Assembly (NCBI RefSeq): GCF_029542785.1 | Contig: NC_083371.1 | Location: forward strand, 682,001 to 746,000 | DNA length: 64,000 bases | Direction of reading: 5' to 3' | Source of the DNA: Malassezia japonica | Lineage: Eukaryota; Basidiomycota; Malasseziomycetes; Malasseziales; Malasseziaceae | Shown: piece after piece, positions 1 through 64,000 of the stretch | Layout: each line of letters begins with the position of its first letter | How positions within the stretch are numbered: the stretch's first letter is position 1 | Notes under the pieces: generated by a model | What the model saw: the letters and a program-made list of their open reading frames with translations, nothing else | Database searches by the model: none | What the model was told of the DNA's origin: nothing | Made by a program: the position numbers and the translations under genes

Positions 1-2427
1 GGCCATGTACAGACCTTGGCCGCTTCGCTTCCGCTGGACGAAATCGAGGCGCATACCCAGACCCTCGGAAGCTACTATGACCTCGCTACGCACGATGAGG
101 CGCTGAGCGAGAACCCGATTCATTCGCCGTACCTCCTTGGCAATCTGCTGCTCCTTGCCTCGAAGCGGGTGCCGCGTATGGACGGACCTCAGCTGCAGTC
201 GTACCTCGTGACGCTCGCGCTGCTTCAAAACGCACTACCGCCGTCTACGTTTGCAGCGCCCACGGCCGAGCACGACGCGGTGCAGGCTTCGGTCGGCTCG
301 CTGATGGACGGCGACAATGAGCCGCAAGGCGAATCCCAATCATACCCTACGCTCGACGAGGCGAGCTACCACAACCTCCGCATTCTCGTGTCCGATTCGC
401 ATCTGCACGCGATTCTCGCACAGAGCACAAAGCACGCGTCGCGGACACGCGGCCCTCTGTGCGCGTTTCTGGTCGCGACGCTGCATGCCTGGCCGAGCGC
501 CGAGTGCGAAGGCGTGCTCACGACGGTGCTCTATGGCTACGACCACAGCATCGGCCGCTCTGCACACGCCGCGCATCTGCCGTCGGTCGGTGCGATCGTG
601 CGTGAGCTGTGGCGCGGCTATGTGCGTGGCAACAAGCTTGCACGGCAGCTCGGCACGTCCGGCGCCTCGGCGCGCTTGTTCGAAACGCGCAAAGCGCTGG
701 TGGATGAGTCGCTCAGGGAAGAGTGGCCGGTGCTCGTCGTGCTGTGCCAGTTGTACGGCCGCTGCCTCTTGACGATGGGCGACGACGAGTTCTACCCGCC
801 CGACCGCCTTGCGTCGGGCGGCAAGAACCCCCTTTCGCTCGATGAGCTCGTGACGCTGAGCGGCATGCTGCGTAATCTCGCCTTTGTCTTGTACTGGCAC
901 GAGGAGCTTGTCGGCGACGGGTCTGGCAGTGCGGTAGTGCCAGGCACGAGCATGCCGCTCCTTGCGCTCCGTGAGCTCGCAACGCGACTTTTGCAGCAGC
1001 TGCATACCCGTGATGCGCGTCACGCCTTTACACCCGAGGGCCATTGGCACATGCTCAGCCAGCAGGACCTTGCGTCGTTCATCCAGTCGGTTGTGCTGGA
1101 AGAGCGCGACCTGGCCACGCCGCGCGACGAGATGGACGTCGACGATGCGCCCCGTGCTGCGCGGCTGCGCCACTCGGTCTTTTCCGCGCGGACGCTGGCC
1201 TTTATCAGCCCGAGGCTGGGTGTGTTGAACAACATTCCCTTTGTGATTCCGTTTGAAGTGCGCGTCGAAATATTCCGGCAGTTTGTGCGCAACGATGCCG
1301 AGCGCTTGCACATTTCCCGCGACCTCTTTTCGCGTACAAGCCGGCACCGTGCGACGGTGCGCCGCGAGTCGATTGCGACCGACGGCATGGCACAGCTCAA
1401 CTCGCTAGGCCCCCGTCTGAAAGAGCCCGTGGAAATCGTCTTTATCGATCAGTTTGGCCAACCCGAAGCCGGAATTGACGGCGGCGGTGTCTTTAAAGAG
1501 TTCCTCACGACCCTCACGCGCCAGGTCTTTGACACGGACCGCGGCCTGTGGCGGACAAACGAGCGGCAGGAGCTGTACCCCAACCCCCACAGCTATGCGC
1601 GGCAGCCGGACCAGCTCGAGTGGTACACCTTTTTAGGCCGTATCCTCGGCAAAGCGCTGTACGACGGTATTCTCGTCGACGTCAAGCTCGCGAGTTTCTT
1701 CCTGGGCAAGTGGCTCGGCCACCAAGGCTACCTGGACGATCTTGCGTCGTTGCACAGCCTCGACGCCGCGCTGTACCGCGGCCTAATCCAGCTCAAGAAC
1801 TACACGGGTGACGTGGAAAACGACTTTGCGCTCAACTTTACCGTGTCCGACGAGGAGTTTGGCGTGACACACACCACCGAGCTCATCCCCGGCGGCGCAG
1901 ACATTCCCGTCACGAAAGAGAACCGTTTGTCGTACATTTACCACGTGTCGCGCTACCGTCTGAGCAAGCAGATCGAGCCGCAGTGCCGTGCTTTCTTCCA
2001 GGGCCTCTCGGAGCTGATCGACCCCCGCTGGCTGCGTCTGCTGAGCCGTGACGAGCTCGGGGTGTTGGTCAGCGGCACCGACTCGCCCATCGACCTGGCA
2101 GACCTGCGTGCGCACACCGTCTATGGCGGCTTCCACGAAAAAGACCTCGCAGTGACCTACTTCTGGGAGGCCCTCGAGAGCATGGACCAAGCCTCCCGCA
2201 AAGCATTCCTGCGCTTTGTCACGAGCTCGCCCAACCCCCCTCTGCTAGGCTTCAGCGAGCTGAACCCCCAGTTTGCCATCCGGAACGCCGGCGACGACGT
2301 GACGCGTCTTCCTACTGCCTCTACGTGTGTGAATCTGCTCAAACTGCCCGCGTACGCATCGCGTGCGCAGTGCCTCGAAAAGCTCCTCTATGCGGTCCAC
2401 AGCGAGGCCGGCTTTGATCTCTCGTAG
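1..2427 (+). CDS. HUL5: HECT E3 ubiquitin-protein ligase, HUL5/UBE3C type (5' truncated)
   Basis: The frame is open from the first base of the window, so the start codon lies to the left; 808 residues are visible. The C-terminal ~360 residues form a HECT domain that accepts ubiquitin from an E2 on a thioester cysteine. The catalytic Cys is the TGT at 2326-2328 in the motif STCVNLLKLP, 33 residues from the end, and the protein ends AGFDLS, as UBE3C/Hul5 proteins do. The upstream ~430 residues are helical without a named domain, as is usual for this family. Hul5 members extend ubiquitin chains on proteasome-bound and misfolded cytosolic proteins. No intron is visible in this part. The family call is firm; the symbol rests on the C-terminal signature. 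Confidence 0.9.
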   Translation, partial: GHVQTLAASLPLDEIEAHTQTLGSYYDLATHDEALSENPIHSPYLLGNLLLLASKRVPRMDGPQLQSYLVTLALLQNALPPSTFAAPTAEHDAVQASVGSLMDGDNEPQGESQSYPTLDEASYHNLRILVSDSHLHAILAQSTKHASRTRGPLCAFLVATLHAWPSAECEGVLTTVLYGYDHSIGRSAHAAHLPSVGAIVRELWRGYVRGNKLARQLGTSGASARLFETRKALVDESLREEWPVLVVLCQLYGRCLLTMGDDEFYPPDRLASGGKNPLSLDELVTLSGMLRNLAFVLYWHEELVGDGSGSAVVPGTSMPLLALRELATRLLQQLHTRDARHAFTPEGHWHMLSQQDLASFIQSVVLEERDLATPRDEMDVDDAPRAARLRHSVFSARTLAFISPRLGVLNNIPFVIPFEVRVEIFRQFVRNDAERLHISRDLFSRTSRHRATVRRESIATDGMAQLNSLGPRLKEPVEIVFIDQFGQPEAGIDGGGVFKEFLTTLTRQVFDTDRGLWRTNERQELYPNPHSYARQPDQLEWYTFLGRILGKALYDGILVDVKLASFFLGKWLGHQGYLDDLASLHSLDAALYRGLIQLKNYTGDVENDFALNFTVSDEEFGVTHTTELIPGGADIPVTKENRLSYIYHVSRYRLSKQIEPQCRAFFQGLSELIDPRWLRLLSRDELGVLVSGTDSPIDLADLRAHTVYGGFHEKDLAVTYFWEALESMDQASRKAFLRFVTSSPNPPLLGFSELNPQFAIRNAGDDVTRLPTASTCVNLLKLPAYASRAQCLEKLLYAVHSEAGFDLS

Positions 2428-2744
2428 CCGATTCACTTCATCTAGGCCAGCCAATCGCAAAGCGACCTTTGCCCTTCGCAGTGTGGGGGAGGTCACTCAA
2501 TTTTCGGGCGCGGTCGCGTACCCCACGTGGTCGGCCCGATTGTGTGTTCCAGTCGGGCATTGGCTGCCCAAGACCAATCGGCATGCGAGCCTGGTCTCGG
2601 CCGGTTTCTCCGCACCGCTGCCGAGTTTTTGGGCGTGGGAGGAAATTCAAGGGCGTTGTCCAGTTCTACACGACTGTTGAAGGCGACACCTCGCCGCTCT
2701 GTACATCAACGCGCGCTGCGCTATGGAATAGATCGCATCAGAGA
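2428..2744. other. Intergenic, HUL5 3' end to DUF1752 gene promoter
   Basis: This 317-bp stretch lies between two same-strand genes. Apart from one CACGTG palindrome at 2524-2529 I see no convincing gene, RNA or repeat. Short open frames here look like no known family. Confidence 0.6.
2524..2529. promoter_or_regulatory. CACGTG E-box palindrome
   Basis: Perfect CACGTG within CCACGTGG, about 220 bp upstream of the start of the DUF1752 gene. Fungal bHLH factors of the Cbf1/Pho4 type bind this core; use here is inferred. Confidence 0.4.
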
Positions 2745-5079
2745 ATGGAACACGTCGCTGATCCAATTCTCGCGGTCTCGCGCTCGTCGCTGACGAGCCT
2801 AAACACCGACGACGTGGCGCAAGTCGCCCGGCTATGGAATGGTACGTCGCGCTCCTAACGCAGTCTTTACCAAGTGCAAAGAGTCGCTCGAGGACGGGCG
2901 GAGATACGAGAACCTCTCGTGGCGCCTATGGTTCCGGCAGTCGCACTCGTCCAGCAAGCCCGACCTGGAACAGGCCGCACAGGCCGCGCACCTCGCCACG
3001 GCCAAGTACACCATCCCCCACGCTGCACCGCCCCTCTCCGAGCCGGAACTCTCCACGGACGAGTCTACTTGCAGTGAGGACGGCGAGAGTGACCGGCCCA
3101 TGTCCAGCAGCTCGACCATGGAGCTCGAACGGCCCCGCTCCCATAACGCGTTTGCCGCACTGATCCCGAGCCCGCAAAAGGAGCCGTCGTGGGACGAGCA
3201 CTTGATGGAGCTCGCGCGCGCCAAACGCGAGTACCGGACACAGTCCCAGTCGCCGGAGCACGACACTCATGCGGCCGTCCGCGCGGCGCTGCTCCATGGC
3301 GTCAGCGCCGAAACGCATACCGAAGACGCGGGCACGCCGATGCACGGCGCGCCCGCCTCGCTCTCAACGACAGGGACGGTGACGCCGCGCGCCCACGAGC
3401 AGCGCTCCCGCGCCAACTCGACGCATTCGCAGCACGGCGTCGAGGTGTCAAGAGACGGCACAAGCCCGCAGCCCTCGGCGGTCACCGCGTCGCCCGAAGA
3501 GCAGGACAAGGCGGCGGAAACGCCACATGCGCCAAGCGACGCGCCGAGCGATTCGGACACGCCGCGTGCGCCGCAGTCGCCTGCTGTCCCGAGTGCACTC
3601 CCGGCGATTGAAGAGCGTGGCGAGCCGCCGCTGCAGATGCAGCACCGCAGCGCCACCACTACACAGCTGGGCTCGCGCCTACGCCGTGGCAACAGTGGCC
3701 GCGCGCTGCGTAGCCAAGAGCGCCTTGCGCAACGCGGCAAAGGGCACGGCGCCTCGCGGGCACAGGTCATGCAGATGCTCGCCATGACCAACGCCGACGA
3801 CGAGCCCAAGGCCAAGGCCAAGCCGAAAAAGAAGCGCGCGCCCATCGTCTTTACCACCGGCTCGGACGAGGACCAATCGGACGAGGAGGAGGCCAAGCCC
3901 CAGCGCGAAGAAGACGAGTGGAGCGAGGTCGACGAGGAGGAGGAGAAGCGGCAGCGTGCCGCCGAGCGCGCCGCTGCACGCCGCCAGCGGAAAGAGCAAG
4001 AGGAGCGCGAGCGTGTGGACATGTTCAAGAAGCGCCCGATCCGTTCCATGAGTCTTGCAGACCTCTCGGCGGCGCGCCGTCCGAAAGAGGCACAGCAGGC
4101 GCCCGAGCAAGAGCCACCCGCGCGCGGCCTGCTTTCGTCCATCTTTCACGCACCCGAGGCGCGGCACGCCGGTGCGCCGCCGGGGCGTGTCGGCCCGCAG
4201 CGCCGCAACCCCATGTCGGGCAAGACGCTGAGCTTTGCGGCGATGCCGCCGCGCCCGGCGCCCGGCACCGAGTCGCGGAATACCTCGACGCCTTCCACCG
4301 CCGCGGACGTCTCTGAGGCGCGGCGCAACAGCACGACGAGCACGCCCAACATGAGCCGCAGCAAGAGCGCGATCGCGCTGCCGATGCTGAACCTCACGTC
4401 AATGCGCTCGACTACAGGCCGGCCGGACGTGCAGCGCACCTCGAGCACCGCCTCGCTCCTCTCGGGCAACTCGCAGAGCGACGAGGGCCATGACGATGTC
4501 GGGCCCGAGCGCACTAGGAGCAGCACCGCGCTTGTGCGCTTGTCGCAGCTCTCCCAGCGGCGCGCCGACGCGAACAAAGAGGGCGGGAGCGAGCACAAGC
4601 TTGCGTCGCTCGTGCGCTCGTACAGCTCGCGGGCGCTGCTTAAGGACCGCCCCGCGTCGCGCACCTCCAGCCAGAACTCCCCTTCGCCCACCGAGGGCCC
4701 CTCGCTCGAGGTCGAGAGCCAGGGCGAACCGCAAGACTACTTTAACCTGCAGCGTGTGCCGCAGAACGACGACGACGACGTGCTCTCCCCGAGGCAGGTG
4801 CGTTCCATGACGCACCTCCCGATTCCCGCACCCGCGCCGCTGCAGTCGCCCCGCACCACACGCCAAAACATGTTGCGCGACGAACTCTCCGAGAGTCTGC
4901 GCCAAAATCTGCTCTGGGAGCGCCAGTCGCGCGCGCGCCTCCTCGGCCTCGGCGCGCCGGACGGGAGCGGGGCCAGCACGCCTGTCGCGCCCCGCCGGAG
5001 CGTTTCCAATATCGGCCCGACGACACGCACCGAGGTGCATCGAGATGACGAGCAGTCATTCCACCACAAGGGGTGGTAG
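2745..5079 (+). CDS. DUF1752 (GATA/AreA N-terminal-like) domain protein
   Basis: Two exons, 2745-2841 and 2864-5079, joined across a 22-nt intron, give 770 aa. Splicing restores the conserved block: exon 1 ends in ARLWN and exon 2 continues VFTKCKES, then ENLSWRLW at about residues 50-57. This is the signature of the fungal DUF1752 domain, found near the N-terminus of AreA-type GATA factors and in other nutrient-signalling regulators. No GATA zinc finger follows. The remainder is low-complexity, Ser/Thr/Pro-rich and charged, with a Lys-rich patch and a long acidic-to-basic coiled stretch (about residues 330-390). The C-terminus has the block ELSESLRQNLLWER, which looks conserved. A regulatory scaffold or transcription-associated role is likely, but no target can be named. 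An ATG at 2839 gives a shorter frame but loses the LW part of the domain. Confidence 0.75.
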
Positions 5080-5104
5080 CTATGTAGTTTGTACAGTACC
5101 TGCA

Positions 5105-7239
5105 CTAGAGATCCACACGGCCCAGCCACGGCACACGCACCGGCCACCCGCTGCGCTGCAGCAACCGCCAGACGGTCCATGCGGCGCCCGTCGCGCCAAA
5201 CAGCGCGAGGAACGCGTACGCGCCGGCCTTCCACGGCATGCGCGCGTAGGACAGCGAGCGGCTGTGCACCGGCACGGCGCCGCGGGGATCCGCGGCGATG
5301 CTCAGAATCAGGCTGTAGAGCCCCGCGATCTGCCCGTGGCGCGCGCTGACATTCAGGGGGCCGGCGCCGAGGTGCGGAATGCTCAAGCCGAGCTTGCGGC
5401 AGTACACGTCGGGCTGCACTTCGTGGCGCTGCTGCGCCAAATCCAGATCGCACTTGGTCGCGACAAACAAAGACGGAAGCGCAGAAAGCGCGGCAAACTG
5501 CTGGCGCAGGTTGGAAATGTAGGAGAAGGAGTTGGTGTCGCTCGAGTCGTACACAAATACGATCGCATTGACCGAAGCGAGCTTCGACGCGGAGCGCAGC
5601 GCCTCGGCCTCGTTGCGCGAGCCGTACTCTTGCAGAACGAGGTAGCGCTCGGCGCCGCCTTGCTCCACGGCGCACACCGCGCGGCGCAGGCGGTGCGTCG
5701 GCTGGTACTTGGTCTGGAAAGGCTTGCCGACCAAGTTGCGCAGCAGCGCCGTCTTGCCGCTGCCGGGCGCGCCGAGCACCAGCGCCAAAAAGACGCTCGG
5801 CTGCTCCGAGCCGTTGCGCTTGCGGTCGCCAGGGCGGCGCGCACGCACGAGCTTCAGCGCCGAGGTCGTCGCAGCGGGCTGTTCGTCGTAGCCGGGCTGC
5901 CGTGCGGACGCGGCCGTCCCGTCGAGCCACGCGTAGGACGTCGGCGAGGCGCTGTGGTACATCGGCGTGTTGGTGCCCTGGAGGTGCGGCGACGCGCTGC
6001 CGTTCGTCGTGAGGGGATGCGCGAAGAGGGGGTAGCCGAGGTATGCGAGGTACGCGAGCGTCGTGCGGTGCTCGAGTAGGGTCATCATGCTCCACTGCGC
6101 CAGCCAGCCTTGGAGCGTAATGGCGCCTGCTTCGTCGGTAACGGTGCTTCCAGGGAAGCCGAGCGCGCCCCACGGATGGCGGCCGCCCGGCGCAGTGGCA
6201 AAGAGCGTCGCAAGCTCCTGCTCGTTGAGCGCGCCGTCGTGGTCCTTGTCGTGCGCCTTGAACACCTCGGTGAGGAACTGGTAGCCGTTCGGCGACAGCT
6301 CAACCGACATGCCCGCTGGCACGTCAAACGGTGGGTAAACGTAGGTGTGCGACAATGCGAGGTCCATGCCGTAGCCAAACGTCCACAGGACCGTCCATGT
6401 GGTTTCTAGACGGCCTCGCTGGATAAAGAGGGTATGCAAGTAGAGGAATCCGGCGAGGGTCAGGGCATTGTGCTGCAGCGTAGGGTCGCTCATTGCCTCT
6501 GCACCGTCCATCACGAGGTGCTTGATCCCTTCGAGCTCCTGCAGCTGCAGTGGCGCGTTGAAGCACAGCAGCTGGAAAGCATTCAGCTCCTCGTCGCTCA
6601 GCACACCGTCCTTGTCCGAGTCGCACAGCGAAAAGATATTGCGCAGCGCCTCGACACACGCAGGCTTGAGTGTGTGTGTGCGTGAGTCGTACAGCGGCGC
6701 CGTGGGGTACAGCACGGCTTTTTGGGCATAAAAGAACACTTCGCTCACATTCAGCGCAAGGCGCGCACTGCACTCGATGCACGTCTCGACCTCTTTAAAA
6801 TCGGCCATTACCGGCGCAATCTCTTCCTCCAGTAGCTCATCAGCAAGGTCGCTCTGCCGCATGTCCACCTTGGTGCCCACGAGAATCACGGGGACATTGA
6901 TGCCGAGCGAGCGCACATAAGGCAGCCAGTACGACGGAATGCGCTCAAATGACTCGGTATCAATCACAGAGTACACCAGTACAATCACATTGGCACGACG
7001 CAGTTCCGTTTCGAGCTTCTCTTGGTGCTCCGGTCCAGCTGCGTGAGAAGGGGTCACGTACCACACGTATCCACAATTTTGGTCGAAACGCCTTCGGGCG
7101 AAACGTCAGCGGGGAGCGTGAGCTCAGGCACAAGCTCTTGCACGTCTTCCACAAAGCTCTCTTTGATCAGCGACGTAATCAATGTCGACTTGCCGACGCC
7201 GGCATCGCCCGCCAACACCAGCCGGACTTCCTGCCGCAT
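5105..7239 (-). CDS. GEM1: Mitochondrial Rho GTPase (Miro/Gem1)
   Basis: Exons 7062-7239 and 5105-7038 (minus strand; 23-nt intron 7039-7061) encode about 703 aa. The order is an N-terminal GTPase (P-loop GDAGVGKS at about residues 11-18), two EF-hand regions (DSDKDGVLSDEE and DKDHDGALNEQE), a second GTPase-like domain (GAPGSGKTALL), and a C-terminal membrane anchor (AYAFLALFGATGAAW) with a short tail. This is the full Miro architecture. Such proteins sit in the outer mitochondrial membrane and serve mitochondrial morphology, inheritance and ER contact. I chose the ATG at 7239 because it lies just before the P-loop; in-frame ATGs further upstream would run into the divergent transporter gene. 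The 3' end converges on the DUF1752 gene with 25 bp between stops. Confidence 0.9.
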
Positions 7240-7295
7240 CGCGTACGAGATCGGTGGCGCTCGGAGGCTGACAAAGGCAGTACCTCCACCTCCGC

Positions 7296-10208
7296 ATGAC
7301 ATCGCTGCCGGAACACGGACCAACGGCACCGTCGAGCGGATCATGGGGGCTGGCACAAGTGCGCAAGCTCAGCGCGATGCAGCCGAAATGGCGGCCCAAG
7401 TCGCTATCCTATCCTGCGATCGTGCTTGCGGTGATGATCAATATTCTCGAGGCGGCCTCGATCGGTCTTTTGGTCTTCCCCGCAGGCGGTGTGTTTGAGG
7501 GTCTGCAGGCCGAGGGTATCGCCATGTTCACTGCGTCGACGCTCTTTTCGCAGATCGTGCTTATTATGGGAGGAACAAACTTCTCGCAGGCACAGGGATT
7601 CATGCTCATCGAGGTCCTGCCGTTTATGGAGACCATGGCGAATAAGCTTGCGGGGGAAATTCCCGACGACCGCACGGCGCTTTTGGCGACTGTGGTCACA
7701 TCGTACGTTCTCTCGTCGCTCGTGCTCGGAGTACTGCTGCTCGCTCTCGGCTTTTTCGAGCTCGACCGCTGGATCGCCTACTTCCCGAATACGGTGCTGA
7801 TCGGCGCGCTGGGCGCCATTGGCTTATCGCTCTTTATCTCGGGCTTCCAAGTGACGCAGCGCCAGACATTCGAGTGGAGCCTGTCCTACTTTCACAAGCT
7901 CTTTGTCACGGAAACGATGCCAGTAACAGTGGCATCGCTGGTGCTTGGCATTTTGCTCTGCTGTCTCGTGCGCATTAAGCCCCGGAGTGGCACGACACGC
8001 CCGCTATGGAAGTCGTCGTGGGTGCGCCGCATCGAGTGGGAGGTGCGCAAGATGTGTGCGAGTTCGTTCCTGGTGCCAATGGTGCCCCTCGTCTCGGGAC
8101 TCGCTTTCTGGGCTGGCGCCTTGGCGACAGGCACGTCGATGGAAACGCTCGAGGAGAACCACTGGACCTTTACACATATTCCTGCAGGCACGACTCTGGC
8201 ATCGCGCATGCATTTTTACGATTTTTGGCGCATGTTTAATTTCAAGATTGTGCGCTGGCGCGCCATTCAGAGCGTGCTAGTCGAGATTGTGGTGCTGGTG
8301 GTCATTGGCGCATTGAACCTGCCGATCTACTATCCTACCCTGCGTGACCAGCTGCCCAATGTGCCGCGTACGGCCTCGATCAAACGCGAGTTTCTGGGGC
8401 ACGGCGTCTCGAACCTCTTGTCGGGATGCTGTGGATGCCTGCCGAACATTATCGCCATGTCCAACACGCTCTTTTTTGCACGCGCCGGCGGCGACCGCCC
8501 GGAAGCGGTCGTGGTCTTGATCATTACATTTTTCTTTTTTATCCTGTCAAAACTCGTCCAGCCGTACATCCCGGTACTCTGCGCGGCGCTCGTGGTGTTC
8601 TTCTTTGGCATCGAGCTCATGGCCGAGGCCCTCGTCACGACTTGGCGCTCCAAGTCGGCTTTGGAATACCTTGTGATTATGGGGACAATGGCTACGTGTA
8701 CCGCACTGGGATTCGCGCAAGGCGTCGGCGTCGGTATTGCCGCTACCTTGGCGGCCCTCGGCTTTGAGCACTTGGCCGACTACGAAATCCGCACATGCTT
8801 CCTGTCCGTCGCACAAATGGCCAAGGAGCAGGTACTGTCGCAGCGCGTGTATGATAAGCTCTGTACACAGAGCACACAAGGCCATTTGCAGATTGGCGTC
8901 ATTTCCCTCAGTGGCACGGCTGGGTACACGTCGGCAAGCAAACTTCGACTCGCAATCCACGCTATGCAGATGCACGGATGCAGTGCAATGGTGATTGATC
9001 TAACACACACTGTCCGCATCGACTTGGCCGCGGCGGCTGCGATTGCTTCGGAGCGCAGCAACAAGCAGCAAGACGTGCCGCATCCCCCGGCGTTCTTGAT
9101 TGGGGTACCACGCTTCTCGCCTAGGTACGATATTCTCACTCGCGCGGGCGTTACGCCAGCACGCCCAAACGAACTCGATGCCTTTGCCACCGCGGATGCC
9201 ATGACCTACGGAGCATGGCCGGTATCCGACTTTGCCGATGTGCTTGGTTGGCTGCTGAGCCAAGCGTCTGTGTCGCAGCCTCGTCTACCTACCTGGGCAC
9301 TTTCCGCTCCAGGAACACATATTGAAGGCCCGGTGTACACTGACGAGTACGCTGGGGATGCCGAGATCGTGCGCAACAGTACGCGCTCTGTTGATATCGC
9401 TCTGCATCGGCTTGATATGGCTTCGGCCGCGACGCCGACCATTGACCCAACGCTGCCGCCCGAGGCCAAGTGGCGCGCTTGCTGGGATCAGCTGTGTTGT
9501 GCAGTGCCCAGCACTGCTGCGGACGACTTTTCGATTTCCGCCGAATCGGATAGGGTGCAGGGGGGCGCCGACGTCGGCGACCTGTCCTACACGCTGGATG
9601 CACAGGCAAAGGACCAGCAGGTCTGGCTCGAATCGTTCGTGCCGGTCCTCCAAAAGTATGGCCGCATCACATTTCACGAACCCCGCATGCTACTCTCGAG
9701 CGCAAGTGATCCGATGCCCGACGTACGCATTCTAGTTGTTGGGACGTTGGAGATGCGGATGGAAGCACCGGTCACCTATGTGCATGGTGTGACGTCGTCA
9801 AACCCTGCTCGCAAGGTCGACCGTACACCGGCCGACTGGCTTCATTCGGCTTTGGACAGATCGTCACACTCCCGTCTGCGTCGGCGTGCAGAGCCTTCAC
9901 CTGCAGAGCACGAAAATGGAGCCAGCGAGAGGTCTGTGCCCACCTCGCGCATTGAGCGGTTTTCCCAGGGCGACGTCGTCGGACTCTCTATGTTCAACTT
10001 CACCGATTCGGTGCGCGGCGACTTGTTGACCGTGGGAAACCTGACTCACACGACAATTACGATTGACTTTTCGGCACACGACGTGCGGCACGTTCCAGAA
10101 CTTGCATACGCACTCAATACGTATTATGCCCACAATCAGTTCCGTATTCAGCGGATTCAAGACATCTATGGACATGGCGTAAATCAAGGTGAACAATATG
10201 TATGGTAA
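7296..10208 (+). CDS. SulP/SLC26-family anion transporter with STAS domain, copy 1
   Basis: Intronless, 970 aa. A hydrophobic region of about residues 45-480 carries the SulP core (e.g. LVFPAGGVFEGLQ, NFSQAQG, MLIEVLPFM, YFPNTVLIG), followed by a STAS domain at about 520-690 and a long C-terminal extension with a second conserved block near 800-960. The combination resembles the fungal YGR125W/Vsb1 group rather than the plasma-membrane sulfate permeases SUL1/SUL2, so the substrate should not be assumed to be sulfate. The start is supported by the neighbouring paralogue, which shares the N-terminal SLPEH motif. The divergent GEM1 start is only 56 bp away. An adjacent tandem copy follows. Confidence 0.85.
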   Translation: MTSLPEHGPTAPSSGSWGLAQVRKLSAMQPKWRPKSLSYPAIVLAVMINILEAASIGLLVFPAGGVFEGLQAEGIAMFTASTLFSQIVLIMGGTNFSQAQGFMLIEVLPFMETMANKLAGEIPDDRTALLATVVTSYVLSSLVLGVLLLALGFFELDRWIAYFPNTVLIGALGAIGLSLFISGFQVTQRQTFEWSLSYFHKLFVTETMPVTVASLVLGILLCCLVRIKPRSGTTRPLWKSSWVRRIEWEVRKMCASSFLVPMVPLVSGLAFWAGALATGTSMETLEENHWTFTHIPAGTTLASRMHFYDFWRMFNFKIVRWRAIQSVLVEIVVLVVIGALNLPIYYPTLRDQLPNVPRTASIKREFLGHGVSNLLSGCCGCLPNIIAMSNTLFFARAGGDRPEAVVVLIITFFFFILSKLVQPYIPVLCAALVVFFFGIELMAEALVTTWRSKSALEYLVIMGTMATCTALGFAQGVGVGIAATLAALGFEHLADYEIRTCFLSVAQMAKEQVLSQRVYDKLCTQSTQGHLQIGVISLSGTAGYTSASKLRLAIHAMQMHGCSAMVIDLTHTVRIDLAAAAAIASERSNKQQDVPHPPAFLIGVPRFSPRYDILTRAGVTPARPNELDAFATADAMTYGAWPVSDFADVLGWLLSQASVSQPRLPTWALSAPGTHIEGPVYTDEYAGDAEIVRNSTRSVDIALHRLDMASAATPTIDPTLPPEAKWRACWDQLCCAVPSTAADDFSISAESDRVQGGADVGDLSYTLDAQAKDQQVWLESFVPVLQKYGRITFHEPRMLLSSASDPMPDVRILVVGTLEMRMEAPVTYVHGVTSSNPARKVDRTPADWLHSALDRSSHSRLRRRAEPSPAEHENGASERSVPTSRIERFSQGDVVGLSMFNFTDSVRGDLLTVGNLTHTTITIDFSAHDVRHVPELAYALNTYYAHNQFRIQRIQDIYGHGVNQGEQYVW

Positions 10209-10475
10209 CAGGATCATTTTGGATGGTATCGGATTATTTTTGGGCGCCTCAAGAAGGGTTGAGGGAAGATGGTGTACTTTAATTTTGGATAGGGATGGGA
10301 GGGGATATTGCAAATATATTGTATATCTCGCGTTAATTCTTGTGGTAATCTTTCCTAGCCAAGCGGACAATTCAAAGTGTACCGAGACGAGCACTTTCGG
10401 CCCGCATTAGTCACCTCCACAATAGTTTCTGGGTAAAACGCCAAGGGACCATTCTGGAGACCTCCACGCCAAGAT

Positions 10476-13424
10476 ATGGCGTCGTTGCCTGAGCACGCCC
10501 CACCGCAGGCAACCGCGAGGCCCAGCAGTGAATGGTGGCTTGCGCGTACGCGTAAGCTGCGTGCACTTTCTCGTACCTTTGATCCACGCCAATCGTCGCG
10601 ATCTGGCTCGTCGCTGGCGTACCCTGCGATTGTTCTTGGCGTGCTTATCAATATTTTGGATGCTGCCTCGACCGGTCTGCTAGTCTTTCCCACTGATGGA
10701 GTGGCATTCCAAGGACTACAGGCCCAGAGTATTGCTATTTTTACGACGTCGACAGTCATTTGCCAGACTGTATTCGTTCTGGGTGGCTCCAACTTCTCGC
10801 AGGCGCAAGGCGCAATGCTAATCGAGGTGCTGCCGTTTATGCAGACCATGGCCTCCAAGTTGTCGTCTCTCATCAAGGATGATCGTGAAGCACTGCTTGC
10901 GACCGTGGTGACTTCCTACGTTCTTTCTTCGCTCATCCTTGGCACACTGCTCCTGGCCCTTGGCTTCTTTGAGGTCGACCGTTGGATCGCCTACTTCCCT
11001 GACACTGTGCTAGTCGGTGCGCTCGGTGCTATCGGGCTATCACTTTTTCTTTCTGGATTTGAGGTCACGCAGCGCTCCTCGTTTGAGTGGACGCTGGAGT
11101 ATTTCCGGACGCTCTTTACGACGGCAGCGGTGCCTGTGACGGTCGCCGCATTGATCCTCGCCTTTGTGCTTAGCTCTGGCGTCCGCGTAAAAAAGCGGAG
11201 CGGTACGACGCGCCCCCATTGGAAGACAGCCTTCGTGCGCCGGTTGGACTGGGAGGTCCGGCGAATGTGCTCTAGCTCCTTCTTCATTCCCATGTTCCCG
11301 CTGCTGGTCGGCATCCTGTTCTGGGTGGGTGCGTCCTCGAGCGGAAAGAGTATGATTGAGTTGGAAGACCACCATTGGGTTTTTACGCACGTACCTCCGG
11401 ATGCCACAGTGGCCTCGCGTATGAAATTCTACGACTTCTGGTTTCTCTTCAACTTTAAGATCGTACGCTGGGATGCCATCAAGAGCATTATGGTCGAGAT
11501 TATCATACTGGTGATTATTGGTGCGATTAACCTCCCTATCTACTACCCCACACTGCGTGACCAGCTTCCCGATGCGCCTCGTACCGCGACAATTAAGCGC
11601 GAGTTCATCGGACATGGTATCTCCAACATCGTGTCGGGTTTGTGCGGAAGCTTGCCCAACCTGATTGTCATGTCCAACACGATCTTTTTCTCGCGTGCCG
11701 GCGGCGACCGTCCGGAGGCGATCTGTGTCTTGATTCTGACCGCTCTCTTCCTGGTCTTTTCGACCTTGGTCTTGCCTTATATCCCGGTGCTGTGCGCAGC
11801 CCTTATGGTCTTTTTCATCGGCATCGAGCTGATGGCCGAGGCGCTTGTTCCGACATGGGGATCCAAGTCTGCGCTAGAGTACTTGGTTATTGTGGGTACG
11901 ATGGCTGCCTGCACAGGCCTTGGCTTTGCGCAAGGTGTTGGTGTGGGTCTCGCAGCAACACTTGCGGCGCTCGGCTTTGAGCATTTGGCGGACTACGAAA
12001 TCCGCACTTGTTTCATCTCGATTAACGAGCTGGTCAGGGCACAGGTGCTCTCGCAGCGTGTCTATGACCAGCTGAGTGTACAAAGTAACGATACACCTCT
12101 CCAGATTGGAGTCATTTCGCTCAGCGGCACGGCGGGCTACACGACGGCAAGCAAGGTAAAACTTGCGATTCATGCCGTGCAGAAAGAAGGATGCAGTGCC
12201 ATGGTCATTGATCTTACGCACGCCGTCCGTATTGATGCAGCAGCGGCCGCGGCCATTGTAGCCGAGCGGCACAACCACCAGCCCGACGTCCATCATCCGC
12301 CCGCATTTTTGATTGGTGTCCCCTCGCGTTCTACTCGTTACGAAGTACTTGTGCGGGCCGGCGCAATTGCTGCGAACCCCGACGAGTTAGACCCTCTTGG
12401 GGCAGCCGACCTCCTCAAGCGGGGCTTGTGGCCCGTGAGCGACTTTGCCGAAGTGGTGGGTTGGATCGCAAGCCGTGCATCGGTTTCGCAGCCCCGTCTT
12501 CCCCGCTGGGCGCGTATGCCCTCGGACTCGGCTAGCATGGCAAGCACGCTTGTGGGTCACGTCGACCGGACGCCCGACTCGCACTACAATTCGCGGCAGG
12601 GGTCGAGGGATATTTCCTTGCAGCGTATGGATATTGTTTCGCCGAATGCGCCTACCATTGATCCCACGCTCCCCCAAGACGTCAAGTGGCGTGCCTGTTG
12701 GGATCAGCTCTGTTGTACGCCGCTGGCCGGCGATGCAGAATCGGTTGTGACACAAGCGGAAAAGTCTGACTCAGGTGAGGGTGGTACGGACATGGTCGAC
12801 CTTTCCTATTCACAGGACCCGTCTGGAGCGGCACATCAAGTGTGGCGAGACTCGTTCGTGCCTGTGCTGGAGCAGTTTGGCCGGATCAGCTACCATGAGC
12901 CCCGCATGCTTCTGTCGAGTGCCACGGACCCTATGCCGGACATTCGCATCGTGGTAGTCGGTGCGCTTGATCTGCGGTCTGTGGCACAGAGCTCGCCGCC
13001 CGGTACTCATGCGCTAACCTCGTCGAACCCCGCTGGAAAAGTCGACCGTACGCCTGCCGACTGGCTGCACAGCGCGCTGGATCGGACGCGTCCCCGTCTC
13101 CGTCGCCGCACGAGTGCACATCAGGAAAGTGATCCGCTGAATGAAATGCGCACTGAAGGCATGTATACGGAACGCATTGCGCAAGGCGATGTCGTCGGCC
13201 TGTCGCAGCTGAATTTTGCCGAGCCGTGGCAGGGCGACTTGCTGTCAGGGGGCCACCTAATTAATACTACGATTACAGTGGATTTCTCGTCGCACGATGT
13301 GCGCAATGTACCTGAACTGGCCCTGGCGCTGAATACCTACCACTCGCATAATCAGTTTCGCGTGCAGCGCATCCAGGACATGTACCGCCGCGGCGTGAAC
13401 CTTGGCGAGGAGTACAAATGGTAA
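10476..13424 (+). CDS. SulP/SLC26-family anion transporter with STAS domain, copy 2
   Basis: Intronless, 982 aa, the same strand and architecture as the preceding gene, 267 bp downstream of it. Long stretches match at protein level (YYPTLRDQLP, FEHLADYEIRTCF, GVISLSGTAGYT, the terminal RIQDMY block), while third codon positions differ widely, so this is a tandem duplicate but not a very recent one. Differences cluster in the linker after the STAS domain and in the Ser-rich stretch around residues 675-700. The role is presumed to be organic or inorganic anion transport across an internal or plasma membrane. Nothing in the sequence separates the substrates of the two copies. Confidence 0.85.
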   Translation: MASLPEHAPPQATARPSSEWWLARTRKLRALSRTFDPRQSSRSGSSLAYPAIVLGVLINILDAASTGLLVFPTDGVAFQGLQAQSIAIFTTSTVICQTVFVLGGSNFSQAQGAMLIEVLPFMQTMASKLSSLIKDDREALLATVVTSYVLSSLILGTLLLALGFFEVDRWIAYFPDTVLVGALGAIGLSLFLSGFEVTQRSSFEWTLEYFRTLFTTAAVPVTVAALILAFVLSSGVRVKKRSGTTRPHWKTAFVRRLDWEVRRMCSSSFFIPMFPLLVGILFWVGASSSGKSMIELEDHHWVFTHVPPDATVASRMKFYDFWFLFNFKIVRWDAIKSIMVEIIILVIIGAINLPIYYPTLRDQLPDAPRTATIKREFIGHGISNIVSGLCGSLPNLIVMSNTIFFSRAGGDRPEAICVLILTALFLVFSTLVLPYIPVLCAALMVFFIGIELMAEALVPTWGSKSALEYLVIVGTMAACTGLGFAQGVGVGLAATLAALGFEHLADYEIRTCFISINELVRAQVLSQRVYDQLSVQSNDTPLQIGVISLSGTAGYTTASKVKLAIHAVQKEGCSAMVIDLTHAVRIDAAAAAAIVAERHNHQPDVHHPPAFLIGVPSRSTRYEVLVRAGAIAANPDELDPLGAADLLKRGLWPVSDFAEVVGWIASRASVSQPRLPRWARMPSDSASMASTLVGHVDRTPDSHYNSRQGSRDISLQRMDIVSPNAPTIDPTLPQDVKWRACWDQLCCTPLAGDAESVVTQAEKSDSGEGGTDMVDLSYSQDPSGAAHQVWRDSFVPVLEQFGRISYHEPRMLLSSATDPMPDIRIVVVGALDLRSVAQSSPPGTHALTSSNPAGKVDRTPADWLHSALDRTRPRLRRRTSAHQESDPLNEMRTEGMYTERIAQGDVVGLSQLNFAEPWQGDLLSGGHLINTTITVDFSSHDVRNVPELALALNTYHSHNQFRVQRIQDMYRRGVNLGEEYKW

Positions 13425-13478
13425 ATTGGGCAAAATGACCTCCACGTTCCTATTCGTTATTCTATCCGTACATAGCGA

Positions 13479-15723
13479 TTAATATCCGCCTTCTGCCAGT
13501 TCAATGGCCGAAGATACGACCAAAAATAAGCCAAAGGGCAGCAGGACCGCAACGACAATCAGCTCCTGGTACAGGCGGCGCCCCCTAGTGCGGCGCTGTA
13601 GCTGGCGTTCCTTGCGGGCCAAGAGAATGAGCGTTGCGTCGTCGCGTGTCGACGATGTCTCCTCGTTCTCGTGGCTCGGCATGTCGACTTCCCAGTCGCC
13701 CGTCGCGCCGTACGCCGCACCCCCTGTGCGGCTTGGCTCCTCTTGGTTTTCGGTAGTTTCGTTGTTCATCAGCGGCTCTGTTTCTTCGTGGGAGCGCGAA
13801 GTAGGAATCAGAGCACTCAGCGGACTGAGCAGGTACCGGCTCATGCGCCGACGCACCGAGTTCGACTGTAGCATGAGGATTGCCCGCGGCCGGCGAATGC
13901 GGAAGAGTACAAGCCAGATAAAGGCCGGCAACAGAAAACCAACAAACGCGCCCACAATGCCGATCGTCTCGAGCGAGCGCAAGAAGCGCAGCTCTTCGCC
14001 CTCCTTCTCATTTCGGCGGAACACGCCGCCGACACCGGAAAAGTACGCCGAGAGTGCCGTGATGCTCCACAGGACGAGTGCCGAGAGCGAGCCGCGGACG
14101 AACTTGAAGCGGCGCCATGCGCGAACTTCCGGCGTGGTCTCCTCGTCGAGCGAAGGCAGGACGAGCCCCGACGTCCGCCACGGCGTCGGCAGGTACCGAG
14201 GGCTGGGCGACGCGGAGGTCGCACTCGTCGATCGGCGCATCGGGCCGCCACGAAGCTGGGGTGTAGGTGGCTGGACGCTCCGCAGCGGGTGCACGTTGAG
14301 CAAATTCAGCAGCCTGCTCCACGAGGAGCGTGCCGACGCCAAGCACACACACAAATGCGCGGCCAGCAGCACGGTAAAGAGAATCCGTGCTGTATTGACC
14401 AGGTCGTCGTCCAGCGGAAGCGAGCTGAAAAAGTTGGCGTGCAAACCGCCGTCCAGCTCCGAGGAGCCGACCATGCCGATCTGGACGCCGACAATGTAGA
14501 TGATGGAGATCATCATGACCGACTGGCAGAGCTGTGCCAGGTAGAATGAGCGTACATTCGAGTCGTACACGGCCTTGCGCCGCAGACTGCGGGCGTGTGC
14601 CAAAATTTGTGCCGGCGTCGCGCTCAGCAAGAGCAGCGGCAGCATCGCAGTGCTTGCCCAGGGCCACGTGTACTCGCTCATGTGCGGCATCGGGACGACC
14701 TCGGGATGCACGGCGTGGTCGGGCCGCCCGAGATCGATGTGGGGATAGGGCCAAAAGTGGATTTCGGGGTGCCAGTCATGAATACGCATGTACATGATTG
14801 CGGCAATCATGGGGTAGCACATCACGACGGTCCACGACTGGAGCTGGATGATGTTGCGCTTGGGCGTCGTGGAAATCAGCAGCGGAAGGGTCTGTGTGAG
14901 AAAGATCACCTACCATAAATCCACCGACAAAGAGCGTGACAAACGCGCGGCCGTGAAGCAAGTTGCCAGGGCTCATGTAGTGGAAAAAGACCTGCAGCAA
15001 GAGGTCGGTCATGGCTGGGTAAGTGGGGGGCGACGTACCATGGTAGCCAATGACGGCCGCGCCGGTGCAGTACACCACGAGCGTGACGCTACTCAGGCCG
15101 AGGCCTAAATTGCGCTTCCACTGCGTGTTCATACCAAAAGCACGCCCTGTAATCGACTCGATCGTGTTGCCGCCGACGTAGCGGCCCAAGGTAATCCACA
15201 GCGCGCCGCCAAACGCGGTCAGCATCGCGACAAAGATGAGTACAATGAGGCCCGGAAGCACGCCAGCACGCGTAAAGTACACCGGCATAGCCAAGAGCAC
15301 GCCAGGATGCAGGCCCGACGACAGCAAGTTCATCGCAACGTGCCCGGTCGACAGCGTGCCTGGCGCCGCGGAGCCCATCAGCAGCGTCCGCCACCAGTTG
15401 GCCACGTTCGGCAGATGCGGCTGCCCGTCGTGCGCAAACGGAAGAATCGACTTGCGCTTCGGCTTCGGTTGGTCCTCCTCGTCGCTGTCCTCGTCCCAGA
15501 GGTGGAGTGTGTCTTGGTTGTCGTCCTCCTCCTCGTCGCTGCCTTCGTCCGGGGCGCCGGTTTCGGCCGTGTCAGACGGCGCGACGTTCAGCGTAATGAC
15601 ATGTTCACCATTCTGGTCAATGGCACTTGCGTCGGGCGCATCGTCCAGTCGATCCGCACTCGGCCCCGGCAGGCTCGGCGCCATGGCGCTGCCCTGCCGC
15701 TCCGCCGATGCGCTCTGCGGCAT
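13479..15723 (-). CDS. AAAP-family (vacuolar Avt-like) amino-acid transporter
   Basis: Three minus-strand exons (15039-15723, 14914-15014, 13479-14891) with introns of 24 and 22 nt give 732 aa. The N-terminal ~110 residues are hydrophilic and very acidic (DEGSDEEEDD, DEDSDEED). A polytopic region follows, with segments such as GTLSTGHVAMNLLSSG, VLIFVAMLTAFGGAL, GFMTLPLLISTTPKR and IIYIVGVQIGMVG, and the last helices lie at the C-terminus. The acidic head plus SLC38/AAAP-like core recalls vacuolar Avt transporters, but the protein is longer and has a large loop around residues 470-530. Substrate unknown. The 24-nt first intron is a multiple of three without a stop, so retention would add eight in-frame residues. 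The start lies 37 bp from the divergent SCC2 start. Confidence 0.65.
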
Positions 15724-15760
15724 GAGTGGAGGTGCTGATTAAGCCTCGAAGGACACTTCC

Positions 15761-18700
15761 ATGACAGGGACGGAGGGGGAGGCGTTCCCCATTTCCCCTC
15801 CCACGGCGAAGGAGGTGGGCCGCATCCCGGTGGACCCATCGAGTCCTACACTCGATACTGACGCACTTGCGGCGCACGACGACGACGTTCCGAGCCGTCT
15901 ACGCGCCGCGCCACTCGCCGAACGAACGCGCGACGCGTTGCACGACGCGCCGAGCTCCGATGCGTCTTTTGTATTAGGAAAGCACACGAGCGACGCACCG
16001 TCGAGTGATGTTGCAGCCAAGTGGATGAAGCTCGAGGGCGGCGAGCGCAGTGACGTGATTCTCGCGACGAGCGACGCATTTGACGGCCAGCTCGATGCGT
16101 GGGACCTGGACGACGCGCAGCTCTACTCGGGCGAGCAGCTGATCCTCGCAGCGGACGTATCGCCCGCACATACCCCCGGGCGTCGCGTGCCCCAGACGCC
16201 GGTGGCGGCACTGCAGCGCTTCCTCGAGGACGTCTGCGCGCAAGAAGACGAAGGGCACGGCGCGCATGTGCACCGCATCGACGGCGACGTGCTGCTCCAG
16301 GCGCGCACGCTCCCGACGCTGTATTCGATGCTGCGGCGCTGTGCGCGCGATACCGACCGCCTGCTGGAGCTCGGAGGGCGCCGCAGCGACGGCGCTCCGC
16401 AGACCATTCTTGATTTGGATGCGACACTGCTGGGTCGCCTTCTCGACCTGCTCGAGCGGACGATGCGCAACGCAGCGAGCCACTTTGCACCGGACGAGGC
16501 ACTCGTCGCGAGCGTCGAAGTGTCTACCAGTGCGCTCCTCGGCGCCCAATGTGCCTTGACGATCCTCGCCTACGACGCGCTGCCCAAGTTTCTCTTTTCC
16601 GAAGAGCTCATGGAACAGTGCGTCGCCGCCATCAAGGAGCCGCTAGAGAAACTTGCCGTGCCGATCGTCGAGGCGGCTCAGGGAGGGACTGGTACGTTTG
16701 CTGCGACGGCCACTGCACTACTGCAAGGCGCAGAGATGCGCGAGCTGAATACCCATTTCCACCTCATTTGCTCGACCTTGCTTCTGCTGGAGCGTGTGCT
16801 GAACACGTCGCTCGCCGTGTCCGACACACTGGTTATATCCTGCGTCTACCTCGCACTGACGCCATTCTTTGTGCAGGACAAGGAGGTGGACCACAAGGCC
16901 CCGTCGGTGTACGCCAAAGCACATGTCCTGCGCCCTGTGCGCCTCTCGGGCCTTAACCTCTTGCGCAGCATCTTTGCGCACTATCCGCAGCAGCGGACGT
17001 GGGTGCTGAGCGAGGTGCTTGTCTCGCTCCTGCGCCTGCCGGACCTGCGCGCACGCTGCCGCCAGTTTCGGCTGTCGAACGGCAAGGCGATATACTCGAT
17101 CACGGCGCTCTTGCTGCAGCTCGTGCAGGCCGCATCCATCGAATCGGCACACAGCCACGAGCGCATGCTCGCCTGGGTCGAGGGCGAGGCAGCCGAGACG
17201 GACGGCGCGCAGGACACACCGGCGCAGGCGAACCAGGCGGCAGTGCATGCGCTCGCCAGCACCATTGCCGTGTTCCTCTCTCAAAAGGCCGCACAGGCCA
17301 AGATGGTCAAGAGCTCACAGGACCTGAGCTACGCGACGATCGTCTACTGTCTCATGGAGGATTTGCTGACGCTCCTCTTTTTGCCCGACTGGCCAGCCGC
17401 GCCACTGCTTCTTTCGTGCTTCTGCCGAATCTTTGTGTCGTTCGTACAGGATGCCAAGAGCAGCGTGGATGCCAAGGCCATCGCGCTGGACCACCTTGGC
17501 GTCGTCGCTGCCCGTGTGCGCCTCGCACAGGACGAGATAGAGGGGCGCAGGCGGCGCTTGTACGAAGCGCTCCTTCCGCTCGCACAGATCTGTGCGGACC
17601 GCGACGAGGCGGCCCTGCTCGACGTTGAACACGCGACGTATGGCGTCGTGCAGCGCCTATGCAAAGGCCACGCCGGCGAACCTGGCATCCAGGCAGCCAG
17701 CGCATTCCACCTCGCGCAGCTGCGCTACGAGCTGCTCTTGGCAATGCAGGCGCTGCGTGCAAAGGACGAACGGGACGAGTTTGCAGGCGTACTTGCCTCC
17801 GCCTTTCGCCGCGCGCCCCTCGCCGAAACGAGCAGGCGGGTCGACGCGGCGGTCGTTCCCCAGCTTGTGCTTGCGTCGGCCTTTTTCGTGACGCTGCCCA
17901 TGCTGATTGCACCGCTCGTGCAGGGGGCGAGTGCACAGGCGCTTGCGACACGTACGCGTGCACTACGTGGCCTCGGCAATCTCTCTGCGGTCGATGTGGC
18001 GCTGTTGGACGACAGCCGCGTCCGCAGCGCCGTCCTTGCGCACGTCACCGACACGAGCGCGAGTGTGCGCGAGACGGCGATCGCAATCCTGGGCACGTAT
18101 GTTTTGCACAAACCCGATGCTCGCACGACCTATCGTGCTGTGCTTGCCGAGCGCGTAAAAGACGCCGCTGTCGGCGTACGCAAGCGTGTCGTGCGTCTTT
18201 TGCGCAGCATGTATACCCATGACGATGCATATGACGACAAACTCGACACGGTCGTGCGCATTCTGCGCTGCGTCCACGACGAAGACCCTGGCCTGCAAGC
18301 GCTTGCCGTGCAGACGCTTGCCGAACTGTGGTTGCCGGAATGCGTCGAGGGCGATAGCTATGTCGAGCCAACGGCCGTCGTCGCGCAGATGCTGGCGGAT
18401 GTAGGCGCGCGTGTGCGCGAGCGGCCGTCGCCGCTCGAGGAATTCCTCCGACGTGCGCACAAAGGCGATACAAACGACGCGCTGCACGCACGGCTTGGCG
18501 AGCTGGTTGACAGCCTCCTGGGTAGCCTGTTTGCCGAGGAAACGACGCCGAGTGTCATGCTCGACCGTATGCGTGTGGTACAAGTGCTTGTCGCGACCTA
18601 TCCCGCGGTCCTGACGGTGAATCGCGCAAAGCAGCTGCTCAGCTATGTCGAAGGCGCGGAATCGGTACGTATCCCCACTAACGCAGCCCGACGAAGTCGC

Positions 18701-20343
18701 GGTCATGGAAGAAATCCTACGTGTTTACCGCACGAGTCTTCCGCGCATGCCGCGCACGGCCAAGACGTTTGCACACGCTCTCGAGCGCAGCCTCACGCCG
18801 CTCTTGAGCAAGTGCACGCTGCGCCCCGGCTCGGCGGCACTCCAGGAGCTCGTCGCGTGTTTCTGTGCAGTGATTCGGCACCAGACGCAAAATATGGCGC
18901 TGTACGAGCGCACGTATGCGACGTGCCTCGCGCGCCTCGAGGCACTTGCCGAGGCGACAGGCCCAGACACACCGCTTGATCGGAATGCCTATTTGGTCAT
19001 GTGCATCGCCGCGCTGCTGTGTGAACACGGAGCGACGACGCCCGAGGCCGCAGCGGTCGTCGGGCATTTGCTGCGTCTCTTTGCATGCCCCGCCTACAAG
19101 CTGCCAGCACTTGCTGCACTGGGCTACGTATGCCGCGCGCACCCCGCCTACTTTTTGCACGCCCAAGTCACGGCCGCATTCGACGGCATCATGGCCGCCG
19201 GATTGCCTGCCGAGCGCCATCTCGTCCAGCAGATCCTCCTCGACTATCTCCATACCGAGGCGGCGCACTCTGCTGCGCCGTGTGATACCCCGGTGATCGA
19301 CACGAGTGATATGATTGGCGAGCTGCGTGGCACCGCGCGGCAGCACGAGGATACGAGCGTCGCCTCGGCGCTGATCCAGCGGTATGCTGAGCATGTGCTG
19401 CAGGCGACGCTCGACGTGCAGCATCCCCCGCTGCAGCGCACCGCCAACGAGATTTTGCAGGTGTCGGTGCTGCAAGGCCTGTCGCACCCCATTCAGTGCA
19501 TTCCCTACCTGGTTGCGCTCGAGACGACGAGCGACGTGGCGCTGCGGCGCCGGGCCGTGCAGCTGCACCGCCACCTCGCGACGAAGCATGCGTCGCTCCT
19601 CTCGGCGCGCTACAGTGAGCCGATGCGCGCATCGTTTGCGTTCCAGCAGGCGCAGGCCGCCCCCGAAGCGCCGCGTGGATTCCGCGTCGAAGAAGGTGCT
19701 GTCGCGTTGCTCCAGACATGGTACGCCATGGTGCGAGAGCAGCGCAGTGGTCGAAACGCCTTCCTCAAAGCGCTCGTGTGCCTAATGGATGTGCACGATG
19801 CGGATGCGTGCTCTGCAGACGACGTCGCACTTGCCGTGTACGCTGCCGAGAACCTTGCGACGCTGGAGTACAAGCTGCTCGACGAGCCGATGCATATTCT
19901 GCACGAGCTGCACCTATTGCACGCCGACGTCGGCATGCAGGTCTTTGGCGAGGCACGACGGCGCCTCGCGCAACGCAGCCCCAGCCCCCTTACCGACGAG
20001 GAGGACGAGGCGCCGGCGCCGGTGGCACATTCGCTGGGCCTAGCGCGTGCCGCGGTTGTGGTGCACATTGCGCAGACGCTGCGCTCGCACCTCAAGGTCA
20101 TGTACAAAATTAGTGAAACGTACGTCGCCCTACTCACCCAGAAAAATCGCCAAGCACGAGAGCGAGCGAGCGACGCGCCCCGAGCGTGCCGTGCCTGCGC
20201 ACCGTGCACTCTCGGACCCGATGCAGGCCGTGCCCACGCTTGTCGTGCCGGCCCTCACGACCGAGGCGCAGGCGGCCGCGTTCCTCGAAGAGTTTGTTGA
20301 GACCATCGAGGACGGCGCGGCAAGTGACTCGGAGATAGATTAA
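15761..20343 (+). CDS. SCC2: Cohesin-loading factor Scc2/Mis4/NIPBL
   Basis: Exons 15761-18664, 18687-20119 and 20142-20343 (two 22-nt introns) encode 1512 aa. The middle and C-terminal HEAT repeats are diagnostic: KFLFSEELMEQC near residue 280 matches the region of NIPBL that follows its N-terminal domain, and the run RALRGLGNLS...VRETAIAILG...VGVRKRVVRLLR around 730-815 is the conserved Scc2 HEAT core. The protein loads cohesin onto chromatin together with Scc4 and activates the cohesin ATPase. An in-frame stop just upstream (15740) fixes the start. The second intron moves the C-terminus into another frame, ending in an acidic tail. It converges on BMS1 with only 8 nt between stop codons. 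Confidence 0.88.
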
Positions 20344-20351
20344 TCTACAAA

Positions 20352-23300
20352 CTATGTCTTGGTCTTTTTCGCAGCCCGCTGCCCCTGTTCCTTGTAGATC
20401 TCCTTCATGCGTTCCTTCTGCTTCTCGACGTCGACCTTTGCCTTCTTTGCGCGCTCCTTTTCCTTTTCGGCGTACTTCTCTTGGTTCTTCTTGAGGCGCT
20501 TCTGCTCCTTGTTGCGGTGCACGGCCTGCATCTGTTGCAGCAGTGCCACCGTATCGCGTTCGCCCTTCTCCATAACCACCGCACGCTTCTGCAGGTAGGT
20601 CGGCTTGCGCTGCGCCTTGGTGTTGTGTGGCTTGCTGCTGTACGGGAGCGCAGCCTGCAGCGCTTTGGGCACACGCAGCGGGTTGAACTTGCGCTCTTCG
20701 GGGCGTTCGACCTTTTTGTAGGTCGAGTTGACCCGCAGCGGCGTCTTCAGGTTCTCCTCGCGGCGCACGGTGCCGGTCAGGCGCATGCCCTGCCAGTCGC
20801 GGCCGTGCGCGGCATCCATCAGGAGCGATGTGACTGGAATGCACAGCTGGCGGGGAATAATGTTGTACCACGCGCGCAAGAACACAATATCGCTCATCAA
20901 AATCTTGTCCTCGAACGCCGCACGGAACTGGCCCTCGGGCTTGGATAGTGCCTTTTTGACCTGACCACGCAGGCCCGATACGGTCTTGAGCTGTGCGCCT
21001 TCAAACTTGGCAACCTCGAGCTTGGAGGTGAACATGTCCTTGATAAAGGCGGTATTCTTAAAGACCTTGGCAGGCGTACCGGTGAGCTTGAGCTTCTTGA
21101 CGATCTTGTGCGACGCGCCGCTTCCGGCATCGACGTTCAGCACGACACCCGTCGCACTGATCCTAAACGACGGCGTCGCAGGCGACAGCGAGTTAAACGC
21201 ACAGAAGCCGGTGTTGGGCAGCGCCGTCGGGCCGTAGAACGACGCGAGACAGTGCATGTGCTCGGGGGTGTACTTGAGCATACGGTTGCGCGTGCCGTCG
21301 TCGAGCGTATACACAGGCATGCTCTGGAAGCGGCGCCAGCCCATACTAAAGATCAAGGGATCGTTGGTCTTGAGGATCTTTTTGTGCCAGCGGTGGCGCT
21401 TGATGCGCGCCTGGATGAAGCCCATCGAGGTCTCGTTGGGGTTCAGACCGCCGACCAACACGGGGTACAGAGGGTTGAAAAACTCGACAAACTCGTACGG
21501 CACGTTTTGCAGCTCAACACGCACATAGGTACCGGCACGGAAGCCAGCCACCTGCTTACGCGTTGCGTCGTCCTCGGCGGCGAACTCGGCATCGTTCATC
21601 TCCGCCTGGCGCGCAAGCTCGCGCTTTTGCTGCGTGTACCAGTCCTCGTCGCCGTCCTCGTCCTCGTCGCCGTCGTACTGCTCGTCAAACTTGCGCTTCA
21701 GAGCAGCCTTCTTCTCGGCCAGACTGCGCTCGTCTTTTTCGGCCTCGGTCGTTTCTTCGTCGCCGTCCTCGGCAGGCGCCGTGCCGGGTTCCTCGCCGGT
21801 GATGAACAAGGGCCGCAAGAGATCGAGCTCCTCCTCGTCCTCCCACTGGCTCAGGTTGCCGAGCGGCGGGCGCGCTTCGTCGGGTACATTGGCGCTCGTC
21901 GACGCCTCGTCGCGCGACACGAGCTTGAGGAAGTCGTCACCCATGCCGTCCTCCGCGTCATCCGCGTCGTCGGTGGTGCCGTAGGCAATCTCTTCCGGGG
22001 TCTCGGCAGAGTCGTAGATGAGCTTCATCAGGTTCTTGGAGCGGCTCTGGTTTGCAAGCACTGTCTCGGCAGCGCGCTCCGCAAGGTTGTGCTTCCACGG
22101 CGCAATCTCGCCCATATCAAGGTCCGAGTCGCTGTCCGCGTACGCAATCTCCTCGTCCTGGACATCCTCGTCGACGAACTCGGTCGGCTCGGCGTCTGGA
22201 TCGCCGTCGTCTTCATCGTCCTCGTCGTCCTCATCGTCATCCTCATCGTCATCGTCGTCGTCAAACGCTTTGCGGCGGTGGCGACCCACAGACAAGGGTG
22301 CATTCGAATCGCCCAACAGGCGAAGCTCACCCTGGGCAGCGCGGTCGCCGAGCGTCGATGTGGCGTCCTGTAGATCCATCATCATCTGCTCGCCTTCGCC
22401 CACCGGCTGGGTATTGTCTTGGTCGCGCTTGGAAAAGTGGCCCGGGACGTTGATATACACGGCGTCCTTGTCAAACATCACACCGCCCACGTCGCTCATC
22501 GGTGCATGGATGAGCTTGGCCTTGTCGTTCAGCTTGCGGCGCTTTTCGCTCTCTTGCGTTGGCAGCGGGCATGGATCGGTCAATGCCTCGATCGAGGCAA
22601 TGTTGAGGTCACCAACGCCCGGAATGTGCACCGCCTGATGCGGCCGCAGATGCGTGCCGCGCAAATAGCCATACACCGTAATGGTACGGTCCATCTTGGG
22701 CGATGCCTGCACCAAATCGCGCGGCGTAAGCTCTTCCATGCGGTCCACGAGGAAGTAGGGATGAGCATTGCGGAATGCCAGCGGGCGGAACTTCATCACG
22801 CTGATAAAGCGGCACAAATTCTGGATCTCGACGTCGGGATACCGGCCGTTGATGATACCCGAGAGGTAAAACAGCTTAGCGCCCTGGTAAATCTCGGTCC
22901 AGAAGCGGTGCTTGAGGCGCTTCTTGGTCGCACGCAGTGTGCGCGTCTTTTTGATCAGGTCGAGATGTGTAAGGACGCCCATCACCTTGGGAAAGCCGTG
23001 CGACTGCAAGACATTCAAAAACTCCATCGTCTCCATCTCAAAGCCAAAGCTTCCGTCAATCATCAGGAGAACGAGGTCGGCAATCTTGCCGATATCAATC
23101 ATCGAGTTGATGTCATTGTTGCACTCGATAAACGTCAGGCGTCGCTGCTTGCCGGCGACGACTGTCACAGGCCCCGCAATGTGCGCGACCGTGTGCTTTG
23201 TATAGCGCCGGATCAGGCTGCGCATCAGCGTCGATTTGCCGACGCCCTCCGGGCCGACAATTGCGACAATCACCGGCGGCGGCTCCTTGTCGGGCGTGCG

Positions 23301-23501
23301 GTCGACCATCGGCACATGCAGGCGCTGCTGGTCGAGCTCGGCATTGCGGCGCACCTGCTTGTCCGCCGCAAAGGGGTGCGCCGCGATGAACGCTTTTGGA
23401 TTGAATCCATTCTTGTGCCGGTCACGTCCCTTGGCCTTCTCAGCCTTGGGGCCGGCCTGCGCCGCGCGATGCGCGCGGTGCACCTGCGTCGCCTCCGCCA
23501 T
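20352..23501 (-). CDS. BMS1: Ribosome biogenesis GTPase Bms1
   Basis: Intronless, 1049 aa from the ATG at 23501. A basic head (RAAQAGPKAEKAKGRD) is followed by a GTPase domain with P-loop GPEGVGKST at residues 83-91, then a Bms1/Tsr1 beta-barrel region, a very acidic middle (about residues 405-450, Asp/Glu runs) and a C-terminal domain ending in a Lys/Glu-rich coiled tail. Bms1 is a U3 snoRNP/SSU-processome GTPase that recruits Rcl1 and is needed for 18S rRNA maturation in the nucleolus. The length is near the usual ~1150. The frame stays open beyond 23501, but that extension is not family-like and overlaps the divergent MIX17 gene. Confidence 0.93.
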   Translation of the reverse strand: MAEATQVHRAHRAAQAGPKAEKAKGRDRHKNGFNPKAFIAAHPFAADKQVRRNAELDQQRLHVPMVDRTPDKEPPPVIVAIVGPEGVGKSTLMRSLIRRYTKHTVAHIAGPVTVVAGKQRRLTFIECNNDINSMIDIGKIADLVLLMIDGSFGFEMETMEFLNVLQSHGFPKVMGVLTHLDLIKKTRTLRATKKRLKHRFWTEIYQGAKLFYLSGIINGRYPDVEIQNLCRFISVMKFRPLAFRNAHPYFLVDRMEELTPRDLVQASPKMDRTITVYGYLRGTHLRPHQAVHIPGVGDLNIASIEALTDPCPLPTQESEKRRKLNDKAKLIHAPMSDVGGVMFDKDAVYINVPGHFSKRDQDNTQPVGEGEQMMMDLQDATSTLGDRAAQGELRLLGDSNAPLSVGRHRRKAFDDDDDDEDDDEDDEDDEDDGDPDAEPTEFVDEDVQDEEIAYADSDSDLDMGEIAPWKHNLAERAAETVLANQSRSKNLMKLIYDSAETPEEIAYGTTDDADDAEDGMGDDFLKLVSRDEASTSANVPDEARPPLGNLSQWEDEEELDLLRPLFITGEEPGTAPAEDGDEETTEAEKDERSLAEKKAALKRKFDEQYDGDEDEDGDEDWYTQQKRELARQAEMNDAEFAAEDDATRKQVAGFRAGTYVRVELQNVPYEFVEFFNPLYPVLVGGLNPNETSMGFIQARIKRHRWHKKILKTNDPLIFSMGWRRFQSMPVYTLDDGTRNRMLKYTPEHMHCLASFYGPTALPNTGFCAFNSLSPATPSFRISATGVVLNVDAGSGASHKIVKKLKLTGTPAKVFKNTAFIKDMFTSKLEVAKFEGAQLKTVSGLRGQVKKALSKPEGQFRAAFEDKILMSDIVFLRAWYNIIPRQLCIPVTSLLMDAAHGRDWQGMRLTGTVRREENLKTPLRVNSTYKKVERPEERKFNPLRVPKALQAALPYSSKPHNTKAQRKPTYLQKRAVVMEKGERDTVALLQQMQAVHRNKEQKRLKKNQEKYAEKEKERAKKAKVDVEKQKERMKEIYKEQGQRAAKKTKT
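22206..22262 (-). repeat. Low-complexity Asp/Glu-coding triplet run in BMS1
   Basis: Imperfect GAC/GAT/GAG triplets encode an unbroken acidic tract in Bms1. Acidic tracts are typical at this point in the family, so this is coding low complexity rather than an independent element. Confidence 0.7.
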
Positions 23502-23564
23502 CGTCGACGCTCGGACAACGACACCAAAAATTTGCTTCGGCCGAAGTGGCAAAGGCCGCGCGTC

Positions 23565-23570
23565 CACGTG
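23565..23570. promoter_or_regulatory. CACGTG E-box in the BMS1/MIX17 divergent promoter
   Basis: Perfect CACGTG in the 114-bp space between the divergent starts of BMS1 (23501) and MIX17 (23616). Function inferred from motif and position only. Confidence 0.4.
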
Positions 23571-23615
23571 TGAGCAACGTTCGTGGAGCTTCGCCTGTTC
23601 GCTCCGACCCCTATT

Positions 23616-24105
23616 ATGCCCCGCTCTTCTCGTTCGTCTGGCCCCTCGCGCCCCGCCCCGGCGGGCTCGCGCGGCATGCATACCATGTCGGCGCCGCGCT
23701 CGTCGGCGCCGCCCATGGCTCCTCGCCAGCACGCTGCGCCGCAGCAGACGCACGCCGCGCCCCAGGCGCAAGCGCAGCAGGCCCCCGGCCTCTTTGGCCA
23801 GATGGCCTCGACCGCCGCTGGTGTGGCTGTCGGCTCGGTACGTATTTTTGCTAACACAGACTGTGGGCCACGGTATCAGCAACATGCTCTTTGGTGGCCA
23901 CCACGAGGCTGCGCCCGCCGCCGAGGCGCCGCCTGCGCAGGCGTACGACAACGGCGCCTTCTCGCAGCAGCAGCACACCGGCATTAACTGCGATGCGCAG
24001 AGCAAGGACTTCTTGCAGTGCCTGGAGAAGACCAACGACATGAACGCCTGCTCGTACTACCTCGAGCAGCTCAAGGCGTGCCAGGCCGCTGCTCGTCCCT
24101 ACTAA
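23616..24105 (+). CDS. MIX17: Twin-CX9C CHCH-domain protein, MIX17/CHCHD2-like
   Basis: Exons 23616-23837 and 23860-24105 around a 22-nt intron encode 155 aa. The N-terminal half is rich in Pro, Ala, Ser and Gln with basic residues, followed by a conserved Ala/Gly-rich hydrophobic segment (MASTAAGVAVGS, GHGISNMLFGG) that spans the intron. The C-terminus is a CHCH domain with C118-x9-C128 and C138-x9-C148. Such proteins are imported into the mitochondrial intermembrane space by Mia40, and CHCHD2/MIX17 members bear on cytochrome oxidase and cristae. The Ala/Gly block separates it from other twin-CX9C proteins. The stop lies 4 nt from that of the convergent kinase gene. Confidence 0.88.
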
Positions 24106-24109
24106 GTAG

Positions 24110-24847
24110 TCATGTAGACAGCCGCTCAATCGGCTCTATGGTATGCGCAAGGATCCACGCGCCGTTGGGCAGGTCATTGGTATCCGCTGGGTAAGTCGTG
24201 CGACGTACCTCGGTGGCGCGCCGCGTCCGGCGTCGGCGCAAGGCCCGCCTCGACGTGGCGGCGGGTCAGGCGCGCGCGTGCCTCGGCCTCGTCGATGGTC
24301 AGCAGCCAGCGCAAGTCCCAGCACGCCGCCGCGCGGTCCCACGGCGCGACAGACAGGTTGCAGTAGAGCCCCTCGACGAGAACGATTTTGTGCGACGGCA
24401 GGATCGTGATGCCGTCAGCGACCGGATCTTTTTCCGCGTGCGAGAAGGAGGGCGCGTGGAGCGTCGGGAGTGCGCCGGGGTGGCCCGACGCGCGCAAGCG
24501 CTCGACAAACGCGACAAATGCCTGGGTGAGCATTGCGACGTACGTCCGCGTCAAACGTAAATGCGGCGCCGCGGCGCGCGTGTGCGTATGCGGGGTCGTC
24601 CATCGCATCGAGCTGCGCGCGCGTGTAGTGAAAGCCGTCCATGCCGACGCACACGCACACCTCCGCCCCGGCCTGGCGGTTGACCGCGTCGGTGACGCAT
24701 CGCGCGAGCGTTGTCTTGCCCGACCCCGGGATCCCCGAGAGTCCGACCAAAAAGCGCCTGGGCGTGTCGAGGCTGGGTCAGTGCGTCGACCTACGCCTCA
24801 GCCCCGCGCAGCACGCGGCCTGCGAGGGAATCGACTTGCGCTTGCAT
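24110..24847 (-). CDS. P-loop kinase of the phosphoribulokinase/uridine-kinase superfamily, YFH7-like
   Basis: Four minus-strand exons (24795-24847, 24544-24772, 24209-24521, 24110-24186), separated by three 22-nt introns, encode 223 aa. The first 53-nt exon supplies the N-terminus; the Walker A motif is GIPGSGKTT. Splicing gives MDGFHYTRAQLD, RRGAAFTFDADAF, KDPV and ILVEGLY-type motifs (here VLVEGLY), then RHRADTNDLPNGAW near the end, where RxxxNDxxNG is the family's C-terminal signature. The order fits the YFH7 group of small ATP-dependent kinases, related to uridine and pantothenate kinases; the physiological substrate is unsettled. It is much shorter than yeast Yfh7 (about 350 aa), lacking insertions. 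Every exon join is frame-consistent (672 coding bases), so the model is firm. Confidence 0.82.
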
Positions 24848-24864
24848 GACGCTATCTGCTACGA

Positions 24865-24870
24865 CACGTG
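24865..24870. promoter_or_regulatory. CACGTG E-box just upstream of the YFH7-like gene
   Basis: Perfect CACGTG 18 bp before the ATG at 24847, in the 54-bp gap to PSR1. It may lie in the 5' untranslated region, so its role is doubtful. Confidence 0.3.
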
Positions 24871-24901
24871 ACGGAAAGAAGGACGGTGGCGCACAGGCCA
24901 G

Positions 24902-26395
24902 TTAGTCGGGGTGGATGAAGCCGTCGAGGACGATGCGAACGTCGTTCACGTCGCAGAGGTCCTCGAGGAATGGGCACAGGTCCGTGAGCTCGGTGTCGTG
25001 AGGATCGTTGAACCAGCTCGAGACCGGGACTGCGTTGGTAGGATGGAAAATGTACGAGGCAGGGGAATTGTCGAGGATGATGGTATCATGCAGTGGGCGC
25101 CCCAGCTGCGAAAGGTCCTTGACGTAGTTACCGTGGTGATTATAGCACGACTCACGGAAGAGCCGGTGATGCACGACATGGTGAATGTCAAGAATGTCAA
25201 TCACGGGATCCGCATACTTGTTCAGGCTTGCCGTGAAAATCACCACCTCGTACAATTCGCCCATCTGGCGCATAAACTCGTCGACACCAGGCCGCTTGAT
25301 CACATAGACGCTGTGCGTCACTCCATCGATCTCGACAGGAACAATAAAGTCCGCATTCGGGACCATCTTGAAGGAGCTGTGCACCAGTGTCTCGTCCAGA
25401 TCCAGCACAAGGCACTTGCGTTGGGCCGCCACACCCTGCGCGGGAGGCAGGAGGGGCCGGGGGTTGCCGCGTTCATCGAGCAATAAACCCGTGCCACCTT
25501 GGTTGATCAGACGCTGCTCCTCGGCGAGCATCTCTTGCTCCGACACCAGATCCGTGTCATACGGCATCGGCATGCCACCCGTCTGCCCGACCGAGGCAAT
25601 AATCCCGCCGCCGTACTCGTCGGTATCTTCGCCGTGCGTCGCGGTACTCGGCGGGCCGATCACCGAATCGCGCGAGGGGAGACCCGCTTCCGGCTCGGTC
25701 ACCGTCGCATTTTGCAGCGAGCCGGTGGTGCCCAGCATGCCCGGCACGCCGTCACTCGATTCGGCCTTGCTCGGCATCGTCACCGTGCTCGGCGAAGAGG
25801 CGACCTGCGCGTGTTTGGGCGACGCAGGCGCGCCGTGGCTCGGCGCGGGCTGCGTCGGCTCGTCCAGCGCCGCAGCCTGCGTCGCAGAGTTGCCCGAACA
25901 AGTCATCATCGCAAAGAGCTTGCGCAGGCCCCGCGGTCGGTCGCTGGGGGGCTCCGGCCGCGGCCCTTGGATCGCAGGGGTACGCGGCATGCGATGCGGA
26001 GCAGATACAGTATTTTCGGGCACATTCATGGACGGTGCCCGCGTCAGCTCAATGCTGGGCTTGCCTTGCGTAGAGGGAGTGGGTTTTGGAGGCAGGGGGG
26101 TCCCATTCGTCGTCGGGGACCCCGTTGCGTTCGGGGAGGCGGGATGCGTTACGCTCAGCGCAGGCACGCCGGACGAAGCACTGGGTTCAGGTGTTAATAC
26201 AGGCGCATGTGTGGTTACTGCGTCGGACGTGGTATTGGAAACGGGCTGGCCCAGCGCCACGGCGTGGTGCGCCGCGCCGCGTACTGGCCGGGCTGGCTTG
26301 AGGTGCTGCGAGGGTGCGCGACGTGAATCGGCAGCAGCGACGGCATTCGGCACGCCCTGCTCGCCGAGCGGCGCCTGCGCAGGCATCGTGGGCAT
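24902..26395 (-). CDS. PSR1: SCP/FCP1-like HAD phosphatase, Psr1/Psr2 type
   Basis: Intronless, 497 aa from the ATG at 26395. The C-terminal ~180 residues are a complete FCP1-homology (NIF) domain: [11 protein letters not shown] with catalytic Asp at residue 332, then [32 protein letters not shown] and [12 protein letters not shown]. The first ~300 residues are Pro/Ser/Thr-rich and disordered. Inside them the block [13 protein letters not shown] resembles the hydrophobic Cys-containing stretch near the N-terminus of SCP phosphatases, which is often lipid-modified. Yeast Psr1/Psr2 are plasma-membrane phosphatases needed for sodium stress and for Whi2-dependent signalling. An ATG 9 nt further in is an equally possible start. 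The divergent BCP1 start is 143 bp away. Confidence 0.85.
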
Positions 26396-26513
26396 TCTAC
26401 TGCTTCGCCCAATCGACGCGTCTCTGTCGCGCTCTCGTGGTGATCGGCAGACCAAAAGAGGGAGCGCTGCCGGCCGACGCGCCAAACCCCGTGCCGCGCG
26501 CCCATGCGTGACC

Positions 26514-26519
26514 CACGTG
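26514..26519. promoter_or_regulatory. CACGTG E-box in the PSR1/BCP1 divergent promoter
   Basis: Perfect CACGTG within CCACGTGG, between the starts of PSR1 (26395) and BCP1 (26539). Role inferred. Confidence 0.4.
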
Positions 26520-26538
26520 GCTGTCACAGGAGTCAAGC

Positions 26539-27490
26539 ATGAGCAGTGCGGCGCCAAGGAAAGAGGAAGAAGAGGAGGAGGAGATTGTAGGTGGTGCGTC
26601 TCACGCAGGAATTCATCAATGTCGAGTTCGACTTTACCGCGCCGAGCGAGATTGACTACCAGGCGCTGAAGCGTCTGTTCCAGCAGCTTTTCTATACGCA
26701 TGCCCCGACGATGGACCTCGGCGTGGTGGCCGACTACGTCGTGAACCTCAGCCAGAACCACGGCATCGGCACAGTGGTCAAGGTTGACGACATGGAGCAG
26801 GTGCGCGATCCATACGCGGTGATTAGTGCGCTTACGTTTGGCGAGAAGGGCGTGCCCGCCGCGGATCTGCTGCGCACCTATCTCACGACGCAGCTCGCAC
26901 GCTCCGCCAAGGGCAAGCCGCTGCTCGACCTGATCAATAGTGCGTCGGGCAGCAAGCCGCTCGTTCTGCTGTTGCACGAGCGCATGATCAACCTGCCGGC
27001 GCAGGTTATGCCGCCGCTCCTGCGCATGCTCCACGAGGAGTACGAAGAAGGGCGCCAGGAGGCGACGCCGCCGGCCGCCGAGCCGACCCACCTGCTGGTC
27101 TTTTCGCGTGGATTCTCGGCAGACGCCCTCGAAGAGGATGCGGACCAGGAGCCGACCGGCTTGGCCGGCGCACGCAAGCGCAAGGCGGGGCTCAACCAGA
27201 CGCACCCCGACGACGCGGCTGCCGCGGCGCTCGGCAAGGCTGCGAAGCGCAAAATGATCAAGACGCCGTCGGCCTCGTCGCGCCTCGACGACGGGCTAGG
27301 GTCGTTCCACCCGGAAGACGAGCTGCTCGCCGAGTTTGTCTCGCACCACTTCCACTTCCGTTTCCCCCCGCCGCGCGACGCAATCGACACGTACGAGGCG
27401 CCGATCTATGGTCGGATCATGGCGATCCCCTATGCCAAGGTCCCTGCGGCCCTCGCGCGGATCCAGGCCGAGTGGCCTGCACCGATGTAG
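26539..27490 (+). CDS. BCP1: BCCIP-family nuclear protein Bcp1
   Basis: Exons 26539-26586 and 26609-27490 around a 22-nt intron encode 309 aa. Exon 1 gives a short acidic start (KEEEEEEEI) and exon 2 continues directly with EFINVEFDF, the canonical beginning of the BCCIP fold. Further family blocks are [39 protein letters not shown] and a C-terminal [13 protein letters not shown] block (here TYEAPIYGR). Bcp1 helps nuclear export and is a chaperone of ribosomal protein uL14 (Rpl23) in yeast; vertebrate BCCIP also binds BRCA2 and p21. A Lys/Arg-rich linker around residues 205-245 may be a nuclear signal. It converges on HSP78 with 29 bp between stops. Confidence 0.9.
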
Positions 27491-27519
27491 CGTACATCAC
27501 TCTTATATTCTACACATAA

Positions 27520-29934
27520 CTACTCGACCTTCTCTTCCCCTTTGTTCTCCACCGTGATCGGAGGAGGAATGGAGTGCAGCGACAGGCCAGACTTGTCGTC
27601 GTTCACGCGGACCTCGACCTGGTCGCCGTCATTGATCTTGCCTTGGATCATGTCGGCCGCCAGCGGGTTCAGCAGCCGCTTTTGGATCAGGCGGTTCAGT
27701 GGGCGTGCGCCATACGCAGGGTCGTAGCCGTGCTCCGCGAGCCAGTGCTCCGCGGCCTCGTCGACACTTAGCTTGATGCGCTTGTCGTGCAGGCGCTGCG
27801 CAACCTCGCCTAGACGGATCTTGACGATACCCTTGAGCGTCTCGGGGGCAAGGTTGTTGAAGACGACCTGCTCGTCGAGACGGTTGAGCAGCTCGGGAGG
27901 GAAGACGTGCTGGACTTCCTTGATGATCTTCTCCATCGCCTCGGGGCGTACATGGCCGGTCGCGTCGGTGGAACCTGGGGTATACAGCACCTCTGCGCCG
28001 ACATTCGACGTGAGAATAATGATCGTTTGGCGGAAATCCACCAGGCGGCCTTGCGAGTCTTGCAGGCGGCCCTCGTCGAGGATCTGGAGGAGGAGCGTGT
28101 GGATGCTCCGGTTCGCCTTCTCGATCTCGTCAAAGAGCACCACAGAGTAGGGGTGGCGGCGCACCTGCTCCGTCAGCTGGCCGCCGTCGTCGTGGCCGAC
28201 ATAGCCGGGCGGCGCGCCGATCAGCTTCGACACCGAGTGCGCTTCACTCAGCTCGGAGCAGTTGATCTGCACCATCTTTTCCGTGTCAAAGAGGAAGTGC
28301 GCAAGGCCCTTGGCGGCCTCCGTCTTGCCGACACCCGTGCCACCAAGGAACATGAACGAAGCAAGAGGACGCTTCGACGAGTTGAGGCCGGCACGGCTCA
28401 GGCGCACCGCCTCGCCAATCGACGTCAGCGCCTCGTCCTGGCCAACGATGCGGTGACGCAGCGAGTCCTCGATGCCCATCAGGCGCTCGCGCTCGCCGCG
28501 CAGCAGGTTGCGCACGGGCACACCCGTCATCTTGGCCACCACAGCAGCAATGTCGTCGCTCGTCACACGGTCGTGGAGCATCGGCGACTTGGCCTGGCTC
28601 CCGTCGCCGTTCAACATCTCGTTTTCCTTGGGGAGCTGCTTGGTGAGCTCGGGGATACGGCCGTACTGCAGCTCGGCCACGCGCTGGAAGTCGCCTTCAC
28701 GCGTCGCCTGCTCGAGCTGAATACGCGCTTCCTCCAGCTCCTCCTTGGTGCGCTTCATCTTGTCGAGACGCTCGCGCTCCTCCATCCACGAGGAGGTGAG
28801 CGCAGCGCTCTCTTGTCGCTTTTCGTTCAGCTCCTTCTCGACAACAGCCTTGCGCTCCTTCGAGAGGGGGTCCGACTCGTGCCGCAACGACTCGAGCTCG
28901 ATCTGGAGCGTGACAATGTCACGGTCGAGTGTCTCGATCGCTTCGGGCTTGCTTTCTTGCTGCAGACGCAGAGTAGACATTGCCTCGTCCAGCAGGTCGA
29001 TCGCCGAGTCGGGCAGTTTGCGCTCGGTCAGGTAGCGCGACGCATAGTTCGCCGCAGTAACAAGCGCGCCGTCACTCACGCCAACACCGTGGTGCACTTC
29101 GTAGCGCGAGCGCAGGCCACGCAGAATGGCAATCGCGGATTCCGGCGACGGCTCCAGCACCGACACGGCCTGGAAACGACGGGCGAGCGCCGCATCCTTT
29201 TCAATGTAGCGGCGGTACTCGTCGTAGGTCGTCGCACCGGCACACTGCAGCGTGCCACGTGCAAGCAACGGCTTCATCATATTCGCGGCGTCGATCGAGC
29301 CTTCGGCCTTGCCGAGGTTCAGGAGCATGTGCAGCTCGTCAATAAACACAATGACCTTGCCGTGCTCGGATTCAATGTCGCTCAGGAGCGCACGGAAACG
29401 CTCCTCGAATGCGCCACGGAACGAAGCACCGGCAAGCAGAGCACCCAGGTCGAGCGCACACACGCGCTTGTCTTGCAGCGACTCGGGCACCTCTTTGTTC
29501 ACGATACGCTGCGCGAGGCCTTCCATCACGGCCGTCTTGCCGACACCAGCCGGACCCACCAGCACGGGGTTCGACTTGGTGCGGCGCGAGAGCACTTGGA
29601 TCGTGCGACGGATCTCGCTGTCACGGCCAATGACGGGGTCGAGCTTGCCTTCTTGCGCAAGCTTGGTCAGGTCCTGGGAGTACTGTGCGAGCGTCTCACC
29701 AGGCTTGGGTCCTTCCTGGTTCATGTTCATGCGCATTCCAGGAAATCCGCCGCCACCCGGAGGCTGTTGGAAGCGGCGGGGGGTTGTATGCAGTTGCATG
29801 CGGTCCGAGCGTACAGGGTTCGTTCGGCGGGGGAGGCGCACGCCGGTGGCCAGCGCAGGCAGACGATGGCCTGCGACAAGCCTTGCCGGACGTGCCTCCA
29901 AAGCGGTTACAGAGAGATTCCGCAAAGACATCAT
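27520..29934 (-). CDS. HSP78: Mitochondrial disaggregase Hsp78 (ClpB type)
   Basis: Intronless, 804 aa. It starts with an Arg-rich, acid-poor presequence ([19 protein letters not shown]) followed by a Gly/Pro linker, and lacks the ClpN substrate-binding domain, exactly as mitochondrial Hsp78 does. NBD1 has Walker A GPAGVGKT and Walker [12 protein letters not shown] coiled-coil M-domain lies around residues 375-470. NBD2 has [13 protein letters not shown] and [10 protein letters not shown]. The protein dissolves and refolds aggregated matrix proteins with mitochondrial Hsp70. The ATG at 29934 was chosen because it begins the presequence; the preceding open codons in the same frame have no such character. 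Confidence 0.94.
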
Positions 29935-30066
29935 GAGAAAGAGGCGGCGCGGGTGGCGAACGATGCTCTTTATGAACCTGCTCGCCCCGCGCTCGGACAC
30001 ACCTGGAAGCGTCTCGAATGCACGAGGTTTTAGTCAGCGATTTTTCGAGTACGTCTTCTCCACACG

Positions 30067-30525
30067 ATGTACCCATCGCGGGTGGGCCTCGCGAAGCGTG
30101 CGGGCCTCGGCGAGGAGCGCATTTGCCAACGGTGCGAGAAGCCCGGGCATGCGATCTATGAATGCAAGAATCCCCGGCCCTACAAAACACGGCCCACGCG
30201 TGCCCAAGTGCTGGCGAACCCCAAGCTCGAGGCGAAATGGAAGCCTAAAGAGGCGCCACTGGAAGACGTGCGCCGCCCCGGCACAGCCGACGATATACTC
30301 GCAGAGCGCGAACGCGAACGCGCACCACGGCGTTCGCGGAGCCCGGACGTGAGCGACTACGACTCGGATGCATCGAGCAGTCATCCCCCCTCGTGCAGTA
30401 CCTGTTCCCCGCGATCAGACCGTGGGTCCAGTGACGATGCGGACCTGCATCCATCACGTGGACCACGTCGGTCTGCATCTCCCCCCCTCCCGCGCGACAA
30501 GAGTGCTTCTGGATCGCCAGTGTAA
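30067..30525 (+). CDS. Zinc-knuckle protein, ZCCHC10-like
   Basis: Intronless, 152 aa. A single CCHC knuckle sits near the N-terminus: [14 protein letters not shown] (about residues 20-33), followed by the family-typical [16 protein letters not shown] block. The rest is Arg/Ser-rich and acidic and probably disordered ([25 protein letters not shown]). This order matches ZCCHC10-type proteins, which are nuclear and thought to act around RNA processing; the exact role is not established. It starts 132 bp from the divergent HSP78 start. Confidence 0.8.
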
Positions 30526-30938
30526 TGACCCTGTAAAGTGGTGCCCGTGCGAACCAGCCACCCTTAAAGATAGCTGAGGCATTTTGCTCGCATCCTTATT
30601 CCCTACCGACCAATCGCCAGTGATCCGAGTAGGCCTTTCGACTGAGCGACGCGGTTTTTCTTAAAAAAAGGTGCTGCGGCGTGCCCGATCTGCGCAATGA
30701 TTTCATAGTCTCCTTGCCAAGTCCTGCTCAATCTTATCGGGCCCAGATCGGGTAAATCGGCAGGGGATGTATGGCTGGCGCGACTCAGCGCCGAGGCACG
30801 CGCTCAAAATTTCGTTGAGTGCGCATAACGCCAGTTGTGTCTCTGAGCGCTGTCGCTTATCCAGTCTCTGCCGCTGACTATCAACACTGACAGAAGGCGA
30901 AGAGACGTACTTCCTATCCGCGACAGAGTAACGAATCT
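30526..30938. other. Intergenic, probable promoter of the large kinase gene
   Basis: This 413-bp stretch between two plus-strand genes is among the longest non-coding gaps in the window. It holds a T/A run around 30656-30668 and a 9-bp perfect inverted repeat (30684-30692 with 30744-30752). No tRNA, conserved ORF or repeat family is visible. Confidence 0.6.
30684..30752. repeat. 9-bp inverted repeat with a 51-bp loop
   Basis: CCCGATCTG at 30684-30692 is matched by CAGATCGGG at 30744-30752. It could form a long-range stem in RNA or be chance. Confidence 0.3.
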
Positions 30939-33900
30939 ATGCTAGATCCGGTGGGCCTTTACGGACCCGTTCGTGGCGTCGCAGCGCAGCGCAAGACGGG
31001 CCCGTCAGGTCCGTCCTCTGGCGCAGGACCCTCGGGTGATAAGGAAGGCACAGAGGGCACAGTAACCCCCACCTCGCCTGTATCGCAGCGTGCATCGGGT
31101 GCACAGCCGGCAGAGGATGCACCGCGCCAGCAGGACCCCAAGTCTGCCAAGTCCGCCGCCGCCGCCGCCGCCAAGCGCGAGCGCCTCGAATGGGAGCGTA
31201 CGCGTGGCGCAGGCAGCAGCGTGCTGCTGTGGTACGAGGATGTGCGAGTGAATAATCCTTCAGAACTCGATCATTTCGGCTGGACTGCACCAGAAGTCGT
31301 GCCTCCGCTTCCCAAAGTCTTGGCACGCAGCGCGGAGCCGGTAGAAGTGGTCGGAATGGACCGCTTGCTTGATTGGGGTATTTGCGACTACACCATGCTG
31401 CCTCGCACACTGGGACGCGGCCGCTTCTCCACCGTGTACCTCGCGCTGAAGAACGGAGAAAAGTTTGCCGTGAAACACACGCCGCTCTTTCCCCACCACG
31501 AGCTGGTGGCTACGCGCCTGCTTCGCGAGCCGACGCTCCTTGCCGAGCTTCCCCCGCATCCTAACCTAGTCAAAGTCGTGGAGACGATCCGTACGCCCGG
31601 TCACTTCTACCTCGTGGAAGAGTTCCTCGAGGGATACGTTACGCTCGAGGCGCTGATTCCCCGCTTGAGCTCGACCAAGCCGCCGAAGGCGCCGGTCCTG
31701 CCGCTCGCTGCTGCGGAAAAGATTTTTTCACAGCTGGTCCTTGTCCTCCATGCCATCCACTGGCCGCTGCGCGTGTGCCATCGCGACGTAAAGCCGGAAA
31801 ATGTGCTGGTGCACCCGGAAACGCTACATCTCAAACTGCTCGACTTTGGCCTGGCGACTCACTTTAGCAAGAGCCGAGCCAAGTTGACGACGTGCTGTGG
31901 ATCGCCAGCCTTTCACTGCCCTGAAATTGTGACAGCTCTGACGCAACCTCCGGGTTCGGTCTCCTACTGGGGTCCGGAGGTGGACGCATGGACGTGCGGT
32001 GTGACGCTGCTGCGATGCCTTTCTGGCATCCGATACCCCCTCGGCACATCGCACGCCACGCCGCAGGCGATGGCGAGCCGCGCTAAGCGTGTCCTCCAGA
32101 CGCTGCCAGCCCACCCTTTGCGCGACCAAATCGCCCGTCTGCTGGACCTGAATGGCGAAAAACGTATGAAAAACTTCCAGGATATCGCGCAGCACTACCT
32201 TGCTCTGCAGACCGAGCCGACTGCGCCCATCCGGCGCGAGTTGAAGAGCACGTCGTTCGTGCCAAACATGCCGCAGCATTCGATGATGCTGCCGCTCGTG
32301 CTGAAGAGCGATCCGGCAGTCCAGACGCCGCCTGGCGCGGTGCAGGACGTGCCGACTGACGGCGCGGGCGCGCCAGCCTACACAAAGCTTACCCTACTCA
32401 ACCCTACCAAGCTGCACAATATGCGCGTCTTGTCCTTTATCAAATACTGCTTCCGGTGCGCCGGCATTCTTTATCATACACTCCCCGAGTCGGATGAGCG
32501 GGCGACACAGCGTCTCCGTTGGCAGGCTGCGCTAGGTGGTTCGTCGGCAGGATCCGTGCCGACGACGCCGTTTGGCGACCCCAACGTCACGAGCCGGGCG
32601 CTAGAGTGTGTCGTCGAGTTGACGCACGACGAGGCGCAGGGACCCTTTTCCTCGCTCGTCCAGTCAGTCCTCTCCATGTTTGGCCAGAAGCCGAAGCCGG
32701 AGCCGCTGGTTATTATGCCGCCGCGCTCCTCCCAGACGCCAGGCACTGCGCTGCCTTCGCCCGGAAAAGACGAGGCGGTACGCCCGAGCAGCGGCCCGTC
32801 GGGTAAGCAGGGGCCCCTCAAGATGCTTGTTTTTAATGTATGGGTCTCCTTTGCCCAGGGCGACGTACCCGACGCCGATATGATTGTTCCTGAAGTGTTC
32901 CTACACGGCCCCCACGACGAAGCTCCATCGCAGTTCCCTTCGCATGCCCCCAAAAGCCACAAACCCCACGCGCACTTTGCTGAAGAGCCTGGGCTCCATA
33001 TCGATACGCGCCCTGAACGCCTACCCCAGCCGGTATCGACTCCTTCCTCCCCCATCACCCGTATCCAATCGCCTTCGGCGACGCGTCGCGGCTCCCGCCG
33101 TGGCACGTCGCGCCCGAACGCAGTCCACGTCTACATTTCCGACCCCCGCGCCGTGCCGTACGTGCGTGGCGCGCTGAGCAATGGTGGCGTGCACAAACCC
33201 GAAGTCGTGCCTGGCGAGCCGCGCCGCCCGAGTTCTGATCGCGGCCTGGCGCACCTGCGCAACGCGCCGATCTCGAGTCCGTTCCGCTCGGGCGCGACGA
33301 CGCCGGGTGGTGACGAGAGCATGGCGACTGAGTCCTTTAGTGCCGACGAGCTCGTGGCCTCGCTCGATGCAATCGAGGGCGCATGTCGTGCGACGCTCCT
33401 GCTGCGCACGCGCGAATCGGATGCTACGGGCAGCGCGCGCTCTGCCGAGAGCTCGACGGCGCGTGCGCGTGCGCACCGTCTCTACCGCCTGGTCTTCCGC
33501 CTCTTCACGCAGCTCGAATCGACACTGAGCAATGCCGTACACTGTGACGCGCTGCGTGGGCAGATGGCCGAGCTGAATTTCCGTGCGCTCGACGTACTCT
33601 CGCCTGCGCTATCGCTTGTGGGCGAGGACGATTCGCTGCCGAGCAACGAGGTGCATATGGAGGCAAACTTTGGAGCCGAGAGTGGCGAGGAGCGTGCTGC
33701 CAGCACCGGCAGTCTCTCGCTCGCGGTCCTTGAGCTCTTTGCGCGGAACAGTAGCGCGAAAGAGATGTGCCTCGGCATCCAAGAGCAGATCGAGCGCCTG
33801 AGCACCGCATGCCAGTCGCGCAACACGTCGCCTGTCCAAGGCGAGAGCGAGGACGACTGTGTGGCGCCGTTGATGCGCAACGAGGCGATGCTTGTCCAAG

Positions 33901-35444
33901 CAATCTTTGGCCTGCTTCAGCTCCTCTCGGTCGTCTTCCCCGAGATCGAGACGCGCAAGCCCAAGGCGGTCCTCGAACCTATTGTGTCGCTGCTTTACCC
34001 CCGCCTCTTTTGCAAGGTGCTGCCCTTCTCCCTGGGCAGGATCGACGATGCGGATACCCAGGAAGAGCTCGCAACGCAGGCAGTCATGCTCCTGTGCGAG
34101 ATCATTGTGAGCATCCGCGCCTTTTGCAAGCACCACAAGCGCGGACACGAGGACGAGCTTGCAGAGCTCCCCGACCTTGGCAACGTGCTCATCGACTCGC
34201 TCGCCTCCCTTTTGCCTGTGCTGCCGCATACAGGCAATGGTCCGTCGATGGACAGCGACGCGCGTCTTTTGTCGCTGTCGTTGTACGATGCGCAGCAAGC
34301 CGACGAGGGCAGCACGCAGAATGTCTCGGAGCGCGTCACCGTCTGGAATGTGGTGCGCAAGACCTACGACCAGCTCGACCTCGACCTCGGCGAGCGGTGC
34401 CTGGGCGCGCCGCTGAATACCAAAAGGACGGTAGAGCTGGAAGAAGAGACGGCACGGCACGCGCTCGAGCTGCTCGTGCAGCAGCTTGCCTACGAGACGT
34501 TCATGGCCCATGTTAAAGGGCGTGCGCGCGACCGCCTCCAGTGCCGCACGCAGTACCGCATATACCTTGGCGAGCCGCTGCGCTGGAACGCCGACATTGC
34601 GCGCGAAATGCTCCACCGCCTCGGCAGCGTTTTGCCCGCGGTGCTCCTCCCCGGCCTGAGCCTCGCGTACATCCCGCCGAGCCCCGAGACGATGAAGCGG
34701 ACACAAGACGTGCAAGAGACTGATGCGATCCTTGCCTTTGTCTTTTGGTCGCTCAATGCGCTCGACCGCTCCAAGCCCGCGGCGCTCGACGAAGAGTGTG
34801 CGACGTACGTGGTGCGTGCGCTTGCGCTCCTCGCCACCTTTTCGCCCGTGCCCCGCCTGCGCCACGTCGCCTTCTCTCTGGTGACGCGCATTGTGCGAGA
34901 CTATACGCCGGTAGAAGCCGCGCTGCGTCTCATGCACGAGATGCTCGTAAGTGAGACGCCGTCGCCGCTGCGTGCGAGTGGCGTCAACTTGTTGCGTGAA
35001 ATGTGTCGCGCACACATTGAGCGCCTCGAGGAGGCGCGTGCTGTGGATGCCAGCAGCGACCCGCTGCTTTCGCAAGGCCGCCTGTGGCACATGCTGCACG
35101 ACGTCGTCTTTGTCTTCCCCGACGCCCCCCAGCCCGACCGCGAGCGCGAGACAGCGCCCGGCGAGCTGGCGGCGTACTTGTCGCAGTACGACTCGTACCT
35201 GCTCGAGTGCTGTACGCTGTACTACTTTGTCCGCACGCGCGATGTGCAAAACTACACCGGCCTTACCGAGCCGCTGCTCGCCGGGCGCATCCAGGAGCGC
35301 TTTGTCGACCCGCTTACCGCGTGGGTCGCCGCCTGGGAAGCCCACGGTGACCTACCCCCCGAACTCTTCACTCAGCTCCGGCTGCTCGGCAGCAGTCTTG
35401 AGCGGTTGAACACCACAGACAAGGAGAAACACGAAGCTCCATAG
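30939..35444 (+). CDS. Large Ser/Thr protein kinase with long uncharacterised C-terminal region
   Basis: Intronless, 1501 aa. After a disordered head, a kinase domain spans about residues 150-425: glycine loop GRGRFSTV (158), AVKH lysine, HRDVKPENV (281-289), DFGLA (302), and the activation segment CGSPAFHCPE. All catalytic elements are present, so activity is expected; CGSPxxxxPE recalls CAMK-like kinases. Around 490-650 lies a second conserved-looking block (MRVLSFIKYCFRCAG ... MLVFNVWVSF) that could be a kinase-associated regulatory fold. The last ~650 residues are helix-rich and HEAT/armadillo-like in appearance. I do not recognise the orthologue. The start is the first ATG of the frame; upstream exons cannot be excluded. 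It converges on EBP1 with 39 bp between stops. Confidence 0.75.
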   Translation: MLDPVGLYGPVRGVAAQRKTGPSGPSSGAGPSGDKEGTEGTVTPTSPVSQRASGAQPAEDAPRQQDPKSAKSAAAAAAKRERLEWERTRGAGSSVLLWYEDVRVNNPSELDHFGWTAPEVVPPLPKVLARSAEPVEVVGMDRLLDWGICDYTMLPRTLGRGRFSTVYLALKNGEKFAVKHTPLFPHHELVATRLLREPTLLAELPPHPNLVKVVETIRTPGHFYLVEEFLEGYVTLEALIPRLSSTKPPKAPVLPLAAAEKIFSQLVLVLHAIHWPLRVCHRDVKPENVLVHPETLHLKLLDFGLATHFSKSRAKLTTCCGSPAFHCPEIVTALTQPPGSVSYWGPEVDAWTCGVTLLRCLSGIRYPLGTSHATPQAMASRAKRVLQTLPAHPLRDQIARLLDLNGEKRMKNFQDIAQHYLALQTEPTAPIRRELKSTSFVPNMPQHSMMLPLVLKSDPAVQTPPGAVQDVPTDGAGAPAYTKLTLLNPTKLHNMRVLSFIKYCFRCAGILYHTLPESDERATQRLRWQAALGGSSAGSVPTTPFGDPNVTSRALECVVELTHDEAQGPFSSLVQSVLSMFGQKPKPEPLVIMPPRSSQTPGTALPSPGKDEAVRPSSGPSGKQGPLKMLVFNVWVSFAQGDVPDADMIVPEVFLHGPHDEAPSQFPSHAPKSHKPHAHFAEEPGLHIDTRPERLPQPVSTPSSPITRIQSPSATRRGSRRGTSRPNAVHVYISDPRAVPYVRGALSNGGVHKPEVVPGEPRRPSSDRGLAHLRNAPISSPFRSGATTPGGDESMATESFSADELVASLDAIEGACRATLLLRTRESDATGSARSAESSTARARAHRLYRLVFRLFTQLESTLSNAVHCDALRGQMAELNFRALDVLSPALSLVGEDDSLPSNEVHMEANFGAESGEERAASTGSLSLAVLELFARNSSAKEMCLGIQEQIERLSTACQSRNTSPVQGESEDDCVAPLMRNEAMLVQAIFGLLQLLSVVFPEIETRKPKAVLEPIVSLLYPRLFCKVLPFSLGRIDDADTQEELATQAVMLLCEIIVSIRAFCKHHKRGHEDELAELPDLGNVLIDSLASLLPVLPHTGNGPSMDSDARLLSLSLYDAQQADEGSTQNVSERVTVWNVVRKTYDQLDLDLGERCLGAPLNTKRTVELEEETARHALELLVQQLAYETFMAHVKGRARDRLQCRTQYRIYLGEPLRWNADIAREMLHRLGSVLPAVLLPGLSLAYIPPSPETMKRTQDVQETDAILAFVFWSLNALDRSKPAALDEECATYVVRALALLATFSPVPRLRHVAFSLVTRIVRDYTPVEAALRLMHEMLVSETPSPLRASGVNLLREMCRAHIERLEEARAVDASSDPLLSQGRLWHMLHDVVFVFPDAPQPDRERETAPGELAAYLSQYDSYLLECCTLYYFVRTRDVQNYTGLTEPLLAGRIQERFVDPLTAWVAAWEAHGDLPPELFTQLRLLGSSLERLNTTDKEKHEAP

Positions 35445-35483
35445 TAGCTAGTCTGTAAACTACGATCGCAAAACGCATACTCC

Positions 35484-36639
35484 TTAGGCGGACTCGGCGG
35501 GCGCCGGCGCGGCCTCCTTCTTGTTCTTCTTCTTCGTTTGCCGGACTGCCGTAGCAAGCAGCGCCTTGATCTCCTCGTCGGCCACCTGCTTCTCGCTCTT
35601 GACCTTTTCGGGGGTGTACCACGTCGGGGCAGGGGTGAGGCGGATCGCGCCCTTGGCATTCACCGCCACCGTGAAGAAAATCTGCGTAGTGATCGCCGAG
35701 GCGCTCGAGTCGACGAGCACCTGGAAGGGCGTCACAAGGTTGTGGTTCGCGCACTCCTGCACACCCATGCGGGCGCGCTTCTCGTCCTCAAGCGCACGCA
35801 GGTTGAACGGGAAGGCACCGGCCTTCTTTTGGATCTCCGAGTAGACCTTGCGCGAGGTGGCCATCTTCAGCAGGTAGGTCGAAGTGGTCTTGCGGTAGAT
35901 CGAAGTGTGCGCGTCGTCTGACTTGCTCTTGCCCTCGGGGCTGGTGGTCACGACAATGTCCACACCGTACACCTCGTTCTCCTCCAGCTTGCAGGCGTCG
36001 GGGCGCGACGAGGCGTCGCCACCGAATGCAATCTTCTTCTTGCCGGCAATCTCGTCCTTGCCAAAGAGGTTGGTCTGGATGCCGTCAAGACCGCGCACGT
36101 CAAACTCCTTGATCGCAGTCTCAACCTGCTTCTGAATGTCGTGGTTCAGCGCACCCGGCTTCATCAGGCGGATGGCGACGTCAGCGGCGACGTGCGCAGC
36201 CTGGAGCGCATCGGCAGTGCGGCCGGTCACGGGCTGGGCATCCGAGGCGCCCACCACCACGGTCTCGGCAAGGACCGCGGGGAAGCCGTCGATCTGCGCA
36301 CCAAGCTGCACCTTGACCACATCGTTGGCCTTGAGCGCAGTCTTGGAGGCCTCGTCGCTCGGCAGGGGAGCGTAGTTGCACACCACATTGTTGATCGAGA
36401 TCGTGGTGGGGAAGGCCGAGCCCTTGGACAGCTTCTTGTCCTTGTAGACGGCAGCGGCGCCCTCCTCCACGGCCTTGTCACCGAGTTCGATCAGCTCGAG
36501 GATGGTCTTGCCCTCGGCAACCGCCTCGACAACGGTGCGAATCGCCTTGGAGGCAATCTCACCAGCAGTCTTGTACTGCGCGTTAGCGAATAGGACCTAC
36601 CTTGGTCAGCGTAACGTCAAAGTTCTCCGTCTCGCTCAT
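35484..36639 (-). CDS. EBP1/PA2G4-type methionine-aminopeptidase-fold protein
   Basis: Exons 36601-36639 and 35484-36575 (25-nt intron 36576-36600) encode 376 aa. Exon 1 gives MSETENFDVTLTK and exon 2 continues YKTAGEIASKAI, the classic start of PA2G4/Ebp1 and fission-yeast Cdb4. A pita-bread aminopeptidase fold follows (FPTTISINNVVCNYAP, LMKPGALNHDIQ, MGVQECANHNLV). The usual five metal ligands of a true aminopeptidase are not evident, and the C-terminus ends in a Lys-rich RNA-binding-like tail (RQTKKKNKKEA). Ebp1 proteins bind the ribosome exit tunnel and rRNA and bear on growth control. A TCACGTGA palindrome lies 35 bp upstream. Confidence 0.9.
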
Positions 36640-36673
36640 CGTGTCCAGAGGGAGGGGCCGCAGAATAAGAAAA

Positions 36674-36681
36674 TCACGTGA
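36674..36681. promoter_or_regulatory. TCACGTGA palindrome upstream of EBP1
   Basis: Eight-base palindrome with a CACGTG core, 35 bp upstream of the EBP1 ATG. The same octamer sits before the NDUFA4-like gene (54842). A Cbf1-like site is inferred. Confidence 0.45.
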
Positions 36682-36720
36682 CACTACGAGCTTGGGCCAA
36701 GATCGACAGGCCCAGGCACA

Positions 36721-38745
36721 CTACTTGTTGCGCTTGAGCTTGGAGAACATCTTTTTCAGAGGGTTGCTCGAGCCCGGATAGGGCGGCGCGTTGTCGTTGG
36801 TGCTGCCCGAGTAATCGTCTTGCGGGCGCTGAGAGGTGCGCTCGCGATACGCACGACGCGCCGCCAGCGCACGGCTCCGCTCCTGCTTCTGCAGCTCGAG
36901 CGCAAGCTGGTAGTCGCTGTCCGCGCCCGCGTCTTGGCCACGGCGGCGCGCACTGCCGGTGTAGGGTGCATAGACAAAGTGCGAGTCAAAGTAGTTGTTG
37001 TACTCGCCGCGGGGGTCTTGCAGACTCTCCCACACGATCCGGTCCTCCATCAGGAAACCGGCATCGGTGACGAGCGTAAAGAGCTCCGGCGAGCCGCCTT
37101 CGCCTTCGTTCGACCGCCGGCGGTAAATTACAGAGAGATGAGAGTTGCGGAAGAGCACGGAAAGCGTGCCGGCAGGGAGCGTCTGGCGCAGCTGCGCGAT
37201 GCCGTACGGCGTGAGCTGCGTCTTGTGCTCCTCGAGGAACTCTTGCACGAGCGCAGCCTGCTCGGCACCGGACGACGCAGAGGCCGTGCCGAATGGGTTG
37301 CTCGACGAGGAAATCACATGGCCGTTAGTCTGCGCGTCGCCATTCGCCACGGCCAGTGTCGCACCATTGTAGCTCCCTGCCTGCTGCACCGCCGAGTACA
37401 TCGGCTGCTCACTGGGGTCCGGAAGCCAGCCGTGCACCAAAGACACGCCGGCCAGGCGGAAAAGCGCAAGGGCGTCGGCACCGCTGCTGTCAGAAACAAA
37501 GTGTGTCGGCGCGTCAAAGCCAATGTCCACGTCAAGGCCACGCTGCAAAGAAGGAAGGACACGGAGCGCAGCACCGAGCTGCGACGCGTTGTTGCCGACG
37601 TTCTGAGCCAGGAGCAGCTCCGTCAGCTTCGAAGAGAGGTAGGAGTAGGACACCGCAGGGCGGTCCGCAGGCGTAATTTCTAGCCGGCCCTCGAGCAGTA
37701 GCACATTACACAGGGCAATCAACGAGCACGGGCCATTTTCGTTCTGCATGATGATCTTGGTATTCCGGCCATTCCACGACAGGTCCTTGAGCGACCACTG
37801 CACTTCGTCGGCAGAGCCTTCCTGTGCAAGCGCACGCGCGATCTCAGCATCGGCATCGATCTGGTCCTGATTCTGGGCGGGGGCACTCGGCGTAGACTCG
37901 GTCGCGGCCGTGGCCGCGGTGGCGGTCGCCGCACCGGTCGTCACACCGGCCGCAGGCGCAAGGTAGCTCAGCGCAGGCGCATCTTGCGTAGCGTACGAGG
38001 ATGTGCCCTGCGGGGCAGCAGGAACGTCGCGAGCCGCGTACGAGGGGGCATCTTGGGCACTGTACAAGCCCAAGCCACTCGCGGGAGCATTCGACGAAGT
38101 CGGCACGGACGTCGTCGCGTACGACGTAGGCGCAGGCGTCGTGTACGACGTGGGTGCCGACGTGGTATACGCCGAACTAGCCGGGGCCATGTACGACGTG
38201 GCAGGCGCCGGCGTCTCGTACGACGTGGCGGGCGCCGATGACTCGTATGCGGCGGGAGCCGACGATTCATACGACGACACCGGAGCCGACGGCTCCTGAT
38301 ACGATGCCGAGGCCAGGAAAGGGTTCTTGGGCGCAGCGGTCGTAGTGTATTGTGTTCCCGTAGCATACGGCGTGCCCGTGTTCGCCGCCGGTTCCTTGCT
38401 CGCATACGCTGAGCTGCCCCCCGTCTCGTACTGCGTCTCCTGCGGCGACTGCTCGGGAAGCGGCGCCTGCTTCGACACGGGCGAGCGGTAGGTACCTCCT
38501 GCAAACAGGGACGCACTCTCGCCAAACCCAGACTCTTGCACCGGAGCATGGATGCCCGCCGGCGCGCCCGAGTCGGGGCTGGCCAGTGCGTGAGGGACGT
38601 GCGCCTGGGACGCCGTCGAAAAAGTGGGCGAGCTCAGGTCGAGACCCACCAAATCATCTAGGACGCTTGCATGTCCCTCATTCTGCACACTTTTCTCTGT
38701 GCGATTAGCTTGCGCGGCCTGCGCAAGGAAGGGGTTCGTAGACAT
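36721..38745 (-). CDS. MINDY-family (FAM63) K48-specific deubiquitinase
   Basis: Intronless, 674 aa from the ATG at 38745. The first ~310 residues are disordered: a head MSTNPFLAQAAQ, two further NPF motifs, and a low-complexity Ala/Ser/Tyr/Pro stretch of imperfect repeats around SSYESSAPA and TSYxTPAP. The catalytic domain begins at about residue 325 with the block IIMQNENGPCSLIALCN, whose nucleophile is Cys340, and ends with the HLSVIYRR histidine region and a YNNYFDSHFVYA block. MINDY-1/2 enzymes trim K48-linked polyubiquitin. The C-terminus is Arg-rich and basic (FSKLKRNK). NPF motifs bind EH domains of endocytic proteins, so a role in endocytic sorting is possible. The divergent YPD1 start lies 127 bp away. 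Confidence 0.88.
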   Translation of the reverse strand: MSTNPFLAQAAQANRTEKSVQNEGHASVLDDLVGLDLSSPTFSTASQAHVPHALASPDSGAPAGIHAPVQESGFGESASLFAGGTYRSPVSKQAPLPEQSPQETQYETGGSSAYASKEPAANTGTPYATGTQYTTTAAPKNPFLASASYQEPSAPVSSYESSAPAAYESSAPATSYETPAPATSYMAPASSAYTTSAPTSYTTPAPTSYATTSVPTSSNAPASGLGLYSAQDAPSYAARDVPAAPQGTSSYATQDAPALSYLAPAAGVTTGAATATAATAATESTPSAPAQNQDQIDADAEIARALAQEGSADEVQWSLKDLSWNGRNTKIIMQNENGPCSLIALCNVLLLEGRLEITPADRPAVSYSYLSSKLTELLLAQNVGNNASQLGAALRVLPSLQRGLDVDIGFDAPTHFVSDSSGADALALFRLAGVSLVHGWLPDPSEQPMYSAVQQAGSYNGATLAVANGDAQTNGHVISSSSNPFGTASASSGAEQAALVQEFLEEHKTQLTPYGIAQLRQTLPAGTLSVLFRNSHLSVIYRRRSNEGEGGSPELFTLVTDAGFLMEDRIVWESLQDPRGEYNNYFDSHFVYAPYTGSARRRGQDAGADSDYQLALELQKQERSRALAARRAYRERTSQRPQDDYSGSTNDNAPPYPGSSNPLKKMFSKLKRNK

Positions 38746-38798
38746 GACGATCGAAGCCGACCACGGGACAAGCTCGAGAGTGGAGTGGAACGTGGTGC

Positions 38799-38804
38799 CA
38801 CGTG
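38799..38804. promoter_or_regulatory. CACGTG E-box in the MINDY/YPD1 divergent promoter
   Basis: Perfect CACGTG 54 bp upstream of the MINDY start and 69 bp upstream of the YPD1 start. Role inferred. Confidence 0.4.
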
Positions 38805-38872
38805 CGTTCCCCTGCAGGATTTGCGCCGACGCATCGTGTCCCGACGCCAAGAGCTTACGCGGCGTGGCTACC

Positions 38873-39353
38873 ATGAGTGCCGACTCGGTACGTACTCTTT
38901 TGCTTATCATGCAGAAAGTCGCAGACAATGCTTCTGCGTTGCCTCCCGATGTGATCGACATCGAAGTATTTGAGCAGCTCCTCGAGATGGACGAGGAAGA
39001 CGACCGTGATTTCAGCAAGAGCCTGGTGTACAACTACTTTGAGCAGGCCGAGAGCACGTTTGAAAATATGCGGAAAGCACTGTACGTATTGCTGCTAATG
39101 CAGTGCATCGGAGGCGCTAGAGGAACTTTCGACGTTGGGTCACTTTCTTAAGGGCTCGTCGGCCGCGGTGGGTGTTATCAAGGTGCGCGACAGCTGCGAG
39201 GCTATGCAGCACTACGGAACATGCCACGGCGCCGACGGCGTGACAGAGCTGAGCAAGGAAGAGGCCATTGCTCAGCTGAAAAATACGATGGAGCAGGTCA
39301 AGCTCCAATATAAAGAGGCGGAGGCGACGTTGCGCGCATTTTTTGGCGCGTAA
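38873..39353 (+). CDS. YPD1: Histidine-containing phosphotransfer protein Ypd1
   Basis: Exons 38873-38887, 38915-39081 and 39104-39353, with introns of 27 and 22 nt, encode 143 aa. The Hpt motif is LGHFLKGSSAA with the phosphoacceptor His at residue 74, followed by the four-helix-bundle remainder. Ypd1 relays phosphate from hybrid histidine kinases to the response regulators Ssk1 and Skn7 in the osmotic and oxidative stress pathways, so it is usually a single-copy hub. Exon 1 encodes only MSADS. The 27-nt intron has no in-frame stop, so retention, or starting at the ATG at its 3' end, would also give an open protein; the N-terminus is therefore less certain than the rest. The protein is slightly shorter than yeast Ypd1 (167 aa). 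Confidence 0.88.
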
Positions 39354-39400
39354 ACATGGATGCATCGCCAATACTCGATACCTGCGGTTGAGCCATGCGC

Positions 39401-42400
39401 CTATGAAAATCGCTGCAGCGCTTCGGCTACTTTCGCGGCCGGGCCGGCGAGCACGGCCGGGGACTCGGATGCCCTGCGATAAGTCTGGCGATGTACGAAC
39501 CATGCCGTATTCAGTAGACATTCCTCTAGTGACTCATCCACAAGCCCCTCGGCTTGTAGGAGAAAGAGAATCTGCTCACTTGTGCTCATGCGCACCGTAG
39601 GGAAACGGTGCGCGAGAAATCGGGAGATCGGCTCGAGCGCAGCCTCTCGGAGCGCAGGGTGGCGCAGCGATTGCACCGTGCTGGGTCAGCAAAACAAAAC
39701 GTACATGTGCATACCGGCCAAGAGCCGCGGCACACTCTTGAGCGTGCCAATGTGCGCCGTAGCAAGCCGCAGAAGCCGGGCAAGACTGGGTCAGTAAGTC
39801 GACGTACACAGGGTACAGAGGGGGGTAGGACCGCTGGGCGACATCCCACTCGAGCATGTGCTGGACTGTCTGCATCAATGGGACAAACACGCGGTTATCG
39901 CGCACATGACGCGCTCCAAGCGAGGCCAGCTCGCAAAAGATGGCACACACGTCCGCATCGCTGGCTTGCACGGACCAGTCGACGAGCGCACGCCCGGCGT
40001 CGCGGAGCTGGGTGAGCAACTAGACGTACTGCTGTCTCGGAGCGGCTCCCAATTGTACGCGCAAGCATCGGCAGGAGCGATGCACGGTACGCGTCTTGGC
40101 ACAGTAGGGGAATGATGCGCGGAAAGGCGGTGTGCGCGTCGCGGAACGTCGCCTCCGGCGCATCGAGCGCAGTTTGGAGCGCAGCCTGCGCAGGAAGAGG
40201 TAACACGCTCGCGAGGTCGGCCAGGACAAGGCACGCCGTGCTGCGCACCGAGTCAATGCGCTCAGCCAGGCCAGCACTAAGCGCCTGCGCAATGCAGGCA
40301 AGGTTCTCCGGCTCGACCTGCTTCGCATGCAGCGCCAAGAGGGCCGTGCGCAGGGACTGCATGCACTGCGCACGTACCCATGACCCAACGTCGCCGCGCT
40401 GGTCGGTGGTATAATCGTCCAGCCCGTGCACTAGGGCTGCAAGTAGAGACTCGTATTCGTCCAAAGAGGAGCGCAGTAGGTGCGGCAGCGCAGCGGCTGC
40501 ATTGCGCCGCGTCTCGACATCGACGCCGTGTTGGACCGCATCGCAGAGCAGTGCACGTCGCTCAGGGAGCAGGAGCGAGCACGTCGAACCCAGCGCCAGT
40601 ACGCCTGCACGCTGCTCGTCTGGCGTGGATGTGGTCCACGCGTCGAGCATGCGCGAAAAGAGGGTATGCACAACGGCATCGTCGCCCAGCGCTTCGACGG
40701 CACACGCAGCTGCCTCGTGAATGCTCGGCTCGGTACGCGCCGTGGCTGTCGTGAGCAGCTTAAGTACTGCCTCGTGGCGTGCTTGCTGGGCTGAAGCAGC
40801 TGCCACGACGAGGCACGCCGCCTCGAGGACCATGGCGCCGCCGGGTGTGGAAAAGAGTCGGGGTGGGATATGCAGTGCTCCAGAAAGCGCCACTTGTGCC
40901 AGTGCTGGATTGGTAATGTGATTGCACACAGACACGAGTGCCATCAAAGCACCATGAACGACGTTGGGGTCAGACGTCTGCGTCGCTGCAACGAGCTGGA
41001 CGACGGCCTCGTGCGCAGAGCCCTCCAGGGGAAGAGTCTGGCCAAAGGCCAGTGCACCGAGTTTTCGCACATCCGCGTCCCAGTACGACAGGCAGATCCG
41101 CTGCAGATGGCCCAGCAGCGCGGATCGATATTCGGAATACTGCGCAATACGAGGTGCACACACCGTGTACGCATTGCGGCGCACACCGACAGCCGCAAAG
41201 TCGGTTTCGCGCAGGACAGCAATGCCGTGCGGAATGTGGGGCGTACGTCCGACCCACTCTTGGAAGGCTGCACTGGCTGCACGACGAATCGATACGTCGC
41301 GATCGAGTGTCGCAACGACAAGCAGGCGCTGTGCAACGCTGAGTGCACATGGAGCAAGGGTATCAATATGCCGGACGCGCGCCATCGCCCAGAGCACGTA
41401 GCAGCACGCGTCGCGGACGTTGCTCCCGACCGAGCTTGCGCCACGTCGCAGGTCAAACAGCAGCCCACGCAGGACCCAGTAGAGAGTACGGCAAAGGAGC
41501 GAGGTGGGGATCAGTGCACGGCGAGTGCACTCTGCCAAGGCCAAAAAGACGCCGTGCCACGTACAGTCGGATACGGCGTACAAGTCCAAAGCATCCAGGG
41601 GAGGAACAGTAGCAGCATCGAATGTTTCAGGTAGCCCTGGCATGAGCGCAGCAGGAGGGATATCACCGAGGCGCACATGCTCGGTAAGCTGCTCGAGCAG
41701 CGCCTCGATAATTTGCGCACGTAAATCTTCCGGGAGCTTCGCCGCGACGCGCGCGAGGCCTTTTGCGGCGCTAAAACGTACACGCGAGTCCTGCATCAGC
41801 AGCGATACGTACCGCATGCCCAAGCGCAGAGAGGAGCGCATCAACCATGTCGTCTACACGCTCATCGTCCGGATTGCCGGCCAAGAGCTGCAAAGCAAGG
41901 CGGCCCATGAGCTTGACCCGGAATCGATCGACGAGCATGCTCTTTTTCTCCCATGGCTCGTACATTCTCAGTAGCTGTTGGATGGCGTCCATATGGCGTA
42001 GGACGAATGCCGCATCGCTGCTTTTGGCAATGGCACACAACGTCTGGAGAATACCCGTCGCCTGGGTCAGCCCCAGGACCTACCTCGAATGGCGACTTGG
42101 TCACCAGCATACGGTCCTGAGCCCATGTCAAGAAAGGCGAAAAGAGCGGCCGGACTACGTCCCGCCGGCGGTATAGGCAGCCGAGAAGGACACTTGATGC
42201 GTCGCGTTCTTTACCAGGCCGCGCAAGGAAATAGCGCGCGACATGCTCGATGCGGTCGGACGCGGAAGACGCATCGTCACCTGCAAGAGCAAAGGGGACT
42301 AACGCCACGAGCGAAAGCCAAAGCAACAGTGCATAGAGCGTCTCCCAGCGTACATGTTTTTCGCGCTCCGCGTCGTCTTGCAACGATTCGAGCAGCGACA

Positions 42401-42850
42401 AAAGGGGCAGCAGGTCGCTCACCTCATGCGGAAGAAAACGCGCTGTCTTAGACACGATACGCACACACGAGCTTGTAGCCACGGACTTTGGTATAGATGT
42501 AGAGCAGGCGGCAGTAGCGCCAAAGCCTCCCGCGCTCCGCCGCCGTACCCTGCTGTACAACATATTCTTGTAGTCCCTGTGCTGGCGGGCCGATCAGCTT
42601 TTCCAAGTACGGATCCAGCAGATACGACTGCTCTTGGTACACGTTGATCTGCATGAGTCGAGCGACGTACCTCGCGCTCGAGTTCGTCGAGCAAATCCGC
42701 TGCGCCGTCAGCGCCTGTGCGTTGCCGCTCGAGAAACTCGGCTTGTTTTGCAAAGTACGCTTCGGCCCCTTCAAAGCGCACCAGTTCTGCTTTCTCCGCG
42801 TCGGCGCCATCGGTATATTCGTCCAGCGCACCTTTCGCGCCGGACGACAT
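39401..42850 (-). CDS. Tubulin-folding cofactor D
   Basis: Eight minus-strand exons (42671-42850, 42465-42648, 42084-42442, 41813-42061, 40030-41790, 39808-40007, 39705-39785, 39401-39680), split by seven introns (six of 22 nt, one of 24), give 1097 aa. All joins keep frame. Diagnostic blocks are INVYQEQSYLLDPYLE, YTKVRGYKLVSRFLPHEV (across an intron) and DSRVRFSAAKGLARVA, as in TBCD, S. pombe Alp1 and S. cerevisiae Cin1. The rest is HEAT repeats. Cofactor D captures beta-tubulin and, with cofactors C and E and Arl2, assembles the alpha/beta heterodimer. The start at 42850 is 51 bp from the divergent FAM192A start; the 3' end is 47 bp from that of YPD1. Confidence 0.92.
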
Positions 42851-42901
42851 TACGGCCAGGTCCAACACTGCAGGCCCCGATCAAATCGGGCTTCGTCGAC
42901 G

Positions 42902-43573
42902 ATGAGTGCGCCGGGCGTACCCCCGTCGCGGTTCGTGAGCCAGGATGAGCTGAATGAGGAGGAGGATCGCCGTGAGAAGGAGCTGAAGGAGGTGTATGAA
43001 TGGTAGGTCAATGATCTAATCGCAGGATTGGACAAGAAATGCCGGAGCGCGCGCCGTATGAAGACAAGTACGACCCACGGCCTTTGTACGAGGTATGTGA
43101 TCCAGCTCATGTAGCGGTTGAAAGAGCAGCAAGACAAGAAGCAGGATGAGATGGATGATATGTTCCGTCTAGCGAATCAGTACCGCGGTCTGGACGAGTC
43201 CGAGTCCATGTTCCTCGCGGATGTGCAGCGCGAGAAGAAACGCCGTGAGGACGAGAAGAAACGCGAGGATAACACGGCCCTAGAGGAGTTCCGGAAAGCG
43301 GCAGAGAGCAAGGCTGCACCGTCACCGAGCACGGAACGCACCGTCCCCATGCCGACGATTCCCAAAAGCAAGCCGCGCTCAGCTGCGAAACGCAAACGCG
43401 ACGGAGCTTCGGCGTTGGGTATCGTACGCAAGCCGGCCAAGGACACAGAAAAGCCTTCGAACGATAAGGATGTACCTACGAAGAGCGTACAAGATGCCCC
43501 TATGTCGTCCAGTGAGAAGAGCACAAGCGCAGATTCGGACGCATCAGCCAAGCGCCCAAAAAGCAAAGAATAG
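42902..43573 (+). CDS. FAM192A/NIP30-domain nuclear protein
   Basis: Exons 42902-43002, 43026-43092 and 43115-43573 (introns 23 and 22 nt) give 208 aa. The spliced N-terminus reads SRFVSQDELNEEEDRREKE, then YDPRPLYERLKEQQDKKQDE, then FRLANQYRGLDESESMFL: this is the NIP30 domain of FAM192A (PIP30, PSME3IP1). In animals the protein binds the proteasome activator PA28-gamma in the nucleus; a fungal partner is not established. The C-terminal half is a charged coiled coil followed by a Lys/Ser-rich disordered tail with likely nuclear signals (KPRSAAKRKRDG). Confidence 0.85.
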
Positions 43574-43628
43574 CTCGGACATCGAGCGACACATGTAAAA
43601 AAAGACCCTTTATCACTACTTCATAACC

Positions 43629-44303
43629 TTACTCCTTCGACGTCTTGGGCATCTCTGTTTTCTTGCAGTCGATGCGCAAGTCGTTGCTGGGGTTGTACTT
43701 GCAAATAGGGTCGTTGCCGCCATCGCACGTCTGGGCCACCATCTGGTCGCAAAACGACTGGTTGGTCGGCGCGGCGCCATCAAAGTAATGAATACCGTTC
43801 TTCTTGGGGTACTTGGGGTCTGGCTTCTGCGTCACGTTCCAGCATCCGCTCGTCTTCACGTCGTACGGAGGCAGAGCACGCGTCGGGCCCCACGTACGGC
43901 TCTCGGGCCAGTCGACGTAGCCGCACGACGTCACATTGACGCCAGCCTGAGGGTAGTCGTGCTGCGGCGACTCAACAGGGCCGAGGAACTGGCAAGCAGT
44001 CTGCACACTGTGCGGAGCGTACCACAAACCGTTGCCAGTGCCGTTGTTCACGTCCAGCGGAACCTTGCCGATGCAGGTAGTTGCCGAGAAGGGGAAGCAG
44101 TGGATGCCACAGAACGACGAGTTCCAGTCGGTGGCACCGCAGTCGAACGTGCTCACGAGGAAGTTGTCGTTACCATAGATAGCACCGACACAAGGGAGGC
44201 CCTCGGCCTGCTTGTTCTCGTTGGTGAACGTAATCCAGCCGGCCTGCGTAGTAGCGGCGAGCGTAGCGGCAGCTGCAGTAATCTTGACAAGAGTAGAGAA
44301 CAT
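43629..44303 (-). CDS. Secreted cysteine-rich protein, unknown function
   Basis: Intronless, 224 aa. A clear signal peptide (about residues 1-21, hydrophobic Ala-rich core, cleavage likely after TTQA) precedes a mature domain with 12 cysteines, an even number spread along its length, suggesting six disulfides. There are several N-glycosylation sequons (NSS, NGT, NVT, NQS) and many aromatic residues. No transmembrane segment or GPI signal is visible; the tail is basic and hydrophilic (KKTEMPKTSKE). I do not recognise a family. Its own upstream gap of 332 bp is long for this window, with an AT-rich proximal segment, which fits a regulated secreted product. Confidence 0.8.
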   Translation of the reverse strand: MFSTLVKITAAAATLAATTQAGWITFTNENKQAEGLPCVGAIYGNDNFLVSTFDCGATDWNSSFCGIHCFPFSATTCIGKVPLDVNNGTGNGLWYAPHSVQTACQFLGPVESPQHDYPQAGVNVTSCGYVDWPESRTWGPTRALPPYDVKTSGCWNVTQKPDPKYPKKNGIHYFDGAAPTNQSFCDQMVAQTCDGGNDPICKYNPSNDLRIDCKKTEMPKTSKE

Positions 44304-44635
44304 TATGCAAGTTGGGGGGCTACGTTTTGAAAACGGCAGCTTAAATGGGCTCCTTGACCCTATATCGCCGAGGAACCGCGGCCATTGTGCCTGCCGTTTT
44401 TAGATAGCATCGCTCCCTCCGGACAGACCACGCGCGAAAAAAACGTATGTTTTATGCAGGTGATTTGTTCGACACGCAAGATGATTGAGCTACATTGATT
44501 TAAGGTATGCCGCATTGCATCCTTGTGCTCGACGCCTCGCCCGTGCGCCCGATAGGAGCTGAAACTGATCCCTTGATTGCTGACAAAAATAAAAACCCCG
44601 CAACCCGCAAAGCACTGGGCAAAAAAAAGAAAGCG
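44304..44635. other. Intergenic, secreted-protein promoter and tRNA-Ile downstream region
   Basis: On the minus strand the promoter-proximal part has TTTAAG at about 44340 and a GATATAGG TATA-like element near 44363. Further up are A/T runs and then the Pol III T-run behind the tRNA. No ORF of note. Confidence 0.5.
44621..44628 (-). terminator. Pol III terminator of tRNA-Ile
   Basis: Eight consecutive T on the minus strand begin eight bases after the tRNA 3' end, the expected RNA polymerase III stop signal. Confidence 0.75.
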
Positions 44636-44719
44636 TGACCCTAACCAGGCTCGAACTGGCGGCTTTGGAGTAACACTGAGGTATTAGCTCCACACTCTAA
44701 CCAACTGAGTTATAGGGTC
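44636..44719 (-). tRNA. tRNA-Ile (anticodon AAU) with a 10-nt intron
   Basis: The minus strand folds into a cloverleaf: acceptor GACCCTA with TAGGGTC, D-arm ACTC/GAGT, anticodon stem TGGAG/CTCCA, T-arm GCCAG with TTCGAGC. The 17-nt gap in the anticodon loop is resolved as CTAATA, a 10-nt intron, then A, which places the intron between positions 37 and 38 as usual and gives anticodon AAT (Ile, read as IAU after editing). Discriminator base A. Without the intron the length is normal. Confidence 0.88.
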
Positions 44720-44812
44720 TTGCGCTGAAAGGTCTTGCGAATCATGTGTATTTAGACCTGTGTGAAAACGAAGCTCCGCCCCCACACTGGTTCGCAGCGC
44801 GCTCGTTAGAAT

Positions 44813-45801
44813 TTACGGGCTACCGAGTCCTGCCTTTTGGAGCTCGCCCATGAGCTTGTGTCCGTCGGTCAGAGCATAACCAAGCGTACGCTCCTTGAAA
44901 TCGACGCCTAGTTCCAGCAAGCCCACGACGTCGTCGAGAAGCTGTGCTTGGCCGACAATGGCGCCAGGGTGGGAAATGTAGTTCACCGAGAGCATGTGCA
45001 CATGGAGGTGGCTGTGTGAGACATGCAACGTACAAGTAGGTGGGCATGTAGTGCAGGAAGCAGCGCAGCGATGACGACACGCCGTCCGCGCTAGGCGGCG
45101 GAAGCCCATACTTCTCCGTAGCAATCTTGGTGCCTGCGGCTTGGATCTTTTTCAGGAGCGGTACGTGGTCCTTGGTCAGATCACGCATGTTGGTGAGGCT
45201 TGCATCCTTAACAATTGCCACGAGATAGAGCGAGCCGAGCGTGCGACGGTCCCACTTAAGGTCCGGGACGATCACAAAGCCGGTCTTGGGATCGTCATCA
45301 CGGTACAAGACGGACTCACGCTCCGAGACGCCATCGAGGATATTGTGCACCCACGTCGTTTTGGACTTAGGGATCGAATCGATCCATGGCTTGGTCACCT
45401 GTTTGTAGATTTCGGCCGTCTCGAGGATCATGCGGCGTTCCTGTGCGCTGTACTTGGCAATGACCTCGTCGCCCGCCGGGCAAATGAGGGTCATTTTCGA
45501 GTGTGCGCCGCTCTGTTCGCTATCCTGTTGCCATCCAAGCACCCAGGTATACACATCGTTCTGGCCAATAGTTTCCAGGCGCGAAAAAGTGGCCTGTGGA
45601 CCCTCGCGCAGCGATTCCACAAACGCCGGCGTGAAGAAGGCACGCTCCATCAGCAGAACGGCGTTCACGCGCTCGTCCTTCTCTCCAATGCATGTTCCGA
45701 GAAGGTTCACCGACTTGGCGCGCGGATCTGCGTCAGTTCAGCGACCTACCCTCATTGATCACGCGTTCCAAGCGGAAACTCGACAGCAGCGCGTTGCTCA
45801 T
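44813..45801 (-). CDS. DCS1: Scavenger mRNA decapping enzyme DcpS/Dcs1
   Basis: Exons 45750-45801, 45034-45727 and 44813-45011 (two 22-nt introns) encode 314 aa. The HIT motif is assembled across the second intron: LHYMPTYFHLHVHM, where the middle His of HxHxH is catalytic. The N-terminal dimerisation domain holds WVHNILDG and FVIVPDLKWD. The enzyme hydrolyses m7GpppN left after 3'-to-5' mRNA decay and in yeast links to trehalase control. Exon 1 supplies MSNALLSSFRLERVINE, the usual N-terminal block. The start is 43 bp from the divergent Derlin start. Confidence 0.9.
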
Positions 45802-45844
45802 GGCACCAGAACTTGACCTCCACTTACTACGAATTCCCCATACG

Positions 45845-46811
45845 ATGGATGCGTTGTAGGTGGCGCGACTCACCCAGCAATTCGCTTCCCCCTGTGACAC
45901 GCACACTGCTGCTGAGCGAAGCGGCTATCACCGTGCCATGCCTCTTGGCCATGCTGGAGCCCTGGCGTGTGGCGCTGATCTGGCCACTCGTGTTCAAAAA
46001 GTATGAAGTGTACCGCATTGTGACGAGCTATTTCTACGGCGGTAGCGGCTTGCCGTTGGTCATCAATACCCTGGTCCTTTTGTATGTTTCCTAACTCACC
46101 TAGCCGAACCTCGTTCGATCTTGAGAATCGGGGCCTGATTGGCGATACTGCCGACTATTCGTGGGCGCTGCTCTTGATGTGCAGCATGATTCTGGTGTGT
46201 GCCCTGGCTGACGCAGGCCTTCAACCTCCCTCTGCAGAGCGCGATTCACTTCCGCCCTATGCTCTCTGCAATTTCGGTACGTTGTATAGCTAACGCAGTA
46301 CGTCTGGGCCGTGCAAATTCCCAATGCCAAGGTGTCGCTGTTCGGCTTGGTGCGGTTGCAGGCCAAGTTCCTGCCGTATGTGAACCTGCTCATCGACCTG
46401 ATTCTGGGCGGTCCCATGTACGCGCTTGTGTCTGCGACGGGCCTCGCTGCGGGTTATATTTGGTTCTACATTACCGGCGTCCGGCGGCCTCCGCCCACGA
46501 GCCGCGACGGCCGTGCGCACCTCGACCGGTTCCTGACGAAGTACATTGCGCCGCTCTTTGAGACGCCTCGTCGTGTGCGCCGTTTGATTACCGGTGATGG
46601 TGCCGTGCGCCAGCGCTCGTACGGTACGGCCTACTCCCCTAGCGTACCCCCCGCGTCGAGCTCCAAAGGGTACTGGTGGCCCTTTGGCCCCCGCGGCCAA
46701 ACGGCTGGCGGCCACAGCACGGGCCTGCGTCCCCGCGCGCCTGCGCAGCCTGACCGCGACGCGATCCGTGCGGCGACCGAAGCGCGTTTGCGGAAGAATA
46801 GTTCTAGCTAG
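45845..46811 (+). CDS. Derlin, ER-associated degradation rhomboid pseudoprotease
   Basis: Five exons (45845-45855, 45878-46081, 46104-46194, 46217-46276, 46299-46811), separated by four introns of exactly 22 nt, encode 292 aa. The 11-nt first exon and exon 2 create MDAFNSLPPVTR, the Derlin N-terminal signature. Later blocks are YEVYRIVTSYFY, LFRTSFDLENRG and VSLFGLVRLQAKFLPYV. Several membrane segments follow the Der1/Dfm1 plan, then a Ser/Pro/Arg-rich cytosolic tail. Derlins move misfolded ER proteins to the cytosol with the Hrd1 ligase and Cdc48. I could not decide between Der1 and Dfm1; no clear SHP box is visible. The stop codon directly abuts that of convergent GDA1. Confidence 0.9.
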
Positions 46812-48503
46812 TTACTTGCACAACACGCCCTGTTGCAGCACAGCGAGCTGCGCGCCCAGCGCCCAGCCGAGTTCAAACTCGCCAATCTTCTTGGCGAGCG
46901 TGACCTTGCGCTTGTCGTCGAGCTCGTAGCCGAGACGGAAGAGCGTATGCATAAAGGTCAGGTCCAGGCAGTAATCTGGGCGCTGCTTGAGCTCTTCGAG
47001 CGCCTCGGGCGAGAAAGCCGGCGAGCGGAACTTGGCCCATTCCGAAGGCGGCGAACACACGCGCTCGGCGAGCGTGCCGAGTTCGCCAATGCTAAACGTC
47101 GGACCCAGTCCAAGCGGAGCGATGCGGTCGTAAAAGTAGGAGAGCGCAACGATTGCCGAGTCGGTAAACGCGTGCGACATCGAGGGCTGGTACACACCAG
47201 CGAACGAGCACGGCTCCATGCGGCATTCGGCGTCTTTGTCCATCATGACTTCGACGAGGCGCTGGCACGCATCGAATCCGCCGACCGTACCGACAAAGGT
47301 CAGCTCCTTGGTCGCGGTGCCGCCGGGGTGCACGATCGGCGAGCGCTTGGTCGCATTCGCGGTGTAGCAAGGGCTCGGGATGCGGGCATTGTCGGCCGTG
47401 AGCTGTTCCCAGGACGCAGGTCCGCCGCCCGCCTCCCGGTTCACCTGCAGCGAGTCCGAGTGCGCAATGAGGTACATAAAAGCGGTAAGCGAGTTGACCG
47501 ACTGCCGCGCCTGCTTCAAGCCATAGCCCAAGTAGGAGTTTTGGTAGAGCGTGAACGAGGCATTTTCAAAGTCCTTCAGGTGGTAGACGTGCTCGCCCGG
47601 GAGCATGCCCTGACTCGGGTCCTTCATGTGCGGCTCAAAGACAATCTGTGTCGAGCCGCCGCCCAGGTCGAGGACCGCGGCAGTGCGCGGCGGCTTGCCG
47701 CCGGGCGGCCCTTCCGAGCCGATCAGGTTTAGCAGGTAGTTGACCGTGATCCATGCGTACACGCCCTCTTCGCGTCCGTCCATGATCTCTACACCCCGCT
47801 GGTTGCGCTGCCCAATCTCGTTCTGTTCGTCAGCGACGCGGAAGGGGTATTGCGTCTCGAGCAGGCTGCGTACTGCGTGAATAATCTCGGTACTTTGCGT
47901 GCCCGGCAGAAGACGCAGGCCGGCGGTGGCCTTGAGCGAGATTGGAGTGCATGCATGCAGCGACGGGGGAATGAGCTTCAACGCGCCGTCCAGCAGCGGG
48001 CGGAGCGAGTTGGCGGCGCCTGCAGCATCCGTCTTGTACGACGAGAGGCCGGGCTCGATGTGGTCAAAGTGCTCAAACTCGAGCTCAGGCGAGGCCTTGC
48101 AGTAGTTGAACTTGTACACATGGATGCGGCTGCCCGTGCTGCCCGCGTCCATCATGATCGCGTACTGGACCAAGGGCCGCTGTTTGCCATGCACGTCGTA
48201 CACCGGCGGCGCAGTCTCGCACCGCTCGGTGCGCGTGCCATCTGCATGCACGGCCGGCCGCTGACGCGCCGATCCAGACACGTCCACGAACGGTGCGACG
48301 TCGTTATGGTGCGTAAGCGCCGCGACCGGGTTGCGCACTTCGCGTCCCAGCTCGAGCGCCTTGTCGTGCAGAATCGCCGACAGGTTCAGGTGCAGCTGCA
48401 TCGGCACAATAATGAGCAGCAATGCGAGCGCTACGAGAAGCAACAGTGCGGGCTTATTGCCCCGCACCGTGCGGTGTATCCAAGCCAGCGGCGAAAGGCT
48501 CAT
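46812..48503 (-). CDS. GDA1: Golgi guanosine diphosphatase (GDA1/CD39 family)
   Basis: Intronless, 563 aa from the ATG at 48503. It is a type II membrane protein: a short cytosolic head, an anchor at about residues 18-36 (PALLLLVALALLLIIV), then a lumenal apyrase domain. Apyrase conserved regions are visible in order: DAGSTGSRIHVY (about 119), ATAGLRLLPG, EGVYAWITVNYLL, LDLGGGSTQIVF (about 278) and GYGLKQAR. Golgi GDPase turns GDP into GMP so that GDP-mannose import can continue, supporting mannosylation of secreted proteins. Open codons further 5' in the frame do not look like protein. A CACGTG lies 50 bp upstream. Confidence 0.9.
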   Translation of the reverse strand: MSLSPLAWIHRTVRGNKPALLLLVALALLLIIVPMQLHLNLSAILHDKALELGREVRNPVAALTHHNDVAPFVDVSGSARQRPAVHADGTRTERCETAPPVYDVHGKQRPLVQYAIMMDAGSTGSRIHVYKFNYCKASPELEFEHFDHIEPGLSSYKTDAAGAANSLRPLLDGALKLIPPSLHACTPISLKATAGLRLLPGTQSTEIIHAVRSLLETQYPFRVADEQNEIGQRNQRGVEIMDGREEGVYAWITVNYLLNLIGSEGPPGGKPPRTAAVLDLGGGSTQIVFEPHMKDPSQGMLPGEHVYHLKDFENASFTLYQNSYLGYGLKQARQSVNSLTAFMYLIAHSDSLQVNREAGGGPASWEQLTADNARIPSPCYTANATKRSPIVHPGGTATKELTFVGTVGGFDACQRLVEVMMDKDAECRMEPCSFAGVYQPSMSHAFTDSAIVALSYFYDRIAPLGLGPTFSIGELGTLAERVCSPPSEWAKFRSPAFSPEALEELKQRPDYCLDLTFMHTLFRLGYELDDKRKVTLAKKIGEFELGWALGAQLAVLQQGVLCK

Positions 48504-48830
48504 CCCACCGGCACCGACGGTCGTGCAAGACCCACGCGCTTCGCAACGCGTCCACGTGGAGTTTTTCTCAGCCGTGGCCCACGGATTGCCACACGGTCCA
48601 TGACAACTAGAGGGAAAATGAGATGGCCGGATTCGTGAGCCAGCATACAGAGCATAGTCCACTATGGCGTGATTGACAGCAGGAGCAAGCAAAGATGGCC
48701 AGCAGTAATAGAAACAGACCGAGCTTAGCTGTAGGCCGACGAAGCCTTGCGCCTCTGATCACGGCTGCCCCACAACACAGTATGTTTGCAAGCTAGCGTC
48801 TTCGTAGCAGAGGATTATTGCAGGGGACAC
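48504..48830. other. Intergenic, GDA1 promoter and RHO1 3' region
   Basis: This 327-bp stretch holds a CACGTG site at 48553-48558 near GDA1 and otherwise nothing I can assign. The frame upstream of the GDA1 ATG stays open to 48692 without family-like sequence. Confidence 0.55.
48553..48558. promoter_or_regulatory. CACGTG E-box upstream of GDA1
   Basis: Perfect CACGTG within CCACGTGG, 50 bp upstream of the GDA1 start. Role inferred. Confidence 0.4.
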
Positions 48831-49589
48831 TTAGAGGACCAAGCACTTGGACTTGCCCCGGCCACCGCGAGGCTTCTGTATAAGGGCAGCACGAGTCGCG
48901 TGCTCAAACACTTCCCGGACACCCTCGCCGGTCTTGGCACTGCACTCCAGGTAGCGAACGGCACCGATCTTGGAGGCAACGGCCATACCCTCATCAGGGG
49001 TCACAGGGCGCTGGCTGGTCTTGCGCAGCTCCTCAATGATCTTGGGGTCGCGACGGAGATCCTTCTTGCAGCCGACAAGGATGATGGGGAGGTTCTGGCA
49101 GAAGTGAAGCACTTCCGAGATCCACTTTTCCTGGACGTTGTCCAGACTGTCGGGCGAGTCGACAGCAAAGCAAATGAGGATGACATGCGAGTCGGGGTAG
49201 GACAGAGGGCGCAACCGGTCGTAGTCCTCCTGACCGGCGGTATCCCAAAGCGCAAGCTCGACGTGGCGGCCGTCCACCTCGACATCAGCAACGTAGTTCT
49301 CGAAAACAGTCGGGACATAGACCTATCACCATGTTGTCAGTATACTGCCCAGATAGCGCACCGCGCTCAAATCCAACATACCTCGGGGAAAGTACCCTAA
49401 ATAACCATGGCATCAAGCAAAGTTGCCCTCGTGTCAGTACAAGTCCTTTCAGACTGGGTAGGTCAGAGTGGGCAGGGGCCACGGCCCACCCTGACACATG
49501 GTACTCACCTTGCTGAACACGATCAACAGACACGTTTTACCGCAGGCACCATCACCGACGATCACCAACTTTCTGCGAAGCTCAGTCAT
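48831..49589 (-). CDS. RHO1: Rho-family small GTPase Rho1
   Basis: Exons 49509-49589, 49382-49396 (15 nt) and 48831-49322, with introns of 112 and 59 nt, encode 195 aa. G-box motifs are GDGACGKT (residues 11-18), effector loop [31 protein letters not shown] and ECSAK. The C-terminus is basic and ends in the CAAX box CLVL, which predicts geranylgeranylation. Rho1 is the regulatory subunit of beta-1,3-glucan synthase and activates Pkc1 and formins at sites of growth. The 15-nt middle exon (GTFPE) is confirmed by the invariant SKGTFPEVYVPT junctions. Its introns are far longer than the 22-nt standard of the window. Confidence 0.95.
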
Positions 49590-49893
49590 ACTGTTTTAAA
49601 TTAGGGATGGGAGAATGCTGTACACAGGAGGAGGGACAGCACGATCAACCAAAACCGTTTCGGTGGATTGGGTGAAAGAACGAGATCCGCTGCGACGGGC
49701 AGCGACTGGCCGGGCACGGCAATTGCCACGCGAGCAGTGGGACATCCGCTTAGCCTATTTCTGCAGGGGTAGCCAGTCATGTGCTGCATGGGTTGTCCGC
49801 CAATTTGGCCGTCCTCTGCCACGGGTTTTCCGAGGCCGGGTAGGCCGACTGGGACATTGATAGTGTGTTTAGAACCACGAGCCTTCAAGTTGA
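49590..49893. other. Intergenic, RHO1 promoter
   Basis: About 304 bp between the RHO1 start and the tRNA-His gene. I see no ORF, repeat or CACGTG site; it should hold the RHO1 promoter on the minus strand. Confidence 0.5.
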
Positions 49894-49991
49894 GTGGCTA
49901 TAGTATAGTGGTCAGTACGTATCGTTGTGGAGCAGTTGTCGCTTCTACAACAATTACCGATGAGACGCCGGTTCGATTCCGGCTAGCCACA
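49894..49991 (+). tRNA. tRNA-His (anticodon GUG) with a 26-nt intron
   Basis: Cloverleaf: acceptor GTGGCTA with TAGCCAC (49984-49990), D-arm GTAT/GTAC, anticodon stem TATCG/CGATG, T-arm GCCGG with TTCGATT and CCGGC. The loop reads TTGTGG, then an intron at 49931-49956, then C, which places the intron after position 37 and gives anticodon GTG. The D-arm and anticodon-stem sequence is typical of eukaryotic tRNA-His. The extra G(-1) is added after transcription. Confidence 0.92.
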
Positions 49992-49992
49992 A

Positions 49993-49997
49993 TTTTT
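49993..49997 (+). terminator. Pol III terminator of tRNA-His
   Basis: Five T directly after the discriminator region; a longer run of ten T at 50034-50043 could act as backup. Confidence 0.7.
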
Positions 49998-50213
49998 GCT
50001 TATTTGTGGCTTTAATACGCGATATTGTTGGCATTTTTTTTTTGTGCGCGAGGGATAGATTTAGTAGAGTATTCGTGTGGATTGTATCCTGGCACAGCAG
50101 GATGGAACGGCTCTCATACACTGCTCATCCGAGACGCTGACATCATGCCGTGCGGCTGTGCTGACGGCCCCGTCTGCCCGCCCCGCACGCCCCCACACAA
50201 TGTGGAGGTGTAT

Positions 50214-50219
50214 CACGTG
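50214..50219. promoter_or_regulatory. CACGTG E-box upstream of cofilin
   Basis: Perfect CACGTG 114 bp upstream of the cofilin ATG. Role inferred. Confidence 0.4.
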
Positions 50220-50332
50220 CTGTGTTCCCCGGCGCTGGCGGAACGGGCCGAGCACAGGCCCCAAGCACAGAGAGCACTTGGGCTTATTGTGTATTGGATT
50301 TGTGATATCCACTTTTCAATCTTCATTTCAAC

Positions 50333-50891
50333 ATGGTACGTTGAGAAAGAGACCTTGCCTTGAATTGGCGAATAATACTTACACACGATATAGTCTTCCG
50401 GTGTGAAAGTGAACCAGGAGTGCCTTGAGCAGTTCCAGGCCCTGAAGCTGGGCAAGAAGGTCAAGTACATCATCTACACGCTGTCCCCCGACAACACGGA
50501 GATTGTCGTGTCCAAGACCAGCGAGTCGGCCAACCACGATGACTTTCTTGCTGAGCTCCCCGCGGCCGAGTGCCGCTACGCGATCTACGACTTCGAGTAC
50601 CAGAAGGGCGACGAGGGCAAGCGGAACAAGATCTGCTTTATCACCTGGTACGTATTCCTGCCGTGTGGCATGGGACATGAACTAACCGTGCAGGTCTCCC
50701 GATGACTCTAAGGTGAAGCAAAAGATGCTTTACGCCTCGTCCAAGGAGGCTCTGCGCAAGGCCCTTGTTGGTATTGCGGCCGAGATCCAGGGCACCGACC
50801 TCAGCGAGGTTTCGTACGACACGAGTATGTATTTCCCTATGTTTTGTGCTAACACGCAGTCCTCGAGAAGGTGACGCGCGGCACCTTCTAA
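50333..50891 (+). CDS. COF1: Cofilin, actin-severing ADF protein
   Basis: Exons 50333-50335, 50394-50647, 50694-50824 and 50860-50891 (introns 58, 46 and 35 nt) give 139 aa, the normal cofilin length. Exon 1 is the ATG alone, and the protein continues [15 protein letters not shown]. Family blocks are [49 protein letters not shown] and a terminal [13 protein letters not shown]. The basic [12 protein letters not shown] helix is the actin-binding site, and the Ser after the initiator Met is the usual regulatory position. All three introns belong to the long class, as in RHO1. Confidence 0.95.
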
Positions 50892-51017
50892 TTGCGTCCT
50901 TCCAACACTTGTAGCATCGCAGTCGAGTCACTTGGGTATTATCTGCGGTGCGAAGAGGCTCAGAGGCCGCGTAGTTGTACTACCTCTTGTAGCCAGAAAT
51001 GTCCTTAGCACTTGTGG

Positions 51018-52755
51018 CTAGCTGCTCATACAGCCCCAGGTATCCCACGCTTCGGCCACGTCCGGCGTCCGAGCTCCCCAGCGGCAGTGCGCGCCGTGCA
51101 CAAAGTGGCTGCCAAGCCACTTTTGGAGGACGAGCCCAGCAACGTTTTTGGCCGCGAGCGTACTGGTTTCCATGGTAGAGATCCAGCGCTCCATGGCATT
51201 CAGATTGTACAGATCCGTGTCCACCTCAAAGTTGGCGAGCTTGTCCGTAGGGGACAGCACAGGGAATGCTGACCATTCCTTCCCGTACGTCCACACGACC
51301 TCTCCATTTCCAAAGATCTTGTCGAGCGTCTTGGCAGGAAGGGGGCCATAGGAAAAGAGCTTGACGACGTACAGCTTGTCCCACTGCTTCTTATATTGCG
51401 GCTTATTGAGTGTCTCCAGATAGGACAAGGTCAGGAACTCTGGCTTGCCGCCAACTTTCTGCGGTGGCGCAGTGACAATCGTGCGTGGCACACGATCAAA
51501 AGAGGCGTCGTATCCAAAGTACGTAGGATTAGGCTGAGGTGCATCGGTGACGACCAGTGTGACGTGCAGTGACTGATACCGGTAGCTCGGAACCGACTTG
51601 TCGGTATTGAGTAAAGTGATACGAGAATCATGCCACGGCGTCGCAATAAGCACGACATCGTACAAGTCACCATGTCCGTCGCGCGTCCCAATACGCCAGC
51701 GTGTTGCAGACGGCGCGTGCGGCAGCGTCTTGGACCGCACTTTCATGATGCCCGTCACGTCTCCGCTCTCGCCCAGGCGGAGCGTTGCGTTACTTTCCTG
51801 TAGCAGGCTCTGGAACACTTGCGCATTGCCGCCCTTGATACCAGACGCCCCATTCGCTGCCATCGAGACCATACCTGCAAACGCGTGGATGCGGTCGACA
51901 TTCTGAGCGTAGTTGCCACGCGTAGCTGCGTTCACGAGTTCGTCGGCACACAGTGGCGTGACTTTGTGGCTCTCAAAGTAGTCCTTGGCCGACTCTGTCG
52001 TGAATTCCTTGAGCTGGAGATCCTCGGCGATGCCTGTGACGCTGCGCCAGGGGTACGAATTCTTGCGCTTTGGGTCATGCAAGAAACGGGGAGAGTAGAT
52101 GCGTTGGAATGCGCTAATGGCCTTGTTGACCCTGTGTCAGTGAAGAGACGTACAATGTCAGTGCCTTGGTTGGGCTCTTTCCGTAGCGCCAGTATAGCTT
52201 TAGCTGGCTCCAGCGAGAGCCGTCAAAGTCGTCAATAACAAAGTGAGAGCCGTCCCAGAGGCCCATAGGAGACTGCAGTTTGGCATCGCGCGGCGCAGGC
52301 TTCAGGCCAAACTTGCGCGCTGCGTGTCTAATGTTGTGGTTGACATTAGCAAAGATACTCGCTCCCACGTCGATCGGCGGAAAGTGCGAGTCGTTCAAGG
52401 GATGGACGGCCATGATGCGGCCGCCGATGCGGCTGTCGCGCTCATAGACGGTAACGTGCAAGTCTTCCGGAGTCATTTCTGGATCGCATCCTGGTACGCC
52501 GTATTCTTGGAGCTGCTCGCGCGCTTTCCCAAGGAAGTATGCGGCGCTGCTTCCCGAGGCGCCCGCGCCGATGATTGCGACACGAAGAACCGGCAGTGCA
52601 TTGTTGGGAGGGCACTTTTCGGATAGCTTCCTCTCTTGTTTGCTGCTTGTATTTAACTGGAAGGCATATTGTCCGTCAGAGGCCTGGGGATGTCCCAACG
52701 CCTGGCCGGCGATCAGTAGACAGACCGCCCCAACGACTTGGCAGAAAAATTGCAT
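51018..52755 (-). CDS. Prenylcysteine oxidase/lyase-family flavoprotein
   Basis: Exons 52154-52755 and 51018-52131, around a 22-nt intron, encode 571 aa. A signal peptide (about residues 1-21, VVGAVCLLIAGQALG) is followed by an FAD-binding Rossmann motif IIGAGASGSSAAYFLG at about 61-76 and VYERDSRIGGR. The second half matches the prenylcysteine lyase domain (GGNAQVFQSLL, FDRVPRTIVTAP, YNLNAMERWISTMETSTLAAKNVAG). PCYOX1 enzymes oxidise the thioether of prenylcysteines released from degraded prenylated proteins, in the lysosome or vacuole. The signal peptide supports a vacuolar or secreted location. It starts 100 bp from the divergent ERG24. Confidence 0.85.
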
Positions 52756-52855
52756 CGTCGAGGGCCGTGCGGTCGCTAATGTGGAGGCGCAAGAGCCAAA
52801 TGGGCCAATTTATTCAATGACCTAAACCGCGTGATCTAAGTAAGTCTCCCGCAAC

Positions 52856-54291
52856 ATGGCATTTACCACAGAGACGAAAAAGACGTCGAAAGAGGTGCTG
52901 GCGCCTCGCTCGACGGAGCTCGAGTTCTGTGGGTTTCCCGGAGCCTTATTTGTAACGGTCGTGGTTCCCATTGTGACGTATTTCCTGGCGTTTGGGTGCA
53001 GCGAGGAACTGGGCTGCTCGCTCTCGCTACCGGTGAGCAACCCCGACATTTTTTTCGCGTATGCGCGTCGTGAGTTTGTCGCTAGCTTCACCGATACGAC
53101 TGCGTGGGCCCTGTACTTTGCATGGTACGCTTACTGTGTCATTGCCTGGTTCGTGCTTCCGAGCAAGTGGGTGAAGGGTCTTCCGCTGCGAACCGGCCAG
53201 GTGCTCGAGTACAAGACCAATGGTACGTTGGAAAACTAACGCAGCGTTTGCGACCGGTGTCGTGACGCTGGGAGGATTGGCGATGTACATTGGCATTTAC
53301 GGCCCGTCGAGCTTCACGATTCTCTACGACCACTGGCCAGGCCTCGTGACCGCCGCCCTTGTGAATTCGTTTGTGCAGGCGGTATACGTGTACGTGGGCT
53401 CGTTCTGTGGCCCCAAGCTCCTTGCGCTCGGTGGAAACAGTGGCAATGTGCTGTACGACGTACGTGTTTCCGCTTACCCAGTGGTTCATCGGCCGCGAGC
53501 TGAACCCCCGCATTGGCCTGTTTGACATCAAGACCTTTAACGAGCTGCGCCCCGGCCTGATTCTGTGGGTGATGATGGATGTTAGCTGCATCTGCCACCA
53601 GTACACTGCGTATGGCTCTGTGACGGACAGCATGGTGCTCGTCGTCGTCTTCCATCTGTGGTACGTCCTCGACTCGCTGCTGCACGAGTCGACCATCTTT
53701 TCGCAGATGGACATCACCACGGACGGTTTTGGATTCATGCTGAGTGTCGGTGACTTGGTTTGGGTACCCTTCACCTACAGTCTGCAGGCCAAGTACCTTG
53801 CCTTCCAGCCTGTCCACCTCGGCCCGGTTGGCATTGCGCTGATTCTCGCCCTGCAGTTCTTTGGCTTCTACATCTTCCGCACCGCTAATGTCGAGAAGAA
53901 CGATTTCCGCCTGGGACGCAACCCCAAGAACCTGCAGTACATGAACACTGCGCGTGGTACCAAGCTGATCGTGTCGGGCTGGTGGGGTCGTAGCCGTCAC
54001 CCCAACTACCTGGGCGACTGGCTGATGGCCTGGGCATGGTGCCTGCCCTGCGGGTTCTCCTCGCCGATCCCCTTTTTCTACGTCGTGTACTTTGCTGTGC
54101 TGCTTGTGCACCGCCAGCTGCGCGACGATGACGCCTGCAAGAAGAAGTACGGAGCCGAGTACGTATATTTTCCTGACATGTACTGACCACAACCCACCGG
54201 GATACAGCTGGGAGGTTTATGTGAGTATCTCTGCTGTTTCTGACCACAGTGCAAGCGCGTGCCCTACCGCATCATTCCGTATGTGTATTAG
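52856..54291 (+). CDS. ERG24: Delta(14)-sterol reductase (ERG24)
   Basis: Five exons (52856-53222, 53245-53459, 53482-54158, 54208-54220, 54250-54291), with introns of 22, 22, 49 and 29 nt, encode 437 aa. The polytopic core carries NPRIGLFDIKTFNELRPGL, HQYTAYGSVTDSM and the NADPH-site block GWWGRSRHPNYLGDW. The 13-nt fourth exon and the last exon rebuild the C-terminal signature DWEVYCKRVPYRIIPYVY. Erg24 reduces the C14-C15 double bond after Cyp51 demethylation in ergosterol synthesis in the ER; it is the target of morpholine antifungals. ERG4 is the nearest alternative, but NPRIG-FDxK and the VPYRIIPYVY tail favour ERG24. Confidence 0.92.
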
Positions 54292-54401
54292 AGCAATCAA
54301 CACAGGTCGATAGAGAGTTGTTTCCACATGCAATGTGTCAAGAAGCTCAAAATCATGCGAGAGTGATGAAATTCATTCCTCAATATCAAAGATACCCGTA
54401 T

Positions 54402-54778
54402 TTAGAGACGGTCGCGCTTGTAGTGCTTGTCGAATTGACCCTGTGATGTTAGCAAGTTGGGTCATTTTACGTACGTTGATGTTGAGCATCTTGTAGCCGG
54501 TACCGGGCTCAATGTTGTTCCAGGGAGTCGGGTTGTTCTGTAACGCGTCAGATTAAGCAACGTACCTTCTTGTCCCAAATCACCTCAGGAGCGCGAGCAA
54601 GGCGGGTAATGTACCAAGCAGCACCGCCAACAGCGAAGCCGGTAATGGCAATGATAGGGTACACCTCGACAGGGATACTGCGTGAAAGTGTTAGTAATTG
54701 TCCATAAAGTCCCTAGAACACGTACACCTTCTTCCAGTTGAAGGCGTTCTTAGCAGCCTGAGCGGTAGGACCAACCAT
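54402..54778 (-). CDS. NDUFA4-like mitochondrial respiratory-chain small subunit
   Basis: Four exons (54726-54778, 54566-54677, 54475-54537, 54402-54440), with introns of 48, 28 and 34 nt, encode 88 aa. One membrane segment (YPIIAITGFAVGGAAWYITRLARAPEVIW) is followed by WDKKNNPTPWNNIEP and a short basic tail. This is the fungal NDUFA4/MLRQ pattern: a single-pass inner-membrane protein first assigned to complex I and later to cytochrome oxidase. The N-terminus has no classic presequence. All exon joins are frame-consistent (267 coding bases), and three of them fall inside recognisable family sequence. A TCACGTGA octamer lies 64 bp upstream. Confidence 0.85.
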
Positions 54779-54841
54779 GATGAATTCAGGTAGCTGAAGC
54801 TTACGGTCATCCAACGGCCCTTTTCGGAACCGGCCCGCAAA

Positions 54842-54849
54842 TCACGTGA
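54842..54849. promoter_or_regulatory. TCACGTGA palindrome upstream of the NDUFA4-like gene
   Basis: Same octamer as before EBP1, here 64 bp upstream of the ATG at 54778. A Cbf1-like site is inferred. Confidence 0.45.
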
Positions 54850-54970
54850 CAACCACACGACACGGTGCGCGGTTCTGCGGTGGAGGCGTGCTCAACCGCG
54901 TCGCTGCATATATTACCAGGGCTCGTCGAGCCAACTACAAAAAACCTAATACATCACAAAAAAAAATCGC

Positions 54971-56578
54971 TTAGATAGTGCCGTTACGGACAGGGCCGGT
55001 CACGGTGAAGTCGGTTCCGTTCTTGCCGAAGCAAACAAGGTCGTACTTGGCGTCCTTGTAGGCGTTCTTCTGCTGGTGCTGCAGGAAGTCGTCAAACTTG
55101 CAGAGACCGTCAGGACGCTTCTCGCAACCCTGGTCCTGGTCCATGGGGATGACCGCCTCGTTGATCTTGGAGCGGATGTACTTGGTAGAAGCGTTGTTCT
55201 CCTTGCACTCCAGAACCTCAAACACAAGACGGGCGGCGAAGGGCGTGACGCGGCTCGAGCGGTAGCGGCGCTTGGGGTCCGGCTTGGTAGTAGGAAGGAA
55301 GTCGGCAATCTGCGTGAAGTTGAGCGAGGTGAGAACAGAGTGGATCACATCGTCGTGCGTGAAGTCGGCGTACAGGGGCTGGTCGACAGGGAAGTAGGTA
55401 GTGCTCTTGTCGAGCGTCGAGTTCTGGTCCGTGACAGGGCCAGTGAACTTGGTGTTGTTCAGGCGGCTGAGGAACTCGGTAACGTAGCCGATACCCTGAG
55501 CCTTACCGGTGGGGTTCATGAAGCCGTAGTCACCCTGGAACTGCAGGTCAATGTCGTACTCGTAGTTCTCAAACTCCTCCTTGGTGAAGAGAGGGCAGAA
55601 CTTCGAGTAGCCCATAGCGACGCTCTCGTACGCGCAGATGCTCATCATACCGTAAACGAGGGTCTCGTCCAGCTTGATGCCTTTAACAAGCTTCTGAAGA
55701 CGCTCAATCGCGTTCTTCAGGTAGACTTTCTGCCACTGGCTGCTGGCGATGTCACCAAGGTAGTACGAGTCCACGTTAGTGTTGTTGCAGCCATCGTAGG
55801 GGGCAAGAGTGATGTTCTGGCCGGTCCACTCGGTGAGCACCTCGAGGTTCACCTTCTCCGCAGCATTCCAGCCGAAGAAACCAAGAGCCCAGTAGCGAGC
55901 CGTGTCGAGCATACGGCTCTGCGAGGTGGTGCGGAGGACCGGCTTGTGCTCGGTAAGGTTCTCGAGGAGCTTGCCGTACTGGTAGTAGAACTTCACACCC
56001 GAGTCAAAGAGCTCCTGGGCACCCTGGTGCACGAGGGTCTCGGCACCGAGGGTGTAGTTCCAGTGGTTCAGGAACTCGAGCTCACCCGAAGCGTTGAACT
56101 TGCCAGCCTTGGTAGCGTTCCAGAGGGTAGCACCGAAGAGAGGAGCGCCCTCGTGCGTGCTGCTAGTGGGGTTACGGGCACCGTGACGGTGGAGGATGTG
56201 CACCTGCTTGACGGTGCATTGCTCAGGGAGGACCTCGTAGCCGTGCGTTTCGGGGAAGAGGTCATCGGCGGGGTGGTACGGCGAGGTGGTACCGAGGTTG
56301 CGGAAGATGTCCGCCGAGGTCGCGTTGCTCTTGTCCGCATCCTTTGGGAGCCAGCGCATCTCAATACCGTAGTTGCCGAAGGGCTGGGTCGAGTTCAGCT
56401 TGTCGTCCTGGGCAAGGAACGGAGGGTGAGGGGCGTAAGCGACCGGGCCGAGGAAACCGACATCGGTAGGGAAGGTGGTGCTGGAAGTACCAGTCACGTT
56501 GTTCCAGCTCACCGAGGTCGACTGGGCGCTAGCCACAGCGAAGTACACAAAAGGAAGGAGAGCAGCGAGCCTGGCCAT
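54971..56578 (-). CDS. Secreted histidine acid phosphatase, array copy 1
   Basis: Intronless, 535 aa. The signal peptide (about 1-18, LLPFVYFAVASA) is followed by a branch-2 histidine phosphatase fold. The nucleophile motif is RHGARNP with His132; the proton-donor motif is FTHDD with Asp409. Conserved flanks are DLFPET, LRTTSQSRMLDTARYW and SRVTPFAARLVFEV. Many N-glycosylation sequons and scattered cysteines fit an extracellular phosphatase or phytase acting on phosphate esters. It ends GPVRNGTI with no membrane or GPI tail. It is the 3'-most copy of the tandem array, and its 55870-55988 segment is nearly identical to copy 2. Asn replaces the Tyr seen in the RHGxRYP motif of the other copies. 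Confidence 0.92.
   Translation of the reverse strand: MARLAALLPFVYFAVASAQSTSVSWNNVTGTSSTTFPTDVGFLGPVAYAPHPPFLAQDDKLNSTQPFGNYGIEMRWLPKDADKSNATSADIFRNLGTTSPYHPADDLFPETHGYEVLPEQCTVKQVHILHRHGARNPTSSTHEGAPLFGATLWNATKAGKFNASGELEFLNHWNYTLGAETLVHQGAQELFDSGVKFYYQYGKLLENLTEHKPVLRTTSQSRMLDTARYWALGFFGWNAAEKVNLEVLTEWTGQNITLAPYDGCNNTNVDSYYLGDIASSQWQKVYLKNAIERLQKLVKGIKLDETLVYGMMSICAYESVAMGYSKFCPLFTKEEFENYEYDIDLQFQGDYGFMNPTGKAQGIGYVTEFLSRLNNTKFTGPVTDQNSTLDKSTTYFPVDQPLYADFTHDDVIHSVLTSLNFTQIADFLPTTKPDPKRRYRSSRVTPFAARLVFEVLECKENNASTKYIRSKINEAVIPMDQDQGCEKRPDGLCKFDDFLQHQQKNAYKDAKYDLVCFGKNGTDFTVTGPVRNGTI
55870..55988 (-). repeat. Near-identical 119-bp patch shared by HAP copies 1 and 2
   Basis: This segment matches 58081-58199 in copy 2 at 118 of 119 positions by my alignment, including synonymous sites, while the flanks diverge at once. 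It is most simply read as a gene-conversion tract. Confidence 0.75.
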
Positions 56579-56980
56579 CTTGGTGGAAGGCTTGAACGAG
56601 CGTTGGCTTTTCTAGCTCTGTTATATCCTACTTCTGCCGATGCGCGAATTGTGTTTCGACCCTGCAAGTGCTATGAACTTTGTGGCTTAGGCGCCGGACT
56701 CGGCATCACACGTGCGCGTTTAATGCGCAGCGAGCCAATCGTCTGAACCCCGATTCGGAAATCCTCCGCAGTTGTGGAGAGGGCGCAAACCAAAAAGCGC
56801 GCACTGCGCGCCAGATCGCACGTACGAGCCCGGGTCTTGGTCCCGAGGAGGGCAAAAGTACACAACGTGGTCCAAAGTGAGTTCGAAAGTGCATGTTCCA
56901 CAATCATACCGTAAATTACCTCACTAAACTATAGTAGCGTAAACATCATCGGATAGAATAAAAAAACAACGCAGCACGAT
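56579..56980. other. Intergenic, HAP copy 1 promoter and copy 2 3' region
   Basis: The 402-bp spacer has a CACGTG at 56709-56714 and an A-run near 56961 by the 3' end of copy 2. I see no separate gene, although a short plus-strand frame is open across it. Confidence 0.55.
56709..56714. promoter_or_regulatory. CACGTG E-box upstream of HAP copy 1
   Basis: Perfect CACGTG 131 bp upstream of the copy 1 ATG. Pho4-type factors bind this core in phosphate-regulated phosphatase genes of other fungi; inferred here. Confidence 0.45.
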
Positions 56981-58798
56981 TTACTTGCTGCTGGAGGCGC
57001 TGCTAGCACCAGACGAGGCCTTGCTCGACGAAGCGCTGCTCGAGGGGGAGCCGCTCGAAGAGGAGCCGCTCGACGAGGAGCCGCTCGACGAGGAGCCGCT
57101 CGACGAAGCACCGCTCGACGAGGCGGCCGACGAAGCACCCGCGGCACCACCGTGGCTCGAGGCGTTCTTCTGGCCAGCCTCGATCTGAGCGTCAGTCAGG
57201 GCACCCATGTGGACGGGGCCGGTGACAGTGAAGTTCGTACCGTTCTTGCCGAAGCAGAACAGGTCGAACTTGGAGGCCTTAAAGGCGGTGTCGTTCTGGT
57301 ACTTGATAAAGTCGTTGAGCTTGCAGAGACCGTCAGGGCGCTTCTCGCAACCCTGGTCCTGGTTAAGAGGGACAACAGCCTCGTTGAGCTTGGCACGGAT
57401 GTACTGAGTAGTCGAGTTCTTCTCGTCACAGTCCATCACCTCGAACACGAGACGAGCGCCGAAAGGAGTGACACGGCTAGCGCGGTAGCGGCGCTTGGGG
57501 TCGGGCTTGGTCGTGGGGAGGTAGTCGCCGACCTGGGTCATGTTGAGGGCAGTAAGGATCGACTGGATGACGACATCGTGGGTGAAGTCAGCGTAGAGGG
57601 GCTGGTCCAGCGGGAAGTAGGTCGAGTTCTTGTCGATCGTCGAGTTCTGCTCCGACTGGGGGCCGGTGAAGCTCTTGTTGGTCAGGCGGGCAAGGAACTC
57701 GGTGACCCAGCCGATACCGTTGGCCTTACCACCGGGGCTCATGAAACCGTTGTTGGCCTGGAAGCTGATGTCGATGTCGTACTCAAAGTCCTCCCACTCC
57801 TGCTTGGTGAAAAGCGAGCAGAAGTTCGAGTAACCGAGGGCGTTGAGCTCGTAAGCGCACATGCTCTGCATGTTGTACACATCGTTGTAGGTAAAGTTGA
57901 CACCCTGCACCTGGTTCTGGATGCGGGGAATGGTCTTGTTGAGGTACTGCTGGCGCCAGATGGGGAGGATCTCGTCCGAGAGGTAGAACGAGTTGTTGCA
58001 GTCGTAGTAGGGCACAAGGGTGTCGTTCTGGCCCTTGATCTCGTTAAGAACCTCGATGTTGGACTTCGACGGGGCGTCCCAGCCGAAGAAACCAAGAGCC
58101 CAGTAGCGAGCCGAGTCGAGCATACGGCTCTGCGAGGTGGTGCGGAGGACCGGCTTGTGCTCGGTAAGGTTCTCGAGGAGCTTGCCGTACTGGTAGTAGT
58201 GCTTGACACCCGAGTCGAAGAGCTCCTGGGTGCCCTGGTGGGTGAGCACCTCGGCACCGAGCGAGAAGTTCCAGCTGTTGAGGAAAGCAAGCTCGCCGCT
58301 GGCCTTCAGGTTACCGGCCTTGGAAGCGTTGTAGATCTTCTCACCAAGGGTGTTGACACTAGGGCCAGCACCGCCCGAAGCGGGGTAACGAGAGCCGTGA
58401 CGGTGGAGGATGTGCACCTGCTTGATGGTGCACTGCTTAGGGACCGTGCTGTAGGCAGCCGTCTCGGGGAACAGGTCATCGGCCGGGAAGTAAGGCGAGG
58501 TCTGACCGAGGTTGCGGTAGATGTCCGCCGAGGTCGCGTTGTCCTTGTCGGCGTCCTTGGGGAGGAAGCGGAGCTCGATACCGTAGCTACCAGGGTTGGG
58601 CTTGGTCGAGTTCACCTTGTCCTGCTGAGCAAGGAAAGGAGTCTTGCCATACAAGGTCGGGCCGAGCAGACCGACGTCCGTGGGGAAGGCCTGGGCAGTG
58701 TTGCCAGTGGTGTTCTGCCAGTCGACCGAGGGCGAGGCCTGCTGGGCCGAGGCCACAGCAGCGCACACGAAAGGAAGCAGCGCGTAGATGGCGGCCAT
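56981..58798 (-). CDS. Secreted histidine acid phosphatase with Ser/Gly tail, array copy 2
   Basis: Intronless, 605 aa from the ATG at 58798. Signal peptide YALLPFVCAAVASA, nucleophile motif RHGSRYP with His134, and proton-donor motif FTHDVV with Asp408, so catalysis should be intact. After the common C-terminus (about residue 545) it continues with a Ser/Gly-rich tail of about 60 residues (units of GSSSS), absent from the other copies and partly made of a 15-bp tandem repeat. Such tails are often heavily O-mannosylated stalks in cell-wall proteins, but there is no GPI signal. Patches are shared with copy 1 (58081-58199) and copy 4 (57420-57488). An ATG 21 nt upstream is less likely, as it would precede the signal peptide. 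Confidence 0.92.
   Translation of the reverse strand: MAAIYALLPFVCAAVASAQQASPSVDWQNTTGNTAQAFPTDVGLLGPTLYGKTPFLAQQDKVNSTKPNPGSYGIELRFLPKDADKDNATSADIYRNLGQTSPYFPADDLFPETAAYSTVPKQCTIKQVHILHRHGSRYPASGGAGPSVNTLGEKIYNASKAGNLKASGELAFLNSWNFSLGAEVLTHQGTQELFDSGVKHYYQYGKLLENLTEHKPVLRTTSQSRMLDSARYWALGFFGWDAPSKSNIEVLNEIKGQNDTLVPYYDCNNSFYLSDEILPIWRQQYLNKTIPRIQNQVQGVNFTYNDVYNMQSMCAYELNALGYSNFCSLFTKQEWEDFEYDIDISFQANNGFMSPGGKANGIGWVTEFLARLTNKSFTGPQSEQNSTIDKNSTYFPLDQPLYADFTHDVVIQSILTALNMTQVGDYLPTTKPDPKRRYRASRVTPFGARLVFEVMDCDEKNSTTQYIRAKLNEAVVPLNQDQGCEKRPDGLCKLNDFIKYQNDTAFKASKFDLFCFGKNGTNFTVTGPVHMGALTDAQIEAGQKNASSHGGAAGASSAASSSGASSSGSSSSGSSSSGSSSSGSPSSSASSSKASSGASSASSSK
57045..57119 (-). repeat. 15-bp tandem repeat encoding GSSSS units in HAP copy 2
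   Basis: Five adjacent 15-bp units; three central ones (57060-57104) are perfect copies of GAGGAGCCGCTCGAC (plus strand), with degenerate flanking units. Since 15 is a multiple of three, length change alters only the tail length. Confidence 0.9.
57420..57488 (-). repeat. Near-identical 69-bp patch shared by HAP copies 2 and 4
   Basis: Matches 61234-61302 in copy 4 with a single difference. It covers the conserved CDE, FGARLVFEV and SRVT region. Confidence 0.65.
58081..58199 (-). repeat. Copy 2 partner of the 119-bp HAP1/HAP2 patch
   Basis: Counterpart of 55870-55988; the one difference changes Ser to Thr before ARYWALGFFGW. Confidence 0.75.
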
Positions 58799-59119
58799 TC
58801 TTGCGAGCGGTGAGAACAATCTAACTTGGAAATGCCTATGAGTAGCCTAAATAGTCTCTCGCTTTGGTTGCGCACGGCAGTTTGCAGGACTTGCACCCGC
58901 CGCTGCTTGTGGTAATGCACTCGGATGCAGCAATCATTTTTTAATTGACCCAATCAGCGGCGTGCCTAGTGGCACGCGGTGCGGCGCCCTTCGTTCACGC
59001 CGATGCATCAGACACCCCAGATGCGCGCATGTGCGACCGGAATATTGCGAAGTGAGCTTATTTATGCCCCCCCTGCAGCCGTCGTTTAACACGTCGATCC
59101 TGCTACCTAATCCCAAACA
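58799..59119. other. Intergenic, HAP copy 2 promoter and copy 3 3' region
   Basis: 321 bp without CACGTG, ORF or RNA gene that I can support. It is less AT-rich than the copy 1 spacer. Confidence 0.5.
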
Positions 59120-60748
59120 TTACTTGTGCATCTGACTGTCCTCGAGCGTGCCCGTCGAGACGGGGCCGGTGACCGTAAAGTCAGTGCCATTCTTGCCGTA
59201 GCATGCGAGTTCGAACTTGGCCGCGTCGTTCGCGTGCGCCTTGAGGAATCCGACAAAGTCGTCCAGCTTGCACAGACCATCGGGGCGCTTGGCGCAGCCC
59301 TGGCCCTCGTCGAGCGGGAGGACAGCCTCATTAATCTTGACGCGGATGTAGTTCGTAGGCTGCTTGTTCTCCGTGCACTCAAGCACTTCAAAGACGACGC
59401 GAGCGCCAAACGGCACTACGTCACTCGCACGGAAGCCGCGCTTGGTCACGATGCTGCCCGAACCGAGCGGCGTGCTGAACTGCGTAAAGTTGAAGGCGGT
59501 CAGAATACTGACCATCACCGAGTCGTGCGAGAAGTCTGCGTAGAGCGTCTGGTTCACCGGGAAGTAGGTCGGGTTCTTGTCCAGCGTGTTGTTCTGCGTC
59601 GTCTGCGGCTGCGAGTAGTTGCCGTGGGTGACGCGCTCCAGGAACTCGTTCACGTAGCCAATACCCATGGCCTTGCCAGTCGGGCTCATGAAGCCATTGT
59701 TGGCTTGGAACTTGAGGTCGGCCTCGTACTCGTAGCTCTCCCATTCCTCCTTGGTGAACAGGTTGCAGAACTGCGAGTAGCCCATGCCCGACGTCTCGTA
59801 GGGGCACATTGAAATAAAGTTCTCCATGTCGTCAATCGTCAGGTTGATGCCTTTGATGTGCTGTTGAATGCGATCAAGCGGCTTCTGCAAGTACACATTT
59901 TGCCATTGCTTGCGCATCTTGTCGCCAAACTTGATTTCATCACCGTTAGGGCAGCTGTGCTTGGGCTCAAGCGTGTTGTTCTGCTTGTCGGCCTCGGTGA
60001 GCACTTCCAAATTCACCTTGCTCGTCGCATCCCAACCAAAGAAGCCGAGGGCCCAATAGCGCGCCGAGTCTACCACACGGCTGCTCGACGAGGCACGGAT
60101 GACGGGCTTCTCGGTGGCATTCTCCAGAAGCTTGCCGTACTGGTAATAGGCCTTGACACCCGAGTCAAAGAGCTCCTGTGCACCTTGGTGCACAAGATCA
60201 GCGACACCCAGTTCGTACTTCCAGTCGTGCAGGAAGGCAAGCTCACCCGATGCCTCGAACGTGTTGTTGCGCGTCGTGTTCTGGATCTTGGCAGCCAAAA
60301 GACCCGGACCATCGTCCATACCATCCGTGGGGTAGCGAGCACCGTGGCGGTGCAGAATGTGCACCTGCTTCACCGTGCACTGGTCGGGAAGCACTTCGTA
60401 GGCAGCCGTCTGAGGGAAGAGGGTGCTAGGACGCCACGGCGTGTAGGGGCCGAGGTTGCTAAAGATGTCGTTGGAAGTCGTGTTCTCGTGGCCGACATCC
60501 TTGGGCAGCCAGCGCATCTCAATGCCGTACGGGCCAAATGGACGCGTCGTGTTCAGCTTGTCCCGCTGCGCGACAAAGGGCGCACCGCCAGGGACCGTGT
60601 CGCCCAGCGCACCCACGTCCGTGGGGAAGGTCTCGCTCGCAGTACCCGTGACGTTGTTCCAGTTGATGGGAGCATCTTTGGCAGACACGGCAACGATCGT
60701 CGACGTGCTCGCACAGACAGCAGCAATCAGCGGCTTGAAGTTCACCAT
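59120..60748 (-). CDS. Secreted histidine acid phosphatase, array copy 3
   Basis: Intronless, 542 aa from the ATG at 60748, chosen because it begins a signal peptide (KPLIAAVCASTSTIVAVSA) different in sequence from those of copies 1, 2 and 4. Nucleophile motif RHGARYP with His135; proton donor FSHDSV with Asp409. It ends STGTLEDSQMHK. It is the most divergent of the four complete copies: the arginine-rich block after the proton donor reads KRGFRASDVVPFGARVVFEV, and the HKP stretch loses a residue (TEKPVIRASS). Glycosylation sequons and cysteines are kept. A CACGTGGG site lies 109 bp upstream. Confidence 0.92.
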   Translation of the reverse strand: MVNFKPLIAAVCASTSTIVAVSAKDAPINWNNVTGTASETFPTDVGALGDTVPGGAPFVAQRDKLNTTRPFGPYGIEMRWLPKDVGHENTTSNDIFSNLGPYTPWRPSTLFPQTAAYEVLPDQCTVKQVHILHRHGARYPTDGMDDGPGLLAAKIQNTTRNNTFEASGELAFLHDWKYELGVADLVHQGAQELFDSGVKAYYQYGKLLENATEKPVIRASSSSRVVDSARYWALGFFGWDATSKVNLEVLTEADKQNNTLEPKHSCPNGDEIKFGDKMRKQWQNVYLQKPLDRIQQHIKGINLTIDDMENFISMCPYETSGMGYSQFCNLFTKEEWESYEYEADLKFQANNGFMSPTGKAMGIGYVNEFLERVTHGNYSQPQTTQNNTLDKNPTYFPVNQTLYADFSHDSVMVSILTAFNFTQFSTPLGSGSIVTKRGFRASDVVPFGARVVFEVLECTENKQPTNYIRVKINEAVLPLDEGQGCAKRPDGLCKLDDFVGFLKAHANDAAKFELACYGKNGTDFTVTGPVSTGTLEDSQMHK

Positions 60749-60856
60749 GGTAGGAGAGGATAGGTTCTTACAGCCGCACTCGCCAGTGAACGTTTGCCCA
60801 CGTTTCGCGAATCGACTCGCGAGGCGGTTCGCCGATCGCGACGTGCACGAGCCACG

Positions 60857-60862
60857 CACGTG
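60857..60862. promoter_or_regulatory. CACGTG E-box (within CACGTGGG) upstream of HAP copy 3
   Basis: 109 bp upstream of the copy 3 ATG. CACGTGGG is the high-affinity form for yeast Pho4; use in this organism is inferred. Confidence 0.45.
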
Positions 60863-60980
60863 GGCCCCTCGGCCGGACCACACCCAGGCACATTGGAGTG
60901 CTCCGAAGCCTTGGAACCGATGATGGCCATAATCCAAATAGTCTATAGTAACACTAAAAAAACTTCTAGGACATCCACGC

Positions 60981-62600
60981 TTAGTTCTTCTTCTTGATCT
61001 GGTCGTCGGTCAGCGTGCCGGTCTTGGACGGGCCGGTGACGACGTAGTCCGTGCCGTTGACACCGAAGCAAGCGACATCAAAGTGCGAGTCCTTGTAGGC
61101 GTGGGCCTGGAGCGTGCCAATGAAGTCGTTGAGCTTGCAGAGACCGTCAGGGCGCGACTTGCAGCCCTGGTCCTGGTTGAGAGGGACAACAGCCTCGTTG
61201 ACCTTGGCACGGATGTACTGAGTCGAGTTGTTGTTCTCGTCACAGTCCATCACCTCGAACACGAGACGAGCACCGAAAGGAGTGACACGGCTAGCGCGGT
61301 AGTGACGCTTGGAGTCAGGGTTGGTGGGGTCGAGCACCTGGAGAACCTGAGTCAGGTTGAAAGCCGTCATGATGTTGGTGATCGCAGTGTCGTGCGAGAA
61401 GTCGGCGTAGAGGCCCTGGTCAAGCGGGTAGTAGGCAGGGTTGCTGTCCAGCGTAGAGTTCTGCAGGGTCTGGGGACCATGGAACTTCTGCTTGGTGATA
61501 CGGTCGATGAACTCGAGCACGTAACCAATACCGTAGGCCTTGGCGTTGGGGCTCATGAGACCGCTGCCGGCCATGAACTGAAGGTCGACGTCGTACTCAT
61601 GCTGCTCCCACTCCTCCTTGGTAAAGACGCTGCAGAAGTGCGAGTAGCCAATCGACACCGTCTCGTAACCACAGAGGGTCATCATGTAGTAAATGTCGCT
61701 TGGGTCGATCGTCACACCCGAAACCATCTTGTTCAGACGGTCGGCAATAGCGGGGGTGTACTTCTGCTCCCAGGCCTTGATCGGCGCGGTCATGTTGGGC
61801 GACTTGCAGTTAGGGGCCAGCGTGTTGTTCTGCGACTTGTCCTCGGTCACCACCTCGAGGTTCATCTTGGCAGGGGCGTCCCAGCCAAAGAAGCCCAGGG
61901 TCCAGTAGCGGGCCGAGTCGAGCATGCGGCTCTGCGAGGTGGTGCGGATCACGGGCTTGTGCTCAGTAAGGTTCTCAAGGAGCTTGCCGTACTGGTAGTA
62001 GTGCTTGACACCCGAGTCAAAGAGCTCCTGCGAACCGACATGGGTAAGCACCTCGGTACCGAGGGTGTAGTTCCAGTGGTTCAGGAAGGCAAGGTCGCCA
62101 GTAGCGTTGAGCTTGCCAGCCTTGGTCGCGTTCTGGATCTTCTTGCCAAAGAGGTACTCACCTCCCGTGCTGCCGCCAGTAGGGTAGCGAGCACCGTGGC
62201 GGTGAAGGATGTGGACCTGCTTGATGGTGCAGTTCTTAGGAACGACCTGCTGGCCGCTGGTTTCGGGGAACAGGTCATCGGCGGGGTGGTAAGGCGAAAC
62301 CTGGCCGAGGTTGCGGAAGATGTCATCCGACGTCGCGTTGTTCTTCTCGCCGTCCTTGGGGAGCCAGCGCATCTCAACACCGTACTTGCCGTTGGGGCGC
62401 GTAGTGTTCAGCTTGTCAACCTGCGCAAGGAAAGGCGGCGCACTGTAGACGGTCTGGCCCAGGAAACCGACATCAGTAGGGTACACCTGGCCTTCCGAGC
62501 CGGTGACGTTGCCCCAGTTCACCGAGGGGCTCGCCGAGGCATCCGCCGCCTTGGCAACAGCGGCGCACACAAAGGGAAGGAGGGCGTAAATACTGACCAT
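60981..62600 (-). CDS. Secreted histidine acid phosphatase, array copy 4
   Basis: Intronless, 539 aa from the ATG at 62600. Signal peptide MVSIYALLPFVCAAVAKA is very similar to that of copy 2. Nucleophile motif RHGARYP with His135; proton donor FSHDTA with Asp404. It ends TGTLTDDQIKKKN. The region 61234-61302 is almost identical to copy 2, and the HKPVIRTTSQSRMLDSARYW block resembles copies 1 and 2. A CACGTT element, a weaker Pho4-type site, sits at 62724-62729, 124 bp upstream. Open codons 5' of the ATG are not signal-peptide-like and are excluded. Confidence 0.92.
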   Translation of the reverse strand: MVSIYALLPFVCAAVAKAADASASPSVNWGNVTGSEGQVYPTDVGFLGQTVYSAPPFLAQVDKLNTTRPNGKYGVEMRWLPKDGEKNNATSDDIFRNLGQVSPYHPADDLFPETSGQQVVPKNCTIKQVHILHRHGARYPTGGSTGGEYLFGKKIQNATKAGKLNATGDLAFLNHWNYTLGTEVLTHVGSQELFDSGVKHYYQYGKLLENLTEHKPVIRTTSQSRMLDSARYWTLGFFGWDAPAKMNLEVVTEDKSQNNTLAPNCKSPNMTAPIKAWEQKYTPAIADRLNKMVSGVTIDPSDIYYMMTLCGYETVSIGYSHFCSVFTKEEWEQHEYDVDLQFMAGSGLMSPNAKAYGIGYVLEFIDRITKQKFHGPQTLQNSTLDSNPAYYPLDQGLYADFSHDTAITNIMTAFNLTQVLQVLDPTNPDSKRHYRASRVTPFGARLVFEVMDCDENNNSTQYIRAKVNEAVVPLNQDQGCKSRPDGLCKLNDFIGTLQAHAYKDSHFDVACFGVNGTDYVVTGPSKTGTLTDDQIKKKN

Positions 62601-62841
62601 CTTGAGGAGGTTGTGGTGGGGGGCGAAGCACTGTATTGACAGCCAAGTTATCGAGTCCCTAGCGCCCTTGCGCGAATTTACTGCGCCATGCGCTCTGCAG
62701 CAAGATTTCAGTTTGTGCCCCTGCACGTTCGCAGCGCCTGCAGCCTGGTTGGCACGGACCACATCACTTGACGGAACACATTTGCCTGATTAGGAAAGCG
62801 CGTGTGGAGGGAGAATTAAAGTTCCTACGGAAGCAACAAAT

Positions 62842-64000
62842 TTAGTGGTGCACAATTGCGCTGTCGGGCACGACGCCGTCCGTGACGGTGCTCAGGCCCT
62901 TGAGCTTAAAGTCGGTACCGTTCTTGCCGAAGCAGGAGAGATCAAACTTGGAAGCCTTGTACGCGTTCTTCTCCAGGTAGCTCGTGAAGTCGTCCAGCTT
63001 GCAGAGACCGTCCGGACGCGGCTTGCAGCCCTGGGCCTCGTTCAGGGGAACAATAGCCTCGTTCATCTTCATACGGATGTAGGTCTGGTTACCCTTCTTC
63101 TCGTTGCAGTCAAGGACCTCCCAGACCCAGCGAGCACCGTAAGGGAGCACCTGGCTAAGCTTGAAGTTACGGTTCTGGTCGTTGTGGTGGGGGTCGAACT
63201 TGGACTTGAATTGGGTGAGGTTCAGTGCGGCCATGATGCTGGTCATCTGACTGTGGTGCGAGACGTCCACAAAGAGGGGCTGGTCAAGGGGGAAGTACGT
63301 AGAGTTGGTGTCAAGCGTCATGTTCTGCGTCGTGACCGGGCCGGTGAACTTCTCCTTCTTGAGACGAGCGATAAATTCCGACACCCAACCGATACCGACA
63401 CCACGGGCCGTGGGGTTCAGGAAACCGTTGTCGGCCATCGTCTGCAGGTCCATGTCGTACTCAAAGTTCAGCCACTCGTTCTTGGTAAAGAGCTTGCAGA
63501 AGTCGGAGTAACCAATGCCCACCGTCTCGTAGGGGCAAGCGCTCATCATATTGTACACGTCAGTGATCGTAAGATCAATGCCCTTGAGGTTCTTCTGCAG
63601 ACGAGCCTTGGGGGCCTGCAGGTAGATGTTCTGCCAGATGGCACTGACGTTGACGCTAAGCTCGTAGTCGTCGCTGTCGGCGTTGCGGCAAGCGTTCTTA
63701 CCAGCCAGGGTAAGGTTCTGGAAATCGTCCTCGGTGAGGACTTCGAGGTGCATCTTGTCCGTAGCATCCCAGCCGAAGAAGCCCAGGGTCCAGTAGCGGG
63801 CCGAGTCAAGCACACGGCTGTGCGACGAAGTACGCACGACGGGCTTGTGGGCAGTGAAGTTGGACAGGAGCTTGGCGTAGTCGTAGTAAGCCTTGACACC
63901 CGACATGAACATCTCCTGCGCACCGTTGTGCACCAGGATCTTCTGGCCGAGATCGTAATTCCAGTTGTAGAGGAACTCGAGCTCACCCGAAGCCTTCAGC
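62842..64000 (-). CDS. Histidine acid phosphatase-like protein, array copy 5 (5' part outside window), catalytic Asp replaced
   Basis: The frame is open to the window edge, so about 385 C-terminal residues are visible; the signal peptide and RHGxRxP motif lie outside. It aligns along its whole length with the other copies (KAYYDYAKLLSNFTAHKPVVRT, SARYWTLGFFGW, VGIGYSDFCKLFTKNEW). At the proton-donor site it reads VSHHSQM instead of SHDxxx: the codon at 63253-63255 is CAC where paralogues have GAC or GAT. The following Arg-rich block is also changed (NRNFKLSQVLPYGARWVWEV). The frame is intact with no stop, so it is a divergent, probably inactive or altered paralogue rather than an obvious pseudogene. 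Confidence 0.88.
   Translation of the reverse strand, partial: LKASGELEFLYNWNYDLGQKILVHNGAQEMFMSGVKAYYDYAKLLSNFTAHKPVVRTSSHSRVLDSARYWTLGFFGWDATDKMHLEVLTEDDFQNLTLAGKNACRNADSDDYELSVNVSAIWQNIYLQAPKARLQKNLKGIDLTITDVYNMMSACPYETVGIGYSDFCKLFTKNEWLNFEYDMDLQTMADNGFLNPTARGVGIGWVSEFIARLKKEKFTGPVTTQNMTLDTNSTYFPLDQPLFVDVSHHSQMTSIMAALNLTQFKSKFDPHHNDQNRNFKLSQVLPYGARWVWEVLDCNEKKGNQTYIRMKMNEAIVPLNEAQGCKPRPDGLCKLDDFTSYLEKNAYKASKFDLSCFGKNGTDFKLKGLSTVTDGVVPDSAIVHH

What the first reader, a model, noticed from the sequence alone, without database searches (positions are those of the whole stretch)
54971..64000. Five-gene tandem array of secreted histidine acid phosphatases
Five same-strand, intronless, signal-peptide-bearing (four verified) HAP genes run head to tail with spacers of 402, 321, 232 and 241 bp, and the array continues past the window. 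The rest of the window is largely single-copy housekeeping genes. Such an array suggests dosage or diversification of extracellular phosphate scavenging, or a role against host-surface substrates.
Basis: partly seen in the sequence, partly recalled or inferred. Interest (0 to 1): 0.8.

Follow-up and report, generated by a model that had tools for sequence, protein, structure and literature searches.

The report
Ancient secreted phosphatase array in Malassezia
A skin yeast carries seven neighbouring genes for enzymes that look made to release phosphate outside the cell; they are old, separately kept copies rather than recent duplicates, probably switched on when phosphate is scarce, and one of them has an unusual, long-conserved active site.

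Summary
The array is real and larger than reported: seven same-strand, intron-free histidine acid phosphatase (HAP) genes (window 54971 to 4.05 kb past its end), spacers 402, 321, 232, 241, 221, 164 bp, Aspergillus PhyA-like with signal-like N termini. It is neither an artefact nor recent dosage amplification: fourfold-site identity between copies is 0.31-0.58 (random 0.33), five of seven copies sit in well-supported cross-species orthogroups, and a species-specific expansion is rejected (AU p=0.0003). M. caprae has neighbouring members of three of these groups. Six of seven copies carry CACGTG or CACGTT 114-148 bp upstream; PHO89-like, VTC4-like, MINPP-like and the dispersed HAP genes each carry two CACGTG, which suggests (inferred) a phosphate-starvation regulon. 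H5 belongs to an orthogroup nested among Malassezia proteins (nine distinct proteins, one with a species name) in which the catalytic proton-donor Asp is His; 186 of 187 other aligned rows have Asp or Glu. The nucleophile His and at least two of three phosphate-binding Arg are kept, so H5 is either a pseudoenzyme or a HAP for substrates that need no carboxylate donor. A new variant of a known kind; activity and expression untested.

The parts
54971..56578 (-). H1, HAP with signal-like N terminus, 535 aa; RHGARNP and HD present
56981..58798 (-). H2, HAP with signal-like N terminus, 605 aa; RHGSRYP and HD; Ser/Gly-rich C-terminal tail
59120..60748 (-). H3, HAP with signal-like N terminus, 542 aa; RHGARYP and HD
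60981..62600 (-). H4, HAP with signal-like N terminus, 539 aa; RHGARYP and HD; AlphaFold2 model pLDDT 89.4, best PDB match A. fumigatus phytase 1qwo
62842..64000 (-). H5, variant HAP, 544 aa, 5' end outside the window (C2:746476); RHGSRYPD and S-H-H in place of S-H-D; model of the 99%-identical P0006 has pLDDT 92.3
   Evidence: H6 and H7 lie beyond the window at C2:746698-748314 and 748479-750053
56709..56714 (-). CACGTG, 136 bp upstream of H1
56864..56869 (-). CACGTT, 291 bp upstream of H1
60857..60862 (-). CACGTG, 114 bp upstream of H3
60799..60804 (-). AACGTG, 56 bp upstream of H3
62724..62729 (-). AACGTG, 129 bp upstream of H4
55868..55988 (-). H1 side of a near-identical tract shared with H2 (85 and 35 identical bases, one mismatch between): probable recent gene conversion
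58079..58199 (-). H2 side of the same tract

Best explanation
This is an old tandem array of PhyA-type histidine acid phosphatases that are probably secreted. It most likely arose by duplication of one phytase-like gene within Malassezia after the split from the other Ustilaginomycotina sampled, and most copies have since been kept as separate lineages. Shown here by computation: seven intact ORFs, the fold of two of them, the orthogroups, neighbouring members in M. caprae, one probable conversion tract. Inferred: a Pho4-like E-box factor raises transcription of most copies when phosphate is low, together with a phosphate transporter, polyphosphate polymerase, MINPP-like and phosphoesterase genes. 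The secreted enzymes then release phosphate from organic phosphates, with divergent substrate preferences. H5 is specialised: it keeps the nucleophilic His and the phosphate-binding Arg residues but has replaced the proton-donor Asp by His and the Thr after the RHGxRxP motif by Asp. Most likely it either cleaves substrates with good leaving groups (such as phosphoanhydrides), uses His as an acid at skin pH, or binds phosphate compounds without turnover.
For: Gene number, order and integrity. Family and fold: PF00328, the five window proteins; H1 to PhyA chains, E 5e-49; H5-type model to 1ihp, TM 0.88 by target; H4 model to 1qwo, 0.84. Age: fourfold-site identity 0.31-0.58; random 0.33; orthogroups of H2, H3, H4, H5, H7 at bootstrap 100; one clade of the seven genes rejected, p-AU 0.0003. 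Linkage elsewhere: locus tags MCAP1_001286/001287, MVES1_001877/001878, MOBT1_000246/000248; the first 147 aa of the fused model MCAP1_001287 are of the H7 group (94% to P0043), followed by an H5-group protein; MCAP1_001286 is in the H3 group. PHO control: CACGTG or CACGTT at -114 to -148 in 6 of 7 array genes; two CACGTG within 600 bp at each of PHO89-like, VTC4-like, C8 HAP and MINPP-like; control: 1 of 13 other window ORFs with CACGTG within 300 bp, 2 of 13 with either site, 0 of 13 at -160 to -100; 7 CACGTG/CACGTT in the six spacers; shuffle mean 1.55, P 0.0003. H5 type: donor position His in 10 of 10 H5-group rows, Asp/Glu in 186 of 187 others; one change on a tree with the motif columns left out.
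Against: No expression or activity data. H2 has no Pho4-type site, and H4 and H5 have only AACGTG. CACGTG alone is a modest signal (4 of 7 against 1 of 13, p=0.03; spacer shuffles P=0.02; in the spacers it only ties with five other palindromes at 3 copies). The -160 to -100 interval was chosen after the positions were seen, and three of 31 non-array rows also have a site there (L011:3730, L017, L018). An aldo-keto reductase and one doubtful ORF carry CACGTG, and one of three phosphoesterase ORFs on C9 does not. TIGR00887 (PHO84) reached no cut-off in this genome, so the classical transporter could not serve as a control. H6 has no supported orthogroup and H1 only a partner pair; several Malassezia-side groups have no counterpart in this array. 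The two M. psittaci proteins near H1 lie on contigs of different length, so they are not one array. Linkage in most other species rests on equal contig lengths.
Confidence: 0.75

Rival explanations
1. Recent lineage-specific amplification for gene dosage.
For: Head-to-tail order and short spacers; one near-identical H1/H2 tract.
Against: Fourfold-site identity over whole genes 0.31-0.58, random 0.33; seven-gene clade rejected. The conversion tract covers only about 120 bp.
Confidence: 0.05
2. Assembly artefact (false tandem copies).
For: Database proteins of this family include likely chimaeras with shared N termini and different bodies (P0010/P0012, P0014/P0015, P0018/P0025, P0024/P0028, P0022/P0056), so the array is hard to assemble from short reads.
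Against: Copies are 46-67% identical in protein and 57-74% in DNA, too different for false duplication. The protein database holds proteins 93-100% identical to each of the seven (the one for H5, P0006, is listed without a source).
Confidence: 0.02
3. The H5 type is a plain pseudoenzyme on its way out, without function.
For: Proton-donor Asp lost; R138 also changed to Lys or Glu in 8 of 10 H5-group rows. Another family member, P0062, has lost the nucleophile and several ligands. A Bifidobacterium MINPP donor mutant, E401Q, is called inactive (PMC7762957, passages).
Against: Long open frames in nine distinct proteins; the His and the Asp at position 141 are invariant, and so are the nucleophile His, R134, R219 and H403; branch lengths are like those of other groups. 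The 99%-identical copy P0006 differs from H5 by 5 of 544 residues, fewer than the matching copies of H1, H2, H4, H6 and H7 (H3 has none).
Confidence: 0.15

Closest known systems
Aspergillus PhyA 3-phytases and related fungal HAPs (PF00328, histidine phosphatase branch 2)
   Same: RHGxRxP and HD motifs in H1-H4, H6, H7; fold of the H4 and H5-type models (TM 0.84 and 0.88 by target length); N-terminal secretion-like segment; eight Cys invariant in the eight aligned paralogues
   Different: Seven-gene tandem array; H5 lacks the HD Asp; substrate preference unknown
MINPP (HAE proton-donor motif)
   Same: Branch 2 enzymes can move or change the proton donor (PMC3969271, PMC7762957, passages seen)
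   Different: MINPP keeps an acidic residue, Glu one position later; the H5 type has His and then Ser, with no acidic residue at either place
PPIP5K/Vip1 phosphatase domain
   Same: Altered donor position within a phytase-like site; alanine at Glu991 activates yeast Vip1, which acts on a phosphoanhydride (PMC11836120, passages seen)
   Different: Two-domain inositol pyrophosphate enzyme with Glu at that place
Malassezia phosphoesterase/phospholipase family PF04185
   Same: Also an expanded family (PMC4634964, passages seen); a Pfam-confirmed member beside the MINPP-like gene on C9 also carries CACGTG upstream
   Different: Another Pfam family, not a histidine phosphatase

Membership tests
Fungal histidine acid phosphatase / PhyA-like (H1-H4, H6, H7) | PF00328 match over the curated cut-off | tested here: met
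   seven of seven array genes
Fungal histidine acid phosphatase / PhyA-like (H1-H4, H6, H7) | RHGxRxP with nucleophilic His, and HD proton donor | tested here: met
   six of seven array genes (H5 fails on HD)
Fungal histidine acid phosphatase / PhyA-like (H1-H4, H6, H7) | PhyA fold | tested here: met
   for H4; the others by sequence only
Fungal histidine acid phosphatase / PhyA-like (H1-H4, H6, H7) | Secretion signal | tested here: inconclusive
   hydropathy and A-X-A-like sites only; no signal-peptide predictor was on hand
Fungal histidine acid phosphatase / PhyA-like (H1-H4, H6, H7) | Phytase activity | not testable with these tools
   A strain close to M. restricta secretes phytase activity (PMC9695711, passages); no gene seen named there
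Canonical catalytically active HAP (H5) | Acidic proton donor in the HD/HE/HAE motif | tested here: not met
   S-H-H in 10 of 10 H5-group rows
Canonical catalytically active HAP (H5) | Nucleophile His and three phosphate-binding Arg | tested here: inconclusive
   H135, R134 and R219 invariant; R138 kept in H5 itself but Lys or Glu in 8 of 10 rows
PHO (Pho4) regulon | CACGTG/CACGTT sites upstream, shared with canonical phosphate genes | tested here: met
   six of seven; H2 has none, H4 and H5 only AACGTG; controls are not all clean
PHO (Pho4) regulon | Induction by low phosphate | not testable with these tools
   no expression data

The most novel reading that the evidence does not exclude
The H5 orthogroup, so far seen only among Malassezia-type proteins, is a histidine acid phosphatase with a rebuilt active site (Asp to His at the proton donor, Thr to Asp after RHGxRxP, Gln to His at position 223, often Arg to Lys at position 138). 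It still forms the phosphohistidine but has given up carboxylate-assisted leaving-group protonation. It therefore works on phosphoanhydrides or other good leaving groups, or uses His as general acid at the acidic pH of skin, kept by selection beside its ordinary sisters.
Probability: 0.35. Interest if true: 0.7.

Novelty: new variant of a known kind. Interest (0 to 1): 0.5.

Why it matters
It points to secreted phosphatases as a further old, diversified extracellular enzyme set in Malassezia beside the known lipases, phospholipases and proteases, and suggests that phosphate is a managed resource on skin. The H5 group is a natural test of whether a branch 2 histidine phosphatase can work, or be usefully kept, without an acidic proton donor.

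Tried and rejected
Recent dosage expansion and assembly artefact: rejected. A relocated proton donor, the new Asp at position 141 doing the job of the lost one, was my first idea. It is now thought unlikely, because the matching AppA Thr23 lines specificity pocket D while the scissile group sits in pocket A (PMC9181005, passages). A remembered link between Bacteroides MINPP T30 mutants and this position was wrong: its RHGXRXP is at residues 58-64. PHO84 as positive control failed (no match over cut-off). No active-site geometry could be measured because no model coordinates were among the script files (listing). Literature searches whose listings showed no description of a tandem HAP array in Malassezia: (open-licence library only; supplements could not be read, and gene-family tables of PMC4634964 may list PF00328).
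Full report
What is there. The five reported genes are present at the stated coordinates, strand and spacing. The window is C2:682001-746000 of an 8.43 Mb, nine-contig genome. Past its right end the array goes on: H5 is complete (544 aa), and H6 (538 aa) and H7 (524 aa) follow with spacers of 221 and 164 bp. The seven genes cover C2:736971-750053, all minus strand, with no internal stop. To the left lie an ERG4/ERG24-type sterol reductase and an amine-oxidase-like gene; to the right are a ribosomal-protein-like gene end read by eye and a GATA-factor gene. The PF00328 search of the genome gives 12 matched stretches: the seven array genes, one dispersed HAP on C8 with an N-proximal membrane-like segment, two stretches of one Vip1-like gene on C3 (name by eye), one gene at C2:159.7 kb and one MINPP-like gene on C9 (name by eye).

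What the proteins are. All seven match His_Phos_2 (the five window proteins also). By sequence the best solved relatives of H1 and of P0006 are A. fumigatus and A. niger phytases. The AlphaFold2 model of H4 (pLDDT 89.4) matches A. fumigatus phytase 1qwo best (TM 0.84 by target). The model of P0006, 99.1% identical to H5, has pLDDT 92.3 and matches A. niger phytase 1ihp best (TM 0.88). N-terminal hydrophobic stretches with A-X-A-like sites fit secretion in all seven, but no signal predictor was available and H3 and H7 are weak by this measure.

Age. Pairwise protein identity is 46-67% and fourfold-site identity 0.31-0.58, where 0.33 is expected by chance. An exception is a tract of about 120 bp in H1 and H2 with 85 and 35 identical bases around one mismatch and 20 of 20 identical fourfold sites in its best window, best read as recent gene conversion. 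A search with the array alignment gave 556 proteins at E<=1e-10, of which the best 120 were listed. In a quick tree of 84 rows, 59 rows (H1-H7 and the Malassezia-side proteins) form one group (SH-aLRT 100) apart from the Ustilaginomycotina '3-phytase A'-type proteins. The careful tree has 58 rows, with motif columns left out. Dropped before it: the fused P0001, short models (P0041, P0051, P0079, P0082), chimaera-suspect or redundant rows (P0010, P0015, P0017, P0018, P0024, P0056), the near-identical copies of the window's own genes, P0062, three divergent rows (P0075, P0080, P0084), the C8 protein and, from P0063 on, all but six outgroups. There H2, H3, H4, H5 and H7 sit in cross-species groups with bootstrap 100; H1 pairs with P0020 (98/93); H6 is unresolved. 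Other groups of the tree (for example P0032/P0034/P0035, and P0044/P0047/P0050/P0052/P0057/P0060) have no clear counterpart in this array, so copies have also come and gone. A single clade of the seven window genes is rejected (p-AU 0.0003).

The array in other species. Named neighbours by locus tag are M. caprae 001286 (H3 group) and 001287 (a model fusing an H7-group piece, 94% identical to P0043 over 147 aa, with an H5-group protein), M. vespertilionis 001877 (with H1 only in the quick tree) and 001878 (H4 group), and M. obtusa 000246 (H4 group) and 000248 (nearest to H1). The M. caprae order H7-H5 in one reading direction, with H3 next door, agrees with the order here; the strand of 001286 was not seen. 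Several unnamed contigs also hold two or more family members, judged only by equal contig length (for example P0049 of the H7 group and P0054 of the H5 group at 31,788 bp). Against a general array, two M. psittaci proteins near H1 lie on contigs of different length. The species of the window was not established. The nearest named species for H1 and H4 is M. obtusa (77% and 74%). PMC7025860 (passages) says that clade A holds nine-chromosome species and discusses M. japonica there, which would fit but is not proof.

Regulation. CACGTG or CACGTT lies 114-148 bp upstream of H1, H3, H4, H5, H6 and H7 (CACGTG in H1, H3, H6, H7; AACGTG on the coding strand in H4, H5); H2 has none. The six spacers hold 7 such sites; dinucleotide shuffles average 1.55 (P 0.0003). 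CACGTG alone is 3 against 0.59 (P 0.02), equal to five other palindromes. CACGTG and CACGTT are both under-represented in the window as a whole (15 found, 28.8 expected; 20 found, 35.6 expected). Upstream of the PHO89-like gene, the VTC4-like gene, the C8 HAP and the MINPP-like gene there are two CACGTG each within 600 bp of the first ATG of the frame, and one at a PF04185 gene; two neighbouring C1 transporter genes found weakly with the PHO84 model also have two each within 300 bp. Of 13 long ORFs elsewhere in the window, one has CACGTG within 300 bp, two have either site, and none has either at -160 to -100 (Fisher p 0.03 for CACGTG and 0.0002 for the interval; the interval was chosen after seeing the data). 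One search adds 33 ORF rows from fetched stretches, two of them array genes, some repeated and some probably shadow frames. Among rows not obviously phosphate-linked, an aldo-keto reductase and one ORF opposite the Vip1-like gene carry CACGTG; three of the 31 non-array rows have a site at -160 to -100; one of three phosphoesterase ORFs on C9 has no site. I read the whole as a Pho4-type regulon; that Pho4 binds such sites is recalled from other fungi, not shown here.

The H5 group. Aligning all 189 proteins listed by the three searches plus the eight genome proteins (197 rows), the position of the catalytic proton donor is His in 10 of 10 H5-group rows (H5 and P0006 count as two; nine distinct proteins). 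In the other 187 it is Asp in 145, Glu in 41 and Gly in 1. The residue after RHGxRxP is Asp in 10 of 10 and in 1 of 187 others. Q223 is His in 10 of 10 and 1 of 187. R138 is Lys in 7, Glu in 1 and Arg in 2 (H5 and P0006). The nucleophile H135, R134, R219 and H403 are kept in all ten. The change to His happened once on the motif-free tree, and the group has bootstrap 100. A search with the H5-group alignment listed 100 proteins at E<=1e-100 and no further member; the only named one is from M. caprae. The searches listed at most 120 proteins each, so rarer variants elsewhere could have been missed.

How H5 may work. In E. coli AppA, D304 is the proton donor, R20 contacts the groups in pockets A and B, and T23 and K24 contribute to pocket D; the donor-less D304A enzyme still acts on phytate, at other positions (PMC9181005, abstract and passages). 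In yeast Vip1, which cleaves a phosphoanhydride, alanine at the matching Glu activates the enzyme (PMC11836120, passages). By contrast, in a Bifidobacterium MINPP the donor mutant E401Q is called inactive and traps the phosphohistidine (PMC7762957, passages), which fits the pseudoenzyme reading. Loss of the acidic donor therefore need not kill a branch 2 phosphatase, least of all on good leaving groups, but it can. Six of the eight H5-group proteins aligned have Lys right after the new Asp, the place of AppA K24. That H5 is an active enzyme, and on what, is inference.

Literature. A strain with ITS 99.6% similar to M. restricta secretes phytase activity; the four strains of that study had optima at pH 6-7 (PMC9695711, passages). 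An acid phosphatase homologue is named among M. sympodialis vesicle proteins (PMC6004016, one passage). The genus-wide genome paper names PF04185 phosphoesterases, lipases and peptidases as expanded families and does not use 'phosphatase' or 'phytase' in its main text (PMC4634964, passages and term counts). A 2026 survey of fungal acid phosphatases mentions Malasseziales as little represented (PMC13390437, passages). The listings showed no description of this array; the library is open-licence papers only.

Verdict. Six members look like ordinary HAPs in an unusual, old, probably phosphate-controlled array, and the seventh is a conserved variant of real interest.

Noticed in passing
P0062 (protein search hit, 515 aa, 326 member sequences): A member near the H3 group in the quick tree has replaced the nucleophile His by Asn, the second motif Arg by Thr and the HD His by Arg: probably catalytically dead, yet widely sampled.
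   Followed up: partly
L013 and L028 (C9:13.5-25 kb): A MINPP-like gene (two CACGTG upstream) lies beside a PF04185 phosphoesterase gene and two further similar ORFs (by eye); two of the three phosphoesterase ORFs have CACGTG within 300 bp, one has none: a second phosphate-linked cluster.
   Followed up: partly
L018 and L021 (C1:1614074-1617503): Two neighbouring transporter genes, weak matches to the PHO84 model, each have two CACGTG within 300 bp upstream.
   Followed up: no
window:58079-58199 and 55868-55988: Near-identical tract between H1 and H2 that includes the RTTSQSRMLD segment: gene conversion.
   Followed up: yes
P0010/P0012, P0014/P0015, P0018/P0025, P0024/P0028, P0022/P0056: Pairs of database proteins share an N terminus but differ elsewhere: likely short-read chimaeras across tandem copies, or conversion.
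   Followed up: partly
window:56984-57148: H2 has a Ser/Gly-rich C-terminal tail of about 50 residues without a hydrophobic end; no other array copy has it.
   Followed up: no
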